From NCBI GenBank assembly GCA_016218715.1, contig JACRDG010000112.1:62001-126000 (forward strand): a DNA stretch of 64,000 nt, in the 5' to 3' direction. This DNA comes from Desulfomonile tiedjei. Its GTDB lineage: Bacteria > Desulfobacterota > Desulfomonilia > Desulfomonilales > Desulfomonilaceae. The notes under the pieces are model-generated. The model saw nothing but the letters and a program-made list of their open reading frames with translations, was not told the origin of the DNA and did not search any database. Shown here piece after piece: positions 1 to 64,000 of the stretch. The position numbers and the translations under genes are program-made. Within the stretch, counting starts at the first letter, position 1. The number at the start of each line of letters is the position of its first letter.

Positions 1-2816
1 TTCGCGGTGGCGTCTTCCGATATGTGAATCCCAAGATGGCCGACATATTCGGCTACACGGTAGACGAACTGATCGACACACGTGAAGTCCGGACCATCGT
101 TTTTGGGGACGATTGGCCGCGTGTGGACCGGAGTTTGAACGACCCGGCGAGCGTGCAAGGTCGCTCGTTTAACCACCAGTTCAGGGGGATCAGAAAAGAC
201 GGCGAGGTCGTTCACATCGAGGTTTACGCCACCGGCATGGATTACGGCGGCGAGGCTACGCTTATCGGGACTTTGGTCGACGTCACGAAGCGGGTCCGGG
301 CCGAAGCCGATCTGGCCACCGAACTGAGAAAGTTCCAGGCCTTGTACGATCTGGCCGTGGCCATGACGTCCGAACGGAGCTTGGATGAAAATCTCTTACT
401 GGTGGTAGAGAAGAGCAGAGTGCTGCTCCAAGGAGACTCTTCGTACATCGCCCTGTGCGACAAGACCAGGGGCGACGTGTACATGCATTCCCTCGTAGGC
501 ATAAACACCGAAGCTTTCAAGAAAATGCGACTGCCATTCGGCGCCGGCCTCGGGGGAAAGGTCGCGGTCACCGGTAGGCCGCGCATTGTGGATAACTATT
601 TCGAAGAGGTCGACTCGACGGTGCATCCCATCGTCCGGGCCGAAGGCCTGATCTCCGGGGTGGCAGTCCCTATTCAAATGGGCGAAACGAATCTCGGGGT
701 GCTCTACGTGTTCAACCGGACCCGCACCACATTTACCCGGTCGGACGTCGATGCGCTCTCGCTGCTCGGAAACCTTGCCGCAGTTGAAATTGCCCGGCGG
801 CGGACCGAAGAAGAGCTGCTCGGGGCCCGGGCCGAACTCGAAATGAGAGTTGGAGAACGCACGGCAGAATTGCGCCAGGCCAACGAACGATTGCAGATCG
901 AAGTCGCCCAGCGAGTGCGAGCGGACCAGGAACTCCGCGAGAGCGAAGAGCGCTACCGCACCCTCGTCGAAGAGAGTTTTGATGGAATACTCGTCCACAA
1001 GGGGGGCGCGATCATTTTCGCCAATGCGAGCTTGTATCGGATGCTCGGATACGAAATCGACGAACTCCAGGGTAAAGATGCGTGGAGCATCTGCCACCCC
1101 GAAGACCGGACGATAGCGAAAAAATTGGCCCTGGCACGCATGCGGGGTGAAAAGGTCCCCGCTCAGTACGAAATGAGGCTCATCCGCCGGGACGGCTCGG
1201 TGTTCGATGTGGAGATCAACGCCAGACTCGTGGAGTTCGGCGGCGGGAGAGCCGTTCAGGTCTGCGTGCGAGACATTACCGAGCGCAAACGGGCTGCAGA
1301 AGCTTTAAGGGCCTCCGAGGAGAAATACCGGCTCGTAGTGGAGAACGCGAGCGACGCGATTCTCGTCATTCAGGACGGCATGCTCAAGTTTGTAAATCCC
1401 AAGGCAAAGGAAATTCTCGGTTATACGGAAGAAGAACTGATGTCGAGACCCTTGCAGGTCTTCCTGCACCCTGACGATCGGCAGATCGCATGGACCAGAT
1501 ACAGGAAGCGCCTGCAGGGAGAACCCGTACCACGCGATTATCCGTTGAGAATTCTTGACCGAGACGGGAATATCCGGTGGCTCGAAGTGAACGCGGTCTT
1601 GATCGACTGGGGAGGCAGACCGGCAACGCTCAATTTCGCCAGTGACATAACCGCGAAACGGAAAACCGAACAGGAACTCATAAAGATCGAGAAACTCGAA
1701 TCGCTGGGCATTCTTGCCGGTGGGATCGCTCACGACTTCAACAACATCATGACCGCGATCCTGGGCAATATTTCGGTGGCAAAGATGTGCCTGGGTGATG
1801 ACGGCAAGGTCGTCACCCGACTGTCCGATGCGGAGAAGGCATGTCTCCACGCCCAAGGTTTGACGCAACAGCTCCTCACATTCGCCAAAGGCGGCACGCC
1901 CATCAGAAAGCTGGCGACCGTCGGCGACATGATCCGTGACGCGTGCCAGTTTGCGCTCATGGGCTCGAACATCAAATGCGACTTCTCGTTCCCTGACGAC
2001 CTCTGGGCGGTGGAAGTCGACGGCGGACAGATCAACCAGGTATTCTACAACCTGGTTATCAACGCCCATCACGCTATGCCGGCCGGCGGGACCATACAGG
2101 TCTCCGCTTCAAACGCTGCGGTAACCCCGGCCGACGGGCTGCTCCTCGAGGCCGGGAACTATGTGAAGATTGTCGTCAAGGATCACGGTAGCGGCATCCC
2201 TAAGAAATACCTGACGAAGATATTCGACCCCTACTTCACCACGAAAAATAGAGGGAGTGGTCTCGGCCTCGCCACGTCGTTTTCCATCGTCAAGAACCAT
2301 GGCGGCCTGATCACCGTCGATTCCGATATCGGAGTAGGGGCCGCTTTCTCCATCTATCTGCCTGCGTCCCGGCAACCCCGGCCGGCGGTGAAAGACCTCG
2401 AGGCCCCGATCTCCGCGGGGAGTGGCAAAATCCTCATCATGGACGACGAGGCACTCATCAGAGACCTGGTGCAAGAGATGCTGTCGCTGCTGGGATATGA
2501 GGTGGTCGTGGCCCGAGACGGAGTCGAGGCTATCGAGCAATACCGGATCGCCAGAGAGGCGGCACGCCCGTTTGATGTGGTCGTCATGGACCTCACCGTT
2601 CCCGGAGGGCTGGGCGGAGGGGAAACGATTCGGAAGCTCCGGCAGATAGACCCCCAGATCAGGGCTATCGTCTCCAGCGGATACTCCAACGACCCGATCA
2701 TGGCCGACTACGCTAATTACGGATTCTGCGGGGTAGTGGCCAAGCCTTACGGTGTCAAGGAACTCAGCGAAATGATCCGGCGGACGGTTCGCGACGGGAA
2801 GCCGAATCCCGGTTGA
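1..2816 (+). CDS. Hybrid sensor histidine kinase (PAS-GAF-PAS-PAS-HisKA-HATPase-REC), 5' partial
   Basis: The reading frame is open to the left edge, and residues before the first internal Met (24) already read as PAS core, so the gene starts outside. Counting from that Met: PAS to about 95, GAF about 105-260, a short coiled segment, PAS about 305-420, PAS about 430-550, HisKA with phospho-acceptor H570 in IAHDFNN, an ATPase domain with N box (NLVINAHHAM) and G boxes (GSGIPKKYL, GSGLGLATS), then a C-terminal receiver with acidic DD and phospho-acceptor D856 in VMDLTVPGG. No membrane segment is visible in the part present, so it may be a cytoplasmic redox or ligand sensor; input signal and partner regulator are unknown. 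It has no operon partner downstream. Confidence 0.93.
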   Translation, partial: RGGVFRYVNPKMADIFGYTVDELIDTREVRTIVFGDDWPRVDRSLNDPASVQGRSFNHQFRGIRKDGEVVHIEVYATGMDYGGEATLIGTLVDVTKRVRAEADLATELRKFQALYDLAVAMTSERSLDENLLLVVEKSRVLLQGDSSYIALCDKTRGDVYMHSLVGINTEAFKKMRLPFGAGLGGKVAVTGRPRIVDNYFEEVDSTVHPIVRAEGLISGVAVPIQMGETNLGVLYVFNRTRTTFTRSDVDALSLLGNLAAVEIARRRTEEELLGARAELEMRVGERTAELRQANERLQIEVAQRVRADQELRESEERYRTLVEESFDGILVHKGGAIIFANASLYRMLGYEIDELQGKDAWSICHPEDRTIAKKLALARMRGEKVPAQYEMRLIRRDGSVFDVEINARLVEFGGGRAVQVCVRDITERKRAAEALRASEEKYRLVVENASDAILVIQDGMLKFVNPKAKEILGYTEEELMSRPLQVFLHPDDRQIAWTRYRKRLQGEPVPRDYPLRILDRDGNIRWLEVNAVLIDWGGRPATLNFASDITAKRKTEQELIKIEKLESLGILAGGIAHDFNNIMTAILGNISVAKMCLGDDGKVVTRLSDAEKACLHAQGLTQQLLTFAKGGTPIRKLATVGDMIRDACQFALMGSNIKCDFSFPDDLWAVEVDGGQINQVFYNLVINAHHAMPAGGTIQVSASNAAVTPADGLLLEAGNYVKIVVKDHGSGIPKKYLTKIFDPYFTTKNRGSGLGLATSFSIVKNHGGLITVDSDIGVGAAFSIYLPASRQPRPAVKDLEAPISAGSGKILIMDDEALIRDLVQEMLSLLGYEVVVARDGVEAIEQYRIAREAARPFDVVVMDLTVPGGLGGGETIRKLRQIDPQIRAIVSSGYSNDPIMADYANYGFCGVVAKPYGVKELSEMIRRTVRDGKPNPG

Positions 2817-3114
2817 TACCGCCGCGTTCCCGTGGCACGAAGCCGCGCTGACGCGACGACTCCTCACAGGTAGCCCTCACTCATTTCCCATTTCATAATT
2901 CCGGCCTTTCACGTCGGGGCCACCCTGCGCGATCCCAGGTCGTACCATACCTTGCTGTGTTCGCCGGACGAGCACGGTGGCAGGAATGGTTGACCGGGTG
3001 ACCAAGGGTGTGTACTCTCAGAAGCAAGGTAGTTGCGTCTGTTTCAACAGGCGGGGCACGGCTAGCGAGCCAACGCTCTCTGAGGGTTGGTTGCCCGTGA
3101 CGAGGATCGGTAGA
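2817..3114. other. Intergenic region with structured leader before the TerC gene
   Basis: No gene is supported here. On the + strand 3014-3022 (ACTCTCAGA) can pair with 3079-3087 (TCTGAGGGT; one G-U pair), enclosing a smaller GGCT/AGCC hairpin, so the TerC mRNA leader is probably structured. Some TerC/Alx genes carry a manganese-sensing yybP-ykoY riboswitch, but its conserved GGGGAGUA segment is not visible, so no riboswitch is called. Confidence 0.3.
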
Positions 3115-4110
3115 GTGGAAGATCAAATCTTCATCTGGGTTGCATTTAATTGCTTTATTCTTGCCTTATTAATTCTCGATCTCACGGTGTTTCACCGCAA
3201 AGCGCATGTGATTGCCCTTACCGAGGCATTACTGTTCAGTGCCTTCTGGATAGCGATCGCCCTCCTTTTCAACGTTGCGCTCTATTTCTGGATGGGGTCG
3301 GACAAGGCACTCGAATTCTTGACCGGCTATCTCATAGAGAAGTTCCTGAGCGTGGACAACATGTTTGTCTTCGTGCTCATCTTCTCGTATTTCGCGGTTC
3401 CAGCGAAACATCAGCACAAGGTGCTTTTCTGGGGCATTCTCGGGGCCGTAGTGATGCGAGGGATTTTCATTGTCGCAGGAGTGGCTCTCATCCAGAAATT
3501 CAGCTGGATCACCTATGTTTTTGGCGCCTTCCTCGTAGCAACCGGCCTGAAGATGGCTTTCAGAACAGAAACGGAAATTCGTCCGGAGGAGAATCCCCTG
3601 ATCAGACTCTTCCGCAGATTCGCCACTTGCACAGACGGATACGACGAAGGGGAGTTTTTCGTCAAGCGAAACGGTCGTTATTGTGCCACCACGCTTTTCA
3701 TCACCCTTCTCTTCCTGAATACGGTTGACCTCGTGTTCGCGGTCGATTCAATTCCCGCTGTGCTGGCGATCACGCACGACACGTTTATTGTATACTCATC
3801 TAATGTATTCGCTATCCTCGGTTTGCGGGCCCTTTACTTCGCGTTGGCCGGCGTGATACGGCTATTTCACCATCTCCACTACGGACTTGCGGCCATCCTT
3901 GTTTTCGTCGGCATCAAGATGGTGCTGGCCGAGTATTACCACGTTCCTATCGGCATCGCTCTGGCTGTGATTTGCGCAATACTCCTTATTGCAGTCGTTT
4001 ATTCATTACTGTATGGCAAGAATGGCCAAATCGCTACGAAACAGCTTCATCGGTCCACCGAACAGGTGAATTGCCGCTCGATTGATCCCCCGGGGGATGA
4101 ACAACAATGA
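3115..4110 (+). CDS. TerC/Alx family integral membrane protein
   Basis: The 331-residue product begins at GTG 3115, preceded nine bases upstream by GAGG (3102-3105). The open frame continues upstream to an ATG at 2977, but that extension is hydrophilic and unlike the family. About seven to nine hydrophobic segments follow, including the TerC signature region DNMFVFVLIFSYF and a second acidic motif FAVDSIPAVLAIT, both typical of TerC/Alx proteins, in which membrane-embedded acidic residues are conserved. Family members are linked to manganese export or metal and tellurite resistance; the substrate here cannot be read from sequence. The C-terminus is a short hydrophilic tail. The gene stands alone. 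Confidence 0.88.
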   Translation: MEDQIFIWVAFNCFILALLILDLTVFHRKAHVIALTEALLFSAFWIAIALLFNVALYFWMGSDKALEFLTGYLIEKFLSVDNMFVFVLIFSYFAVPAKHQHKVLFWGILGAVVMRGIFIVAGVALIQKFSWITYVFGAFLVATGLKMAFRTETEIRPEENPLIRLFRRFATCTDGYDEGEFFVKRNGRYCATTLFITLLFLNTVDLVFAVDSIPAVLAITHDTFIVYSSNVFAILGLRALYFALAGVIRLFHHLHYGLAAILVFVGIKMVLAEYYHVPIGIALAVICAILLIAVVYSLLYGKNGQIATKQLHRSTEQVNCRSIDPPGDEQQ

Positions 4111-4158
4111 GCTGGCGGCGATGAAGTGCACGGAGAGAGGCCTCACCCGGAGCGGTTC

Positions 4159-4647
4159 TTACTGAGCAGGCCAAGCCTTGAGTTTCTCGATGTAGTCCTC
4201 GGGGAATTGCCAGAATTCGGCGGCCTCTATGATGACTTTCTTGTAGTCGCGGGTCGGCCAGACATCTATGCGGCCACCCTTGTTGGGAGACGCGCGATAG
4301 AGCCACGCCAGGACGTTCTTCCCGTCCTGGTGCCGGCGAACCGCCACCCGGTGGTCTCCTCGCGAATACGCGTACGGGTGGCCTTCCTTGCGATCGAAGG
4401 CCTTCAAGAGATCTTCCTCGAACTCGAGGAGCACGCCCCAGACCACGGAATTCTCTTTCGGTTCCAGGTTGGCCGTACCGCAAGCCTTCCCGCGGGAATA
4501 GTAGTTCCAGACGTACCCGTACCCTTCCAACGTAGCCACCGTTGCTTCCACAATCAGCGATGAATCGTAGCCGTTTGCTTCCAGCCACGAGCGGATTTCG
4601 GACCGGTTCATGTTGGAACCGTATGCGAAGGTGAAATCAGTGGCCAT
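4159..4647 (-). CDS. Gamma-glutamylcyclotransferase-like (AIG2/GGCT fold) protein
   Basis: A 162-residue protein starting at ATG 4647 with GGAGG seven bases upstream; the frame extends further upstream but without a ribosome site. It carries the family motif FAYGSNM at residues 7-13, which forms the substrate loop, and the acidic residue in FDRKEGHPY that matches the catalytic Glu of the fold. Members release 5-oxoproline from gamma-glutamyl peptides or amines. It lies 28 bases after the CoA ligase gene as the last member of the operon that begins with hydantoinase A. That context is suggestive, since hydantoinase A/B relatives include 5-oxoprolinase, but a shared pathway is inference. Confidence 0.75.
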   Translation of the reverse strand: MATDFTFAYGSNMNRSEIRSWLEANGYDSSLIVEATVATLEGYGYVWNYYSRGKACGTANLEPKENSVVWGVLLEFEEDLLKAFDRKEGHPYAYSRGDHRVAVRRHQDGKNVLAWLYRASPNKGGRIDVWPTRDYKKVIIEAAEFWQFPEDYIEKLKAWPAQ

Positions 4648-4675
4648 GATGAATCCTCCGGTTCTGAGCCCCTGC

Positions 4676-5962
4676 CTACTCCGGCCGGTTGTCGAAGACT
4701 CGTTTGGTCTTGCGCTCGCTTCGCGGGAGCGACGAGTAGGGTACGATCTCAACTTCCGGTGTCACGAGGACTTTTTGTTGTAGCGCACCCCTCAATCGGG
4801 CCGCGGTTTCCGAATCGTCAGCAGCAGCGGCATCGAGCGCGCGCTCGACCCGGACTACCATGAAATCCTTCCCTTCTCGCCGGTCCAGCAGCACCTGGTA
4901 CTCGCTGCCGATCCCTACAGTTCCGCTCAACACGCTGTCGATCTGGCCCGGATAGACGTTCACCGCTCGAATGATGAACATGTCATCCGACCTCCCGAGA
5001 ATCCGGTCGTGTCTGGGGAGAATGTTACCGCAAGAGCACGGTTCCGGCTTGAGCGACGTCAGGTCACGGGTGCGGTACCGGATCAGCGGTACCGCCTCCT
5101 TGCGAAGGGTCGTGACCACCATCTCGCCGATCTCCCCGTCCGGGACCGGTTCCAGCGTGTCCGGGTCGAGGATCTCCAGGATAAAGTAGTCCGCCCAGTA
5201 ATGCATGCCATCGTGGCAGCGGCACTCGAGACCGGTCCCCGGCCCGTACAGTTCCGTCATTCCAGGGATATCGTACATGTCCGAGAGGCCGAGCAGGTTC
5301 CGGATGCGGATCCGCATCGCCTCTGAAGAGCGTTCGGAGCCGTAGATCATCTTCCGGAGCGCCAGTTTGTTGCGCACGCCGCGCCGTTCCACCTCTTCCG
5401 CCAGGAGCAGCCCCATGGACGCGGTGCAACAGATCACCGTGCTTTGGAAATCCATGAGGAATTCCATCTGCATTTCCAGGTTGCCAGGACCGGCAGGTAC
5501 CGCAAGTGCGCCGAAGTTCTCGCATCCGCGCTGAAATCCCACACCTGCTGTCCATACCCCGTACCCGACACATATTTGCACGCGATCTTCCGGGGTCAGC
5601 TCAGCCATCTCGTAACAGCGGGCAAAGAAATGCGCCCAATCGTCGATGTCTTTCCGCGTGTAGCACAGGACCTTCCTCTTGCCAGTCGTCCCCGAGGATG
5701 CATGCAACCGGACCACCTCGCTCATCGGAACACTGAGCAGAGGGAACGGATACCCGTCTGCCAGATCTTTGGCCGAGGTAAACGGCAGGCGGTTCAAGTC
5801 GTCGAGGCTCCTGATCTCGTCCGGTTTGACGTGGGCCCGGTCCAGTTTCTCCTTGTAGACCGCGGAACCGTGGTACGCGTGGTTTACAGTCCACTGCAAT
5901 CCCTTGAGCTGGACCTCAGCCAGTTCCTCGCGAGAGGTAAGAGTGGGCATGAAGGTCTTCAT
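4676..5962 (-). CDS. Phenylacetate-CoA ligase-like AMP-forming acyl/aryl-CoA ligase
   Basis: A 428-residue ANL-superfamily ligase of PaaK type and length. It has the phosphate-binding motif ASSGTTGKRK at residues 89-98, a YGxWTAGVGFQ region, the TELYGPG adenylation motif, and a C-terminal lid domain after RYRTRDLT. The ATG at 5962 has GGAG seven bases upstream. The reaction is ATP-dependent formation of an aryl- or acyl-CoA in the cytoplasm with AMP and PPi release. It follows hydantoinase B by 22 bases. In Aromatoleum, acetophenone carboxylase (hydantoinase-related subunits) works with a CoA ligase for the carboxylated product, so a similar carboxylate-then-activate pathway is possible; the substrate cannot be told from sequence. 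Confidence 0.88.
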   Translation of the reverse strand: MKTFMPTLTSREELAEVQLKGLQWTVNHAYHGSAVYKEKLDRAHVKPDEIRSLDDLNRLPFTSAKDLADGYPFPLLSVPMSEVVRLHASSGTTGKRKVLCYTRKDIDDWAHFFARCYEMAELTPEDRVQICVGYGVWTAGVGFQRGCENFGALAVPAGPGNLEMQMEFLMDFQSTVICCTASMGLLLAEEVERRGVRNKLALRKMIYGSERSSEAMRIRIRNLLGLSDMYDIPGMTELYGPGTGLECRCHDGMHYWADYFILEILDPDTLEPVPDGEIGEMVVTTLRKEAVPLIRYRTRDLTSLKPEPCSCGNILPRHDRILGRSDDMFIIRAVNVYPGQIDSVLSGTVGIGSEYQVLLDRREGKDFMVVRVERALDAAAADDSETAARLRGALQQKVLVTPEVEIVPYSSLPRSERKTKRVFDNRPE

Positions 5963-5984
5963 TCGCGAACTCCGCTCGGTATGT

Positions 5985-7736
5985 TCAGTTTTCTCGAATG
6001 GGTCTCGACGATCGAAGCCTCTGGGTCTCGTCTTCGATCACCGCGAAGGTTTCAGGGTCCACCGCAACGCCGTAATCACGCCGCGCGGCTTCAAGGGAAA
6101 CAATGCCGTTGCGAACCTCCTCGGCCACCTTCACCTTCGGTCGCAGGAACGGGTCGCCGTACCCGCCTCCGCCGCCTGCCTGCTGGAAATAGACGGTCCC
6201 CTTGGGAACGTTCTCCACGAGATCCTTCGTGGTGCACAGGTACTCGCGGCCATCGGGGTAGGTCAGCTCGATCTTGTTGAGCGTGCCTTCCATGCCGCCC
6301 ATAGCACCTCGAGCGGCCTCCACGTCACCATCGCCGAAGGTAACCACCTTGGTTTTGTCCGATCCGATGATGAATTCGGTCTCCACACCAAGGCCTCCGC
6401 GCCAGCGGCCCGGTCCTGCCGAGTCGTGCCAGTACTCATGTTTGACGAGGAGATGCGGGGTCTGCTGCTCGAACATCTCGTAATCCTGGTCCAGCACGCC
6501 GCCCGACGCGTCGATCATGCCGATGTGATCGTATCCGTCCACGCCGTGAATGGCTCCCGATCCTCCTTTTAGGCCCATGAAGCCGATGTCCACGTACGGA
6601 GTCCCCTTGCGCGGGTCTGTCCCGGTCGTAAGCGAGCACAAGAGTTCGTTCCACTCCGCGGTCACCCGGTCGGGGATCGCTGGTCCGAGGGCCCTCATGA
6701 TCACGTCGGCATTGTTGGGACAGAGGTGGTTTCCGTACGTCGTCGCCGCGGGGTAGGCCGCGTTGAGGATAGTCCCGACGGGGATCGTTATGTGGAGCGG
6801 CCGTATCATGCCGTCATTGTGGGGCATGTTCGGATTTACCATCTGGAGAAACGTGAGGGTGGTGGCAGACGCGCTGGACGTATACGTCCCGTTCACGAAC
6901 CCGGTAGTTTGCGCGTCCGTCTTCGAGTAGTCGAACGTGATCTCCTCGTCCTCGACGGTGATCTTCACCCGGATGGTGTACTGGGAACCCGGGTTCTTGC
7001 CATCGAAGTAACAGGTGGACTCGCCGCAATAGACGCCGTTCGGGATGGTGCGGATTTCCGCGCGCATCATTTTTTCCGTGGAATCGAAGAGGTACTCCTT
7101 GTGGGCCTCGAATGCTTCACGGCCGTAGCGTTCGATGATCTTGAGGAGCCCGCGCTCTCCAACGACGCAAGAGCCGATCTCCGCGCGCATGTCTTCCGGC
7201 ACGATGTCCAGGCGAATATTGGCGAATATCAGGTCCCAGACGTCCTTCCGGAGCCTCCCTTTCTCGAAGACCTTCACCGGTGGAATGCGCAGCGCCTCCT
7301 GCCACACCTCGGTGGCATTGGGGTTGTACCCCCCTTGCACCGCGCCGCCGATATCCGCCTGGTGACCCTTGCACGCGGCCCATCCGACCAGGACCTCCTC
7401 GAAAAAGATCGGCTTGTACGCGGCAACATCGTTGTTCTGGTTTCCCATGGAGAAGACGTCGTTGTGAAAGATCACATCGCCCGGATAAATCTCGTCGCCG
7501 AAATAATCGACGATGTACTCGCACACCGGTCCCAGGGAAAACGAGAGAATCGGGAGGTTTTCCGTCTGTTCCAGCATTTTGCCCTTCGCGTCGTACAGCC
7601 CGGTGACGAAGTCTTTTGCCTCACAGAGGATCGGCGAACGCGTCGTCATGGTGAGGGCAATGCTCATCTCTTCGGTAATCGATTTCAGGCGGCGCTGGAG
7701 GATGGAGACGAGAACCTTATCGATCTCGCTGGTCAT
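5985..7736 (-). CDS. Hydantoinase B/oxoprolinase family protein (HyuB-like; possible carboxylase subunit)
   Basis: 583 residues, full length for the HyuB family. The N-terminus has the family block ALTMTTRSPILCEAKDF, then NDVFSMGNQNNDVAAY and CKGHQADIGG (metal and substrate region), and a glycine-rich C-terminal block QQAGGGGGYGDPF. The ATG at 7736 overlaps the stop of hydantoinase A in an ATGA junction, with GGAGG eight bases upstream, so the two are translationally coupled. The family includes hydantoinases, 5-oxoprolinase halves and the large subunits of acetone and acetophenone carboxylases. No third small carboxylase subunit is seen nearby. Confidence 0.88.
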   Translation of the reverse strand: MTSEIDKVLVSILQRRLKSITEEMSIALTMTTRSPILCEAKDFVTGLYDAKGKMLEQTENLPILSFSLGPVCEYIVDYFGDEIYPGDVIFHNDVFSMGNQNNDVAAYKPIFFEEVLVGWAACKGHQADIGGAVQGGYNPNATEVWQEALRIPPVKVFEKGRLRKDVWDLIFANIRLDIVPEDMRAEIGSCVVGERGLLKIIERYGREAFEAHKEYLFDSTEKMMRAEIRTIPNGVYCGESTCYFDGKNPGSQYTIRVKITVEDEEITFDYSKTDAQTTGFVNGTYTSSASATTLTFLQMVNPNMPHNDGMIRPLHITIPVGTILNAAYPAATTYGNHLCPNNADVIMRALGPAIPDRVTAEWNELLCSLTTGTDPRKGTPYVDIGFMGLKGGSGAIHGVDGYDHIGMIDASGGVLDQDYEMFEQQTPHLLVKHEYWHDSAGPGRWRGGLGVETEFIIGSDKTKVVTFGDGDVEAARGAMGGMEGTLNKIELTYPDGREYLCTTKDLVENVPKGTVYFQQAGGGGGYGDPFLRPKVKVAEEVRNGIVSLEAARRDYGVAVDPETFAVIEDETQRLRSSRPIREN

Positions 7737-9838
7737 GACAGGATCCTCCTTTGAACTTCGTCTTCACGGTCCTTGAGGTACATGGTGAAGCTCCCGTAAC
7801 GATCCGTGAAAACGTTGAATTCCGGTGCCACGAACGTGGTGGTATTGACCTGCTCGACGATGGCCGGGCCTTCGATCCGGTTGCCGAATTGCAGCGCCAA
7901 TCCATCGAAGACCGGTATGTCGCGAAATTCACGCTGGTTGGGCATATACACCTTGCGCTGATTCTTGTACGCGTGGGATGGGTCTTCGCCAGCGTATTTC
8001 TGTTCCTGGAATCTCGGTTTTTCGGTCGCACCGATACAGACGAGTCTCATGTTGATCAACTCGACCGGTGTCCCCTGATCTTCCAGCGAATAACCGTACA
8101 GGGCATTATGTGCGGGATGGAACCGCTTCGCCATCGCGTCGATATCGAAACGGTCTACTTCTTGTGCGGTTACAAAGACCTCCACCTCGTGGTACTGTTT
8201 GACGTACCGCAAATCGAGCGAGTACCGATACTCGATATCCGACTCCTTGATCCCCTCGGAAAGGATAAGCTGTTTCCCTTCTCTCTTCATCTCGTCGAAG
8301 AGGCGGCCGAATACCTGGGGATCGGCGTTTTGCAGCAGGACTGCATATGTCCTGACGAAGTTGTGCTTCAGGTCCGACATAAGCATACCCGCAGCGCAGA
8401 ATATCGAGGATTCTCTCGGAACGATGAGCACGGGATTTTCCAGTTCCAGCGCGATCATGCAGGCATGATTCGGCCCTGCTCCGCCTGCCACCACCAGCGG
8501 AAAGTCCCTCGGGTCCTGGCCGTGTTTGACCGCGACCTCCCGGACCGCTGCGGCCATGTTCACGTTGATCACCTTGTACATGCCCGCTGCAGCTTCGTAC
8601 AGGTCGTAGCCCATTCGCTTGGCTATCTTCTCTTCAACGGCCTTCTTGGCACGATCCGGATAGAGCGGCATCCTTCCACCCGCGAAATAGTTCGGGTCGA
8701 GGTAGCCCAGAATAAGGTCCGCGTCGGTGCAAGCCGGTTCTTCTCCACCAAGCCCGTAGCAGGCCGGCCCTGGATCGGACGACGCGCTCTGCGGTCCCAT
8801 CCTCAAGAGGCCTCCCTCGTCGATCCATCCGATGGAGCCGCCTCCCGCGCCGATGGTCACCACATTGAGCATGGGTAAGGCCAATCTCAACCGATTGATC
8901 TCTCCGACGCTCGTGGTAAAGGGTCTGGCATCCTTGATCAGCGCGCAGTCGAAGGAAGTGCCCCCCATGTCCATGGTGATACAGTCCCGATATTCCTGGA
9001 TGCCCGCGTACACGACCCCGGCGACCGGGCCTCCGGCGGGGCCTGAAAGGAGCGTCGTTGCTGCGTGTTCCATCGCAATTTTCGGGGAGATGACCCCGCC
9101 GTTGGACTGCATGATGAGGAGCACGTTGGGAAACCCGGCTTCTTCGAGCTTTTTCAGGAGGCTTTCCAGGTATCGCTTGAGGGTAGGCCCAACATACGCA
9201 TTGAGCACCGTGGTGGAGACCCTGTCGTAGAAGCGAATCGCGGGGAGCACATCGGTGGAAACCGACAGGTACGCGTCGGGGAGCACTTCCCGGATGATCC
9301 GCGCAGCACGATCCTCGTGATCGCGGTTGGCAAAGGAATTCATGAAGCAGACCGCGACGGCCTGTACCCCCTGCTGCTTGAAAAATTCAGCCCGGCGCCT
9401 CACCTCTTCTTCTTCCAGGGGCGCTCTCTCGCTCCCCGCGTAATCGAGCCGTCCGGTCACGGGCAAGCGGAGATATCGAGGTACAAGCGGTTCCACATTC
9501 GTGTACCGGTTGTTGTATTGTTCTTCCCTGATACCGCGTCGCATTTCGAGGGCGTCCCTCACCCCGTCGGTCGTAACCAGCCCAGTCTTGGCACCGCGAT
9601 ACGTGAGAACCGCATTGGTCGTGACAGTGGTTCCGTGAACGATCACCTCCACCGCACCGAGGAAGGCTTTCAGCGGCATCCCCTCGTCCTGCGCCATCTC
9701 GGCAATTCCTTGCATCGTGGCGATGGACGGGTCCTTGGGTGTCGACAGGACCTTGTATGTCGAGAAATGCCCATCCGAGCGGGTCAGGAGGAAGTCGGTG
9801 AAAGTGCCTCCAACATCGATGCCGATTTTGTATTTCAT
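7733..9838 (-). CDS. Hydantoinase A/oxoprolinase family ATP-binding protein (HyuA-like; possible carboxylase subunit)
   Basis: 701 residues from ATG 9838, chosen because GAGG lies five bases upstream and the protein then begins directly with the beta strand leading to the phosphate motif DVGGTFTDF (residues 7-15). The second nucleotide motif MGGTSFDCALI and the block GAGGGSIGWIDEGG are typical of the HyuA ASKHA fold. It is the first gene of a four-gene operon (HyuA, HyuB, CoA ligase, GGCT-like) behind a good sigma-70 promoter. Family members phosphorylate a carbonyl or imide substrate before hydrolysis or carboxylation. Acetophenone-carboxylase-like function is inferred from the ligase neighbour; N-methylhydantoinase or oxoprolinase remain possible. 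Confidence 0.88.
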   Translation of the reverse strand: MKYKIGIDVGGTFTDFLLTRSDGHFSTYKVLSTPKDPSIATMQGIAEMAQDEGMPLKAFLGAVEVIVHGTTVTTNAVLTYRGAKTGLVTTDGVRDALEMRRGIREEQYNNRYTNVEPLVPRYLRLPVTGRLDYAGSERAPLEEEEVRRRAEFFKQQGVQAVAVCFMNSFANRDHEDRAARIIREVLPDAYLSVSTDVLPAIRFYDRVSTTVLNAYVGPTLKRYLESLLKKLEEAGFPNVLLIMQSNGGVISPKIAMEHAATTLLSGPAGGPVAGVVYAGIQEYRDCITMDMGGTSFDCALIKDARPFTTSVGEINRLRLALPMLNVVTIGAGGGSIGWIDEGGLLRMGPQSASSDPGPACYGLGGEEPACTDADLILGYLDPNYFAGGRMPLYPDRAKKAVEEKIAKRMGYDLYEAAAGMYKVINVNMAAAVREVAVKHGQDPRDFPLVVAGGAGPNHACMIALELENPVLIVPRESSIFCAAGMLMSDLKHNFVRTYAVLLQNADPQVFGRLFDEMKREGKQLILSEGIKESDIEYRYSLDLRYVKQYHEVEVFVTAQEVDRFDIDAMAKRFHPAHNALYGYSLEDQGTPVELINMRLVCIGATEKPRFQEQKYAGEDPSHAYKNQRKVYMPNQREFRDIPVFDGLALQFGNRIEGPAIVEQVNTTTFVAPEFNVFTDRYGSFTMYLKDREDEVQRRILS

Positions 9839-9904
9839 GGCAGCCTCGTATGTGGTGAAGACCAAAAGCAGTCCGGGTAAAAGATGCGGTGACAGGAAGT
9901 AAGC

Positions 9905-9933
9905 ATATTAGAATGCGGGTCTCGCGTTGTCAA
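9905..9933 (-). promoter_or_regulatory. Sigma-70 type promoter for the hydantoinase operon
   Basis: On the minus strand TTGACA (9933-9928) is followed after 17 bases by TAATAT (9910-9905). The predicted transcript would start near 9898 and give a leader of about 60 nt before the ATG at 9838. The -35 is perfect; the -10 matches four of six positions. Confidence 0.55.
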
Positions 9934-10011
9934 CGTTGAAGCAGGCCCGCATCCTTGGCCAACGTCATATCTCGTTCGGCATGAAAGCCCTGGCGAGCCC
10001 GAACGGGGGAC

Positions 10012-11373
10012 TCAGCGAGAAGCCTGCCGGTCGGAACAGATCTCGAAGAGAACCTTCTCGAGGAGCGCCTGGGGTGCATGAGAGCCCATACGGGTCGATT
10101 TCATCAGGATGTCGGTCTCGAGCAGGGCCTCCAGGGAGCGAAGTAATTTCTCCATGGTGAACTTTTGGGCATCCTTGAGGTACAGGTAGAGCGCGTAATC
10201 GTTCCCGGAGAGCAACTGGAACTTCCCCTTCTTCATGAGGCCGGGATTCTCTTCACGGACCTTCTGAAGGACCCCCTTGAATCGGGGAAAGGCCATTCCG
10301 GGCTGCCAGGATGAGCGGAATACGGTAAACAACAGCTCCCTGGCGACCATCAGCTTCCGCACCTCGTTGGCCATCGAAGCAAGAGTCTGGAGCGGATGCG
10401 ATACGACCTTGAGGTTCTCGTGAAGCGCAGGAAGGCACTTGCGGATGTCCCCGGTTCGGATTGCGCCGTTCAGCTCGAAGAAGGCTGCTTCGTGGAAGTC
10501 AGAGAAGACACTCTCGACATCCTGCTCGGTTACTTCCGTCCGCGGGCCGAGGTATCCGATCAATTTTTGCAGCTCCGAGTGGAGCTGGCGCAGTTCCTTG
10601 CCGGAACGGGAGTACATCTTCTCCAGTGCCCTGCCGGCAATGGTCTTGCCTGCCGCGGACAGGGCGCTGCGAACGCGCTCGTCGAAGAATGATCTTTCGA
10701 GTCCGGTGCCGTATTTCTCCTCGCGTGCCGCGCACTCGACCACGCGCCCGCGCTGTTCCACGACTTTGAACAGCTTCTTCCGTTTGTCCACCACAGCGGC
10801 GGTGAAGATCAGGAGCGTGCCCTCGGGAAGGTCGGAGAGGATGATCTCTTCCAGAACCGCCTCGTCTGTCCTGGATTCCGGGACCTTCCCTTCAGCGAGA
10901 AATTCTCGGCTAACGAGCGTCAGGGTTCCCCGATCCTCCCGGAGGACCGCATCGCCGAAAACGTCGGCGACGGACTCGGGAGCCTGCCGCAACTCCTCCG
11001 CGTCTACCCCGGCAAGGCTTAGTAACTGGCTGAGGACTTTGAACGCGGCCTTTCGATCGCCGGCCTTCCATGAGTCCATGACTTTCGTTACGAGCTTGGT
11101 CTGGTCGGTCCGCCCCATGAACGCGGTAGTCTGCTCGACCACCACCACGCGGGCGTCGCCGAAGAGCGAAGAGGTGAAAAGCTGAGTGGAGAGTTCGGCC
11201 AGATCGAGACGGCCGCCGTCGAGCACCACGAGATTCGTTTCTCGGAGCTGCTGGGCGAGAGTGTTATCGACAATCCGGTGGACCTGCTCCTTTACCAGGA
11301 ATTCATCCCCATGAAAGAGGAACAGGCTCGTGGATCTCTCGTTTTGATGATCTTGTCCCGCTAGCTTCTTCAT
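10012..11373 (-). CDS. holA: DNA polymerase III delta subunit (clamp loader), with an internal insertion
   Basis: 453 residues. The N-terminal block (SLFLFHGDEFLVKEQVHRIV), the VVVVEQ strand, the segment SGKELRQLHSELQKLIGYLG and the C-terminal helical collar domain (MKKGKFQLLSGNDYALYLYLKDAQKF) match HolA, which opens the beta sliding clamp. HolA proteins are usually about 330-350 residues; the extra length lies at about residues 110-200 between core strands of the ATPase-like domain. The start at 11373 is a plain ATG 58 bases after the tatA stop, so holA is probably transcribed with tatA from the promoter at 11680-11708. Confidence 0.88.
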   Translation of the reverse strand: MKKLAGQDHQNERSTSLFLFHGDEFLVKEQVHRIVDNTLAQQLRETNLVVLDGGRLDLAELSTQLFTSSLFGDARVVVVEQTTAFMGRTDQTKLVTKVMDSWKAGDRKAAFKVLSQLLSLAGVDAEELRQAPESVADVFGDAVLREDRGTLTLVSREFLAEGKVPESRTDEAVLEEIILSDLPEGTLLIFTAAVVDKRKKLFKVVEQRGRVVECAAREEKYGTGLERSFFDERVRSALSAAGKTIAGRALEKMYSRSGKELRQLHSELQKLIGYLGPRTEVTEQDVESVFSDFHEAAFFELNGAIRTGDIRKCLPALHENLKVVSHPLQTLASMANEVRKLMVARELLFTVFRSSWQPGMAFPRFKGVLQKVREENPGLMKKGKFQLLSGNDYALYLYLKDAQKFTMEKLLRSLEALLETDILMKSTRMGSHAPQALLEKVLFEICSDRQASR

Positions 11374-11431
11374 GGCGACGAGGCAGGCTCAGGTTGCACG
11401 GGAGGTTTGAAGGCGCTTCTGTAGCACTCCG

Positions 11432-11614
11432 TTACTTGCGTTCGGTCTTCTGCACGGGAGCTTCGACAGGAGCCGGTTCTTCGCCGTCCACGGCTTGTTT
11501 GAAGCTCTTGATTCCCTTTCCGACCCCTCCCATGATTTCCGGGATTCGCTTAGCGCCGAAGACCACAACGACAATAAGAAGAATGAGTACAAGCTCCATG
11601 GGGCCTGGTAGCAT
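11432..11614 (-). CDS. tatA: Twin-arginine translocase protein TatA/TatE
   Basis: 60 residues from ATG 11614, with AGGAGG seven bases upstream; the frame could begin ten codons earlier but that part lacks a ribosome site. A single N-terminal membrane helix (ELVLILLIVVVVFGAKRIPE) runs into the family hinge FGAKRIPE, an amphipathic helix (MGGVGKGIKSFKQAV) and a charged tail. It would form the pore-like oligomer that exports folded Tat substrates across the inner membrane. No tatB or tatC adjoins it. holA follows on the same strand. Confidence 0.92.
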   Translation of the reverse strand: MLPGPMELVLILLIVVVVFGAKRIPEIMGGVGKGIKSFKQAVDGEEPAPVEAPVQKTERK

Positions 11615-11679
11615 TGGGTTTCCTCCTGACTGTTGCAAGGTCACGTTTTTTTTCAGAACTTTTGAGAACCAGCAGAGTC

Positions 11680-11708
11680 ATTATAGGGAAGAAATAGACA
11701 CGCGTCAA
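11680..11708 (-). promoter_or_regulatory. Sigma-70 promoter for tatA-holA
   Basis: Minus strand TTGACG (11708-11703), a 17-base spacer, and perfect TATAAT (11685-11680). The start point would be near 11673, leaving about 60 nt before the tatA ATG. The rest of the 325-base divergent gap 11615-11939 shows no other convincing element. Confidence 0.65.
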
Positions 11709-11939
11709 ATGTTCCAATGGGATGGGAAATTCGCGCGGCATCGGACATTAGCATCCGATTCCGGTCAGTGCCGCGGGAGCGCCGTATGACAGGCTCCCGG
11801 GGGTTGACCGGGGTTGGAGCCTGTCGGATTCCGTACAGGTCGGTGGGGTACCTTGGGAAAACGACGGAGTCAAGTTATTGATATATCATCACAGCTTCCG
11901 TCGCGCTGTGGTTGGCACTCGCATTGCAAGGAGAGGGGT

Positions 11940-12236
11940 ATGATAAAAAACAAGGAAGGCATAATGAGCCAGAAAAAAGAAAATAGCGATTGCACCCCCG
12001 ATCGGCAGGAAGAAATCATTGCGACACTCATCAATCCTATCCATGTCTTTTCCGGCGCGGTGTCTCCCAAGGACTTCATCAACGCGCAGAAGCAGTTACT
12101 CCGGGACTTTGGCGAGGACATCTACTTCAATTGGCAGCTCGAGATCCTTCATGCTGAAATTGCTTCCATCATTGAAGAGATCAAGCTCGAAAACAGCGGT
12201 CCTCGTCCGAACACCACCGTCATGGGTCAGGCATAG
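11940..12236 (+). CDS. Small protein of unknown function
   Basis: A 98-residue soluble protein from ATG 11940, with AAGGAG about eight bases upstream; a second Met eight codons later (MSQKK) is an alternative start. The N-terminus is lysine-rich and the rest is mixed alpha-helical with acidic segments such as ASIIEEIKLE. I recognise no domain. There is no membrane segment or signal peptide. It is divergent from tatA and stands alone. The good ribosome site and sensible composition support a real gene. Confidence 0.6.
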   Translation: MIKNKEGIMSQKKENSDCTPDRQEEIIATLINPIHVFSGAVSPKDFINAQKQLLRDFGEDIYFNWQLEILHAEIASIIEEIKLENSGPRPNTTVMGQA

Positions 12237-12399
12237 ATCCAAGACGTCCTGAAGTCCCGTCAAGCAATATAGGGTTCGGGCACCGTAGATCACCCATCAA
12301 CCTCCTGCCTTTATGGCCACAGTGGGACTCCGCAATGGAGGAAGAGGTCGCCGGCGGAGGGGTGCTGAAACTCCTCTCCGCGCTCGAAAACTACGCAAG
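12237..12399. other. Untranslated stretch between the 98-residue gene and a terminator
   Basis: 163 bases separate the stop from a strong + strand terminator. It includes a purine-rich stretch and a hairpin GGAGGGG/CTCCTCTCC (about 12354-12380). It is either a long 3' UTR or a small RNA ending at the terminator; no known RNA family is recognised. Confidence 0.25.
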
Positions 12400-12430
12400 G
12401 CCGGGAACCGATCCGTTCCCGGCTTTTTTT
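12400..12430 (+). terminator. Rho-independent terminator
   Basis: Nine-base perfect stem GCCGGGAAC (12400-12408) and GTTCCCGGC (12415-12423) with a six-base loop, followed by seven T. It ends transcription from the small gene at 11940-12236 or from a small RNA before the convergent YfdX-like gene. Confidence 0.85.
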
Positions 12431-12473
12431 GTGCCTTCTCGGCCAGGTTTGTTGCATGGCTGGGAGCGTGCGT

Positions 12474-13376
12474 TCAGGGCAAGTTCACCACCTTTTCCCA
12501 CAGCCCGTGGACTGCTTCCGCGGCCCCTTCTTTCTTCTGGTCTATTCTTGAAGCCAGGTCCTTTATTTCATCCGTCACACGCCGCGCCTTGTCTGAGACC
12601 CCTTCACCAGTCTGTGCCGTATAGGCTTCCACTGATGAAGCAGCCTTCTGCAGTGCTTCTTTGGCCTCTTTGTAATCCTTTTGCGCCAGCTTCCTCGATG
12701 CACTCATCAATTCCCAGCGCGCCTTGGCCAGGGGGAGTTCCTGTTCGTCGTACTCGCAGATCACATCCTCCGGGATCGTGGCGAGCGCCTTGTCCGCGGC
12801 CTCGATATCTTTCTTCTTCAGCGCGGTGTCGGCAGCCTCCAGATAATACTTGGCGTCCGGGACGTTCAGCGTCACGGTGGTGTATTGCAGTTGATAGTCG
12901 CCCGATGCCCCGGCCGATTCCGCAGCCTGGCTTGACCCCTCCCGTCTGGCGCGCTTGATCGAAAAGAGGAGCGAGTTCGTTTCGTCCAGTTCCGGGTACA
13001 CCGGAACGAGCAACTGTTTTACGTTTTCTTCGTCCTGGTAGGTGAGGTTCCCGGATCTGATGACCGAGGTAACCTTGGCGGTCGGCACCGCGTTCTCGAT
13101 GATCCGAGCCAGTTTCAGCGCCTTGTCCACATTGCCCGCTGCTGCGTCGTATTGCCGATACCTGAGGCCTGATCTCGCAAGATCCACATGGCGGAGGAGC
13201 TTTCCCGCTGCATAGGAAACCGCCGCTTTCTCCCTGGTGCTGAGCCTTCCTTCCGGCACGACCTTTACTCCGGCGCTGATGCGGTCCTGGGCCTGAGCGG
13301 TGGAGACCGTCGGAGACTGCCCCAGCAGAAAAGCGAGCACCAAGGTTAGGGCCGGACCTACCATATTTCTCGTCAT
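12474..13376 (-). CDS. Exported YfdX family protein
   Basis: 300 residues from ATG 13376, with AGGGAG about nine bases upstream; the longer upstream frame is not needed. Residues 1-30 form a signal peptide (LTLVLAFLLGQ) cleaved near STAQAQ. The mature protein is helical and lysine/alanine rich, with the YfdX-type blocks LSTREKAAVSYAAGKLLRHV, a YLEAADTALKKKD segment and a repeat-like helical C-terminus. YfdX in enterobacteria belongs to an acid-stress (EvgA) regulon and no enzyme activity is established. Probably periplasmic. It has no operon partner. Confidence 0.78.
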   Translation of the reverse strand: MTRNMVGPALTLVLAFLLGQSPTVSTAQAQDRISAGVKVVPEGRLSTREKAAVSYAAGKLLRHVDLARSGLRYRQYDAAAGNVDKALKLARIIENAVPTAKVTSVIRSGNLTYQDEENVKQLLVPVYPELDETNSLLFSIKRARREGSSQAAESAGASGDYQLQYTTVTLNVPDAKYYLEAADTALKKKDIEAADKALATIPEDVICEYDEQELPLAKARWELMSASRKLAQKDYKEAKEALQKAASSVEAYTAQTGEGVSDKARRVTDEIKDLASRIDQKKEGAAEAVHGLWEKVVNLP

Positions 13377-13675
13377 CAGAATCGCTCCCTCTGAGGAATT
13401 GTATCCCGTCGCAATTTCAGGCGGTTGCCTGGTCCTGGTGAACCACTGCTCTGTCGGATTCCCAGGGGATCCCTGCGGTTTTGGACCCGTCCGTCGATGA
13501 ACGGTTACCAAAAATATGCAACCTGTGCCACAATATAAAAGAGTGCGGGAAGGGTTTGGTGGTTCGGGCTCGCCGAAAGGTTCCCACAACGCGCTTTGGC
13601 TTGGGGTGTATGGCGGTTCAGTGAGGAATTTCGTCACGTTCAGTTCGACGGCGGTCGAAACGAGGGGGACTTCAG

Positions 13676-14344
13676 ATGTTTACCGTTACCGATGGATGGA
13701 AGGAGGCGTATCCCGGCGCGCATGCCGGAATCCTCGTCATGCGGGACGTTGCCAACCCCGACCGGCATCCGGAGCTGGATCGACTCAAAGGAGAACTGGA
13801 GGAAGACCTGCGAAGCCTGTTCAAGGACCTCGGCGAGCTTAAATCGCTGGGGCCCATAAAGGCGTACCAGGCTTACTACAAGCGTTTCAAGAAGACGTAC
13901 CACGTGGTGCAGCAGCTCGAGTCGGTCCTGTTCAAGGGAAAGCCCATTCCACGGGTCGCTGCGCTGGTGGAAGCCATGTTCATGGCCGAGCTGCGGAACA
14001 TGCTCCTCACCGCAGGCCACGACCTGGACCTGACCCGTGTTCCCCTCAAGGTGGACATCGCGCAGGGGACCGAACAGTACACGAGGATCAACGGGCAGGA
14101 ACAGGTCTTGAAGCCGCGCGACATGATGATTTCCGACCGGGAAGGGGTCATCTCCTCGGTGATTTACGGTCCTGACCGGCGCACGATGATAAACCCCGAC
14201 ACGCGCAACGCGGTCTTCACCTGTTACGCGGTTCCCGGCGTGACGCGGCAAGCGGTCGAACAGCATCTGCAGGGGATCGAGGCGAACGTTAGAGTCTTCA
14301 GCCCCAACGCCTCGGTGGAACTGATGACCGTGTTCAGCGCGTAG
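13676..14344 (+). CDS. B3/B4 tRNA-binding domain protein
   Basis: 222 residues. The sequence matches stand-alone B3/B4 proteins, a domain shared with the beta subunit of phenylalanyl-tRNA synthetase: an N-terminal strand with AHAGILVMRDVAN, then helical YYKRFKKTYHVVQQLES and GKPIPRVAALVEAMFMAEL, and a C-terminal DRRTMINPDTRNAVFTCYAVPGV block. A purine-rich AGGGGG lies about seven bases before the ATG. Some relatives have been proposed to act on mischarged tRNA or to bind amino acids; the exact role is unknown. It is transcribed towards the dehydratase operon and alone. Confidence 0.8.
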   Translation: MFTVTDGWKEAYPGAHAGILVMRDVANPDRHPELDRLKGELEEDLRSLFKDLGELKSLGPIKAYQAYYKRFKKTYHVVQQLESVLFKGKPIPRVAALVEAMFMAELRNMLLTAGHDLDLTRVPLKVDIAQGTEQYTRINGQEQVLKPRDMMISDREGVISSVIYGPDRRTMINPDTRNAVFTCYAVPGVTRQAVEQHLQGIEANVRVFSPNASVELMTVFSA

Positions 14345-14431
14345 GAGTGGATGCAAACCCCGTGAGTCTTTGGAGCCCTAGTCTGCATGGGAGAGCGAAA
14401 AGAATTTCCCTCGTACCTGCTTTTAGGCCGG

Positions 14432-15640
14432 TCACCCGCTGCGACGCGATGAGCTGAGCAGCTCGATGAAGCTGTCGATCTGGTTTTCCAGCGACTCGAT
14501 GGTGTACAGCCTCGGGTCGTTGTGGTCTGCTTCCAGGATCACCCCGGGAATGCCGGTACGTTCCGTCACCGCGGCACGGACCTCGGGGATGTCCTGGGAG
14601 AGGAATTTGCAGCTCCGGTTCGAGTGATACAGATAGCCGTCGAGACCGAATTCCTTTCCCATGGTCGCGTACTCGTCGATCCTGCGCTGCAGGTGCAGGT
14701 TGGCAGTGTAGAGGTACTGCTCGGTCCAGTCCTTGAACGGATCGTCCGCTCCCACCGCGAGCCGCGCCCAGGCCCACGTGTACAGAGACGCTACCAGGCA
14801 TGCGCCCCGTTCTTCCAGGAAGGTGGACAGCCGGCGAAGCTCGGGCCAGAGCGGCAGATTGTCCCAGAAGAGCCGGAATCGCTCGTTTTCGATCGCTCCG
14901 ACCCCTGCCTGGACCCTTTGATCGAGTTCCTCGCCCAGCTCTCGGTAGAAGTCCACGGCTTCCTGCGTCCCCCGCTGCGCCACGATGGGGGCCATGGAAA
15001 TGAACTGATCGAAGACCGTCATCGGCGAAGGTTTGTTTGCGCAGGCGGTCAAGACGCGAGTCCAAAGAACGGAAGCCTCTTGCGAGAGCCGAATCGTTTC
15101 TCTCAGCCGCGCCTGGTTGAGGCCGCGGCCGGTTATGGTTTCGATCGTGCCGACGAGTTCCTCCAACTGGCCGCGAATGTACCGCTCCGCGGCCTCATCC
15201 TTCTCACCATGCCCGGAATGCGGCACATCGATGAGGACCATCGGCGCGTCGTACATGCGGCTAAGGACCTCGAACCATTTGGTGAGCGTCCCGCACTGGC
15301 TGTTGGATATCAACAGCAGATCCGGCTTCGGCAGGCCCCATGTGGGACTGAGTCGCAGTTTGATCGAGCCGAGATCGCACCGGGCATACGAGCAGAGGTC
15401 CATGGAGTAACCCATCCCCTCCGCGGCCTTGGCGGTCTCGGTCGAGAGGTGCCTGGCAGCCAGGATCACTGCATGGTTTTCCGGATAGATCGGGATCATG
15501 TCCATCGCGTAGATCAGTTCCACCGGAGTGAATGCGTTTACGTATGCAATGAACTTCCCATTCTGCCTCGCCGTGTGAGCGGCCGAGTAGTAATCCATGT
15601 TGATTTGCTTGAGACGTTTGAGCGTCTGAATCGGTTGCAT
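14432..15640 (-). CDS. 2-hydroxyacyl-CoA dehydratase family subunit (HgdB/FldC/BcrB type)
   Basis: 402 residues with the family N-terminal block FIAYVNAFTPVELIYAMDMIP, where the enzyme dimer and CoA sites form, and three conserved-looking cysteine positions (CSYARC and SNSQCG), expected ligands of a [4Fe-4S] cluster. Family members dehydrate 2-hydroxyacyl-CoA or reduce benzoyl-CoA through ketyl or aryl radicals, after one-electron activation by an ATP-dependent activator. It lies 14 bases behind its partner subunit (15655-16791) in one operon. The activator (HgdC or BcrA/D type) is not in this window, so it is encoded elsewhere or the pair uses another reductant. Confidence 0.87.
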   Translation of the reverse strand: MQPIQTLKRLKQINMDYYSAAHTARQNGKFIAYVNAFTPVELIYAMDMIPIYPENHAVILAARHLSTETAKAAEGMGYSMDLCSYARCDLGSIKLRLSPTWGLPKPDLLLISNSQCGTLTKWFEVLSRMYDAPMVLIDVPHSGHGEKDEAAERYIRGQLEELVGTIETITGRGLNQARLRETIRLSQEASVLWTRVLTACANKPSPMTVFDQFISMAPIVAQRGTQEAVDFYRELGEELDQRVQAGVGAIENERFRLFWDNLPLWPELRRLSTFLEERGACLVASLYTWAWARLAVGADDPFKDWTEQYLYTANLHLQRRIDEYATMGKEFGLDGYLYHSNRSCKFLSQDIPEVRAAVTERTGIPGVILEADHNDPRLYTIESLENQIDSFIELLSSSRRSG

Positions 15641-15654
15641 TGATTCTTCCTCCG

Positions 15655-16791
15655 TTAAGGCAGCTCTCCGGAGACCATCTCTTGGAAAGCCTCCAGCCGG
15701 ATGCGAATCTGTCCCAGCGAAACGCCGCGAGCCGAAGTCTCCAGCACGAGGCTGGGAATGCCCGCTTTTTCAAGCGCGACCTGAAGATCCGGCGTGTCGA
15801 ATGCCGCGGCCTCACAGAATTTCGGGTTCAAGAGCAGCACCGCTGCAGCGGTAGCCTCGCGGACCCGCGCGACGAAACCTTCCACAGCTTGGGCAGGATC
15901 GATGTGGTACCCGGGGTACGGCACGCGGCGAAGGTGGGACCGAACGATCGTTTCCATGGGGTCAAGGCTTGATTCCCCGTGCTGCTCGATGCTGCGGAAG
16001 CCTGTCACGATCTCGTCTCGGCCGATAATAAAGCCGAGGCTGTCCAGCATCTCGAGGATCCCCGGCGGATCCCAGACCTTGCCTCTCACGTACAGACGAA
16101 TCCGCGAGCTGGAATCTTCGGCTGTATGGTCCTCCCACGGCAGAGCTTCCATCCACTCCAGATGTTCTGCACGGTCGGCCCTGAGCGCTGACGCTGTCAG
16201 CAGGTTGATTCGGTCCGCGGTCCAGACTGAAGGCTGTTGCCGGTGTCGGTCGTACGCCTCCCGAAGTCGAGCGCGGCTCTTCCGGTACAGGGCCGCGGTC
16301 GAGACGAACCGGTCCGGTCCGGCAGATTCGCCGGTGAGGTTTTGCATTACTCCCGCGAAACGCTGGAATTCGGCCGTGAGATAGCTCTCGACCTTCGGAT
16401 GGCCGATCCTTTTGGGGATGCGGAGAAACTCGTTGGCCATGTCCGGGAAGCAGCGATCCCAGATATGGAAGAGATTGCGAGTCGTATCACAGACATAGGG
16501 TATTACCATACCGTCGAGCACGGCCAGATCGCCTCGGAGGCCCAGTTCCAGCGCGCCCATGGCGTGGTTGCACGTGTACCCGGGTATGTGGGCTTGGGCA
16601 TGGGATGCATAGATGCCCGCTCCCTCGATGGCGACCGGCAGAGCCCCGGCGGCATGGATAATCTCTTCCGGCACGTCCGGAAGCAAGTGCCCGACTACCT
16701 TACCCCGGGTCCGCTCCTTCCACGCCCGGGCATACTCCCATGGGTTCTGCATCACGTCTCGAAAGGGTTTCCACGGATCTTCAACACTCAT
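15655..16791 (-). CDS. 2-hydroxyacyl-CoA dehydratase family subunit (partner)
   Basis: 378 residues from ATG 16791, with GGAG seven bases upstream; an in-frame ATG directly before it and a TTG at 16809 are alternatives with worse spacing. It has the family signature VVGHLLPDVPEEIIHAAGALPVAI split over residues 32-57, a CNHAMG motif, CDTTRNLFH and NPKFCEAAAFD, giving cysteine ligands for an FeS cluster. It is a distant paralogue of the downstream gene, as in heterodimeric dehydratases and reductases. Whether the substrate is aromatic or aliphatic cannot be read; the neighbourhood has an SDR dehydrogenase upstream on the same strand. Confidence 0.87.
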   Translation of the reverse strand: MSVEDPWKPFRDVMQNPWEYARAWKERTRGKVVGHLLPDVPEEIIHAAGALPVAIEGAGIYASHAQAHIPGYTCNHAMGALELGLRGDLAVLDGMVIPYVCDTTRNLFHIWDRCFPDMANEFLRIPKRIGHPKVESYLTAEFQRFAGVMQNLTGESAGPDRFVSTAALYRKSRARLREAYDRHRQQPSVWTADRINLLTASALRADRAEHLEWMEALPWEDHTAEDSSSRIRLYVRGKVWDPPGILEMLDSLGFIIGRDEIVTGFRSIEQHGESSLDPMETIVRSHLRRVPYPGYHIDPAQAVEGFVARVREATAAAVLLLNPKFCEAAAFDTPDLQVALEKAGIPSLVLETSARGVSLGQIRIRLEAFQEMVSGELP

Positions 16792-16932
16792 CATTTTCTC
16801 CGATTGCAAAAGAGCGGCTTGAACAGGAGTCTTCTTGTCCCACCGAATACTCTCGGGGGCCCACGGGAGGGCACGTCGCTCCCGCGCGTGGTCAAGGAGC
16901 TGATGCCGAGTCGCAAACCAAGGAGTAACTTT

Positions 16933-16976
16933 GGGGAGAACCTTTTTTGAAAGAAGGTTTCCCCCAGATTACTTCT
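16933..16976. repeat. Dispersed hairpin repeat (copy 1)
   Basis: Near-palindrome: GGGGAGAACC, a T-rich centre, then GGTTTCCCCC, followed by AGATTACTTCT. Four related copies are at 19695-19734, 19834-19876, 28045-28086 and 63538-63580. It lies downstream of the SDR gene on the minus strand, so it may act as a terminator. The adjoining motif AGCGGCTCGGTATCAG (16982-16997) contains the SDR stop codon. Confidence 0.7.
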
Positions 16977-16993
16977 CTGAGAGCGGCTCGGTA

Positions 16994-17758
16994 TCAGGTA
17001 TTGGCCAGGGTGCCTCCGTCGACGTAGATGGTCTGCCCGGTGACGAACTTGGCCGCGTCGGAGCAGAGAAACAGCACCGCGCCGACGATATCTTCCGGTT
17101 CCGCGATGCGGCCGAGCGGTATGCGGCTTACGAGCTGTTGCTCGATCTCCGGATTGGCCCAGATGGGCTGGCTGAAGTGGGTCCGCGTCATACCTGGCCC
17201 CACCGCATTCACCAGGACATTCATAGGACCCCATTCCACGGCCATGCACATGGTGAGCATCTTCACCGCGGCCTTGCTCGCGTAATACGCGCCCATCAGC
17301 GGTCCGCCTCGCACCGCGCCGACGGTGGTCACATTGACGATGCGGCCTCCGCCCTGCGCCATCATCACCTTTGCGGCAGCACGGCTGAGCAGGAAGGTCC
17401 CTTTGACATTGGTATCGAAGATCTTGTCAAAGCCGTCTTCCCGGAGGTCCATGAGCGGCCGCAGGAAGCTCCTCGCCGCGTTGTTGATCAGGATATGGAG
17501 GCCGCCGAACGCCTTGAGGGTCTCCTCAACCAGAGCGTCGATCCGGTCGCTGTGCGTGACGTCGGTCACACATGCCAGCGCCTCGCGGCCTCGTTCACGG
17601 ATCTCTTCGGCAACCGCGTCGATGTCCTGCTCGCTCCTCGCGGCGATCACCACTTTGGCGCCGCATTCCGACAGCCCCAGGGCAATGGATCTGCCGATAC
17701 CTTTTCCACCGCCGGTTACGATAGCCACCTTCCCTGTCAGATCAGGGTGCATGTTCAT
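16994..17758 (-). CDS. Short-chain dehydrogenase/reductase
   Basis: 254 residues from ATG 17758, with GGAGG about nine bases upstream. Classical SDR layout: cofactor motif TGGGKGIG (15-22), NNAA (92-95), and catalytic Y158-x3-K162. A basic A-R-S after strand two suggests NADP(H) preference. The catalytic serine, expected 13 residues before the tyrosine, is Thr145 (segment VNVTTVGAV), which is uncommon. FabG-like 3-oxoacyl or alcohol oxidation is the likely chemistry. It is upstream of the two 2-hydroxyacyl-CoA dehydratase genes on the same strand but separated by about 200 bases containing a terminator-like repeat, so cotranscription is uncertain. Confidence 0.88.
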   Translation of the reverse strand: MNMHPDLTGKVAIVTGGGKGIGRSIALGLSECGAKVVIAARSEQDIDAVAEEIRERGREALACVTDVTHSDRIDALVEETLKAFGGLHILINNAARSFLRPLMDLREDGFDKIFDTNVKGTFLLSRAAAKVMMAQGGGRIVNVTTVGAVRGGPLMGAYYASKAAVKMLTMCMAVEWGPMNVLVNAVGPGMTRTHFSQPIWANPEIEQQLVSRIPLGRIAEPEDIVGAVLFLCSDAAKFVTGQTIYVDGGTLANT

Positions 17759-17988
17759 TGCTCCACACCTCCATTCAGCGGGTGTCTCTCCCGCGGCCCG
17801 GTCGATCAAGATTACGAGAATTCGTGTGTTCAGGCAACTATTATGGTGGCACCGAAGAGGATTTGGGCTGGACGTCGGTCTCGAACTGCGACGTGGCCGA
17901 TGAGCTTGGACGCCTCCCGGAGTTGTGGTATTTCCTATCCCCAGCGACGTGGCCATCTCCGCGAGCGGAGCCGCAAGGAGCCGAGTGG

Positions 17989-19692
17989 ATGCCCGAAGAC
18001 ATGCCTGCAGAGAGCCTCACTACGTGCCTGCAAACCGGAACCAGCGGAAGCCGGTTTCCGTACGTGGTCGCACTTGGGCTGGTGGTGCTGCTCGTCGGCG
18101 TGAGGATGTGGACTGGGGCAGGCTTCGGTTTCCAAGACCAGTTCGGGCCGGCAGGCAGGCCGACGGTCGCATCGGGGTTCCTGAAGAACCCGGACGACAA
18201 TCTGTCGTACGCTGCCTGGGCCGAGCAGGCACGGAACGGCCGCGTGGTGTTTGAGGACTTGTTCACCACGATGCCACATCCCAGGGTGTTCGTTAACCTC
18301 TACTTTCTTCTGGTGGGGAACGTGAGCCGCGTGCTGAATGTCCCCGTCACTGCGGTCCTGATTCTTTTCGGTATCTGCGGAGCTGCGCTCACGGTGATCC
18401 TTGCCTTTCGGGTCGCGCTGCTCCTCGGCTTCCCTGAGACTGCAGCTCGGTGGGGCACGATCTTTGCCGCGTTCTCCTCGGGATTCTCCGGCCTGATGAT
18501 CCTCATCAACAAGGTCGCAGGAACGGGATTGCCCGCGGTAGCCGCGGATCTGGATTACCAGGACGCGCTCCTGCTCTCCACGTTCTTTGCCTATCCGTAT
18601 CACAGCGTGGCCCTAGCCGGGATGGCCCTGCTCATCGCGGCTCTCCTGTCTCGCGAGCGCAGCAACGAGCAGGAACGCGGCTTGGGGACCCTTTTGGTTG
18701 TGCCGATCCTCGCCCTGATCTTGAGCTGGACGAGGCCGCACGAAATAGCCATGTTGGCCGGGACCTACGGCCTCTATGTCCTCCTGTTGATGGGGTCCCG
18801 CGACTCGGCGTGGACCCGCTCCTTGAAACTGCTGGTCATCATCGGATGCGCCGCGTTGCCCGCACTGGTCTACTACCATTCGCTGGAACGGCTGGATGTG
18901 TGGGTCTACATTGCCCAGTTGAGCGGGGATCATCCGCGGGAGCGGTGGTTCTGGCTCATCGGCTACGGAGCTGCATTACCCTTTGCGATTCTGGGGAGCG
19001 TGCTTTGTTTCCGCAACGCTCAGTGGTCGCGAGGTAGATGGTTTGCGCTCTGGATAGGCCTCCTCGTCGTTTTCCTCGTGGTGTTGCCGATTCGCCAGAC
19101 GAAGATCTGCGATGGCGGGCACTTCCCCATGACCATCCTGGCCGGTCTTGGTTTCTCGTGTCTTCTGGAGCGAGTAAGCCGCGTGCCGGGCACGTGGGCC
19201 CGCTGGCTCTGCCGGGTCGGGACCGCGAGCTGCTGCGTGCTGTTCTTCATCACGGTCCCCTTTCTCCTATCAGAGTACTCGGCTCACCGGTTCCCTTCCG
19301 AGCTGAAGCAGGTCGCAGCGGATGTCGGGAGGCTCTCCGGCAGGGGTGAGTGGCCACCGACTGTGCTGTGCAACACGGAAGCCGGAAAGATCCTCCCCGC
19401 GATCCGCGGAGTTAGAGTCTTTGCCGGCCACTGGGCACTGACCCCCGAGTTCGATTTGAAACAGGAGGATTTGGTCGCCGCGGGCGTGGAACCCGCGGAA
19501 TCGAATGGAATACACCCGCGGTTCGAGGCCTTTTCTCGGCTGCTGACGGTGAATCGGTTCGATTACGTCCTGCTCAAACGACAGGTACCCGCAATGCAAT
19601 TTGTGCCTCACATCCCTCCTTTGCAGCTTGTCCATGACTACGGAACCTACCGCCTCTACCAAATGAAAACCGTTCCGATTTCCAAGAAGTAA
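17989..19692 (+). CDS. Polytopic membrane protein, GT-C glycosyltransferase-like
   Basis: 567 residues from ATG 17989, with AAGGAG eight bases upstream; the frame runs further upstream but without support. About eleven to thirteen hydrophobic segments start with YVVALGLVVLLVGV. The first large extracytoplasmic loop carries NPDDNLSYAAWAEQARNG, resembling the acidic motif of lipid-sugar-dependent GT-C transferases, and a C-terminal soluble domain follows the last helix (RFPSELKQVAADV onward). This suggests transfer of a sugar from a polyprenyl-phosphate donor at the outer face of the inner membrane, but no specific family is recognised. It is divergent from the SDR gene. Confidence 0.65.
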   Translation: MPEDMPAESLTTCLQTGTSGSRFPYVVALGLVVLLVGVRMWTGAGFGFQDQFGPAGRPTVASGFLKNPDDNLSYAAWAEQARNGRVVFEDLFTTMPHPRVFVNLYFLLVGNVSRVLNVPVTAVLILFGICGAALTVILAFRVALLLGFPETAARWGTIFAAFSSGFSGLMILINKVAGTGLPAVAADLDYQDALLLSTFFAYPYHSVALAGMALLIAALLSRERSNEQERGLGTLLVVPILALILSWTRPHEIAMLAGTYGLYVLLLMGSRDSAWTRSLKLLVIIGCAALPALVYYHSLERLDVWVYIAQLSGDHPRERWFWLIGYGAALPFAILGSVLCFRNAQWSRGRWFALWIGLLVVFLVVLPIRQTKICDGGHFPMTILAGLGFSCLLERVSRVPGTWARWLCRVGTASCCVLFFITVPFLLSEYSAHRFPSELKQVAADVGRLSGRGEWPPTVLCNTEAGKILPAIRGVRVFAGHWALTPEFDLKQEDLVAAGVEPAESNGIHPRFEAFSRLLTVNRFDYVLLKRQVPAMQFVPHIPPLQLVHDYGTYRLYQMKTVPISKK

Positions 19693-19694
19693 TA

Positions 19695-19734
19695 CCGGGG
19701 AGAACTTCTCTGTGTAAAGGAGTTCCCCTCTGGC
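19695..19734. repeat. Dispersed hairpin repeat (copy 2, degenerate)
   Basis: CCGGGGAGAACTTCTC then AGGAGTTCCCC: imperfect stem-loop directly after the stop of the GT-C-like gene. Placement suits a terminator. Confidence 0.55.
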
Positions 19735-19756
19735 CTCATTCAAGAAACTCTATTGC

Positions 19757-19803
19757 CCTTGGCTTTCCGTCTCTCCTCGACGAGGAGAGACGGAAAGCCA
19801 AGG
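19757..19803. repeat. Perfect 23-bp inverted repeat (long palindrome)
   Basis: Arms 19757-19779 (CCTTGGCTTTCCGTCTCTCC followed by TCG) and 19781-19803 are exact reverse complements with a single central A. It lies between the convergent GT-C-like gene and the selenoprotein gene, between two copies of the GGGGAGAACC repeat. It would form a very stable hairpin or cruciform. Confidence 0.9.
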
Positions 19804-19833
19804 AAACAAGAAGTTTTTGGAGAGGGGTCCGGC

Positions 19834-19876
19834 GAGAAACCTTTTTTCAAAAAAGGTTCTCCCCGGATTACTTCTT
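19834..19876. repeat. Dispersed hairpin repeat (copy 3)
   Basis: GAGAAACC, a T/A-rich centre, GGTTCTCCCC and then GGATTACTTCT. Closely matches the copies at 16933 and 63538. It lies just downstream of the selenoprotein gene (minus strand) and may serve as its terminator. Confidence 0.7.
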
Positions 19877-19892
19877 CGAATCCGATTCGCTT

Positions 19893-21011
19893 TCACGCGC
19901 CCGAGTCGTTGAGGATCTTGTGGATTTGTGCCTTGGGAAGGACACCGACGAAGCTTGCGGTAATTTCCGCGTTTCGCACGACGAAAATCGTGGGGATCTT
20001 CCGGATGCCGAAAGCTGAGACCAGTTCCCGCTCAGATACCATGACCAGGCCCACAACGGCCTTCCCCCTTGTCTCGCCCGCAACTTCACTCAGAACGGAT
20101 GCCATCCGTTTGCATGGCGGTCAAGTGTCGCTATAGAACTGGAACAGCACCGGATAGACCTTCGACGCCTCGACAACTTCCTGCTTGAAGTCGCCCGCAG
20201 TAAACAACCGCAGCGTGCCCGTGGCGTAGGTCTTCTGTACCGTGCGTGGCTCCTGGCGGGGCGGGGCGGGGCGAGGGGGCTCCGTGGTCGGCTGTCGAAA
20301 TTCTCTGCCCGGTGGTCGCTCGGTTACTTTCAGGGGAGTGCTGGGTTTGGGGATCGGGATCTGTTCGGAGGTGTCCGTGGAATTCTGCGCGTCCCCTTCG
20401 GTTTCGGCAAAGAGAGAGCTTTCCACTTCCTGTGCCGGCGCCTGCGGACGGGTCGATTTCATATCCTTGGCCAAGCCGAGGGCCTTCTGGTAAGTCTCTT
20501 TCGGCGTGACCGCGGCAACATTTGTCCGCTCCCCGGCTCGATGGCGAGACCAGATCAACAGGAAGGCTCCAAGGACCATCACGGCCACGACGCTCCAGAC
20601 GACCGGGGTCCACGACTTCGATGCGCTGGCCTCAAGGTAACCCATGGTTTCGACTGAGGCACGCTCGACTGGGGCATCTCCCGTCTGCCGCGCGAGGAAC
20701 TTCTCGACCACGACGCCACACGCGGGGCATTCCTCGAATTCACGTTCCTGGCCCTGGTGGCAAGCAGGGCAGTACCAGAGGTACCCGTGCTCCGGACCTT
20801 GCGGCGGTTCGCCTTCGCTCGGCGACGTGAACCCCCGTTTCCGAAGTTCGGCTTCGCTTAAGGCCTTCGCGGCCACCAGTTTCCGGCACACCGTCTCGAG
20901 GGACGTGTCGGAGAGGCCGTACTTACGCTTCAATTGTGTGCGATCCATGCCGGCGCGGATATCGGTAACAATTTGTTTGGCGCTGACCTTCCGTTTCTCG
21001 GAATCGGCCAT
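19893..21011 (-). CDS. Membrane-anchored thioredoxin-like selenoprotein (in-frame TGA = Sec297)
   Basis: A 372-residue protein if the TGA at 20123-20121 is read as selenocysteine. The frame is unbroken on both sides: 296 codons before, 75 after. Order: helical N-terminus with a helix-turn-helix look (residues 10-50), zinc ribbon C81/C84/C95/C98, one membrane helix (about 134-154), a Pro/Glu-rich linker, then a thioredoxin fold. The fold reads FQFYSDT-U-PPC-K, so Sec takes the first cysteine position of the CxxC centre, and the cis-proline motif RKIPTIFVV follows. A hairpin fitting the bacterial SECIS rule is directly downstream of the TGA. Likely a thiol oxidoreductase facing the periplasm with a cytoplasmic zinc ribbon. 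The alternative is a pseudogene with a Cys-to-stop mutation. Confidence 0.8.
20094..20123 (-). promoter_or_regulatory. bSECIS-like element with the UGA codon
   Basis: After UGA (20123-20121) the mRNA has a perfect seven-base stem AACGGAU/AUCCGUU (20110-20104 with 20100-20094) and a GGC loop. The loop starts 18 nt after the UGA and its first two bases are G. This fits the published bacterial rule (loop 16-37 nt downstream, G among the first two loop bases). A competing GCCAU/AUGGC stem is also possible. Confidence 0.7.
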
Positions 21012-21682
21012 CGGGGAATTCCTTCCGTGAGCCTGGCCGACTCTGCTGACGCCTGCCGGCTTATTCCACTCTATCGGTTATGAACAGGCTCGTCAAGCCG
21101 GGAATCTTCCATCGGGCCGCACCTCAGTACTCTGAGGCACAGATCCGGCGGCGTACTTGCGGCATGCTATGAGTGCTGCATGTGGCGTCCCGGAGGGACG
21201 CACGTTGCATAGCCATGGGTTTCAACCCATGGTACAAAGGCCTCTCGAAGACAGTCCGGACCCTGAGGGGGTCCACCAAACTCGCAATCCTGTGCTCGTG
21301 CTTGGTCGACTCCTTCAGGGTCGGTTCCTCAGTGATCGTGTAGGCTGCCGACCACGGGCTCCCGCCCGTGGCTACTGTTGGTCAGCCCCTTCGGGGCTTG
21401 GCGGTTCCCCCGAATACGTGACCGTAGTTGCGCCAAAGTGTACTCAGCCTTCTCCCTTGGAGCACATCTGTTTCGGTAACCACTATGGGCGCGGCTGAAT
21501 TATTCTCGCATGTGTCTCCGCATCTAATCTTCGCTTGACCTTGCTTTCCAGAGTGGTATCCTGGAACTAGCACGGTTCCATCCGTTACCATCTCAACCCC
21601 CCACGCGAATCTGGATATCTTCCAGCCTTCCCCTGAATCCGGGTCCTCACGTTAACGCTCCACAACACAAAGGAGACGAAAG
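21012..21682. repeat. Gene-free region with dispersed stem-loop repeats
   Basis: No gene is supported. About 21183-21290 and 21294-21405 hold tandem-like modules of short hairpins: GCGTCCC/GGGACGC, CCATGGGTTTCAACCCATGG, GACCCTGAGGGGGTCC, CCACGGGCTCCCGCCCGTGG and AGCCCCTTCGGGGCT. Relatives recur at 22237-22452. Such modules look like mobile REP-type or retro-like repeat DNA, not coding DNA. Confidence 0.65.
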
Positions 21683-21853
21683 ATGAAAGAGCCGGAGCCA
21701 CATGACAGGTTGAAGTTCGTGGAATTGGCGCGGACGCTTGAAGCAGACAGGTTGCTCAAGCAGGAGGAATGGAACCAAAAGAACCAGGCTTGGGTCAAGG
21801 AATATGGGCCGATTCCTTTCCAGGTGCAAAAGCTGTTTTTCGATGGCAAGTAG
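21683..21853 (+). CDS. Small protein of unknown function (56 residues)
   Basis: The ATG at 21683 has AAAGGAG seven to eight bases upstream. The product is highly charged and helical (MKEPEPHDRLKFVELARTL, then EADRLLKQEEWNQKNQAW), ends FFDGK, and has no membrane segment. It begins just after a repeat-rich region and is followed by a 13-bp stem-loop. I recognise no family. The strong ribosome site, protein-like composition and following hairpin support a genuine small gene. Confidence 0.6.
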   Translation: MKEPEPHDRLKFVELARTLEADRLLKQEEWNQKNQAWVKEYGPIPFQVQKLFFDGK

Positions 21854-21874
21854 ACCCGCGTGCAATCGCCTTAT

Positions 21875-21913
21875 GGAAAGCCCTGGGCATTGGCTGTGGT
21901 CCCGGGGCTTTCC
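21875..21913 (+). terminator. Stem-loop after the small gene (terminator-like, no U tract)
   Basis: GGAAAGCCCTGGG (21875-21887) pairs along 13 positions with CCCGGGGCTTTCC (21901-21913), one G-U pair. There is no run of T after it, so termination is uncertain. Confidence 0.5.
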
Positions 21914-22638
21914 CGTTTCAGGCCACCTCTTCCTTTGAGTGACCTTCGCTTCTGCCTGCAGTTCCTGCGGCGAATACCTCGAACGGTGCGGTTCGCTTCG
22001 CTCGCCACACCCTACGCCAGAGGGAAATGGAGCTCCCAGTGGCGCCGGCATCTTGCCGGTGATTTCCCTCTCCCTCTGGGAGCGGGGACAATTGTCTGCT
22101 CCCAGTCCATTCCCTCTCCCCCTGGGAGAGGGTTGGGGTGAGGGCCGGTCAAGAGCCCCATCTGTTCGCGACATTACGTAAGGCTGCAGGGTGGCGAGGT
22201 ACCAGGGACCGGGCTCTCCACGCTGCCCATTTGATGAATTCGGTTGCGCCCTGACGGGGCGCACGGTGAATAGCCACGGGTGAAACCCGTGGATTGCTGC
22301 GCCCAATTCATGCAAAGATGCGACCCTGAAGGGGTCGACCAATAATGACGTTGGTGGACCCCTTCAGGGTCCGGGTTCGTTTGTGCGGGGCTCGTCTCCC
22401 GGGGGTTGAAACCCACGGCTATTCACCGTATGCCCCTTCAGGGCACAGGAGATGTGGCTCCTCCATTCAGACAGCTGTTGCCGCTCGCAGGGTTTCATGC
22501 ATGAGTGCGTGAGCGAGTGGCGAAACCGGATTTATGAAACGGAGCATTGTGAAACCGCTTGTCATTTCCAGTCAGTGACCGTATTCTCTCTTTCGAAGAA
22601 GAAACACGACGAACCTCCGCACGGGAGGCGGACTGTCC
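21914..22638. repeat. Gene-free repeat cluster before the restriction-modification gene
   Basis: Contains GGCGCCGGCATCTTGCCGGTGA (split; 22041-22062), paired CCCTCTCCCTCTGGGAG hairpins (about 22066-22142), and two modules at 22237-22345 and 22350-22452 with CCACGGGTGAAACCCGTGG, GACCCTGAAGGGGTC and GACCCCTTCAGGGTC. Near 22525-22555 a segment resembles the right end of the MITE-like elements (GGATTTATGAAAC). No open reading frame with a ribosome site is seen. Confidence 0.6.
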
Positions 22639-25600
22639 ATGCCGACTATCGAGCTGAAACCGAATCACAAGGCCGTCAAAGACTATTACGCAGGCCTCGA
22701 AGCATTTCACCGGCTCGGCGTCACCCATGAGACGGCTGTCCGTGCTGCGTTCCAAAGGCTCCTGGAGCATTGCTGCAGACAGGCCAAGTGGACTTTCATC
22801 GGCGAATACAAATACGTCAGGAAAGGCCAGCGACCCCTCAGCGTTGACGGCGCTGCGGTGGACGGCTTCAAAATCCCGCAGGCATATTGGGAGGCCAAGG
22901 ACACGCATGATGACCTCCGGAAGGAAGTGCAAACGAAGTTCCGGAAGGGTTATCCGAGGAACAATATCGTTTTCCAGAGTCCGGACACAGCAATTCTCTG
23001 GCAGGATTCCCGGGAGGCACTTGAAGCTGACATCACCAAGCCCGACATGCTGGTCTATGTCGTAAAGGAGCTTTTTGGATACAGTTCCGAGACACAACGG
23101 GACTGGGAAGTTGCGGTCGAAGAGTTCAAACCTCATATTCCCCAAATCGCCGCCACGGTCGTCGAACTCATCGAGGTCGAACGCAAGGAAAATAAACCTT
23201 TCTTGCAAGCCTTCAATGCCTTCGCGGAAGTGTGTCGCTCATCGATTAACCCCAATTTGTCGGATGCCGCAGTCGAAGAAATGCTCGTGCAGCATCTGTT
23301 GACCGAGCGGATTTTTCGAAAGGTCTTCCACAACTCCGAGTTCACTGACCGCAACATCATCGCCCATGAAATTGAACGGGTTATCCATGCCCTCACATCA
23401 AGGAAGTTCAGTAGAGAAGAGTTTCTGCGCCCACTGGATCGCTTTTACGGAGCATTGGAAAAGAGAGCCGAGACGCTCGATGACTACAGCCAGCAGCAGA
23501 CCTTCCTCAACACGGTGTACGAGAAGTTCTTTCAGGGTTTCGCGGTCAAGCAGGCAGACACGCACGGGATAGTATACACACCTCAGCCTATTGTGGATTT
23601 TATGGTCCGATCCGTTGAGGAAATCCTGAACAAGGAGTTCGGCAAGAGCCTCAGTGACGAAGGCGTCCACATAATCGACCCTTTTGTTGGCACGGGAAAC
23701 TTTATCACACGGATCATGCGGGAGATCAAGAAGACAGCCCTCCCTCAGAAATATGCCAACGAACTGCACTGCAATGAGGTGATGCTGCTCCCCTACTACA
23801 TCGCGTCCATGAACATCGAACACGAGTATTACGAACGCTCCGGCGAATACAAACCTTTTGAAGGGATCTGCCTGGTGGACACCTTTGAGTTGGCAGAGGA
23901 CAAGCAGTTGTCCTTGATGTTCACGGAAGAAAACACGGAACGGGTCGAGAAGCTGAGAAGAACCAAGCTGTTCGTCATAATTGGGAATCCCCCGTACAAC
24001 TCGAAGCAGCTAAACGAAAACGACAATAATAAGAATCGGAAATACAAAACCATGGACACGCGGGTATCACATACTTATGCCCACGATAGTGTAGCCTCCA
24101 ACAAAAACAAACTGGCCGACCCTTATGTTAAGGCCGTCCGCTGGGCATCGGACAAAGTTCTCGAAAATGGCGAAGGCGTGGTAGCTTTTGTCTCAAACAA
24201 CAGCTTCATAGAGAAAAAAGCTTTTGATGGGATGCGGAAACACCTTGAACAGGATTTCGATCTCATTTACATCCTCAACCTCCGTGGGGATGTCCGAGAC
24301 AACCCCAAGATTTCAGGGACAACTCACAATGTCTTTGGGATACAAATTGGCGTAAGCATCAACCTCTTTGTCAGACTTGTGAATCACACCGCTGGTCGTT
24401 GCCGGATATTCTATTCCGCTGTTGACGATTTCTGGAGGAAAGAAGACAAGCTCTCGTTCTTGGAATCCACTGGAACGTATTCCGGCATCAAGTGGCTCGA
24501 TATGACCCCTCAGGCTAAGCATGCTTGGCTCACAGAAGGTCTTAGGACCGATTTTGATCTTATGATGCCGATGGGAACGGTGGGCAAAAACCTCGGTGAC
24601 CGAGCTTTGTTCACCATTTTCAGTTTGGGTGTGAACACCAACCGAGACGCATGGGCCTACAATTTCAACCCGGCAGAATTAGGGCAAAACATGCGACGCA
24701 CCATCACGGCTTACAACGAACAAGTATTTAGTTGGCTCAGGATTGCCGACAAACCCAAAGTGGATGATTTCGTGCTCAATGATGATACGAGATTAGCGTG
24801 GAGCAGAGATCTCAAATTAGACATGACACGTGGTAGAACCCTAGAGTACGAAGAGCAAAGCATTCGACCATCCATATACAGACCCTTTACGAGAGTCTGC
24901 TTGTACTTTGATAGAACTATGAATGAAGAAGTCTACCGCTTTCCAACAATTCTCCCGACTACGGCTACCGAGGGAGAAAATCGCCTAGTATGCGTTGGGG
25001 CGTACGGCCGAAAGGCTTTCGCTGCCATTATGGTCGCGTTCATACCCAATCTTAATCTATTCGGTGACCCGCAACAGTCCTTCCCATTCTATACTTATGA
25101 CGAAGACGGTAACAATCGCCGGGAGAACATCACCGACTGGGCTCTTGAGCAGTTTTCCTCCACTCTCTGTGCAGACACGGACAAATGGCAAATCTTCCAC
25201 TACGTTTACGGAATCCTCCATTCTCCAGAATACTGCAAGATGTTCAAGGTCAATCTGAAGAGGGAGCTTCCACGAATACCATTGCCCAAGAACCTTGAAC
25301 AATTCCATGGGTTCGCATCGGCCGGCGAACGATTGGCAGACTTGCATGTCAACTACGAGTCTCAGCCCGAATACCCGATGCAAAAGGATGAGAATCCGGA
25401 TAAGCCGCTCAACTGGCGTGTCGAGAAGATGAAGCTGACGAAGGATAAGACCGCCATTATCTATAACGACTTTCTCACGCTCGCGGGAATCCCGCCCGAG
25501 GTCTTCGAATATCGCCTCGGCAATCGTTCAGCCTTGGAGTGGATCATTGACCGCTATCAGGTGCGGACAGACAAACGGAGTGGCATCGTGAACGACCCCA

Positions 25601-25701
25601 ACCGAGCTGACGATCCGGAATATATAGTCAGGCTGATCGGGAAGATCGTTACGGTGAGTCTGGAAACGATGAAGATCGTAAAGGGATTGCCCGGCCTGTG
25701 A
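22639..25701 (+). CDS. Single-chain restriction-methyltransferase (type IIG/ISP-like, helicase-less)
   Basis: 1020 residues. The N-terminal region has a PD-(D/E)xK-like nuclease signature (D75, then E85-A-K87 in YWEAKDT). A helical spacer follows, then an N6-adenine methyltransferase core with SAM motif DPFVGTGNF (347-355) and catalytic NPPY (450-453). The C-terminal 450 residues resemble the target-recognition region of type ISP enzymes. Unlike those roughly 1,500-residue proteins, there is no helicase between nuclease and methylase. One protein could thus both methylate and cut a non-palindromic site. The ATG has GGAGG ten bases upstream. It is followed by an Mrr nuclease and an orphan HicB in a repeat-bounded island. 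Confidence 0.85.
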   Translation: MPTIELKPNHKAVKDYYAGLEAFHRLGVTHETAVRAAFQRLLEHCCRQAKWTFIGEYKYVRKGQRPLSVDGAAVDGFKIPQAYWEAKDTHDDLRKEVQTKFRKGYPRNNIVFQSPDTAILWQDSREALEADITKPDMLVYVVKELFGYSSETQRDWEVAVEEFKPHIPQIAATVVELIEVERKENKPFLQAFNAFAEVCRSSINPNLSDAAVEEMLVQHLLTERIFRKVFHNSEFTDRNIIAHEIERVIHALTSRKFSREEFLRPLDRFYGALEKRAETLDDYSQQQTFLNTVYEKFFQGFAVKQADTHGIVYTPQPIVDFMVRSVEEILNKEFGKSLSDEGVHIIDPFVGTGNFITRIMREIKKTALPQKYANELHCNEVMLLPYYIASMNIEHEYYERSGEYKPFEGICLVDTFELAEDKQLSLMFTEENTERVEKLRRTKLFVIIGNPPYNSKQLNENDNNKNRKYKTMDTRVSHTYAHDSVASNKNKLADPYVKAVRWASDKVLENGEGVVAFVSNNSFIEKKAFDGMRKHLEQDFDLIYILNLRGDVRDNPKISGTTHNVFGIQIGVSINLFVRLVNHTAGRCRIFYSAVDDFWRKEDKLSFLESTGTYSGIKWLDMTPQAKHAWLTEGLRTDFDLMMPMGTVGKNLGDRALFTIFSLGVNTNRDAWAYNFNPAELGQNMRRTITAYNEQVFSWLRIADKPKVDDFVLNDDTRLAWSRDLKLDMTRGRTLEYEEQSIRPSIYRPFTRVCLYFDRTMNEEVYRFPTILPTTATEGENRLVCVGAYGRKAFAAIMVAFIPNLNLFGDPQQSFPFYTYDEDGNNRRENITDWALEQFSSTLCADTDKWQIFHYVYGILHSPEYCKMFKVNLKRELPRIPLPKNLEQFHGFASAGERLADLHVNYESQPEYPMQKDENPDKPLNWRVEKMKLTKDKTAIIYNDFLTLAGIPPEVFEYRLGNRSALEWIIDRYQVRTDKRSGIVNDPNRADDPEYIVRLIGKIVTVSLETMKIVKGLPGL

Positions 25702-25712
25702 CTCAACCGAGG

Positions 25713-25900
25713 CTTAGTGCTCCTTTTCGCAAGTTCGGTCCCGCATTTCGGGGGCCTTGGTGGGACAGGCATCTTGCCTGTCATTCTCTGATGGACAGGC
25801 AGGATGCCTGTCCCACCCAACAGCCAGTGAGGCCGCGGCGATGACGAGAAGCCGCTTGCTATGGGAATCCGCAACCGTATTTACGAAATCGAGTATTAAG
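25713..25900. mobile_element. MITE-like element A with terminal and internal inverted repeats
   Basis: 188 bp. The left end CTTAGTGCTCCTTTTCGCAA and the complement of the right end CTTAATACTCGATTTCGTAA align over about 28 bp. Inside is a large inverted repeat, GGTGGGACAGGCATCTTGCC (25759 on) against its complement ending at 25817. No coding capacity. It lies between the restriction-methyltransferase and mrr genes. A second copy is at 32685-32847. Confidence 0.75.
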
Positions 25901-25932
25901 CCAGCGAAATCTGGAAAGCTGAGACAACCAAT

Positions 25933-26790
25933 ATGGCAGGACAAAGATTCGCTCAGTATATCGTACCGCTGGTCAATGCCTTGAAAGAGCTTGGCAATTC
26001 CGGCACACCCACAGAGGTCCGTGACACGGTGGCAAAGAACCTGGCTCTCTCAGACCGCCAACTCGATGAGCAGCTCAAGAGCGGGAGCAGCCGTTTCGTT
26101 AACGATGTCCACTGGGCCAGATTCTATCTGGTCAAGTCAGGGTACCTCGACTCGTCGGAACGCGGGGTATGGCGGCTAACGGAGAAGGGGCTCCGCGAGA
26201 AATTCACAGACAAGCTTGCCCAGGAAATAGCCAAGAAGGTTCGCTTCGATGACCGGTTGAAGTCCCAAACGAACAATAAGGAGATCCCCGAGGACCAGAT
26301 AGCCCCTTCGGATCTCGGCGGCTTGCTGACCGGTGAATATCGGGCCGACCTCCTGGAATTGATGCGGCAAATGCCGCCGGACGCATTCGAGAGGCTGTGT
26401 CAGCGATTTCTGAGAGAGGCAGGCTTCCAGCAAGTTGAGGTTACGGGCAGGAGTGGAGACGGCGGCATCGATGGAAAAGGTCTGCTCCAGGTGAATCCGC
26501 TCATGAACATTCAGGTGTTGTTCCAGTGCAAGCGATACAAGGGAGCCGTAGGTTCCAGTGAAATTCGGAACTTCCGCGGTGCCATGACCGGCCGAACGGA
26601 CAAGGGAATCTTCATTACGACAGGATCGTTTACCGCGGACGCCCGTCGAGAAGCGTTACGGGACGGGGCGCCGCCGATAGAGCTTGTGGATGCCGACAAG
26701 CTGGTCTCGATGTTCGAGATGCTGGAGCTGGGCCTGAAGCCTCGGAGGGTCCTGGACATCGACCACGAGTTTTGGAACGAGTTTTTCTGA
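25933..26790 (+). CDS. mrr: Mrr-type restriction endonuclease
   Basis: 285 residues, full length for Mrr. An N-terminal winged-helix DNA-binding domain (about 5-95, with WARFYLVKSGYLDSSERGVW) precedes the Mrr nuclease domain (about 145-270). The catalytic PD-(D/E)xK-like residues are D180 in DGGIDGKG and Q198-x-K200 in FQCKRYKG. Mrr enzymes cut DNA carrying foreign methylation, so it may complement the neighbouring modification enzyme by attacking differently methylated invaders. The ribosome site is weak. Element A lies just upstream, so it may have its own promoter. Confidence 0.87.
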   Translation: MAGQRFAQYIVPLVNALKELGNSGTPTEVRDTVAKNLALSDRQLDEQLKSGSSRFVNDVHWARFYLVKSGYLDSSERGVWRLTEKGLREKFTDKLAQEIAKKVRFDDRLKSQTNNKEIPEDQIAPSDLGGLLTGEYRADLLELMRQMPPDAFERLCQRFLREAGFQQVEVTGRSGDGGIDGKGLLQVNPLMNIQVLFQCKRYKGAVGSSEIRNFRGAMTGRTDKGIFITTGSFTADARREALRDGAPPIELVDADKLVSMFEMLELGLKPRRVLDIDHEFWNEFF

Positions 26791-26854
26791 TCCGCCCACA
26801 GGTGGTTCCCTTGAAGTGAGGTGGAGCATAGACCGCTCATTGAGGAGCACCGAG

Positions 26855-27031
26855 ATGAGATATTTTTCCTTCGAGATTGTCATTGAGAAAGAACCGGAAG
26901 ATGAAGGGTACTTTGCTTATAGTCCCACGATTCCCTGTTGCTTCAGTAACGGAAAGAGCATCGAGCAGGCCAAGCGCAACATTCGGGAGGCCATCGCCCA
27001 ACATCTTGAATCTCTGCGAGCCCACGATTAA
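26855..27031 (+). CDS. HicB family antitoxin-like protein (orphan)
   Basis: 58 residues from ATG 26855, with GAGGAG seven bases upstream. It is the partially degraded RNase H-like HicB fold: FSFEIVIEKEPEDEGYFAY, then SPTIPCCFSNGKSIEQAKRN and IREAIAQHLESL. HicB normally neutralises the HicA mRNA-cleaving toxin; no hicA frame is found beside it, and it lacks the C-terminal DNA-binding domain of longer HicB proteins. It lies convergent to ldh at the edge of the defence island. It may be a lone antitoxin or a HicB-like protein with another job. Confidence 0.72.
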   Translation: MRYFSFEIVIEKEPEDEGYFAYSPTIPCCFSNGKSIEQAKRNIREAIAQHLESLRAHD

Positions 27032-27054
27032 CCCATACCATTACCGTTTATTAT

Positions 27055-29533
<2,479 letters not shown>

Positions 29534-29537
<4 letters not shown>

Positions 29538-30865
29538 GATTTCAGCTCCCTGACCAGATCGTCCATGTCGGCTCTGGTCCTGGTTTCCGTCACACCCAGG
29601 AGATAGCAGCCGGCCAGTTCAGGATAGGAGCGGCCAAGGGGAAGGCCCGCGACGATGCGTTTTTCCAGAAGCCTCTCGTACGCTGCGTCGAAGCCTGCGG
29701 GAACTTCGACGACGAACTCATTGAAGGTGGCGCTGTCGAAAGGCACTCTGAAACCGGCTGTCGTGAGCTGTTTTTTGAGGTACTCGGCTTTGTCGCGGTT
29801 GAGCGCGGCGAGTTCGCGCAAACCGGTGCGGCCCAGCGAGGCCAGGTACATGGCCGCTGCCAGCGCACAGAGGCTGTTGTTCGTGCATATGTTCGACGTC
29901 GCCTTTTCTCGTCGGATGTGCTGTTCCCGGGTGGCGAGGGTCAGCACAAAGGCCCGCCTCCCCTCCGCGTCGTGGGTTTGGCCGACCAGGCGGCCTGGCA
30001 TGCTGCGCACGTACTGGGTCCTGGTGGCGAACATCCCGAGACTCGGGCCGCCGAACGACTGGGGAATGCCGAAGCTCTGCCCTTCCCCGCAGACGATGTC
30101 CGCGGCCTGACTCCCCGGATTCTTGAACAGCCCGTACGCAAGAGGCTCCGAGAATGCGGTGACGAAGAGGGCACCCCCTTGATGGGCAGCTTCCCCCACG
30201 GCCTTCGGCTCCTCGATGCATCCGAAGAAGTTCGGCGATTGGACTGCCACCGCGGCCAAATCTTTCATTTCCGGGACCGACGATAGGTCGGTTCGCCCGT
30301 TCGGCAGGTACGGTAGCTCCAGCACCTCGAAATCGGTCGATTGCACGTACGTCTGCACCACGCGCCGGTACGAGGGATGAATCGCGCGGGAGATCGCCAC
30401 GCGCTTCCGGCCGGTCACTCGGATGGCCATGAGCACTGCCTCGGCCAGCGCCGAGGCTCCGTCGTACAGCGATGCGTTCGTGACCTCCATCCCGAGCAGC
30501 CGACTGACCAGCGTCTGATACTCGTACACCGCTTGTAGCGTCCCCTGACCCATCTCCGGCTGATACGGGGTGTACGCTGTCGAAAACTCGGACCGGCCCA
30601 GCAGATACCGTACCGATTCGGGGATGAAGTGCTCGTAGCTCCCCGCTCCCACGAACAGCCGGTACTCGGGCGAGACGGCCATGGTCGCGGCCAGCGATTC
30701 CACGTGACGGCTCAATTCCAGCTCGGTCAACGGTTCGGACAGGTGCAGCTCGTTGTCCCGCCGGCACGCTGCCGGGACCGTAGCGAACAGATCGTCCAGG
30801 TCCTTCGCGGCCACAACATCGAGCATCTCCGCGATGTCTCGATCGGTATGGGGCAGGTATCGCAT
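29534..30865 (-). CDS. gcvPA: Glycine dehydrogenase (decarboxylating) subunit 1
   Basis: 443 residues, the N-terminal half of the P-protein, with MRYLPHTDRDIAEMLDVV at the start, FVGAGSYEHFIPESVRYLL, the YTPYQPEMGQGTLQAVYEYQ block and NICTNNSLCALAA. It forms the heterodimeric or heterotetrameric P-protein with GcvPB. The start codon follows directly after the gcvH stop codon, and the end overlaps gcvPB by four bases. Confidence 0.95.
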
Positions 30866-31270
30866 CTACTCCAACCCTTCGAGCATTTTTCGGTACGCGT
30901 CGCTTGTCATGAGGATCTCCCATTCGGCCGGATTCCCCGGCTTCACGTCGATGATCCAGCCGCCCGCGTACGGTTCCTGGTTGATGAGTTCCGGGGATTC
31001 TTCCAGGGAGCTGTTCACGGCAACCACTTCGCCGCTCACCGGCATGAACAGCTCCGAGAGCGCCTTGGCCGATTCCAATGTGCCGCATCGCTCCCCTTGC
31101 GCAAAGGAAGCGCCTACCTGAGGGATTTCCACGAACGTGATGTCTCCGAGCCGGTCCTGGGCGTAGGCCGATATGCCCACTCTCACCGTATCGCCGCTCA
31201 TACGGGCCCACTCGTGGGTGGCTGAGTAGCGAACGTCTCCAGGAAGCTCTAACTCATCGATTTCCTTCAT
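30866..31270 (-). CDS. gcvH: Glycine cleavage system H protein
   Basis: 134 residues from ATG 31270, where GGAGGG lies six bases upstream; an ATG six bases earlier is too close to this site and a TTG still further up is unlikely. The lipoyl lysine is K69 in LESAKALSELFMPVSGEV. It has the all-beta lipoyl-domain layout with SATHEWARM at the N-terminus and GGWIIDVKP near the end. It shuttles the aminomethyl intermediate between P- and T-protein and then electrons to dihydrolipoyl dehydrogenase, which is not encoded here. About 17 bases behind gcvT. Confidence 0.95.
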   Translation of the reverse strand: MKEIDELELPGDVRYSATHEWARMSGDTVRVGISAYAQDRLGDITFVEIPQVGASFAQGERCGTLESAKALSELFMPVSGEVVAVNSSLEESPELINQEPYAGGWIIDVKPGNPAEWEILMTSDAYRKMLEGLE

Positions 31271-31287
31271 CACCATCCCTCCAGCAG

Positions 31288-32559
31288 TCAAATCATGCGA
31301 TTCATCGGGTAGCGCGCGGTCCGATCCGGCCGAATGTCCTCGACGATCGTGACCTCGATCGACCGCCTGCTGTCCCGGAGTACAACGACTTCACCCGGCT
31401 CACGTCTCATCTTAACCCGTATAAAGCCACAGCTCAACCCTCGCGGCTTAAAGTTGTCCGGTGCATTGGGGCTCGCCATGCTCACAATCCGGTCCCCGCG
31501 GCGGTCGATGGCCATGTCGGCCACGCAGGTCAGCACCACGCCGATCTCATGCCCCGCCCTGTCCAGCACCACCGGCCGATCGTGGAGGAGCACCTTTCTC
31601 GGATCGTACCCGACAAAGGGAAGCGTATGCTCCGCCGTGTCCCTCATCTCAAGGACGCAATCGCCCATAAACCGCTTGGTGAAGGAGGTCTGGTCCTTAT
31701 TGAAGGGCAAGGCAAACGACCAAGGATGATTGATGAACGGCCACGGACCAATGTCCTGGTGGGAAAGCGGGAGCACCGCTCCTGCTCGGAGCGAGTCTCT
31801 CGCGGCGAGCCCACAGGCCATGAGCCCGAAATCCCGGCCCGCGGAGAGGATAGTCTCCCACAAATCCAGGACGCGGCGAGCATCCACAAAGATCTCGAAC
31901 CCGAATTCCCCCGTGTATCCGGTGCGGGAGAGCAGGATTGGCGTTCCGTCCGCGAGAGTCGTGTCTGCCTGGGCCGACGCATGGTCAAAGTGCCCTTTGA
32001 AAGAGAAGTAGCCCATATCGCGGAGGACCCTGTCAGGGTCTCGGAGCACCGTGGCGAGGATCTTGGCCGAGAGCGGGCCTTGAAGGTCCATCTTGCCTAC
32101 AGCCCCGGGAAGCGTGGCGATCCGGGCTTCGAATTCCTCTCCGTGACTTCGGAGGTGACCGGCCACGATCTCGCCCATTCCAGCATTAACCACGGTCATG
32201 TATGAGTCTTCAGCGAATTGATACACGATGGCGTCATCGATCACCCCGCCGCGTTCGTCGAGGTACGCTCCATAGACGCATTGCCCGGGCTTGAGCGCGG
32301 TGCGCCCGCTCCCGACGCAGGCTTGCAAATCCCGGGTGAAGCAATGCTGGAGCAGGTCCAGACTGCCGGGGCCGTTGACGAGTATTGGCTCCATGTGGCT
32401 GGTGTCGAAGATCCCCGCATGGGTGATGACCGCACGATGTTCAGCCACCGCGCCGGACGGATACCACATCGGCATGTTCCACCCGGCAAAATCGCCCATC
32501 GTGGCTTTGCGGGCCGAGTGCCAGGAGTGCAAGGGGGTAGTCCTGGTTTCTGCTTGCAT
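31288..32559 (-). CDS. gcvT: Glycine cleavage system T protein (aminomethyltransferase)
   Basis: 423 residues, first gene of the gcv operon. Blocks HSARKATMGDFAGWNMPMWY, GIFDTSHM, DLQGPLSAKIL, SRTGYTGEFGFEIF and the C-terminal beta-barrel domain match GcvT, which releases ammonia and forms 5,10-methylene-THF. It is longer than many bacterial GcvT proteins (about 360-370), mainly in the middle (LSHQDIGPWPFINHPWSFAL) and C-terminus. A purine-rich GGGGGA lies about five bases before the ATG at 32559. No glycine riboswitch is visible upstream; the only promoter-like sequence is weak (TTGCGA, 15 bases, TATAAC on the minus strand near 32616-32640). Confidence 0.92.
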   Translation of the reverse strand: MQAETRTTPLHSWHSARKATMGDFAGWNMPMWYPSGAVAEHRAVITHAGIFDTSHMEPILVNGPGSLDLLQHCFTRDLQACVGSGRTALKPGQCVYGAYLDERGGVIDDAIVYQFAEDSYMTVVNAGMGEIVAGHLRSHGEEFEARIATLPGAVGKMDLQGPLSAKILATVLRDPDRVLRDMGYFSFKGHFDHASAQADTTLADGTPILLSRTGYTGEFGFEIFVDARRVLDLWETILSAGRDFGLMACGLAARDSLRAGAVLPLSHQDIGPWPFINHPWSFALPFNKDQTSFTKRFMGDCVLEMRDTAEHTLPFVGYDPRKVLLHDRPVVLDRAGHEIGVVLTCVADMAIDRRGDRIVSMASPNAPDNFKPRGLSCGFIRVKMRREPGEVVVLRDSRRSIEVTIVEDIRPDRTARYPMNRMI

Positions 32560-32684
32560 GGTTTCCCCCGTGTCTGTCTGGGAGAGACGGCTGGTATGCT
32601 TCCCTCTGTTATAACACTATCTATAGTCTCGCAACGGTAGCAGCACAGCCCGCGATCACCCGCCAACATTCCGTAGGCGCCAAC

Positions 32685-32847
32685 CTAAGTGCACCTTTTC
32701 GCAAATACGGTCACGGATTTTAGGTTTATTGGTGGGACAGGCATCTTGCCTGTCACTTCTTAATGGACCGGCAAGATGCCGGCCCCACTGAACAGCCAAG
32801 AGCAGAGCCTCCAAGCGAGACCGTATTTATGAAACACAGTACTAAGG
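32685..32847. mobile_element. MITE-like element B
   Basis: About 163 bp with ends matching element A: left CCTAAGTGCACCTTTTCGCA, and right-end complement CTTAGTACTGTGTTTCATAA, then AATACGGTC in both. The same internal hairpin core (GGTGGGACAGGCATCTTGCC and its complement) follows. No coding capacity. It lies in the 537-base gap between gcvT and the radical SAM gene. Confidence 0.75.
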
Positions 32848-32865
32848 CGAGTTGGTTCGCCGTTC

Positions 32866-32960
32866 GTCATTCCGGCGAAGGTCGTAATCCAGGAAAGAAG
32901 AACCGGTTCCCGACTTCCGTCGGGGCAGGGTCCGGACCCCGGCCTCCGCTGGGGTGCCGG
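32866..32960. repeat. Dispersed hairpin repeat of the CGTCATTCCGGCGAAGG type
   Basis: Starts CGTCATTCCGGCGAAGGTCG, then TAATCCAGG, and ends with the imperfect complement GACCCCGGCCTCCGCTGGGG. Repeats of this general form are widespread in proteobacterial genomes. The remainder of 32560-33096 holds no gene. Confidence 0.6.
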
Positions 32961-33096
32961 TGCCCTTCTTGAGGCACCCCGCTGAAATCACCAAGGAGCT
33001 TCCTGAAAGTGAGCGCCTGTGCAGCAACATCCCCTTCGGCAGAAGCATAGTCAGCCCAAAGGCCTACCGATATCTCGGGCAGAGGGATCAGGCCGC

Positions 33097-34674
33097 TCAC
33101 GTGCGTGCGCCGACAGCCTCACATGGCTCGCCACCGACGCAATCGTCCCGGCGCAGCAACTGCGACTCGATCTCTTTTCTGATGGTATGGCGGTATCGGT
33201 AGTAGTGCTCCGCTGTAATGCACGAAGCAACGAAATTGGGAAGCCGGTCGGGAAAGGTGCGCCACGCACGATAGAGGTATTTCCAGAAGGTCCATCTGGA
33301 AGAATCGAGCACCCCCTGTCGGATGAGCGTGATCGCCACGGCACGAAATTCCGAGAACTTGATGGGAGTCCGGGCCTTCCGAAACGGCCACGGCCGCATG
33401 CGTGCGAAATGCGAGAAACAGCGCTCCAGGTACGTGCCGGGATCATAGAGGACATCGTACAGCCTGAGGAACTCCTCTGCGATCTGGCTGGTCGGCCGTG
33501 TGGGAATGAAATTGAGGAGGGCCGTCTGACTGCCGAGGTTGTCGGTCATGGCCATATCGACCAGGCGGTTCTCCTTCTGGAGACGGTTGAAAAGAGTGGT
33601 TCCGGGGCTTGCCTGGAGAAGGGTGGCGAACATCTCCGGGATGTGATTGCGTTGCGCGAAGTCGATGAGGCGTTGATCCGCGCCCGGCCGCTCGTTATCG
33701 AAACCGATGATGCAGCCGGCGATGATCTGAAGCCCTGCACGGTTTATCTTTTCGCAGACCTCGTCGAGGTCGACGCCGACGTTCTGGTGCTTGCTCACCA
33801 GCTCGAGCGATTCTTTGTCCGGCGTCTCTATTCCCAGGAATACGCGGTAAAAGCCTGCGCGCGTGATCAGCTCCAGCAGCTCGTCATCAGCGGCAAGATT
33901 GACCGACGCCTGGGTGTAAAAGGCGAACGGATAGCCCCTCTCCTCCATCCACGGGATCAGTTTTCTGAGCAGCTCCTTTGCCTTAGCGATACTGCCGATC
34001 AAATTGTCGTCGACGAAAAAGACAGCCCGTCTCCATCCCATGTCATAGAGCACCTGAAGCTCTCGCATGATCTGCTCCGGCGACTTGGTCCGCACCTTTC
34101 TTCCCAGCATCAGGGTCACGTCGCAGAAATCGCACTGAAACGGACACCCTCTGGAGAACTGGAGCGGCATGTCGACGTATGCATCCATGTCGATCAGGTC
34201 GTACCGGGGCGTGGGCGAGGTTTCCATGTCCGCCATGCGATCCGCTTCGATGAAAACACCCGAGGCCCCGTTCTCGAGAGCTTGGAGCACTTGCGGCATG
34301 ACCACTTCACCTTCTCCCCGCACCACGATGTCCGCGCCCGCGTCCAGAAAGATTTCCGGCATGTGAAACGCCCAGGGTCCGCCCACAACGACGGTCTTGT
34401 CGCGACGTTTGGCTTCTCGCACTGCTTCAACCATGCCGGTATGTTGGCTGACAAGTCCTGAAATCATTACGAGGTCGCATTCACGCCATTCTTCTTCGGA
34501 GATGTCCCGAACGGTCATGTCGCAAATCGTGAGGGACCATTCTTTAGGAAGGAGTGCAGCCAAGGTCATCAAGCCAAGAGGTGGGAGAAGCCCCTTCTTT
34601 CCCAGCATTTTCAGAACGCTATTGAAAGACCAGAAGGTTTGAGGATGCCTGGGGCTGACGAGAAGGGCCTTCAT
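33097..34674 (-). CDS. B12-binding domain radical SAM protein (DUF4070-like C-terminus)
   Basis: 525 residues from ATG 34674, with GGAG six bases upstream. The N-terminal half (1-150) is a cobalamin-binding-type Rossmann domain (LVSPRHPQTFW, then GLVSQHTGMVEAV and VVVGGPWAFHMPE). The radical SAM core has CPFQCDFC, giving the cluster ligands in CxxxCxxC spacing, then FFVDDNLIG and GIETPDKESLELV. The C-terminal part resembles DUF4070 regions found in methylases such as the hopanoid methylase HpnP. Likely a SAM/B12 methyltransferase acting on a lipid or other small molecule; no neighbour fixes the substrate. A classical DxHxxG B12 motif is not obvious. Confidence 0.85.
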   Translation of the reverse strand: MKALLVSPRHPQTFWSFNSVLKMLGKKGLLPPLGLMTLAALLPKEWSLTICDMTVRDISEEEWRECDLVMISGLVSQHTGMVEAVREAKRRDKTVVVGGPWAFHMPEIFLDAGADIVVRGEGEVVMPQVLQALENGASGVFIEADRMADMETSPTPRYDLIDMDAYVDMPLQFSRGCPFQCDFCDVTLMLGRKVRTKSPEQIMRELQVLYDMGWRRAVFFVDDNLIGSIAKAKELLRKLIPWMEERGYPFAFYTQASVNLAADDELLELITRAGFYRVFLGIETPDKESLELVSKHQNVGVDLDEVCEKINRAGLQIIAGCIIGFDNERPGADQRLIDFAQRNHIPEMFATLLQASPGTTLFNRLQKENRLVDMAMTDNLGSQTALLNFIPTRPTSQIAEEFLRLYDVLYDPGTYLERCFSHFARMRPWPFRKARTPIKFSEFRAVAITLIRQGVLDSSRWTFWKYLYRAWRTFPDRLPNFVASCITAEHYYRYRHTIRKEIESQLLRRDDCVGGEPCEAVGART

Positions 34675-34950
34675 TATTCTCTCCGCAATTCGGCAAAAGT
34701 TCAAACATTTATTAATAGCACAAATTCCTCCGAGAGCCTAGATCCATGTTAAGGATTGCAAGGGAGGGATCCTGATTCTGTTGGTCTTTCATGCTCTTAC
34801 GCATGATGCTCCCCGTTGCTCGTCCCTCGTCTCCCCAGCCGTGGTTTTCAGCCGTCTTTAGATCCCGGACGTGGTCTCTCTTAAAACAGAAGGCCGCTCT
34901 TGGCAAGTTCTGTTCAATCCGGACGGAGGCGGGGACGGCGGGTTTCTTTC

Positions 34951-34980
34951 AAAAATGTAACAGTCACGTCTTACATTTTT
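34951..34980. promoter_or_regulatory. 30-bp palindromic operator candidate upstream of nifH
   Basis: Perfect 10-bp arms AAAAATGTAA (34951-34960) and TTACATTTTT (34971-34980) with a 10-base spacer, about 115 bases before the sigma-54 promoter. That is a usual distance for an enhancer-binding protein. It is not the classic NifA TGT-N10-ACA spacing; the inner form is TGT-N14-ACA. The half-site AAAATGTAA recurs at 49417-49425 in the nifV upstream region. The rest of 34675-35093 shows no gene. Confidence 0.6.
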
Positions 34981-35066
34981 GTGAACCTGCGGGGCATCGC
35001 GGACGGGTCGGGAGCGTTCCGCCGCTCATCCTGAGACTTCATTCATTCATCATGACGACATGTTAG

Positions 35067-35975
<909 letters not shown>

Positions 35976-36021
35976 CCGGCAAGGGACCCACCGGTGCACA
36001 GAAGGAAACGAGGTGACGAAT

Positions 36022-36378
36022 ATGTTGATGATCAGATCCATCGTACGGCCCACCAAGGTGGACGACGTACTGGCGGCGTTGATGGAAGCCGGATTTCCGG
36101 CAGTGACCAAGGTGTCGGTGGTCGGCCGCGGCAAGCAGCGCGGCATAAAGATCGGCGAAATTACCTATGACGAGATCCCCAAGGAACTGCTCATTACCGT
36201 CGTGCCGCATGGAGATAAGGATTTTGTCGTCAAGACGGTGATCAAAGCGGCACGCACCGGAGACAAAGGAGCGTACGGCGACGGGAAGATCTTCGTCAGC
36301 CCGGTGGATGAAGTCTACACCATCAGCTCGGGGATCAAGGAGACCGCCTCCGGTGAAACCGAAGAGGTGACGATATGA
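36022..36378 (+). CDS. nifI1: Nitrogenase regulatory PII-like protein NifI1
   Basis: 118 residues from ATG 36022, with GAGGTG about six bases upstream; the open frame extends further upstream but the family starts MLMIRSIVRPTK. PII fold with the strand KVSVVGRGKQRGI, a T-loop region (KIGEITYDEIPKELL) and the conserved ITVVPHGDKDFVVKTVIKAA. With NifI2 it binds NifDK and switches off nitrogenase when ammonia is present, released by 2-oxoglutarate and ATP. Its stop overlaps the nifI2 start in an ATGA junction. Confidence 0.95.
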   Translation: MLMIRSIVRPTKVDDVLAALMEAGFPAVTKVSVVGRGKQRGIKIGEITYDEIPKELLITVVPHGDKDFVVKTVIKAARTGDKGAYGDGKIFVSPVDEVYTISSGIKETASGETEEVTI

Positions 36379-36755
36379 AAGAAGTCATGGCGATCATCCG
36401 CATGAACATGATGAACAAGACCAAGAAGGCGCTCACCGAGGAGGGGATCTTCTCCATGACCGCCAAGGAGGTCCTGGGTAGAGGCAAAGGGCTGGTGGAT
36501 TACACGCTCCTGGAAGGGGCCGAGAAGGGATACGAAGAGGCGATCGCGCAGCTCGGACAGAGCCAGCGCCTCATTCCCAAACGCCTGCTCCTCATTGTCG
36601 TCCCGGACAAGCTCGTGCCAAAGACAGTCAAAACCATCATCAAAGTCAATCAGACCGGCAAGTCCGGCGACGGTAAGATCTTTGTGAGCCCCGCGACCGA
36701 TTCCTTCAGCGTACGCACCGGTGAAGGCGGCGACAGCGTCCTGGATGACGCGTGA
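36375..36755 (+). CDS. nifI2: Nitrogenase regulatory PII-like protein NifI2
   Basis: 126 residues, the longer-T-loop member of the pair. It starts MKEVMAIIRMNMMNKTKKAL, continues through EVLGRGKGLVDYTL and a T-loop of roughly 20 residues (EGAEKGYEEAIAQLGQ), then RLLLIVVPDKLVPKTVKTII and KSGDGKIFVSP. Translationally coupled to nifI1 by a four-base overlap, consistent with the NifI1-NifI2 complex. It lies between nifH and nifD, as in methanogens and other anaerobes with post-translational switch-off. Confidence 0.95.
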   Translation: MKEVMAIIRMNMMNKTKKALTEEGIFSMTAKEVLGRGKGLVDYTLLEGAEKGYEEAIAQLGQSQRLIPKRLLLIVVPDKLVPKTVKTIIKVNQTGKSGDGKIFVSPATDSFSVRTGEGGDSVLDDA

Positions 36756-36831
36756 TGCTCTGGCCCAGACTCGGGATGCGAGATTTGAGATCCACGTCCT
36801 TTGAACGACCGTTGGATCACTGGAGAACACG

Positions 36832-38487
36832 ATGAAAGTAGTCAGTAAGGAAACCATCTCTCCGGAGGTCGAACCGATCGACCCCGCGGCAGTGAAGCAG
36901 GAACTTCTGCGGAAGGTTCCGACCAAGGTGGCCCGCAAACGCGCCAAACAGATTGTCATCAACAGTTTGGCAGAGAACCAGGACGTGCCTGAGATCGGCG
37001 CGAACACACGCACCATTCCCGGCATCATTACCCAGCGCGGCTGCACGTACGCGGGGTGCAAAGGCGTTGTGCTCGGGCCGACCCGCGACATCGTAAACAT
37101 TACCCACGGGCCCATCGGCTGCGGCTTTTATAGTTGGCTCACCCGCCGCAACCAGACGCGTGCGCAGGAGCCTGCGGGTGAAAACTTCATGACGTACTGC
37201 TTTTCCACGGACATGCAGGAAGAAGACATCGTGTTCGGAGGCGAAAAGAAGCTGCGGGCAGCCATTCAGGAGGCGTACGATCTGTTCAAACCCAAAGCCA
37301 TCAGTGTCTTCTCCACCTGTCCGGTGGGACTCATCGGCGATGACGTGCACTCGGTCACGCGTGAGATGAAGGAACAGTTGGGAATCAACGTATTCGCGTT
37401 CAGTTGCGAAGGGTACAAGGGGGTGAGTCAGTCCGCAGGCCACCACATTGCCAACAACGGCCTCTTCACCCATATCGTGGGACTCGATGATACCGTTCAG
37501 GAAGGCAAATACAAGATCAACCTGCTCGGCGAGTACAATATCGGCGGCGACGCGTTCGAAATCGACCGTATCCTGAAGGATTGCGGCATCACCCTCGTTG
37601 CGACATTCAGCGGCAATTCGAGCTACGACCAGTTCGCTAATTCCCATACGGCCGATCTCAACACCATCATGTGCCACCGCTCCATCAACTACGTGGCGGA
37701 AATGATGGAGACGAAGTTCGGGATCCCGTGGATCAAAATCAATTTCATCGGAGCCGAGGCGTCAGCGAAGACACTGCGCAAGATCGCCAATTATTTTGAA
37801 GACCCCGAACTAATCGAGCGAGTGGAAGAAGTCATCGCTCGGGAAATGCCGGAAGTAATCAAGGTTCGCGATGAGATTCGGGCACGCTGCCAAGGAAAGC
37901 TGGCAATGCTCTTCGTCGGCGGCTCCCGTGCCCATCATTACCAGGAGCTTTTCGCTGAAATCGGCATGAAGACGATATCCGCGGGTTACGAATTCGCGCA
38001 TCGCGACGATTACGAGGGTCGCCACGTCCTGCCTAATCTTAAGGTCGACGCGGACAGCCGGAACATCGAGGAGCTGGAAGTCCATCCCGACCCGGAACGA
38101 TACCGTCCGCGCAAGAGCGCTGAAGACCTGGCACGCATGCAGGAAAACGGATTCCGTTTCAAGGATTACGACGGAATGATGCGTGAGATGGCGGCCGGCA
38201 CCCTGGTGATCGACGACATCAGCCAGTATGAAACCGAGCGGCTTCTCGAGATCTACAAGCCGGCCATTTTCTGCGCCGGCATCAAGGAAAAATTCGCCGT
38301 ACAGAAGAGCGGCATACCTATGAAACAGCTCCATAGTTACGATTCCGGCGGCCCGTACGCGGGCTTCAAAGGAGCCATCAATTTCTACCGGGAGATCGAC
38401 CGCATGGTCAACAGCCAGATCTGGACATATCTCAAAGCTCCCTGGCAGGAAAACCCCGAGCTCGCGGCCAAATACGCCTGCGATTGA
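36832..38487 (+). CDS. nifD: Nitrogenase molybdenum-iron protein alpha chain
   Basis: 551 residues. P-cluster ligands C71, C97 and C163 (in QRGCTYAGC, GPIGCGFY and FSTCPVG), FeMo-cofactor ligand C281 (MCHRSIN) and homocitrate-side H501 (QLHSYDSGGPY) are present. It is longer than Azotobacter NifD because of an insertion of about 50 residues around 400-450, as in Clostridium pasteurianum. With NifK it forms the dinitrogenase tetramer. Absence of an anfG/vnfG gene and presence of nifE/nifN support a molybdenum enzyme. Confidence 0.97.
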   Translation: MKVVSKETISPEVEPIDPAAVKQELLRKVPTKVARKRAKQIVINSLAENQDVPEIGANTRTIPGIITQRGCTYAGCKGVVLGPTRDIVNITHGPIGCGFYSWLTRRNQTRAQEPAGENFMTYCFSTDMQEEDIVFGGEKKLRAAIQEAYDLFKPKAISVFSTCPVGLIGDDVHSVTREMKEQLGINVFAFSCEGYKGVSQSAGHHIANNGLFTHIVGLDDTVQEGKYKINLLGEYNIGGDAFEIDRILKDCGITLVATFSGNSSYDQFANSHTADLNTIMCHRSINYVAEMMETKFGIPWIKINFIGAEASAKTLRKIANYFEDPELIERVEEVIAREMPEVIKVRDEIRARCQGKLAMLFVGGSRAHHYQELFAEIGMKTISAGYEFAHRDDYEGRHVLPNLKVDADSRNIEELEVHPDPERYRPRKSAEDLARMQENGFRFKDYDGMMREMAAGTLVIDDISQYETERLLEIYKPAIFCAGIKEKFAVQKSGIPMKQLHSYDSGGPYAGFKGAINFYREIDRMVNSQIWTYLKAPWQENPELAAKYACD

Positions 38488-38510
38488 GCCATGGAGGAAG
38501 GAACGGACCC

Positions 38511-39887
38511 ATGTTACTGCGACATACTCCCAAAGAAATAAACCCACGCAAGGCCTTGACCATCAACCCGGCCAAAACCTGCCAGCCGATCGGCGCCATG
38601 TACGCGGCTCTGGGCATTCATAGTTGCCTCCCGCACAGTCATGGCTCCCAGGGGTGCTGCGCCTACCACCGGAGCACACTCACACGCCACTACAAAGAAC
38701 CGGTGATGGCCGCGACCAGCTCCTTCACCGAAGGGGCGTCGGTGTTTGGCGGGCAGGCGAACCTGGTGCAGGCCATCGACAACATCTTCACCATCTACGA
38801 CCCCGATGTGATCGCGGTGCACACCACGTGCCTCTCAGAGACCATCGGCGACGACATCCCGCAGATCGCACGCAAGGCCGAAGCGGACGGCAAGATCCCC
38901 AGCGGCAAGTTCGTGATCCACGTGAACACCCCCAGCTACGTGGGGACGCATGTAACCGGTTTTGCCAACATGACCAAAGCGATGGTGGACTACTTCGCGA
39001 AGTCCACCGGGACCAGGGCCAACCGGATCAACATCATCCCCGGTTACGTGGAACCGTCGGACATGGAAGAAATTAAACGCATCGCGGAGATGATGGGGGT
39101 TCCCATCGTGCTCTTCCCCGATACCTCAAACGTGCTCAATCGGCCTCAGACAGGCAAGTACGAGATGTTCCCCAAAGGGGGAGTGACCGTGGAAGCCCTG
39201 ATGAGCACCGGTGACAGCATGGCGACCATCGGCCTCGGCCGGATGGCTTCGAGTCCAGCGGCACGGGCATTGGATACCAAATGTAAGGTGCCCTGCGAGA
39301 TCCTCGACCTTCCCATTGGATTCAAGGCAACGGACCGCTTCGTGGACACCCTGCGGAAGACCGCTGCCATCAATGTGCCTGACGCGCTTAACGAGGAGCG
39401 AGGCCGGCTCTTGGACATCGTCACCGACATGCACCAGTACTTTTACGGGAGAAAAGTGGCACTGGCAGGCGATGCGGATCAGCTCATCGCGCTCACCGAG
39501 TTCCTGGTCTCCATCGACATGTGGCCCGTGCACATCGTGACCGGGACCGCGGGGAAGGATTTCGAGGCTCGCATCCGGGAGATCACCCGGAATGTGCCGC
39601 ACCCGGTGAATGTGAGCGCCCCGGCGGACATGTTCCTGCTGCATCAGTGGATCAAGAATGAGCCGGTAGATTTGCTCATAGGGAACACGTACCTGAAGTA
39701 CATCGCTCGCGACGAAGACATCCCGCTGGTGCGTTTCGGATTCCCCATTCTGGATCGCGTCGGCCACAGCTACTTCCCGACGGTTGGGTACCGCGGCGGC
39801 ATGCGCCTGCTGGAAAAGATCCTGGATGCACTCATGGATCGCCAGGACCGGGACGCGCCTGAGGAGAGTTTTGAACTGGTCATGTAG
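38511..39887 (+). CDS. nifK: Nitrogenase molybdenum-iron protein beta chain
   Basis: 458 residues from ATG 38511, with an AGGAA sequence about eight bases upstream; a TTG start at 38484 is possible but unlikely. P-cluster ligands C24 (PAKTCQPIG), C49 (HGSQGCCAYHR) and C107 (HTTCLSETIGDD) are present. The N-terminus is short, lacking the roughly 50-residue extension of Azotobacter NifK, as in clostridial enzymes that pair with the longer NifD. It begins 23 bases after nifD. Confidence 0.97.
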   Translation: MLLRHTPKEINPRKALTINPAKTCQPIGAMYAALGIHSCLPHSHGSQGCCAYHRSTLTRHYKEPVMAATSSFTEGASVFGGQANLVQAIDNIFTIYDPDVIAVHTTCLSETIGDDIPQIARKAEADGKIPSGKFVIHVNTPSYVGTHVTGFANMTKAMVDYFAKSTGTRANRINIIPGYVEPSDMEEIKRIAEMMGVPIVLFPDTSNVLNRPQTGKYEMFPKGGVTVEALMSTGDSMATIGLGRMASSPAARALDTKCKVPCEILDLPIGFKATDRFVDTLRKTAAINVPDALNEERGRLLDIVTDMHQYFYGRKVALAGDADQLIALTEFLVSIDMWPVHIVTGTAGKDFEARIREITRNVPHPVNVSAPADMFLLHQWIKNEPVDLLIGNTYLKYIARDEDIPLVRFGFPILDRVGHSYFPTVGYRGGMRLLEKILDALMDRQDRDAPEESFELVM

Positions 39888-39999
39888 GGCAACGGGGAAC
39901 GGAACTTCCGCCAAAGACCCCGATCTGTAGCTGAAGACCGGAGATCGCAACCAGACAAACCAGAGACTCCGACAGGAGCCGAGCAGGAAGGAAACGACG

Positions 40000-40302
40000 A
40001 TGAGGAAACCGGATCATCATATTTTAGTGTGCGCCAGTTTTCGAGGTACCGAAGCAAAAGGGAAATGCATCAAGAAGGAATCGCTCCAACTGATTCCCTA
40101 TCTGCAAGAAGCACTGGTCGACCGTGGCCTCAACGCGATGGTCTCCAGCACAGGCTGCCTCAATCTTTGCGAGGAAGGCCCCGTGATGGTCATCTATCCC
40201 CAGGGCTACTGGTATCGTGATGTTATCGGCGAGGACGCGGTGGACGAGATCCTTGACGCGCTGGAAGAGGGCAAGCCTGCCGAGAAGTATCTGCTGGCCT
40301 GA
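40000..40302 (+). CDS. Thioredoxin-like [2Fe-2S] ferredoxin, nif-associated
   Basis: 100 residues. The thioredoxin-fold ferredoxin pattern is visible: HILVCASFRG (first Cys), then KGKCIKKESL, and STGCLNLCEEGPVMVIYPQG with the last two cysteines. This matches the [2Fe-2S] ferredoxin of Clostridium pasteurianum and the FeSII/Shethna-type proteins, which interact with the MoFe protein or protect nitrogenase. Its place between nifK and nifE suggests electron transfer or conformational protection during nitrogen fixation. AGGA lies about eight bases before the ATG. Confidence 0.88.
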   Translation: MRKPDHHILVCASFRGTEAKGKCIKKESLQLIPYLQEALVDRGLNAMVSSTGCLNLCEEGPVMVIYPQGYWYRDVIGEDAVDEILDALEEGKPAEKYLLA

Positions 40303-40429
40303 GGGAATGCCCAAGAATCACTTGGTCGAAATACGTTGGAAGGACCGTCACTCCAACCCCCTCCCTGTGGGAGGGGTGAGGGCCTTGATCTTCCTCGCTC
40401 GACTTCAACCGGCAAGAAGGGCCAAGACC

Positions 40430-41860
40430 ATGACAACGACAGTATTTCACGAGAGACAAGACCAAATACACCGGAAAGGGGAAGAACCCTTTCAGATGGC
40501 CTGCGACCGGGACAGCCTCGCCGGAGCGGTGAGTCAGCGGGCCTGTGTGTTCTGCGGGTCCCGCGTGGTGCTCTACCCGATTGCCGACGCACTTCACCTC
40601 GTTCACGGACCCATAGGCTGCGCGGCCTATACGTGGGATATACGCGGCGCTCTGTCGTCGGGGCCGGAACTGCATCGCTTGAGTTTCTCCACCGATCTCC
40701 AGGAGCGCGACGTGATTTTCGGCGGCGAAGAGAAGCTCTACCAGGCCCTCACTGAATTGATCGACCGGCACGCTCCGAAAGCAGCATTTGTCTATTCCAC
40801 GTGCATCGTCGGGATCATCGGAGACGATCTCGCGGGGATCTGCAAGAAGGTCGCTCAAGAAAAGGGCATCCCCGTTATCCCTGTGCAGTCGGAAGGCTTC
40901 AAGGGAAACAAGCGTGCCGGGTACAACGCGGCATGCAAGGCGATGTTTCAGTTGATGGGCTCGGGAGACACATCGAGCATCTCTCCGCTGAGCGTCAATA
41001 TCCTTGGCGACTTCAACCTCGCTGGGGAGATCTGGATCATTCGTGAGTATTTCAGCCGCATGGGCTTGCAGGTGGTGGCCAACATCACAGGCGACGGCAG
41101 AGTGGCGGACATCCAACGGGCTCATGCCGCGGGCTTGAATGTGGTGCAGTGCTCGGGCTCCACCATGGATCTCGCCAAGATGATGAAAGAAGCGTACGGC
41201 ACGCCTTTTCTGCGGGTCTCGTATTTCGGCGTCGAGGACATGGCCGAGTCCCTGTACAACGTTGCCCGCTTCTTCGAGTCAATCGATCCCGAGATGATGA
41301 CCCGTACCAGGGACCTCGTCCGAGAAGAGCTGACCGTGCTCCATCCCCAGCTCGAGGAATTCCGCCGAGCTCTTACCGGAAAGAAGGCGGCGATTTACGT
41401 CGGCGGTGCTTTCAAAGCCTTCTCTCTCGTGAAGGCGTTCCGGCTCCTGGGGATCAAGGTAGTCCTCGTGGGATCGCAGACCGGGACCGAAGAAGATTAC
41501 CGGGAGCTGCATGCGATCACCGACGATGGCACGATCATCGTAGACGATTCCAATCCGCTGGAACTCTCCGCGTTCCTTCAGGAGAAGGACGTGGACATCT
41601 TTGTCGGTGGCGTGAAGGAACGGCCCATCGCGTACAAGCTCGGGGTGGGCTTCTGCGATCACAATCACGAGCGCAAGGAAGCGCTGGAAGGCTTTGTCGG
41701 GATGCACAACTTCGCCCGGGAAGTCTACTCCACCGTGATGAGCCCGGTCTGGCGGTTTGTCCCCCGGAAAGCCTCGGCCGGCCTAATTAAATGTCTCGAC
41801 GCTGACCTGGCATCGCCGGACCCTGTCGAAGCCGTCGCTTCGAATGTCTCGATCGGATAG
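40430..41860 (+). CDS. nifE: FeMo-cofactor scaffold protein NifE
   Basis: 476 residues from ATG 40430; the longer upstream frame crosses a hairpin repeat and the ferredoxin gene, so it is rejected. Paralogous to NifD: RACVFCGSRVVL, GPIGCAAYTWD, SFSTDLQERDVIFGGEEKL, VYSTCIVGIIGDD and a C-terminal ADXXVGG-like region. It pairs with NifN to mature the NifB product into FeMo-cofactor. The gap after the ferredoxin gene holds a CCCTCCCTGTGGGAGGGGTG hairpin (40359-40378), a member of the dispersed CTCTCCC family. Confidence 0.95.
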   Translation: MTTTVFHERQDQIHRKGEEPFQMACDRDSLAGAVSQRACVFCGSRVVLYPIADALHLVHGPIGCAAYTWDIRGALSSGPELHRLSFSTDLQERDVIFGGEEKLYQALTELIDRHAPKAAFVYSTCIVGIIGDDLAGICKKVAQEKGIPVIPVQSEGFKGNKRAGYNAACKAMFQLMGSGDTSSISPLSVNILGDFNLAGEIWIIREYFSRMGLQVVANITGDGRVADIQRAHAAGLNVVQCSGSTMDLAKMMKEAYGTPFLRVSYFGVEDMAESLYNVARFFESIDPEMMTRTRDLVREELTVLHPQLEEFRRALTGKKAAIYVGGAFKAFSLVKAFRLLGIKVVLVGSQTGTEEDYRELHAITDDGTIIVDDSNPLELSAFLQEKDVDIFVGGVKERPIAYKLGVGFCDHNHERKEALEGFVGMHNFAREVYSTVMSPVWRFVPRKASAGLIKCLDADLASPDPVEAVASNVSIG

Positions 41861-41885
41861 TTTACACCAGCATCCGGAGGCCGAA

Positions 41886-43256
41886 ATGAGAGCAAAACCC
41901 CAACCTTACGTATCGACCACGAACGCGTGCAAGCTCTGCAAACCGCTCGGCGCGTGCCTCGCCTTCCGCGGCATGGAAGGCGCGGTTCCCTTTCTTCACG
42001 GCTCTCAGGGGTGTGCAACCTATATGAGGCGGTACGTTATCAGCCACTTTCGCGAACCGATGGACATAGCATCATCTTCTCTCGGGGAGAAGCACGCGGT
42101 GTACGGCGGTGGGCCGAACCTCAAGTTGGGGCTCAAGAACGTGATGGCCAAGTACCAGCCGGGTCTGATCGGCATCGCCACCACCTGTCTCACGGAAACC
42201 ATCGGCGACGACGTGCCCATGCTCGTGAAGGAGTTCGTCCGAGACTTCCCAGAAGTGATCCAAGAGCATGGCTCGCCCGCGCTGGTTTCGGTATCGACCC
42301 CGAGCTATTCGGGGACTCACATGGAAGGTTTCCATGCAGCAGTCGCAGCCGCGGTGGCTCAGCTGGCCGCTCAGGGGTTGCCTCACGACGGGATCGCTCT
42401 GTTTCCGGGATTTGTTTCACCCGCGGACACACGATATCTGAAGGAGATTCTCGCTGATTTTGAACTGCAGGCGACGGTGCTCCCCGACATCTCCCTGACG
42501 CTGGACGCGCCCGCTCTCGTCGAATACGAAACGCTCCCATCCGGCGGAACGCCTATTCCCGCGATCAGGGCCCTGGGAGGCTCCAGGGCGGCCATCGAGT
42601 TCGGTCGCACCCTGGAGGGCCAATCGAGCGCTGGCAAGGTGCTCCACGATCGGTTCTCGACTCCGCTTCACGCGCTGGGAATGCCCATAGGCCTGCGTGA
42701 GACCGACGCCTTTTTTTCCGTGCTTGAAGCGCTCTCCGGGCGCGGGACCCCAGTGAACCATGAGCTGGAACGGGGCCGCCTCATTGACGCGTACGTGGAC
42801 GGTCACAAGTACCTCTTCGGCGCCAGGGCGGTGGTGTACGGCGAGGAAGATCTCGTCACAGGGCTGACCGCGTTTCTGGCGGAGATCGGGGTGAGGCCGG
42901 TGCTCTGTGCTTCCGGCGGCCGCAGCGGCAGACTCGCCGAGGCCATCCGGGACGTGACCCAGGACCTCTTGCCCGAACCTCCCCTCGTCCGTGAGGGGGT
43001 CGATTTCTACGACATCGCGGAAGAGGCCGAGGCACTGGAACCGGAAATTCTTATCGGTAACAGCAAAGGGTATCACTTGGCCAGGAAATGGGGAGTTCCG
43101 ATCATTCGGGTCGGGTTTCCCATCCACGACCGCTTCGGAGGGCACCGGACCCTGCACCTCGGTTACCGCGGGGCCCAGTCCCTGCTCGACCGGATCGTCA
43201 ACGCCCGTCTCGAAGCGAAACAGGAAGCGTCTCCCGTGGGGTACTCCTACATCTAA
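41886..43256 (+). CDS. nifN: FeMo-cofactor scaffold protein NifN
   Basis: 456 residues from ATG 41886, where GGAGG lies five bases upstream; an earlier in-frame ATG at 41844 inside nifE lacks one. Paralogous to NifK: TTNACKLCKPLGAC, LHGSQGCATYMRRY, ATTCLTETIGDD and TPSYSGTHMEGFH. It forms the NifE2N2 scaffold with NifE. The C-terminus keeps the NifK-like IGNSKGYHLARKWGVPIIRV block. It begins about 25 bases after nifE. Confidence 0.95.
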   Translation: MRAKPQPYVSTTNACKLCKPLGACLAFRGMEGAVPFLHGSQGCATYMRRYVISHFREPMDIASSSLGEKHAVYGGGPNLKLGLKNVMAKYQPGLIGIATTCLTETIGDDVPMLVKEFVRDFPEVIQEHGSPALVSVSTPSYSGTHMEGFHAAVAAAVAQLAAQGLPHDGIALFPGFVSPADTRYLKEILADFELQATVLPDISLTLDAPALVEYETLPSGGTPIPAIRALGGSRAAIEFGRTLEGQSSAGKVLHDRFSTPLHALGMPIGLRETDAFFSVLEALSGRGTPVNHELERGRLIDAYVDGHKYLFGARAVVYGEEDLVTGLTAFLAEIGVRPVLCASGGRSGRLAEAIRDVTQDLLPEPPLVREGVDFYDIAEEAEALEPEILIGNSKGYHLARKWGVPIIRVGFPIHDRFGGHRTLHLGYRGAQSLLDRIVNARLEAKQEASPVGYSYI

Positions 43257-43330
43257 AGCAAAGAACCGTTCGCCTGAAGGAACAGAACAGCCTCAAACAT
43301 GGCGAGCGCTTATATAAGAGGAATCGGAAG

Positions 43331-44602
43331 ATGAGTATCAGGTTGGACATAAGTCGTCATCCATGTTTCAACGCCGCGGCCAAGGGAACATGCGGCCGCG
43401 TCCACCTTCCGGTCGTCCCGGAATGCAACATCAGGTGTAATTACTGCAACCGGAAATACGACTGCGTCAACGAGAGCCGGCCGGGTGTTACCAGTTCCGT
43501 CCTGACCCCGGAACAGTCGGTCCTCTATCTGGAGCGGGTTCTCGAACGAGCCCCCGCGATTACCGTGGCAGGGATTGCAGGGCCGGGAGATGCGTTCGCG
43601 AATCCCACCAAGACGCTCAGTACCCTTCGCTTGGTCCGGGAACGTTTTCCGGAGCTTCTCCTGTGCCTCGCGACCAACGGCCTGAACCTGGCGCCGTACG
43701 TCGACGACCTGACGGAGCTGGACGTGTCCCATGTTACCGTGACGGTCAACGCGGTCGATCCGGAGATCGGAGCACGGATATACAGTTGGGTCCGAGACGG
43801 CAAAGTGATCTACCGGGGACTCAATGCCGCGGAACTGCTGTTGAGCCGGCAGCTCAAAGCCATCGCAGCGCTCAAAGCCCATGGGAGAGTGGTCAAGATC
43901 AACACGATCGTCATCCCGGGCGTGAACGATCGTCACGTCGACGCGGTTTCGCAAAAGATGGCCGAACTCGGCGTGGACATACAGAACTGCATGACCATGT
44001 ACCCCACTCAGGGGACCCCTTTCGAGAGCGTTCCCGAACCCACGACCGACCAGATGGCCGCGATCCAGAAAGAAGCCGAGCGGTATGTGCCCCAGATGAA
44101 GCATTGCACCCGCTGCAGGGCCGATGCGGTCGGCCTACTGGGCGACGATCGCTCCGTGGAATTCCGCGGATGCCTGTCAGAGTGCTCGCGCACCCATGAG
44201 ATCGAGACGGAAGGCAAGCCGTACGTCGCGGTGGCCACCGTGGAAGGGATCCTGGTCAATCAGCACCTCGGCGAGGCGGACTCGTTACAGATATGGGGTC
44301 CCTCCAACGGCGGATTCCAATTCATCGAGGCCCGCAGGACCCCGGAGCGCGGCAGCGGAATACAGCGCTGGCTGAAGCTCGCCCAAGTGCTCGTGGATTG
44401 CCGGGCGGTCCTGATCGGCGGTATCGGCGAAACCCCACGGCAAGTGCTGGAAGAGAACCACATCCTCCCCGTCGAGATGAGCGGGTTTATCGAGATGGGC
44501 TTGGAAGCGATCTACGGCAACGGCGACATGGAACACCTCAAGGGCCGCAGCGGTGGATGCGGCAAAGGCGGCTGCGCGGGCGAGGGAGGCGGGTGCGGCT
44601 GA
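43331..44602 (+). CDS. nifB: Nitrogenase cofactor maturase NifB with C-terminal NifX-like domain
   Basis: 423 residues from ATG 43331 with GAGG about nine bases upstream. Radical SAM cluster ligands C32, C36 and C39 (PECNIRCNYCN) follow the NifB N-terminal HPCFNAAAKGTCGRVHLPV. It makes the 8Fe-9S-C core (NifB-co). The C-terminal 120 residues (from about 300, PYVAVATVEGILVNQHLGEA) are a NifX/NafY-type cofactor-binding domain. The tail is Gly/Cys-rich (GGCGKGGCAGEGGGCG), which could hold metal. It is the last gene of the + strand nif operon. Confidence 0.95.
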   Translation: MSIRLDISRHPCFNAAAKGTCGRVHLPVVPECNIRCNYCNRKYDCVNESRPGVTSSVLTPEQSVLYLERVLERAPAITVAGIAGPGDAFANPTKTLSTLRLVRERFPELLLCLATNGLNLAPYVDDLTELDVSHVTVTVNAVDPEIGARIYSWVRDGKVIYRGLNAAELLLSRQLKAIAALKAHGRVVKINTIVIPGVNDRHVDAVSQKMAELGVDIQNCMTMYPTQGTPFESVPEPTTDQMAAIQKEAERYVPQMKHCTRCRADAVGLLGDDRSVEFRGCLSECSRTHEIETEGKPYVAVATVEGILVNQHLGEADSLQIWGPSNGGFQFIEARRTPERGSGIQRWLKLAQVLVDCRAVLIGGIGETPRQVLEENHILPVEMSGFIEMGLEAIYGNGDMEHLKGRSGGCGKGGCAGEGGGCG

Positions 44603-44661
44603 AGGATGGAAGAACGCCAAATTTCCGATGGCCCAAATGCGGTGAGGTATTCTTGGACCCA

Positions 44662-44751
44662 GCCGTAGGATGCGGTGACTCACGGGAACCGCATCGGTGG
44701 AGGTTATTCTCTCGACAGATGCGGTTCGCTCTGCTCACCGCATCCTACGGC
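44662..44751. repeat. Long inverted repeat after nifB
   Basis: Outer arms of 17 bp, GCCGTAGGATGCGGTGA (44662-44678) and its complement (44735-44751), enclose inner arms GAACCGCATC (44686-44695) and GATGCGGTTC (44718-44727). It may end the nif transcript or be a small non-autonomous element. The rest of 44603-44884 holds no gene. Confidence 0.8.
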
Positions 44752-44884
44752 ACTGTACCATTGGCCAGAAGGTCAATGACTGTTTTGCTGTTATTCTATG
44801 AGGTTACAGACCTATCCCGGCATTCGGCGAGTCAAATGAACAGGAGCACCTGAACGGCATTACGTACAGAATCTTCCCTGTCCG

Positions 44885-46102
44885 TCACGGCTTCCCGCTT
44901 CGGGCTTTGAGGAGTTTCATGATGTCTTTATGTTCGTTCTGTTCAGCTAAGGTTAACGCTGTCTCTCCATCCTTGGCTTTCGAATTGACTCGGGCACCCT
45001 TTGCGAGGAGCGTTTTCACCACGTTCGCCCGCCCGCAAGCGGCGGCTTCCATGAGGGCAGTACGGCCATCCTTGCCCTTCGCATTCGCAGGGGCGCCTTT
45101 CTTGAGAAGCAGATTCACCACGGCCAGATGTCCTTCGGCGGCGGCATGCGTGAGCGCGCTCTCGAGAGCCTCCGCTTTTGTGTTGCCCCGCCCGCCCTTG
45201 GCAAGGAGCAGGTTCACAACGGTACTGCCATACTCGTTACTGGCACTGAGTCGTGCGCCTGCACGAACAAGCGTCTTAGCAGTCTCGAGGTGGCCTCCTG
45301 CGACGGCCTCTGCCAAGGCCGTTTCGCCGCTCGGGGCTTTTCCGGCCATGTTCCAATCCTCGGCAAGCAGCAACTGCACCATCTTCGCGTGGCCCCTTCC
45401 CGCGGCCAGTATCAGGGCGGTGAAATCGTTCTCGTCAACATCGCTGACCTTGGCGCCTTTGCGCAGCAGCGCTCTCGCCACTTCCCGGTGACCGGCCTCG
45501 GCAGCATACATGAGGGCCGTCCGGCCCCTCAACGAGGTCCTCGCATTGACGTCAGCGCCGCTGTTCAGGAGCAGGTTCACAAGGGCCAGGTCACCATTGC
45601 CCGCAGCATACATGAGAATGGTGCGGCCATTGTCGTCGCTGGCGTTGACATCGGAGCCCTTCTCCAAGCCTTTTCGGACCTCGTGGACCTCGCCAAGCAT
45701 GCCCGCGGCGAGGATGGTCATATTAGCCCCGCGCTCTTTGAGCGCTTTGGCTACTATCAGGTGGCCTCTCTTGGCAGCCAACATGAGAGCCGTCCGGCCA
45801 TGCTTCGCCGTTGCATTAGGATCCGCTCCTTTATCCAAGAGCAGTTGCACCACCTTCAGATGACCATCCGCCGAAGCCGCCATCAGCGCTGTCCAGCCCC
45901 CTCTTGCCTTCACATTTACATCAGCACCGCTTTCCAAAAGGCGTGAGACTTCTTCCAGATCACCGTCTCTGCTGGCCTGCACCAAGTCCAGACTTCGGTC
46001 GAGCAAGGCCGCAGGGCTCGAATCTGCCGCCAGCAAGAATGCGGGGAAGAAGAGGAGCACTATAACGTTAGCTCTAAGAATACTCGCTACCCTGGTGGAC
46101 AT
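44885..46102 (-). CDS. Exported ankyrin-repeat protein
   Basis: 405 residues from ATG 46102, with GGAGG six bases upstream. Residues 1-31 form a signal peptide (VIVLLFFPAFLLAADS). About ten ankyrin repeats follow, of the pattern G-x-TALMxAAxxGHxxVVxxLLxxGADVNAK; several are degenerate, and one unit near residues 290-315 is shortened (NEYGSTVVNLLLAKGG). Probably a periplasmic protein-binding scaffold. It is one of four such genes in the window (also 55137, 56088 and 60736). It lies convergent with nifB and alone. Confidence 0.88.
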   Translation of the reverse strand: MSTRVASILRANVIVLLFFPAFLLAADSSPAALLDRSLDLVQASRDGDLEEVSRLLESGADVNVKARGGWTALMAASADGHLKVVQLLLDKGADPNATAKHGRTALMLAAKRGHLIVAKALKERGANMTILAAGMLGEVHEVRKGLEKGSDVNASDDNGRTILMYAAGNGDLALVNLLLNSGADVNARTSLRGRTALMYAAEAGHREVARALLRKGAKVSDVDENDFTALILAAGRGHAKMVQLLLAEDWNMAGKAPSGETALAEAVAGGHLETAKTLVRAGARLSASNEYGSTVVNLLLAKGGRGNTKAEALESALTHAAAEGHLAVVNLLLKKGAPANAKGKDGRTALMEAAACGRANVVKTLLAKGARVNSKAKDGETALTLAEQNEHKDIMKLLKARSGKP

Positions 46103-46449
46103 CAGACACCTCCCCACGGTGTCGGGATGCTGTTGGTATTCGTCCAACTCGGTGCTATTAGACGTGAATTTTGGACAATATTATACCACGCAGCCGATGA
46201 GAACACACCGACTTTGCGGTCGTTCATGAGCGATGAAGGCTGTCATCTTCTTGATTTGGTGACAGGGAGTAGTGCAGCAGAGGCGCTAACTTGATGCCCG
46301 GTTCCGCGGTGGTCCGTCATTTCGACCAAGGCCGGATTCCAGTTCTTCAATCGGTCGAAACGCGGGACTGGACCCTGATCGCCGTTGGGGTGACGTAGGG
46401 GAATCAGCGAACGTATTTGCCAAACGCAGGACTAAACATCAGAGACCGC
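46103..46449. other. Gene-free stretch between nifA and the ankyrin gene
   Basis: 347 bases with no supported gene. 46409-46438 (GAACGTATTT, then GCAGGACTAA) resembles the right end of the MITE-like elements and may be a remnant. No clear promoter or terminator was recognised. Confidence 0.3.
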
Positions 46450-48000
46450 CTACTGCGGCGGCCTTCTCGGTTTGAGCATCTCTTCCAGGCCGAACTTCTT
46501 CACCCGGTATCCCATCTGCCGGAGGGTGATACCGAGTTCCCGCGCGGCCGCGGATTGGTTGCGGTTGTTCCGCTCCAGCGCGTCGATCACATCGCGGCGC
46601 TCCCGTTCCTGGAGCGAGTCGAGCAGCCCTGGTTGCGGGGCGTGCGGTTCGCGGTGTACATAGGCGAGGTAAGTCGAGAGATCCCGAACGTCGATGGTGC
46701 CGCCCATGAAGATGATGGCCAGCCGCTCCACAAGGTTTTCCATCTCACGCACGTTCCCCGGCCAGGAATACCGTTCGAACGCGTCCAGAGCCGAGTACGT
46801 GAACTTGAGCTCGCAGCCGTATTCACGGCAAATCTTCTCCGAAAAGAAATTGATCAGCGGCACGATATCCTCTTGCCGCTCCCGCACTGGAGGCACTCTC
46901 ACGGGAAACACGTTGAGCCGGTAATAGAGATCCTCGCGAAAGGAACCGTCAGCCACGGCGTTGCCAAGATCTCGGTTGGTCGCGGCGATGATCCTGACGT
47001 CAACCTGCCTGGTCTTGGTGCTCCCCAGACGCTCGAACTCCCGTTCCTGCAGGAACCGGAGGAGCTTCGCCTGGAGCGGCATGGAGAGTTCGCCGATCTC
47101 GTCGAGGAAGATCGACCCGCCGTCGGCCTCTTCCACCCGCCCGACCTTTGTATCGGTGGCACCGGTGAACGCACCTTTTTCGTACCCGAAGAGTTCCGAC
47201 TCGAGGAGATTGTCCGGGAGCGCTGCGCAATTGACCTTGATGAAGGAAAAACGGGCGCGGCTGCTCAGCTCGTGGATGATCCTCGCCACGAGGGTCTTGC
47301 CGGTACCGGATTCCCCGAGGAGCAATACCGTCGCCTTGGTCGGGGCTACTTTTCTGATCAACTGCTGTGCGTCGGACATTGCAGGGCTCGTGCCCACCGA
47401 AAAAAAGTTCCTGCTCTTCTCCGAGAGGTCTGCCTTCAGCGACAGATTGGCTCTGATCAGGTTTTCCTCACGGGTCTGCACCTGTCGGTTCAGGCTGACG
47501 AGCTGCGCCACCAGGGCCGCGAGAATGGTGAGAAACCGAATGTCCTCCTCGAAGGAGATGTCTTCGTCAAAGAGGCGGTCCACGCTGAGAACCCCCAGCG
47601 GCGTGCCCTGAAGCACGATGGGAACCCCGATAAAGGAGATCTGCCCCTTTTCGATCTTTCTTGAACCGGTCTTGTTGAGGAACAGCGGCTCCTTGGTGAT
47701 GTCAGGGACCACGAACGGCTCCGCGGTTCGGAAAATCAGTCCCGTCACCCCTTCATCGAGGCGGTAAACGCCCCGCTTCTTCTCTTCCGTTCGCAACCCG
47801 TGCGAAGCCCTGATCGCGAGGACGTTCCGTTCACCATTCCTGAGCGTGATGGTGGCTCTCTTCATCGAGAGGTATTCCGAAAGAATCCCGAGTATCATCT
47901 CCAGGGTTTGATCGAGGTTCAACGCCTGACCGATAATCTGGCTGATGTCGTAGAGTACTTTCAGTTCCAGTTGATTTACCCTGGAATCCATATTATTCAC
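46450..48000 (-). CDS. nifA: Nif-specific sigma-54 activator NifA
   Basis: 516 residues. An N-terminal GAF domain (about 10-185) precedes the AAA+ domain: Walker A GESGTGKT, the sigma-54 contact loop GAFTGA, Walker B IFLDEIG, and arginine-finger region [13 protein letters not shown] Fis-type helix-turn-helix follows ([20 protein letters not shown]). The linker before the last domain lacks the paired cysteines of oxygen-sensitive rhizobial NifA, so redox sensing by that route is not expected. It lies 42 bases after nifV on the same strand. It should drive the sigma-54 promoter at 35094. Confidence 0.93.
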
Positions 48001-48042
48001 CTTGACACGGAACAGATTCTTTGCGCACCACGGTATCCCCGG

Positions 48043-49149
48043 TCATCGACACAGCCCCATTAGCTCTTCATCGGTAAGCACCCTTTTCACGCGGCCACTC
48101 AGGGAACGGACCCGCTTTACCAGATGGTTCACCTCATCAGGCTCACGAGTGATTCCCAGGCGACCCAGCCGGTACGACACCGCGCGGCGCCCGGAATGCG
48201 TGCCCAGGACGATTTCCCGTGACCGGCCGAGCTTTTCGGGAGGATAGGGTTCATAATCGCCTGGATTCTTGAGGACCGCACCCGCGTGGATTTCGGATTC
48301 ATGCCAGAAGATCGCGCTCCCGACGATGGGCTTGTCCGGCGGGATCTCCCGGCCGGACGCGCGGGCCACGTACCTGCACAAACCGGGGAGAAGCGAAAAG
48401 CGCAGCCCCAGGTCAGCCCCATACAAATGGTTCAGGGCCATGGTCACTTCTTCAAGGGCCGCTGCGCCGGCCCGTTCCCCTATTCCCAGCACTGTGGTGC
48501 TCACGAACGCGGCTCCAGCGCGGACACCTGCCAGTGCATTGGCTGTTGCCATGCCGAAATCGTTGTGCGTGTGGATCTCCACGGGAAGATTCACCTGAGC
48601 CACCAGCCTGGAGACCCGATCGTGGAGGTTGAAGGGGTCCATGCGACCGACGGTGTCGGAAAAGCGAAGGCGATTGGCCCCTGCGGCCTGTGCAACCGAT
48701 CCATACGCCACGAGAAAATCGTGATCCGCTCTGGACGCGTCCTCTGCCCCCACACACACGGAGAGCTGATGCTCTTTCGCAAACCTCACGGCATCCTCAA
48801 GCCGTTCGAGCACCCACCCGCGCGTCTTCCCCAGCTTGTTCGCGATCTGCCGGTTTGACACGGGGAGCGATATGGCCACCGCGGAGACCCCGCAGCGAAG
48901 AGAGGCCTCGATGTCCGAAATCACCGCTCGGTTCCATGTCATGATTCGGGCCGTAAGGCCGAGATTCACGATGCTCTGTACCGCGTGCTGTTCCTCATCG
49001 CCCATGGCAGGGATGCCGCACTCGATTTCATGGACACCGATGTCGTCGAGCATTCGCGCGATGGTCAGCTTCTCGTCCAAGCTGAAAGCCACACCCGGCG
49101 CCTGTCCTCCGTCGCGCAGAGTGGTATCTACTATATGGATATGATTCAT
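48043..49149 (-). CDS. nifV: Homocitrate synthase
   Basis: 368 residues from ATG 49149; a GTG at 49164 has the GAGGA sequence too close, while the ATG has GAGGAG 14 bases upstream, so the start is moderately sure. DTTLRDGGQAPGVAFS contains the metal and acetyl-CoA site, HTHNDFGMATANA the metal histidines, and LGIGERAGAAALEEV the DRE-TIM barrel end. It condenses 2-oxoglutarate with acetyl-CoA to give homocitrate, the organic ligand of FeMo-cofactor. The cluster with nifA, opposite the main nif operon, supports nifV over leuA or citramalate synthase. Confidence 0.92.
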   Translation of the reverse strand: MNHIHIVDTTLRDGGQAPGVAFSLDEKLTIARMLDDIGVHEIECGIPAMGDEEQHAVQSIVNLGLTARIMTWNRAVISDIEASLRCGVSAVAISLPVSNRQIANKLGKTRGWVLERLEDAVRFAKEHQLSVCVGAEDASRADHDFLVAYGSVAQAAGANRLRFSDTVGRMDPFNLHDRVSRLVAQVNLPVEIHTHNDFGMATANALAGVRAGAAFVSTTVLGIGERAGAAALEEVTMALNHLYGADLGLRFSLLPGLCRYVARASGREIPPDKPIVGSAIFWHESEIHAGAVLKNPGDYEPYPPEKLGRSREIVLGTHSGRRAVSYRLGRLGITREPDEVNHLVKRVRSLSGRVKRVLTDEELMGLCR

Positions 49150-49177
49150 AATTCGTCGCTGCACTCCTCACGCAGGG

Positions 49178-49198
49178 TTGGTGGGACAGTCCCACCAA
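49178..49198. repeat. Short perfect palindrome upstream of nifV
   Basis: TTGGTGGGAC (49178-49187) and its complement (49189-49198) with a central A. The sequence resembles the GTGGGACAGGC core of the MITE-like elements. It lies in the nifV leader if transcription starts upstream. Confidence 0.7.
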
Positions 49199-49331
49199 TG
49201 CCACATTCCTTTTCGGACAGTTCCCATCGGTTGAGCGACTGCTTCGGGTAGCTCCGGTCGTTCGATTCCGTGAACATGGCGTGAAGAGATGCGAAGAGCA
49301 TGCCAACAGGGCGCCGCGACTAATCGTTGTG

Positions 49332-49425
49332 TAACATCGGCATGTTATTACTATGGCAGCGTGAGAGATGCCAGGCAGGTGTTACCAGGTCGTATGTCAG
49401 CGAGGGATTTGTTACCAAAATGTAA
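49332..49425. promoter_or_regulatory. Cluster of TGTAAC/GTTACA-type half-sites between nifV and a glycosyltransferase gene
   Basis: TAACAT-CGGC-ATGTTA palindrome at 49332-49347, TGTTACCA at 49380-49387 and again at 49410-49417 (30-base spacing), and AAAATGTAA at 49417-49425. The last is identical to part of the palindrome upstream of nifH. It suggests binding of the same regulator in this divergent region. Confidence 0.45.
49359..49373 (-). promoter_or_regulatory. Candidate sigma-54 promoter towards nifV-nifA
   Basis: Minus strand TGGCATCTCTCACGC: GG, ten bases, GC, with TGGCA intact but the -12 TT replaced by AC. It lies about 210 bases before the nifV start. Confidence 0.4.
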
Positions 49426-49447
49426 GATCTCGGCCTTTGCCCGCCTG

Positions 49448-49463
49448 TGGCACTATCGCGGCA
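49448..49463 (+). promoter_or_regulatory. Candidate sigma-54 promoter towards the glycosyltransferase gene
   Basis: TGGCACTATCGCGGCA has a perfect -24 TGGCAC and correctly spaced GC at 49461-49462, but the -12 TT is CG. It lies about 256 bases before the ATG at 49719. The remaining part of 49150-49718 shows no supported gene. Confidence 0.4.
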
Positions 49464-49718
49464 CTGCCATCTTGCGGCTTGACACAAGCCAGTGGTAATG
49501 GTAGCTTTTTCCGTTGCGGTAGCGACCGGGATTCCGCGGCATGGCCCTTCGGGTCTTCGGGAAGCCCCCTCGATTTCACCACTGAACGTCCCGCGAGGCT
49601 GGGGATGCAGCGTCCTTGCCCGGCAACTCCGCGCGAACCGTTCGAGGGATGAACCCGGAGAAGCGAGCGTCGATCTCACGGCATCCCGTAACGGAACAAA
49701 GGAGAGGAACCGTCCCGG

Positions 49719-50774
49719 ATGGCTAGAATCATCTTCGGTGTTATGGGCGATTCCTTTGGACACATATACCAGGCCCTGGCCGTGGTGCATCATATGCCCG
49801 GACACGAGTTCCTCTTCGTCGGTGGGGACAGGGCCGCGGTGGTGAAGACCATGGGGTACGACGTCGAAGAAGTCCCCATGCCGGCAACCCATTACCGGGA
49901 CAACCAGGTGGCGTTCGGCCCCACGTTGCTCAGTGCGCTCAACGTCCTGCGAAACCGCGGCGGCGTTGTCACGCGATTGACGGAGATCGTAAAGGCCTTC
50001 GATCCAACGCTCGTGCTCACCTCGTACGAGTATTTCAGCCCGCTCGTGGCTCAGCGACTCGGCATTCCGTGCATCAGCATCGACAACCAGCATTTTCTGA
50101 CCAAGTGCGTCCATGCCACGCCGAACCGGCACTGGCTCTCCCGACTGACCTTTGCCGCCCCGCTGCGGGTGATGTTCAGCAGCGCCGACCGGTACATGGT
50201 GAATGCGTTCTTTCCGCTGACCCCGCGCGATCCCCGAGACACCGAGGTCTTTCCTCCCCTGCTCAATCCGAACATCCGTGACATCCTGCCGACAGAGGGC
50301 GAGCACGTTCTGGTGTACCAGACCTCTCCAACATTCGAGCGCCTCTTCGACGTGTTGGTTTCACTTCCCCATCAATTCATCGTCTATGGATTCGGGGAAC
50401 GTCCGAGCCGCAGGAACCTGGTGTTCAGGGCGCCGTCGAAGGAGCGTTTCCTCGAAGACCTGTCCGGCTGCCGATACGCGATTGCCAATGGCGGGCACAA
50501 TGTGATCTCCGAGGCGCTCTATTTTGGCAAGCCGGTACTGTCGTTTCCCATTCATCTCGCGTACGAGCAGTTCTTCAACGCATTCATGCTTGCGTCGCTG
50601 CGGTACGGGGATTATTGTCTGAATCGGTCACCCGGGCCGGAGGTTTTCGGGCGCTTCGAAGAGCGCCTCGACGAGTTCCGAAGCCGAATAGCCGCCGGGG
50701 AGTTCTACGGGAACGAAAGAATGACAGCCCGGCTGGAGGAGATAATCCTTGAGAACGGAAAGATGTGCTGCTGA
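49719..50774 (+). CDS. GT-B fold glycosyltransferase (MGT/GT28-like)
   Basis: 351 residues. The N-terminus MARIIFGVMGDSFGHIYQAL is the acceptor-binding start of MurG/MGT-like proteins. The C-terminal half has the nucleotide-sugar block IANGGHNVISEALYFGKPVL, typical of UDP-sugar donors (GGHxxxxEAL), followed by FPIHLAYEQFFNAFML. It has no signal peptide, so it is probably membrane-associated on the cytoplasmic face and transfers a sugar to a lipid or small acceptor. AAGGAG lies 14 bases before the ATG. First of three glycosyltransferase genes on this strand. Confidence 0.85.
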   Translation: MARIIFGVMGDSFGHIYQALAVVHHMPGHEFLFVGGDRAAVVKTMGYDVEEVPMPATHYRDNQVAFGPTLLSALNVLRNRGGVVTRLTEIVKAFDPTLVLTSYEYFSPLVAQRLGIPCISIDNQHFLTKCVHATPNRHWLSRLTFAAPLRVMFSSADRYMVNAFFPLTPRDPRDTEVFPPLLNPNIRDILPTEGEHVLVYQTSPTFERLFDVLVSLPHQFIVYGFGERPSRRNLVFRAPSKERFLEDLSGCRYAIANGGHNVISEALYFGKPVLSFPIHLAYEQFFNAFMLASLRYGDYCLNRSPGPEVFGRFEERLDEFRSRIAAGEFYGNERMTARLEEIILENGKMCC

Positions 50775-50846
50775 GCCTTCGCTGACCTCGCCGGCCGGGT
50801 GTCGTCGGTTTTCGATTCTCGATTCGACTTCTGCAGGTGATTTCAC

Positions 50847-52091
50847 GTGAGTCTTCCCAAGGTCGCCTATATCCTGTTGTGGTTTCCCAAACCTTCGGAG
50901 ACGTTTATCTTCAGAGAGGTGGTGAATCTCAAGAAAATGGGGCTCCCTCTGAGGGTGTACACCCATTACGGAGAGCTGAAGAAACTCCTTTCTCCGGAAA
51001 TGGAAGCCATGTCCAGGGAAGTGGTGCGCCTCGGAACACCATTCCTGAAACGGCTGCCCGGAGATCTGCTGTACTGGCGGAAACGAAACCCTGCGATGGT
51101 TTCGTGGCTCTTCGAGAACGTGCCGTTCAGGCGGTGGCGGTCGGTGGAGGTTGCCGGAGAGAATCTCTGGGGTTTCCTGTGCGGTTTCACGCTCGCCCGG
51201 TTCTTTGAAGAGGACGGAATCGACCATATTCACGCAAACTGGGCCAACGGACCCGCGACATCCGCATGGGTCGCCTCCAAGCTGACGGGGATTCCATTCA
51301 GTTTCATGGGTCGAGCGGTGGACATCTTTCCGCCTGACGGAGCCCTGAGGGAGAAGATCAGGGACAGCCAGTTCGTGCGGGTCAATCCGAAGATCAACAT
51401 CGACCACCTGGCTGCCTATGCCGACGGCCCAACCGACAAGATCCATCTGACGTACGACGGATACCCCCTGGCAGAATTCCAGGAGGCGCCGGTGCCCATG
51501 AAGCCACCCTATCAGATTTTGGCACTCGGCCGGTTTGCGCGCTTCAAGGGCTTCGAGTTCCTCATCAGGGCGGCCCGGATCATGGTCGATCACGGACTCG
51601 ATTTTCATCTGACCTTTGCCGGAAGCGGCGCGCGCGGGATCATGCTCAAGGGCTTGACCAAAGCTCTGGGCCTCGATCGACGAATTTCCTTTCCCGGATT
51701 CATAACTCACGATCGGGTTTCTGAGCTGTTCTGCCAGGCCGACGTGTTCGTGATGCCGAGCATCATCCACTGGACCGGTGAACGTGACGGTATACCCAAC
51801 GTGTTGGTCGAAGCGCTGATTCACCGCATTCCGGTGGTGGCCACCGATGTGGCCGGGATAGGAGAGGTGATACTCAATGGAGAGACCGGATACCTGGTAA
51901 GCCAGCGAGACCCGTGGGCACTGGCCCACGCGATAATCAAGATGACAAAGGACCGAGAGAAAGCCCTGGAAATGGCCGAAAAGGGTCGAGCGCTCGTCCT
52001 TGACATGTTCGATCCCGAGAAGTGCCATCGAGGGGTCCTGGAGTTGTACGAGCAGTTCCATTCCTCCGACGGCGGAATGCCTCGGGAGTAA
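50847..52091 (+). CDS. Glycosyltransferase family 4 protein (WcaL/colanic-acid type)
   Basis: 414 residues from GTG 50847, with AGGTGA eight bases upstream. The N-terminus KVAYILLWFPKPSETFIFRE is typical of WcaL-like GT4 enzymes. The donor half has LALGRFARFKGFEFLIRAAR, AGSGARG and the E-x7-E motif region GIPNVLVEALIHRIPVVATDVAG. Retaining transfer of a sugar in exopolysaccharide or lipopolysaccharide assembly is likely. It lies 72 bases behind the previous glycosyltransferase. Confidence 0.88.
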   Translation: MSLPKVAYILLWFPKPSETFIFREVVNLKKMGLPLRVYTHYGELKKLLSPEMEAMSREVVRLGTPFLKRLPGDLLYWRKRNPAMVSWLFENVPFRRWRSVEVAGENLWGFLCGFTLARFFEEDGIDHIHANWANGPATSAWVASKLTGIPFSFMGRAVDIFPPDGALREKIRDSQFVRVNPKINIDHLAAYADGPTDKIHLTYDGYPLAEFQEAPVPMKPPYQILALGRFARFKGFEFLIRAARIMVDHGLDFHLTFAGSGARGIMLKGLTKALGLDRRISFPGFITHDRVSELFCQADVFVMPSIIHWTGERDGIPNVLVEALIHRIPVVATDVAGIGEVILNGETGYLVSQRDPWALAHAIIKMTKDREKALEMAEKGRALVLDMFDPEKCHRGVLELYEQFHSSDGGMPRE

Positions 52092-52401
52092 GTGGTCCGC
52101 ATTCACCGATTGACTGCGAAGGGATATGACATAGAATGATTGACAGGACCTGATACCGCTGCGCTGTAGGAAGCGGAAATCTGACTCCCTCACCTCCACC
52201 CTCTTCCAGAGGGAGAGCGGAATCACCGGCAAGATGCCGGCGCCACTAAGAGGCCTCTCTCTACCTGGGAGATGGGGGGCAAACCAGGTGCGGAGAATAG
52301 TCCCCTCTGCCGCTGGGGCAGGGACAGGGTGAGGGTCAGCCTGGTTCATGGCTGAAGCGCATTGGTTTCGGATATGCCCTGTTCGGGAGGACGACCTGAT
52401 A
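52092..52401. repeat. Gene-free stretch with dispersed repeats
   Basis: Contains CTCACCTCCACCCTCTTCCA, then GAGGGAGAG (about 52188-52217), ATCACCGGCAAGATGCCGGC (52221-52240), and a further GGGGCAGGGACAGGGTGAGG (about 52314-52333). These are copies of the two repeat families seen near 22041 and 60178. No promoter was recognised. Confidence 0.6.
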
Positions 52402-53589
52402 ATGCCAACCGCAGAGACTCCTGGAACCGACTCCCGACCTCCGATCAGGCTGGTGCTCCTGCTGCAAGATCTGGAGTTCGGCGGTACCCAGCGTTACGCG
52501 ATCAATCTGTTGAAGAACCTGGACAGCAGTGTGTTTCGTCCGGAGCTGTGGGTCCTTCGCGGGGGAATGGACATGGTCCCGGCCGCGCGGGAAGCGGGGA
52601 TAGACCCTTTCTGGCTTTCCCGATCGCCGCGCTTCGTGGGCCCTGCAGCGCTGATTCACTTGGCCTGGAAGCTCCGCCGTGAGACGCCGGACATCCTGTA
52701 CACCCTGACCGTGGTACCGAACATCTGGGGTAGAATCTTCGGCACGTTCGCCAAGGTGCCCGCCATCGTCTCCAGCTACCGTGATGCCCGCCCCAAGCAG
52801 TATGAGAGCTACATGTGGCCGTTGAGCACCCGCATTATCTGCAATGCGGAGGCGATGAAGCAAGAGATCGGCCGGAGGTTCCGCGTGAACCTCGGCCGCG
52901 TCGCGGTCGTCCCCAATGCGGTCGATGCGGAACTCTTCTCGCCGGACTACACGATGAAGGCCCCGAACCCGACGGTGGTTTTTGCGGGCCGGCTCGTAGG
53001 GCTGAAGGATCCGTTCACCTTGCTGAGGGGTTTCAAGCTCACCCTGGAACGCGTCCCCAACGCGCGACTCGAAATCTACGGCAACGGTCCTCTCCGGAGC
53101 AAGCTCGAAAAGGCTATACGGAACCTCTCCCTCGAACGCTCCGTGGCGGTCTTTCCCGGCTCTCTGGATATCCGCTCGACCTTCCGGCGTGCGTGGGCCT
53201 TTGCAATCGTCTCCCGTAAGGAAGCCTCGCCCAACGTAATCCTCGAGGCCATGGCGAGTGAACTGCCGGTCGTGGCTACCCGCGTGGGAGGGATCCCTGA
53301 ATTGGTCCAGGACGGCCGGACAGGATTCCTCATCGAGCCCGGCGATTGCGAAGGACTTGCCAGCGGGTTGACAAGGATTCTTCAGGAAGAATCGCTGCGC
53401 CTGTCCATGGGGAAAACGGCAAGGGAGCGAGTTCTGGAATTCCACACCATGGAGCGAATGATCTCAGCGACTCAGCAGGTGCTCATCGAAGTCGCGCAGG
53501 GGAACGGTCATGTGGATGTGAGTGGCTGCAAAGGATCTCCCTTTGGTTGCGCCCCTTCTCAATCGCCTGATAGCGGTTCCCGGAAATGA
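52402..53589 (+). CDS. Glycosyltransferase family 4 protein
   Basis: 395 residues from ATG 52402 (GGAGG 12 bases upstream); an in-frame ATG at 52348 is an alternative start. IRLVLLLQDLEFGGTQRYAI has the GGT/Q acceptor loop of GT4 enzymes. The donor domain has VFAGRLVGLKDPFTLLRGF, IYGNGPLRSKL and ASPNVILEAMASELPVVATR with the E-x7-E motif. Likely adds a sugar to the same envelope glycan as the two genes before it. The C-terminal 30 residues are low-complexity and may be non-essential. Confidence 0.88.
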   Translation: MPTAETPGTDSRPPIRLVLLLQDLEFGGTQRYAINLLKNLDSSVFRPELWVLRGGMDMVPAAREAGIDPFWLSRSPRFVGPAALIHLAWKLRRETPDILYTLTVVPNIWGRIFGTFAKVPAIVSSYRDARPKQYESYMWPLSTRIICNAEAMKQEIGRRFRVNLGRVAVVPNAVDAELFSPDYTMKAPNPTVVFAGRLVGLKDPFTLLRGFKLTLERVPNARLEIYGNGPLRSKLEKAIRNLSLERSVAVFPGSLDIRSTFRRAWAFAIVSRKEASPNVILEAMASELPVVATRVGGIPELVQDGRTGFLIEPGDCEGLASGLTRILQEESLRLSMGKTARERVLEFHTMERMISATQQVLIEVAQGNGHVDVSGCKGSPFGCAPSQSPDSGSRK

Positions 53590-53795
53590 AGTCCGATTGG
53601 ATGACAGACGGCCTGGGGATTTCGCAGCTCCTGTAACGCGTGTCTCTTCCCTGTTGCTCACGTTCCGGCCGAACCGAAACTCACCGGACTCCGTCACCAT
53701 TCGAGATTCCCTCACCCGAGTCTGACCGGCGCTGCCACCGGGCGATGAGCTGATCCCGCGTTGGTTCGGTCACGGTCTCGACCAAAGGCTGCATT

Positions 53796-54986
53796 ATGCT
53801 GCTGGACGATCTTCTCAGAACAGCCTTCAGACAAGTCTACAGGAACAAGCGGCGCTACAAGGCCGCCATCATCGGCACCGCCGTTGGAATAGCCGGGCTT
53901 ATCACCGTGGTCACCATGGGGGACTCGGTGGAAAGCACGCTCGGCCGTAACCTCGAGATCCTGGGCAATGCCACCATCGTGAAAGCCGAATGGGACTACT
54001 ACAATACTCCACGATGGCATCACGGCCATTACTCAGCCGACGACGTGGAATATCTGAAGAGGCTGCCTGATGTCCTCACGGTCGCCGCGGCTGAATGGAA
54101 AGGCAAGGTCAGGGTTTCCTTTCAAAAGAAAACCTTCCGGTTCGGCCTGGGAGGTGTTGAAGCGAGTTTCTTCGACACCGTCGCCATGACTGTGGATCAA
54201 GGTCGGCGACTCTCCAAGGAAGACGAAGCGCGCAAACGGCATGTCTGCGTTATCGGCCAGACGATTCGGAAGGAGCTGTTCGACGGGAACAACCCCCTGG
54301 GACAGCGAATCCTGGTGGATGGGCTCGCATTCGAAGTCGTCGGTGTGCTGGGAGGGGCTGAAGATCCTTCGTACATGGAAACCGTGTTCGTGCCTTTGAC
54401 CGTCGCACAGGCGCAAATCGAAGGGATGCGGAAACTGCATAACATCTACGTACGGGCCAAGGACTGGGACACCGTCCCCGCATTACATATGAAGGTTCGC
54501 CGACAGCTCGCCAACCGTCAACCCGGATACTCACAATCTATGTCCGTCGTATACGACAAGGACCGCATTGCGGCCATTCAGACAATCGTCTTGATCTTCA
54601 AATTCTTTCTCCTCGCGGCCATAGGGGTCACCCTGATCCTGGGCGGCCTGGGCATCACGAACGTGATGCTCGCTGTCGTCAACGAGCGGACCACTGAAAT
54701 CGGGCTCAGAAAAGCCGTCGGTGCAACCGAGGGGATGATCGTATTTCAATTCCTCTTCGAGTCGCTGACCGTCAGCCTCATCGGCGCAGTGGCGGGAATT
54801 CTGTGCGGACTCTGGGCGGTGGGAATCCTCCAGAGTCTCTTTGAGACCACCGCTGGTTACGCCACATTCTTTTACAGTGTCTTCGGCTCGGTCTTCATCT
54901 CGGTCGTTCTAGGAGTTGCATCGGGCCTCTTACCCGCGGCGAGGGCTGGGCGGCTCACGGCTGTGGAAGCGATGAAGTTCGAATAG
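53796..54986 (+). CDS. MacB/FtsX-like ABC transporter permease
   Basis: 396 residues with the MacB layout: one membrane helix at about 22-42 (AAIIGTAVGIAGLITVV), a large periplasmic domain (about 45-255), then three helices, with the FtsX-type block NVMLAVVNERTTEIGLRKAVGAT between the second and third. Such permeases need a LolD/MacB-type ATPase, and usually a periplasmic adaptor; neither is present beside it. AAAGG lies about eight bases before the ATG. A role in exporting or extracting a lipid or glycan made by the neighbouring glycosyltransferases is possible but unproven. Confidence 0.88.
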   Translation: MLLDDLLRTAFRQVYRNKRRYKAAIIGTAVGIAGLITVVTMGDSVESTLGRNLEILGNATIVKAEWDYYNTPRWHHGHYSADDVEYLKRLPDVLTVAAAEWKGKVRVSFQKKTFRFGLGGVEASFFDTVAMTVDQGRRLSKEDEARKRHVCVIGQTIRKELFDGNNPLGQRILVDGLAFEVVGVLGGAEDPSYMETVFVPLTVAQAQIEGMRKLHNIYVRAKDWDTVPALHMKVRRQLANRQPGYSQSMSVVYDKDRIAAIQTIVLIFKFFLLAAIGVTLILGGLGITNVMLAVVNERTTEIGLRKAVGATEGMIVFQFLFESLTVSLIGAVAGILCGLWAVGILQSLFETTAGYATFFYSVFGSVFISVVLGVASGLLPAARAGRLTAVEAMKFE

Positions 54987-55136
54987 GCCCACCGCTCGGG
55001 AGTATGCCGCGACTCCCGTCCTCTGCCGTGAAGAATTGACATGCAGGAACTTTTTATGCTTTATGGGGTCTCGTTTTGCTATTGGGAGCATCCCATTTTC
55101 AATGGAACAGTTTAGGCTACGAAGGAGTGTATCGGA

Positions 55137-55742
55137 TTGTTGTCTTACAGGAAATGTCTGCTGATTATACCACTGGTGTTTTTCGGAGCTTATCTGATTG
55201 CAACGCACGGAATCCCGGACAGCCCTGCTGATGACTTGACGCAGGCTGCCGCATCCGGCGACCTCTCGCAAGTGACCAACCTGCTCGATGAGGGGATCGA
55301 TGTGGACATCCCCGATCGGGAAGGCAAGACTGCCTTGATTCGCGCGGCAGCCAAAGGCCAAGAGCGAGCCGTGGACTTGCTCTTGCAACGCGGCGCACAG
55401 GTGAATGCCCGAAGTCGTTACGGCAAGACTGCTCTCATGGCCGCTTCCGCTCGGGGGCATCTTCACGTTGCGGAATCGCTGTTACACCGGGGCGCTGAGG
55501 TGAATGCAAAAGATCGCTACACCCAAACCGCGCTGATATGCGCTTCCCTCAAGGGGCACCGAGATACGGTGCGGCTGTTGCTGGAGAGCGGCGCTGACGT
55601 TAATGTGAGGACGAGAAAAGGTTTTACTGCGTTGAGCCTCGCTGCGGATCAGGGGCACCAGGAAGTGGTGGAGCTGATTCTCGAGAATAAGCCGGAACAG
55701 AACGTCTGCTCGCAGCAGATCGGCCGTTCGCGGTATTACTAG
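55137..55742 (+). CDS. Exported small ankyrin-repeat protein
   Basis: 201 residues starting at TTG 55137 (or the adjacent TTG 55140), about ten bases after AAGGAG; there is no ATG in a suitable place. Residues 1-25 form a signal peptide (LLIIPLVFFGAYLI). About four ankyrin repeats follow (GKTALIRAAAKGQERAVDLL, then GKTALMAASARGHLHVAESL and so on). Probably a periplasmic protein-binding scaffold, related to the three other exported ankyrin proteins in the window. Confidence 0.82.
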   Translation: MLSYRKCLLIIPLVFFGAYLIATHGIPDSPADDLTQAAASGDLSQVTNLLDEGIDVDIPDREGKTALIRAAAKGQERAVDLLLQRGAQVNARSRYGKTALMAASARGHLHVAESLLHRGAEVNAKDRYTQTALICASLKGHRDTVRLLLESGADVNVRTRKGFTALSLAADQGHQEVVELILENKPEQNVCSQQIGRSRYY

Positions 55743-56087
55743 ACCGAGGCCTCCCTCGATGGGACTTCCCCAAGGATAACCGACACGATTACGCACTCAG
55801 ATGCTGAGGTTGGCCAGCCCTCACCCCGACCCTCCCAAAGGGAGAGGGAGGCGACCAGGACTCGGAATAGTCCCCTCTCCCCCTGGGGGGTAAACTTCGT
55901 GCCACGATTCCCATCGGTTGCGTAATTCTGAGACGACCTCATCTTGCCGGTCACTCTTCCAAGGACAGTCCTGTCCATCGGCGCTATTCTCGAAGCCGTA
56001 TGTTAAATTCCGCATGGGTGCCACTTGCCCAGCAGTGCTCTTGTTCGCTGCAGATGCATTCCCGGTGGATTTCGGCGGCACGCCGTG
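55743..56087. repeat. Gene-free stretch with CCCTCACCC-type repeats
   Basis: About 55818-55895 holds CCCTCACCCCGACCCTCCCA, then AAGGGAGAGGGAGG and CCCCTCTCCCCCTGGGGGG, members of the dispersed hairpin family also at 22066, 52188, 60178 and 62180. It separates two convergent ankyrin genes. No other feature was recognised. Confidence 0.5.
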
Positions 56088-56945
56088 TTATTTCTTGGCT
56101 CCAGCCGCCTTAAGCTCTTCCATGACCTCAGTGTGTTTCTTGAGAGAAGCCCACATGAGAGCGGTCCTGCCCCCCTTTTCTTCGACATTCACGTCAGCCC
56201 CTCGCTTTACCAGCATTTTGACGGCCGTGGTACGCCCCTGGTACGAAGCAAGCATCAGCGCTGTAGCCCCCGTGTTATCCTTGGCATTGACGTTGGCTCC
56301 CTTGTCCACCAGTAACTCGATCACCGCCGGGTCACCTTGAGGCGCAGCGTACATGAGTGCGGTGAAGCCTTCTTTGTCCTTTGCATCGACATCCGCTCCT
56401 TTCTCCAGCAAACCCCTGGCCACCTCAGTCTTCCCCTTCTGTACTGCTCGGATGAGGGGTGTCGCCCCCTTTTGGTCGCTCTTGTTCACGTCAGCCCCAC
56501 GTTTGAGCAGGAGTGCCACGATCTCCATGTTCCCTTCCAGCGAAGCCCCCATAAGGGCCGTTGATCCGTTGGAGTCCTGTGCGTTGACGTTCGCACCTGC
56601 GTCCAGGAGCGCACCTACGACCGAGGTGTATCCGCGGGAGGAGGCGTCCATCAGCGCACTGATCCCTTTCTTGCACTGCACGTTGACATCGGCGCCGTTT
56701 GCCAGGAACAGTTTCACCATCTTGTCGTCGCCGTTGCTCGACGCGGCCATAAGCGCTGTTATCCCGTTGTCCGCCCGAACGTTTACATCCGCTCCTTCTT
56801 TGATGAGGCGCTCCACGACGGGCAGCTGCCTCTCCACCGCTGCCTTGATGACGGCCACTTCTCTTGCACGCTGGCCCGAGAAATATATGCCCGCGCCCAT
56901 TGCCAGTGCGGCGAGGGCGAGACCTATGACGAGTTTTTGCACCAT
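56088..56945 (-). CDS. Membrane-anchored or exported ankyrin-repeat protein
   Basis: 285 residues from ATG 56945, with GGAG six bases upstream. An N-terminal hydrophobic segment (VIGLALAALAMGAGIYFSG) acts as a signal anchor or signal peptide. About seven regular ankyrin repeats follow (for example GITALMAASSNGDDKMVKLF and GSTALMGASLEGNMEIVALL), more regular than in the gene at 44885. The C-terminus LKAAGAKK resembles LKARGAKE of the 60736 gene, a sign of common descent. Likely a periplasmic scaffold. Confidence 0.86.
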   Translation of the reverse strand: MVQKLVIGLALAALAMGAGIYFSGQRAREVAVIKAAVERQLPVVERLIKEGADVNVRADNGITALMAASSNGDDKMVKLFLANGADVNVQCKKGISALMDASSRGYTSVVGALLDAGANVNAQDSNGSTALMGASLEGNMEIVALLLKRGADVNKSDQKGATPLIRAVQKGKTEVARGLLEKGADVDAKDKEGFTALMYAAPQGDPAVIELLVDKGANVNAKDNTGATALMLASYQGRTTAVKMLVKRGADVNVEEKGGRTALMWASLKKHTEVMEELKAAGAKK

Positions 56946-57442
56946 GAGGATCTCCATACATGACTGTTGAGGGCTGTACCAAAAAAGTATGCGCCGTGGG
57001 AATGCCCGTGGCAACTGTTTTTTGGGGATGAAGTCCGCCTTTCCTCACGACGACAGGTCACTTCGAACCAGCGAGCAAAAGGTAGCCGAAGGATTCGGGA
57101 GGGAAGGGCTTAGGCACCCCTTTTGGCAAATACGGAGTCTCCCTTGGGGTCCCTGCGCTTGGCTCTTCAGTGAGGCCGGCAGCCCCGAAGGGCGAACCCC
57201 GGTCCAGAACCGGCAGTGTTGCAAAAAGACACAGTCGGCTGCAGATTCTTCTTGCCAAGGAGGGTACTATCGGTTCTACTGTAGTTGAGGAAATTTGTCG
57301 GCAAGCATTGTCGGTTCCGCAGGTGTTCGGTCCCGGCCGGAATGAGTTTAGCTCGCATATCGTTTGAATTTCCGGCCACAGAGCGTTTCAATTGTGCCCA
57401 TCGCCTGACCGGTAGGCTGTCCACGCTCTCGGGAAAGTGAAC
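56946..57442. other. Gene-free stretch between ankyrin gene and exported protein gene
   Basis: 497 bases without a supported gene. 57112-57136 (AGGCACCCCTTTTGGCAAAT, then ACGG) resembles the left end of the MITE-like elements (AGTGCACCTTTTCGCAAATACGG), so a decayed copy is possible. No clear promoter was recognised. Confidence 0.35.
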
Positions 57443-58039
57443 ATGGCCGTCAGCCATCAGTTACGCACTCTTTGGGTCACCAGTCTCACCGTACGGCAAG
57501 TAGTCGCAGGGCTTGCGATAATCTCCTGCAGTGTGCTCTTTTCCAGTTCCTCGGCGTGGTGCCGGGAAACCGAGTTCCTGGGGCTCAACCTGGGCATGAG
57601 CCTGGAAGAAGTTCGGGAAGTGTTTTTCAAAGCCGCTATCCCGTTATCTGACGAGAGTTCTGATGTGCTGTCCGCTCCTCGGCCTCCTGCGCCGGCGGAT
57701 GGGGCGAAGCTCATACGGCTGTTTTTTGAAAAGGGGAAATTGAATAAGCTGTCCATCCGCTTCAAACTCCCCCCTCATGAACCGGACGCCACCAACCTCA
57801 TTGCGTTCTTCGAGAAAAGCAAAGCAAGGATTAACAAAGAGCTAGGGCATCCAGCGTACGATGTGGTCCAAATGAAGGCTACAACGCCTCAGGAGCGCTA
57901 CGATTGGCTCAAGCGGGGCCTGGCCTACTATCAGACAATCTGGAAGATCGGCAACGAAGCCAAGGTTATTCTCTGGCTCTACGGAGAAGACGCGGAGGTC
58001 GTCTTGATGGAGACTTACGAGAGCCTGGACAATCAGTGA
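57443..58039 (+). CDS. Exported protein of unknown function
   Basis: 198 residues from ATG 57443 (a GTG two codons earlier is possible); no strong ribosome site is seen. The N-terminus has a long hydrophobic signal peptide (VVAGLAIISCSVLFSSSSAW). The mature part begins FLGLNLGMSLEEVREVFFKA, a pattern found in small periplasmic domains with a G-M-S-hxxVxxxh start, and then has mixed alpha/beta segments. I do not recognise a family. It lies just before the cytochrome pair and may be cotranscribed with it. Confidence 0.65.
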   Translation: MAVSHQLRTLWVTSLTVRQVVAGLAIISCSVLFSSSSAWCRETEFLGLNLGMSLEEVREVFFKAAIPLSDESSDVLSAPRPPAPADGAKLIRLFFEKGKLNKLSIRFKLPPHEPDATNLIAFFEKSKARINKELGHPAYDVVQMKATTPQERYDWLKRGLAYYQTIWKIGNEAKVILWLYGEDAEVVLMETYESLDNQ

Positions 58040-58118
58040 GAGCTATTGGGTGCTCACACCGCGCGTGCGGCATGGGCGTGTTCCGTTCACCCTAGTTATG
58101 CCACGAGGAGGAGCCACC

Positions 58119-59321
58119 GTGAAAAGAAGTCGGAATGCGGGAATGAGTGTCTTGCTGTTGGGTATGACTGTCTTGCTTGGCCTCGCCGGCTGCGAGAAGG
58201 GCAAACCCTTGTCCGAAATGGGCCCGGCCAAGTACGTGGGTTCAGACAAGTGTGCGGAATGTCACAGCCGGATCGCCGTGACGTACCGGAACACCCTGCA
58301 TTCCAAGATCATGCAGGACGCCAAGAAGAATCCCAGAGCGATTCAGGGCGATTTTGTGGACCCCAACCCTCTGGTCGATTTCAAGAAAGAAGACGTGATC
58401 ATGACTCACGGCGTGCAATGGAAGCAGCGCTATGTCGACAAGGACTGGAGAGTCAGGGTCGCGCAGTGGAACTTCGAGGCCGAAACCTGGTCCCCGTACA
58501 ACCCCGACGGATGGAAGAAAGCTGACTGGCGGCAAAAATGTGGATACTGCCATGTCGTGGGGTTCGATCAGGAAAAGCTGACCTGGCACGAGCTGAGCGT
58601 CGGCTGCGAATGCTGTCATGGGCCGGCAGGCAATCATATTGACTCGAAGCTCGAGGATAAGTTCAAGACGATCATCAATCCAGCGACATTGCCCTTCAGG
58701 GCCGCGTCAGATGTGTGCGGACAGTGCCACACGCGAGGCAAGAGCCCAGACGGGAAGTGGGACAACCCCGTTGGCTACAAGGTGGGAGATTACCTGGGCC
58801 CTCAGCACTTTAAAATAGCGGATAAATCCGATATGGCTGCATGGTGGCCCAGTGGGCACGTTAAGCAGCATCGTCAACAATACCCCGAATGGAAAGGGAG
58901 CGCTCACGCGAAGGCCGGCATCGGGTGCAGCACGTGTCACAGCGTGCACGAGGCGAGAACGAAATTCGCCACAACCATGAACCCCAACAACCTGTGTCTC
59001 AGTTGCCACGGCAATGTCAGTACCGATCCCATCAGGGGACATGCTCCCATAGCGGGCGCTCCACAGCATTCGGACTGCATCGGTTGCCATATGCCGCCGA
59101 CCGGGCAAAGCGCGACCAGAGGCGACGAGCGGAGCCATCGGTTCCGGACCATTCCTCCCAGGGTCACGCTGGAATTCGGCCAAGGTGACCCGTCAAAGCA
59201 GCCCAACTCCTGTAACCATTGCCACAGCCACAAGCTTCAGAAGCCCAGCGACCTCCAGAAGGCACTGGAAGACGGCAAGAAGCTGTTGCAGAAGGTGAGC
59301 GCGACCGCTTCACCTCAGTGA
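58119..59321 (+). CDS. Octahaem c-type cytochrome lipoprotein
   Basis: 400 residues from GTG 58119, with GAGGAG about eight bases upstream. A lipoprotein signal peptide ends in LAGC with C25 as the lipidated cysteine. Eight CxxCH haem sites are visible: CAECH (45-49), CGYCH, CECCH, CGQCH, CSTCH, CLSCH, CIGCH and CNHCH. The order and the CECCH motif recall the cytochrome c554/octahaem reductase superfamily. It is probably anchored to the periplasmic side of a membrane and accepts electrons from the NapC/NrfH-like protein encoded 13 bases downstream. Substrate or partner (nitrogen oxide, sulphur compound, extracellular acceptor) is unknown. Confidence 0.88.
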   Translation: MKRSRNAGMSVLLLGMTVLLGLAGCEKGKPLSEMGPAKYVGSDKCAECHSRIAVTYRNTLHSKIMQDAKKNPRAIQGDFVDPNPLVDFKKEDVIMTHGVQWKQRYVDKDWRVRVAQWNFEAETWSPYNPDGWKKADWRQKCGYCHVVGFDQEKLTWHELSVGCECCHGPAGNHIDSKLEDKFKTIINPATLPFRAASDVCGQCHTRGKSPDGKWDNPVGYKVGDYLGPQHFKIADKSDMAAWWPSGHVKQHRQQYPEWKGSAHAKAGIGCSTCHSVHEARTKFATTMNPNNLCLSCHGNVSTDPIRGHAPIAGAPQHSDCIGCHMPPTGQSATRGDERSHRFRTIPPRVTLEFGQGDPSKQPNSCNHCHSHKLQKPSDLQKALEDGKKLLQKVSATASPQ

Positions 59322-59334
59322 GAGAGGTTCTGAA

Positions 59335-59940
59335 ATGGCTGTAGCAAAGACCTTCGGCCTCATCATTGTTGTCGGAGTTATCGTTTTCATCGGTGCGGTC
59401 ACCCTGGGCGGTATGGCTGTGTACTCCAAGCAATCGAGTTTTTGCGCGAGCTGTAAGATCATGCAGACCCGGTACGTGGCCTGGGAGCGATCCACCCACG
59501 CCCGGTCGGTGCATGCAAAGGCGGATTGCATAAACTGCCATTCTGAGCCCGGCATCGTCGGTGAGTTCAAAGCTCACTTGAATGGCGCCCGCTACGTGCT
59601 GGAACGCATGACCGGCGAACACAAGGGAGCGCTCCTCGGAGCGAAAGTCTACACACGGTCCTGCGAAGAATGCCACAAGGTGGGCGATATCTGGAGCAAG
59701 AACCCCGGCCACGAAGTGAATCACAAGGCCCATCTGGCCCACAACATTGATTGCGTTCAGTGCCACCGTGACCTCGCCCATGGGACGCTCCTGGGCGAGC
59801 CGACGGTCCGACCCATGCAGACCTGTGTCGTCTGCCATCGTCAACAGCAGGCGCAGATGTCCGTTTGCGGGAGGTGTCATCCGCCGGTCATGATCAACAA
59901 TCTCTTCCTTGCGTCGAAAACCCTGAAGGCACCTCTCTAG
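59335..59940 (+). CDS. NapC/NirT/NrfH-like membrane cytochrome c, with a CxxCK first haem site
   Basis: 201 residues with one N-terminal membrane helix (about 7-29) followed by six haem-type motifs: CASCK (37-41), CINCH (65-69), CEECH, CVQCH, CVVCH and CGRCH. The first block has the NapC/NrfH context (CxxC-x-x-M) but with Lys where His normally stands. Family members oxidise menaquinol and pass electrons to a periplasmic partner, here probably the octahaem lipoprotein encoded just upstream. GAGAGAGG lies about seven bases before the ATG. The six motifs exceed the four of NrfH. Confidence 0.86.
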   Translation: MAVAKTFGLIIVVGVIVFIGAVTLGGMAVYSKQSSFCASCKIMQTRYVAWERSTHARSVHAKADCINCHSEPGIVGEFKAHLNGARYVLERMTGEHKGALLGAKVYTRSCEECHKVGDIWSKNPGHEVNHKAHLAHNIDCVQCHRDLAHGTLLGEPTVRPMQTCVVCHRQQQAQMSVCGRCHPPVMINNLFLASKTLKAPL

Positions 59941-60735
59941 AGAGGTCGGAGATAGGCTGGGCATTGGAAGAATCGGCGGAGTGCGCGGTATCGTTCCTCG
60001 TGCCTGTGTTCTGGATTGTTCAGTAGAGCCGGCATCTTGCCGGCCGCGTCACCGGCTGTTTCGGTGGGACAGGCATCTTGCTTGTCATTTTCTGAGGGGC
60101 AGATGAGACGCCTGTCTTACCATGGTCCCTGAAACGCGCGACCGCATTTGAGGAACGCGGTTCTTGGACCGGCTCTTCCTCCCTCTCCCGTGGGAGTGGA
60201 ACATCACCGGCAAGATGCCGGCGCCACTGAAAGTCCCTTCCCCGTGGCTGAGGAGCACACGAAGCGCTTTGGCGCTCGTCTTCTGCTTTGAGTCCCCTCT
60301 CCCTCTGAGAGAGGGCTAGGGTGAGGGTCGGCCGACATCACTTTCACATGGCGAAATAGCATGACGTCATGGGAGCTGCCATGGATCTCCTCCGGGAATG
60401 GCTCCGATGGCTTGGACTGGCCTCAGAAGAGTGGCCGACAAGATGCCGGCCCCACTGAACGGCCCCCTTGCGATACAGGCTCGCGGCACTGCCAGCCCGC
60501 GAAATCGCAAACAGACCTGCCACCCGCCAGGCCAAAACCGAGTGTACCGGTCGCGAAATCCTCTCCGGTGTGTCTCGTGAGATGAACCTTGCCTTTTCAT
60601 GGGCCGCGGCATATCCTTCTGACCAATCAAACCCGACCTTCCAACCGGCTCCAGTGGGGCCGGCATCTTGCCGGTCCTTCTGTAAGCCTGTGAGAGCAGG
60701 AAATTGAGACTGTCCGCCAGCCTTCGAGGTTTACC
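59941..60735. repeat. Gene-free region dense in dispersed repeats
   Basis: Holds a degenerate MITE-like core (GGTGGGACAGGCATCTTGC at 60063-60081, complement to about 60121, then ACCGCATTTGAGGAAC near 60141), CTCCCTCTCCC-type hairpins (60178-60198 and 60294-60330), and CCGGCAAGATGCCGGC or its complement at 60027-60045, 60207-60223, about 60431-60450 and 60657-60680. No gene is supported. A GAGG site at the end serves the next ankyrin gene. Confidence 0.6.
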
Positions 60736-62163
60736 ATGCACAGGCCTGGATTCGCTAGCGTTGCATTGGGACTGCTGACCATGGCAGCGATCCTCTTTCT
60801 AGCAGCATGTACCGACCACAGCCAAGCGTTGATGGAGGCTGTTCTGGCCAACGACCCCCGAGAGGTTCAGCGCCTGCTGGACCGAGGGGCTGACGCCAAT
60901 GCAACGCTTAAAGGTGACACCAGTCCCCTTATTTGGGCTGCGAGGGAGGGGCACGCCAATGTGGCGAAAGTTCTCCTCGACATGGGCGCTGATGTGAATG
61001 CAAAGAACAGAATCGGCTTCACGGCCCTGAGAGTGGCCGCCATGGAGGGTCATGCTGAAACGGTGAAGGTGCTTTTGGAAAAAGGCGCTGATCTCAATGC
61101 AGAGAATCAAGATGGTTGGACACCCGTAATGAGTGCTGCAAAGAACGGCCACCTGGAAACGGCGAGGTTGCTTTTGGACAGAGGTGCCGATGCGAGTGTA
61201 AAGAGCCGAAACGGCTACACAGCTCTGATGGCTACGGCAGCGAAGGGCCATCAGCAAACGGTTATGCTGCTTTTGGAGAAGGACACCGACATCAATGCAA
61301 AGGACCAGAATGGATGGACAGCGCTGATGTGGGCTACTGTGAGAGGTCGCATGGAGGTGGTCAGACTGCTTGTCGACAAAGGAGCGGATGTCAAGGCGAG
61401 AGGGCAGAATGGCGCAACGGCCCTGGGAGCGGCCGCGGTCAAGGGTCACTCGGAGATTGCAGCGCTACTTCTCGAGAATGGTGCTGATGCCAACGCGAAG
61501 GACAAAGATGGCTTGACATCCCTGATCTGGGCCGCGCTTCGAGGTCACCTGGAGGTCGTGAGGGTCCTACTCGACAAAGGTGCCAATGTCAACGCAGCAG
61601 GTGAGAATAGCGAGACCGCCTTGATGGCTGCTGCTCAGGAATGCCACATCGGAGAGGCGAGACTGCTCTTGGACAAAGGCGCGAATGTTAATGCAAAGGA
61701 CAAGAAGAATGGATGGACCGCGCTGACGTGCGCCGCCTGTGAAGGATGCCGGGATGTTGTGAAATTGCTGAAAGATAGAGGAGCCCATCTGACCTTGATG
61801 GATGCAGCGTGTCTCGGAGACGTGGGAGAAGTAGAGCGTTTCATGAGAGAGGGATCCAGCGTCAATGCAGCGGTTCCTAATGGGCAGACTCCATTGATGG
61901 GTGCTGCCTGGAGAGGTCACGTGGAGGTGATGAAAATCCTGCTCGACAAGGGCGCTGATATCAACGCGCGGAACAAGGATGGCGAGACCGCCCTGACGGA
62001 GGCTGCCGATGCGGGTCACACGGAAGCAGTAAACCTGCTTCTCGAGAAGGGCTCAGATCCGAATGCGAGGACGGGTAAGGGCATGACCGCTCTGAAGTTT
62101 GCGCAAGAGAACGGCCGCAAGGAGATCGTGGAACTCCTCAAAGCCCGCGGTGCGAAGGAATAG
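60736..62163 (+). CDS. Ankyrin-repeat lipoprotein
   Basis: 475 residues; GAGG lies six bases before the ATG. A lipoprotein signal peptide ends LAAC (C25). About thirteen ankyrin repeats follow, highly regular (GFTALRVAAMEGHAETVKVL, GYTALMATAAKGHQQTVMLL and so on). One break occurs at about 355-380 (LTLMDAACLGDVGEVERFMR), where a repeat lacks its usual start; the ankyrin protein at 44885 has a similar break (MTILAAGMLGEVHEVRKGLE), suggesting common origin. Probably membrane-tethered on the periplasmic side and binding other proteins. Confidence 0.9.
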   Translation: MHRPGFASVALGLLTMAAILFLAACTDHSQALMEAVLANDPREVQRLLDRGADANATLKGDTSPLIWAAREGHANVAKVLLDMGADVNAKNRIGFTALRVAAMEGHAETVKVLLEKGADLNAENQDGWTPVMSAAKNGHLETARLLLDRGADASVKSRNGYTALMATAAKGHQQTVMLLLEKDTDINAKDQNGWTALMWATVRGRMEVVRLLVDKGADVKARGQNGATALGAAAVKGHSEIAALLLENGADANAKDKDGLTSLIWAALRGHLEVVRVLLDKGANVNAAGENSETALMAAAQECHIGEARLLLDKGANVNAKDKKNGWTALTCAACEGCRDVVKLLKDRGAHLTLMDAACLGDVGEVERFMREGSSVNAAVPNGQTPLMGAAWRGHVEVMKILLDKGADINARNKDGETALTEAADAGHTEAVNLLLEKGSDPNARTGKGMTALKFAQENGRKEIVELLKARGAKE

Positions 62164-62275
62164 AACCGATCCGGCCCCGTGGCCCTCACCCCAACTCTCC
62201 CGGAAGGAGAGGGAGCTTTGCGCAGCCGCTTCCGACACCTTCCGGTGAGAATTTCAGGGGAATGAAAAAAAGACC
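62164..62275. repeat. Short spacer with CCCTCACCCC-type hairpin
   Basis: GGCCCTCACCCCAACTCTCC and GGAAGGAGAGGGAG at about 62181-62214: a copy of the dispersed family, directly after the ankyrin gene. It may act as its terminator. Confidence 0.45.
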
Positions 62276-62304
62276 TTGACCTGTCTCCGGGCACCGGGTA
62301 TCAT
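62276..62304 (+). promoter_or_regulatory. Sigma-70 promoter of the DAHP synthase leader
   Basis: TTGACC (62276-62281), 17 bases, TATCAT (62299-62304). Start point near 62311, about 16 bases before the leader-peptide ATG. Confidence 0.75.
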
Positions 62305-62326
62305 AATTGGTAACGAGGTCTAATCC

Positions 62327-62410
62327 ATGATTCATAGCCAGGCACAAAGCGGGCTTCATTCGATTTCTTGGCAGTATTACTATTATTATTGGCAGCCAAG
62401 AGGAGGATGA
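62327..62410 (+). CDS. Attenuator leader peptide rich in Tyr and Trp
   Basis: 27 codons from ATG 62327 to TGA 62408-62410, with GAGG eight bases upstream. After a neutral N-terminus the peptide reads S-W-Q, five consecutive Tyr codons (TAT, TAC, TAT, TAT, TAT; 62375-62389), then W-Q-P-R-G-G. Such a run is the hallmark of a leader peptide whose translation senses charged tRNA. It stands between a promoter and a Rho-independent terminator directly before DAHP synthase, the first enzyme of aromatic amino acid synthesis. The product itself needs no function. Confidence 0.88.
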   Translation: MIHSQAQSGLHSISWQYYYYYWQPRGG

Positions 62411-62451
62411 CGCGCGCTCCTGCGACCTGGTCGGAAAAACATAAAACACGA

Positions 62452-62484
62452 AAATGCGGAGCAAGCGCTCCGCATTTTTTTTTT
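62452..62484 (+). terminator. Attenuator terminator before DAHP synthase
   Basis: Stem ATGCGGAGC (62454-62462) and GCTCCGCAT (62467-62475), extended by A-T pairs, four-base loop, then ten T. The left arm GGAGC can instead pair with GCTCC at 62416-62420 just after the leader stop, forming an antiterminator. When ribosomes stall on scarce Tyr- or Trp-tRNA the antiterminator should form and aroF be expressed. Confidence 0.88.
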
Positions 62485-62495
62485 GGAGGTGCACG

Positions 62496-63509
62496 ATGGT
62501 AGTAGTCATGAAGAAAGTCGCAACGGAAAGTGACATATCGAGGGTCCTGGGCAAGATCGAGAACCTCGGGCTCACTTCCCATCTCTCCAGAGGCAAGATC
62601 CGGACGATTATCGGGGTCGTGGGCGACAACCAGGGCGTTGAGCCGAGCACGTTCGAATCCTGCCCCGGTGTCGAACGAGTGGTCCCGCTGCTCGGCCCGT
62701 TCAAGCTGGCCAGCCGCGACTTCAAGAGCGAGGACACGGTCTTCTCCATCGACGGGGCTCAAATAGGTGGGAAGAAAGTGCTCGTCATGGCCGGCCCCTG
62801 CGCGGTGGAGAGCAAGGACCAGATCGTCGAGACCGCTCTGGCCGTGAAGAAAGCCGGCGCAACAGCACTGCGCGGCGGTGCGTTCAAGCCCCGGACCTCT
62901 CCGTACAGCTTTCAGGGATTGGGCGAGGAAGGCCTGAAGCTCCTGGCCCTCGCGCGGGATGTGGCGGGCATTCCCATCGTCACCGAGGTCGTCACGCCCG
63001 AACAGGTCCCGCTGGTTGCGCAATATGCAGACATCCTCCAGGTGGGCGCGAGGAACGTGCAGAACTTCGCATTGCTCCACGCGGTGGGAGAGTCTCACAA
63101 ACCGGTGCTGCTCAAGAGAGGCCTCATGAGCACCATCGAAGAGTTCCTCCACGCGGCGGAATACGTCCTGAGCCACAACAACCCCCGCGTCATGCTGTGC
63201 GAACGCGGAATCAGGACCTTCGAGACGTACACGCGCAATACGCTGGACATCAACGCGATCCCGGTGCTGAAATCGCTGAGCCACCTCCCGGTGGTGGTCG
63301 ATCCAAGCCACGCAACCGGCAAACGTGAATACGTCACCGCGGTCAGCCGCGCTGCTATTGCCGCGGGCGCGGACGCATTGCTCGTCGAGGTGCACCCCGA
63401 TCCGGAAAACGCAGTCTCCGACGGAGCACAGAGCATCCCTGTGCAAGACTTCCAGGCCTATATGGACGATATGCGCCGCGTCGCCGAAGCCATGGGCCGC
63501 GAAATCTGA
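62496..63509 (+). CDS. aroF: 3-deoxy-7-phosphoheptulonate synthase (DAHP synthase), ferredoxin-like-domain type
   Basis: 337 residues from ATG 62496, with GGAGGT five bases upstream, directly after the attenuator terminator. The N-terminal 70 residues form a ferredoxin-like domain, which in the Thermotoga enzyme binds Tyr and Phe for feedback inhibition. The TIM barrel has [38 protein letters not shown], and [10 protein letters not shown] for phosphoenolpyruvate, erythrose 4-phosphate and metal binding. It commits carbon to chorismate and the aromatic amino acids. Control by both transcription attenuation and allostery is indicated. Confidence 0.95.
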
Positions 63510-63537
63510 TCCGCCTGCGTCTTCGGACAGAATTATC

Positions 63538-63580
63538 GGGAGGAACCTTTTTTCAACAAGGTTCTCCCCAGATGATTTCT
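63538..63580. repeat. Dispersed hairpin repeat (copy 5)
   Basis: GGGAGGAACC, T-rich centre, GGTTCTCCCC, then AGATGATTTCT. Closely matches copies at 16933 and 19834. It lies between convergent genes and may terminate both. Confidence 0.7.
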
Positions 63581-63597
63581 GCCAAGGCGGATACGGG

Positions 63598-64000
63598 TTA
63601 CAGCAGATTGCGGAGGTATTCGGCCGCGGCCCGGTCCCAGGAAAAGGTGCGTTGGATGTGGGCTATTCCGTCCACGAGCATGCGGAAATAGAGATCGGGG
63701 TCGTTCCGAGAGAGCTGAACGCCGTCTGCAAGGCTGAAGCGGAGTTCCTCGGCCATGGAACGAAAGAGCGGATAGTTCCTTCGTGCCTCGAGCCTGTCGG
63801 GGAAACCGCCGCTCCTGTCGTACTCCGTCCGGTTGATTGCGGACCAATCGGACCAGGCAGATACCATGCCGTCCTTTTCCCGGAAGAGGAGCCCTGTGGG
63901 GGCAGCGGACACGGAGTGCCAGGCGCGCGCCCTCGACTGAACCGCCCGGCTGCACGACGATACGGCCCGCAGGGGGACGATTTGTTCGAGGATACCGCCG
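63598..64000 (-). CDS. C-terminal part of a protein cut by the right edge (glycosyltransferase-like)
   Basis: The minus-strand frame ending at 63598 is open to the window edge (134 codons). The visible part starts GGILEQIVPLRAVSSCSRAV and ends with the segment FSWDRAAAEYLRNLL. That ending resembles the last helix of glycogen-synthase-like and other GT-B enzymes (FSWxxAAxxYL), but the rest is not diagnostic. A GTG at 63912 could also be a start, giving only 104 residues; continuous coding further upstream argues against it. Confidence 0.5.
   Translation of the reverse strand, partial: GGILEQIVPLRAVSSCSRAVQSRARAWHSVSAAPTGLLFREKDGMVSAWSDWSAINRTEYDRSGGFPDRLEARRNYPLFRSMAEELRFSLADGVQLSRNDPDLYFRMLVDGIAHIQRTFSWDRAAAEYLRNLL

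Follow-up and report, generated by a model that had tools for sequence, protein, structure and literature searches.

A putative Desulfomonile tiedjei selenoprotein that joins a zinc ribbon, a membrane helix and a UxxC thioredoxin domain

Does a TGA codon inside a thioredoxin-like reading frame end the gene, or does it encode selenocysteine (Sec)? The question is raised by a frame on the minus strand of the window, the whole 64,000-nucleotide stretch of Desulfomonile tiedjei DNA analyzed here, which starts with an ATG at 21011, ends with a TGA terminator at 19893-19895 and contains a single internal in-frame TGA. This codon (codon 297, 20121-20123) is followed by 75 sense codons before the terminator. 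Under the standard code (table 11), the ORF ends at the internal TGA and the product has 296 residues only (20121-21011, minus strand). With the TGA read as U, the gene delimited by the ORF and by full-length homologues (19893-21011, minus strand) encodes 372 residues. The sequence GGAAGGA lies upstream of the gene start and ends 8 bases before the ATG.

The domain organization of the 372-residue product was analyzed part by part; all features are on the minus strand. A single-sequence structure model places a helical domain at residues 1-60 (20832-21011), with helices predicted at 11-19, 24-31, 35-47 and 53-58. The mean pLDDT of this N-terminal part was 70.7, and blocks within residues 11-50 reached 84-86. 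No Pfam family was found for the domain, and comparison of the model with PDB chains by Foldseek gave no match at E <= 0.001; the weak matches (E of 1 or more) included helix-turn-helix regulators of the LuxR and TrpR types and small zinc fingers. A zinc ribbon follows at residues 79-106 (20694-20777), and its four cysteines (C81, C84, C95 and C98) are invariant in all five full-length genes described below, its Pfam match staying below the cut-off (DZR, 13.1 versus 27.3 bits). Hydropathy indicates a single membrane helix at residues 137-155 (20547-20603), with a mean of 2.4 over 19 residues and 1.45 for the next best segment. The Pro/Ser/Glu-rich linker at residues 160-255 (20247-20534) is variable: in the alignment of the five proteins, the mean pairwise identity was 0.21 and none of the 113 columns over residues 159-255 was invariant.

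The C-terminal part, residues 256-372 (19896-20246), is a thioredoxin domain. The original prediction had placed the TGA at the first Cys of a thioredoxin CxxC (FYSDT-U-PPC), with 75 open codons and KIPTIF downstream; the codons and the motif were both seen in frame, and the Pfam match to PF00085 covers residues 271-368 and spans the TGA (E 6.3e-15, 55.5 bits versus a cut-off of 23.5, scanned with C substituted for U at 297). U297 takes the first Cys place of CxxC (20121-20123), Cys300 the place of the resolving Cys and Pro340 that of the cis-Pro, and both Cys300 and Pro340 are invariant in the five proteins. The score against the TIGR01068 equivalog (55.5 bits) was below the cut-off of 96.8, indicating a thioredoxin-domain protein and not a standard thioredoxin. 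The single-sequence model of this part was poor (mean pLDDT 49.4), so the fold assignment rests on the sequence match.

Homologues were searched in 60 genomes, namely the genome of the window (G000) and 59 relatives. Full-length matches with exactly one internal TGA were found in G000, G003, G005, G006 and G012, which represent four genera of one bacterial family. The four homologues are 42-46% identical to the window protein in the search and 42-45% in the alignment, and the TGA occupies the same alignment column in all five genes (UPPC, UMPC, UPAC, UGPC and UGPC). Homologues ending at codon 297 would have spoken against the original prediction; the four full-length ones read on through the same TGA, and this shared codon is the decisive evidence for the observation.

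Full-length members were present in five of the 18 family genomes examined and were not found in the other 13, several of which are only about 80% complete; since the completeness stated for G004 and G008 is 99%, some absences are probably real. Among 395 genomes across the phylum, the listed matches, ordered by E value with the full-length ones on top, contained full-length matches in G000, G003 and G006 and no full-length member outside the family; G005 and G012 did not appear among them and were presumably not in the draw. A full-length version with Cys was not seen among the matches listed in either the 60-genome or the 395-genome search. One scan of genome contigs gave a single locus, a Bacteroidetes CGPC thioredoxin. 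Several other hits had been counted as containing a TGA and were rejected on inspection: L028 (L067 being the same place), L037, L043, L066 and L080 carry CGPC with the stop upstream of the domain, and the rows at the places of L024, L026, L101 and L102 have Cys at the active site. The inspected set leaves out G030:C288, G075:C129, G137:C1 and G005:C1:1984213.

All components for Sec decoding were found in the genome, where the original prediction had called for a search for selA, selB, selC and selD. SelA was detected with E 3.4e-153 and was present in 18 of 18 family genomes examined, including the 13 that gave no full-length member, a point that counts against the selenoprotein reading. SelB scored 384.1 bits (cut-off 242.25). 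tRNA-Sec reached 71.3 bits against a gathering score of 47, and ARAGORN reported a tRNA-SeC with anticodon TCA. SelD (L060, G000:C85:75991-76908) scored 370.1 bits (cut-off 125); its own frame holds an in-frame TGA, so SelD is probably itself a selenoprotein. Together with the TGA kept in four homologues, this machinery lends support to the predicted insertion of Sec.

The hairpin behind the TGA was analyzed next to these components. The predicted seven-base stem with a GGC loop was recovered exactly, as AACGGAT-GGC-ATCCGTT at 20110-20094 (minus strand); the first stem base is the 11th nucleotide past the TGA, which leaves a spacer of 10 nt, and 17 nt lie between the TGA and the loop. The bSECIS criteria given in a published review comprise an upper stem of 4-16 bp, a loop of 3-9 nt with G in the first two loop places, a distance of 16-37 nt from the UGA and an energy of -7.5 kcal/mol or lower (PMC13188914). 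Applied by hand, they agree with the window hairpin, which has a 7-bp stem, a GGC loop at 17 nt and -9.6 kcal/mol for a 42-nt stretch. Of the 1970 TGA triplets in the window, only 4 are followed in the allowed range by a stem of 7 perfect base pairs that closes a 3-nt loop with G in one of its first two places.

The 14 bases CGGATGGCATCCGT are identical across all five full-length genes, and within residues 298-307 a single codon is used by all five at 3 of 5 invariant degenerate columns compared with 2 of 66 in the rest of the alignment (Fisher p 0.0017, for a region picked after the alignment was seen). In the five genes and a paralogue described below, 42 of 42 cells of the seven stem pairs are standard pairs, and sliding the stem partner by 1-3 columns lowered this to 36-50%. 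Two-sided change was found in one pair only, A-U for G-C in the window gene, and 85 of 500 shuffles reached the observed covariation. The folding energy of the window hairpin gave z = -0.73, with 50 of 200 shuffles folding at least as well; over the six sequences z ranged from -1.84 to +0.49, and a competing fold was obtained for two of them, in L013 as the fold of lowest energy and in L011 as the centroid. A putative bSECIS is thus supported by the conserved sequence, its position and its geometry, and covariation and folding energy add little and refute nothing.

Within G000, the exact combination of TGA, spacing and CGGATGGCATCCGT occurs at one place only, the window gene; the near matches include the paralogue with 2 mismatches. 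Allowing up to 3 mismatches, the pattern was matched at 23 places versus 2 for the reversed pattern. At G000:C108:141195-141223, a TGA is followed by a same-spaced copy of the hairpin with 1 mismatch in the stem, which could be chance.

The paralogue is a second membrane thioredoxin with an in-frame TGA, located at G000:C48:17022-17555 (L041, 4023-4556). Its thioredoxin domain (PF00085, E 3.2e-17), preceded by a membrane helix, has the motif UPTC, and the gene has its own hairpin, the loop likewise 17 nt from the TGA. Both proteins therefore share the membrane helix, the UxxC thioredoxin and the hairpin spacing, whereas the zinc ribbon and the helical N-terminal domain are found in the window protein only. 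A search of the other 17 family genomes gave no close relative of L041 with the same TGA: none of the hits exceeded 45% identity, and they comprised membrane thioredoxins with Cys, the Sec proteins with a zinc ribbon and further thioredoxins.

The nearest Cys relatives of the Sec domain are CFPC/CLPC thioredoxins of the family. They too have a helix in front, but they carry Cys, are short (144 residues in L098 and L100) and lack the helical domain and the zinc ribbon. The Cys homologues that the original prediction asked for were therefore found as shorter membrane thioredoxins and not as full-length proteins. From fetched loci under 15 kb, 61 thioredoxin domains were collected (matches over at least 85 model positions with E no higher than 1e-8, duplicates counted once), of which 6 have U and 55 Cys at the Sec place. 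The tree set comprised 43 domains (6 Sec, 17 CFPC/CLPC and 20 other Cys) after removal of L113 and of 17 soluble-type sequences whose E values exceeded 3e-18. The 17 CFPC/CLPC members come from 17 of the 18 family genomes; the front helix is present in 16, and the 17th is cut by a contig end.

In the tree, the six Sec domains cluster together (99/97), with the CFPC/CLPC thioredoxins next to them, and both sets were grouped together against the rest (100/100). Without L041, the five Sec domains remained one group (100/99) and the CFPC/CLPC domains formed their own, weak group (92/49); without the five, L041 fell with the CFPC/CLPC domains (100/100). The branch of L041 is long (1.43, and 3.36 without the other five Sec rows), and a long-branch warning accompanied both tree runs, so that the trees do not fix the place of L041 or the direction of change between Cys and Sec. 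The simplest reading of these sequences would be that Sec replaced Cys once in a lineage of membrane thioredoxins and that a fusion with the helical/zinc-ribbon module took place.

This N-terminal module is also found in other proteins. L091-L094 of the same bacterial family are related to the window protein from residues 1-5 to between 171 and 239. They have the helical N-terminal domain, the zinc ribbon and the helix in common with it; their C-terminal domain is a different one, with DANRNGDLTDD-type and DGNADGDYSNDP motifs, and they have no internal stop. In the one member scanned, L092, the C-terminal domain matched no Pfam family and no thioredoxin. The module is expanded in G000, with 25 matches at E <= 1e-6, some to one half only, and was found in 9 of 42 genomes of the class, all 9 within this family. 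In further proteins it is fused to beta-propellers, recognized by Pfam in L096 and by eye in L095, or to membrane proteins.

Most probably, then, the gene encodes a selenoprotein in which UGA 297 is decoded with help from the hairpin, and the product is a membrane-tethered thioredoxin-type oxidoreductase with its thioredoxin domain in the periplasm. SelB and tRNA-Sec would decode UGA 297 as Sec, aided by the hairpin directly behind it, and the product would act as a thiol:disulfide (selenenyl-sulfide) oxidoreductase. Following established thioredoxin chemistry, Sec297 would attack a substrate disulfide, or carry the oxidizing equivalent, and Cys300 would resolve the mixed bond. The one helix would anchor the protein with the helical domain and the zinc ribbon most likely in the cytoplasm. 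The thioredoxin would extend into the periplasm on its long linker, and an electron carrier of the CcdA/DsbD type would maintain it in the reduced state. Four proteins of the DsbD_TM family exceed the cut-off in the genome and could be this electron source across the membrane. We infer Sec insertion, membrane side, direction of redox flow and partners; the conserved TGA, the UxxC motif, the hairpin sequence, the Sec machinery and the domain order can be read from the sequences themselves.

No shared neighbor that would name a partner was seen among the 10 neighbors scanned for the window gene, G003, G005 and G006. In G006 they include a Mg-chelatase/ComM-type protein and RuvB, and in G003 a signal peptidase and Sua5; G005 has an NMT1-like binding protein, and in the window the gene lies near a type ISP restriction enzyme and a protein that matches no Pfam family. 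The type ISP restriction-modification enzyme (22639-25701) has a PF18135 C-terminal specificity domain (E 9.6e-100). Just past the gene, a long inverted repeat seen by eye at 19751-19811 is possibly a terminator or a mobile repeat; it drew several unrelated Rfam models below threshold. Rfam on 19700-21100 gave 18 matches, all below the gathering score and at 19732-19882, and none on the hairpin.

The side of the membrane was examined by the charges around the helix. The five proteins have 1-2 Lys/Arg on its N side and 2-4 on its C side (equal in L014), and the related protein L094 has 1 N-terminal and 3 C-terminal. With more Lys/Arg behind the helix, the positive-inside rule would favor the opposite orientation, so that the same selenoprotein could hold its thioredoxin in the cytoplasm, N-out or merely membrane-associated, and docked to the membrane. 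We consider this rather unlikely. The N-terminal part of about 130 residues is rich in Lys/Arg, contains the zinc ribbon and has no signal peptide evident by eye, and this basic module and the long variable linker suggest an N-in protein. An N-in/C-out orientation also fits the relatives of the thioredoxin part, which are anchored N-terminally with a short basic start ahead of the helix, and the paralogue, with 3 Lys/Arg before its helix and 0 after. The thioredoxin probably lies outside the membrane; the original prediction's periplasmic location is plausible, though it gains no support from the charges that flank the helix of the window protein.

With the N-in orientation, the protein may alternatively be a transmembrane redox relay or sensor, in which the Sec thioredoxin would signal the thiol state outside to the cytoplasmic helical and zinc-ribbon module. 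The helical module would then possibly be helix-turn-helix-like, and the protein one of a lineage-expanded set sharing the module and differing in partner domains. We regard this reading as doubtful.

It is far less probable that the TGA is a true stop, leaving a 296-residue zinc-ribbon membrane protein and a decaying thioredoxin remnant. The table 11 ORF does end at this codon, and an open stretch of 75 codons or more follows 12.5% of the window TGA triplets that have a later stop (246 of 1967, counted in every frame of both strands), so that the open frame by itself is weak evidence. Nevertheless, the TGA is common to five genomes, the mean pairwise identity of the thioredoxin domain is 0.61 after the TGA compared with 0.66 before it (five members), and over residues 308-372 the three codon positions differ at 0.33/0.22/0.66, a bias toward the third position that is the pattern of a translated frame. 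Synonymous sites fixed in the hairpin and the Sec machinery of the genome also argue against a stop. It is equally improbable that the TGA is read without selenium, through a reassigned code or a near-cognate tRNA for Trp or Cys: the frame is open whatever residue the TGA encodes, but the terminator is TGA in four of the five genes, the window gene included, indicating that TGA is not simply reassigned, and the codon sits at the catalytic Cys site in a genome with tRNA-Sec and SelA, SelB and SelD. A sequencing slip from TGC or TGT is hard to reconcile with the same TGA in five genomes. On this five-genome conservation, remnant, reassignment and sequencing error were set aside, and the internal TGA is almost certainly read as Sec.

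Thioredoxin (PF00085, UxxC) is listed as an experimentally verified selenoprotein family in Table 1 of a 2026 review, which also has many thioredoxin-like selenoprotein families (PMC13188914). The known thioredoxin family and the window protein have in common the thioredoxin domain with Sec first and the resolving Cys three residues on (PMC13188914, Table 1). They differ, on a comparison made with the family and not with the sequences of known members, in that the window thioredoxin forms the C-terminal end of a longer membrane protein (372 residues, with helical domain, zinc ribbon, helix and linker), that the residue before Sec is Thr and not Trp, and that the motif varies (UPPC, UMPC, UPAC, UGPC). 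The combination of zinc ribbon, membrane helix and thioredoxin is not named in that table, which sorts by domain and motif, so that such a protein could be filed under plain thioredoxin (PMC13188914). A zinc ribbon and Sec are also combined in the zinc ribbon-containing (seleno)protein DG (NF049953), whose motif is given as GUxG in the same table-level catalogue (PMC13188914). Membership in NF049953 was rejected, as the match covers only residues 78-101 with 15 versus 130 bits and the motif here is UxxC. Literature searches found no paper on such a protein, the broader ones being covered in part. The architecture of helical domain, zinc ribbon, one helix, linker and UxxC thioredoxin thus appears absent from the part of the published catalogue checked (PMC13188914, Table 1). 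What had been predicted as a new type of selenoprotein is new in its domain arrangement, and its kind, a Sec thioredoxin with UxxC, is already known.

The protein adds a selenoprotein architecture that would be missed by standard gene calling, which cuts it at residue 296. It also points to the outer face of a bacterial membrane as the most likely site of this Sec thioredoxin. Since Cys membrane thioredoxins and the Sec forms occur in the same genomes, the advantage that Sec may give in a membrane thiol-disulfide relay would be directly testable in this family.
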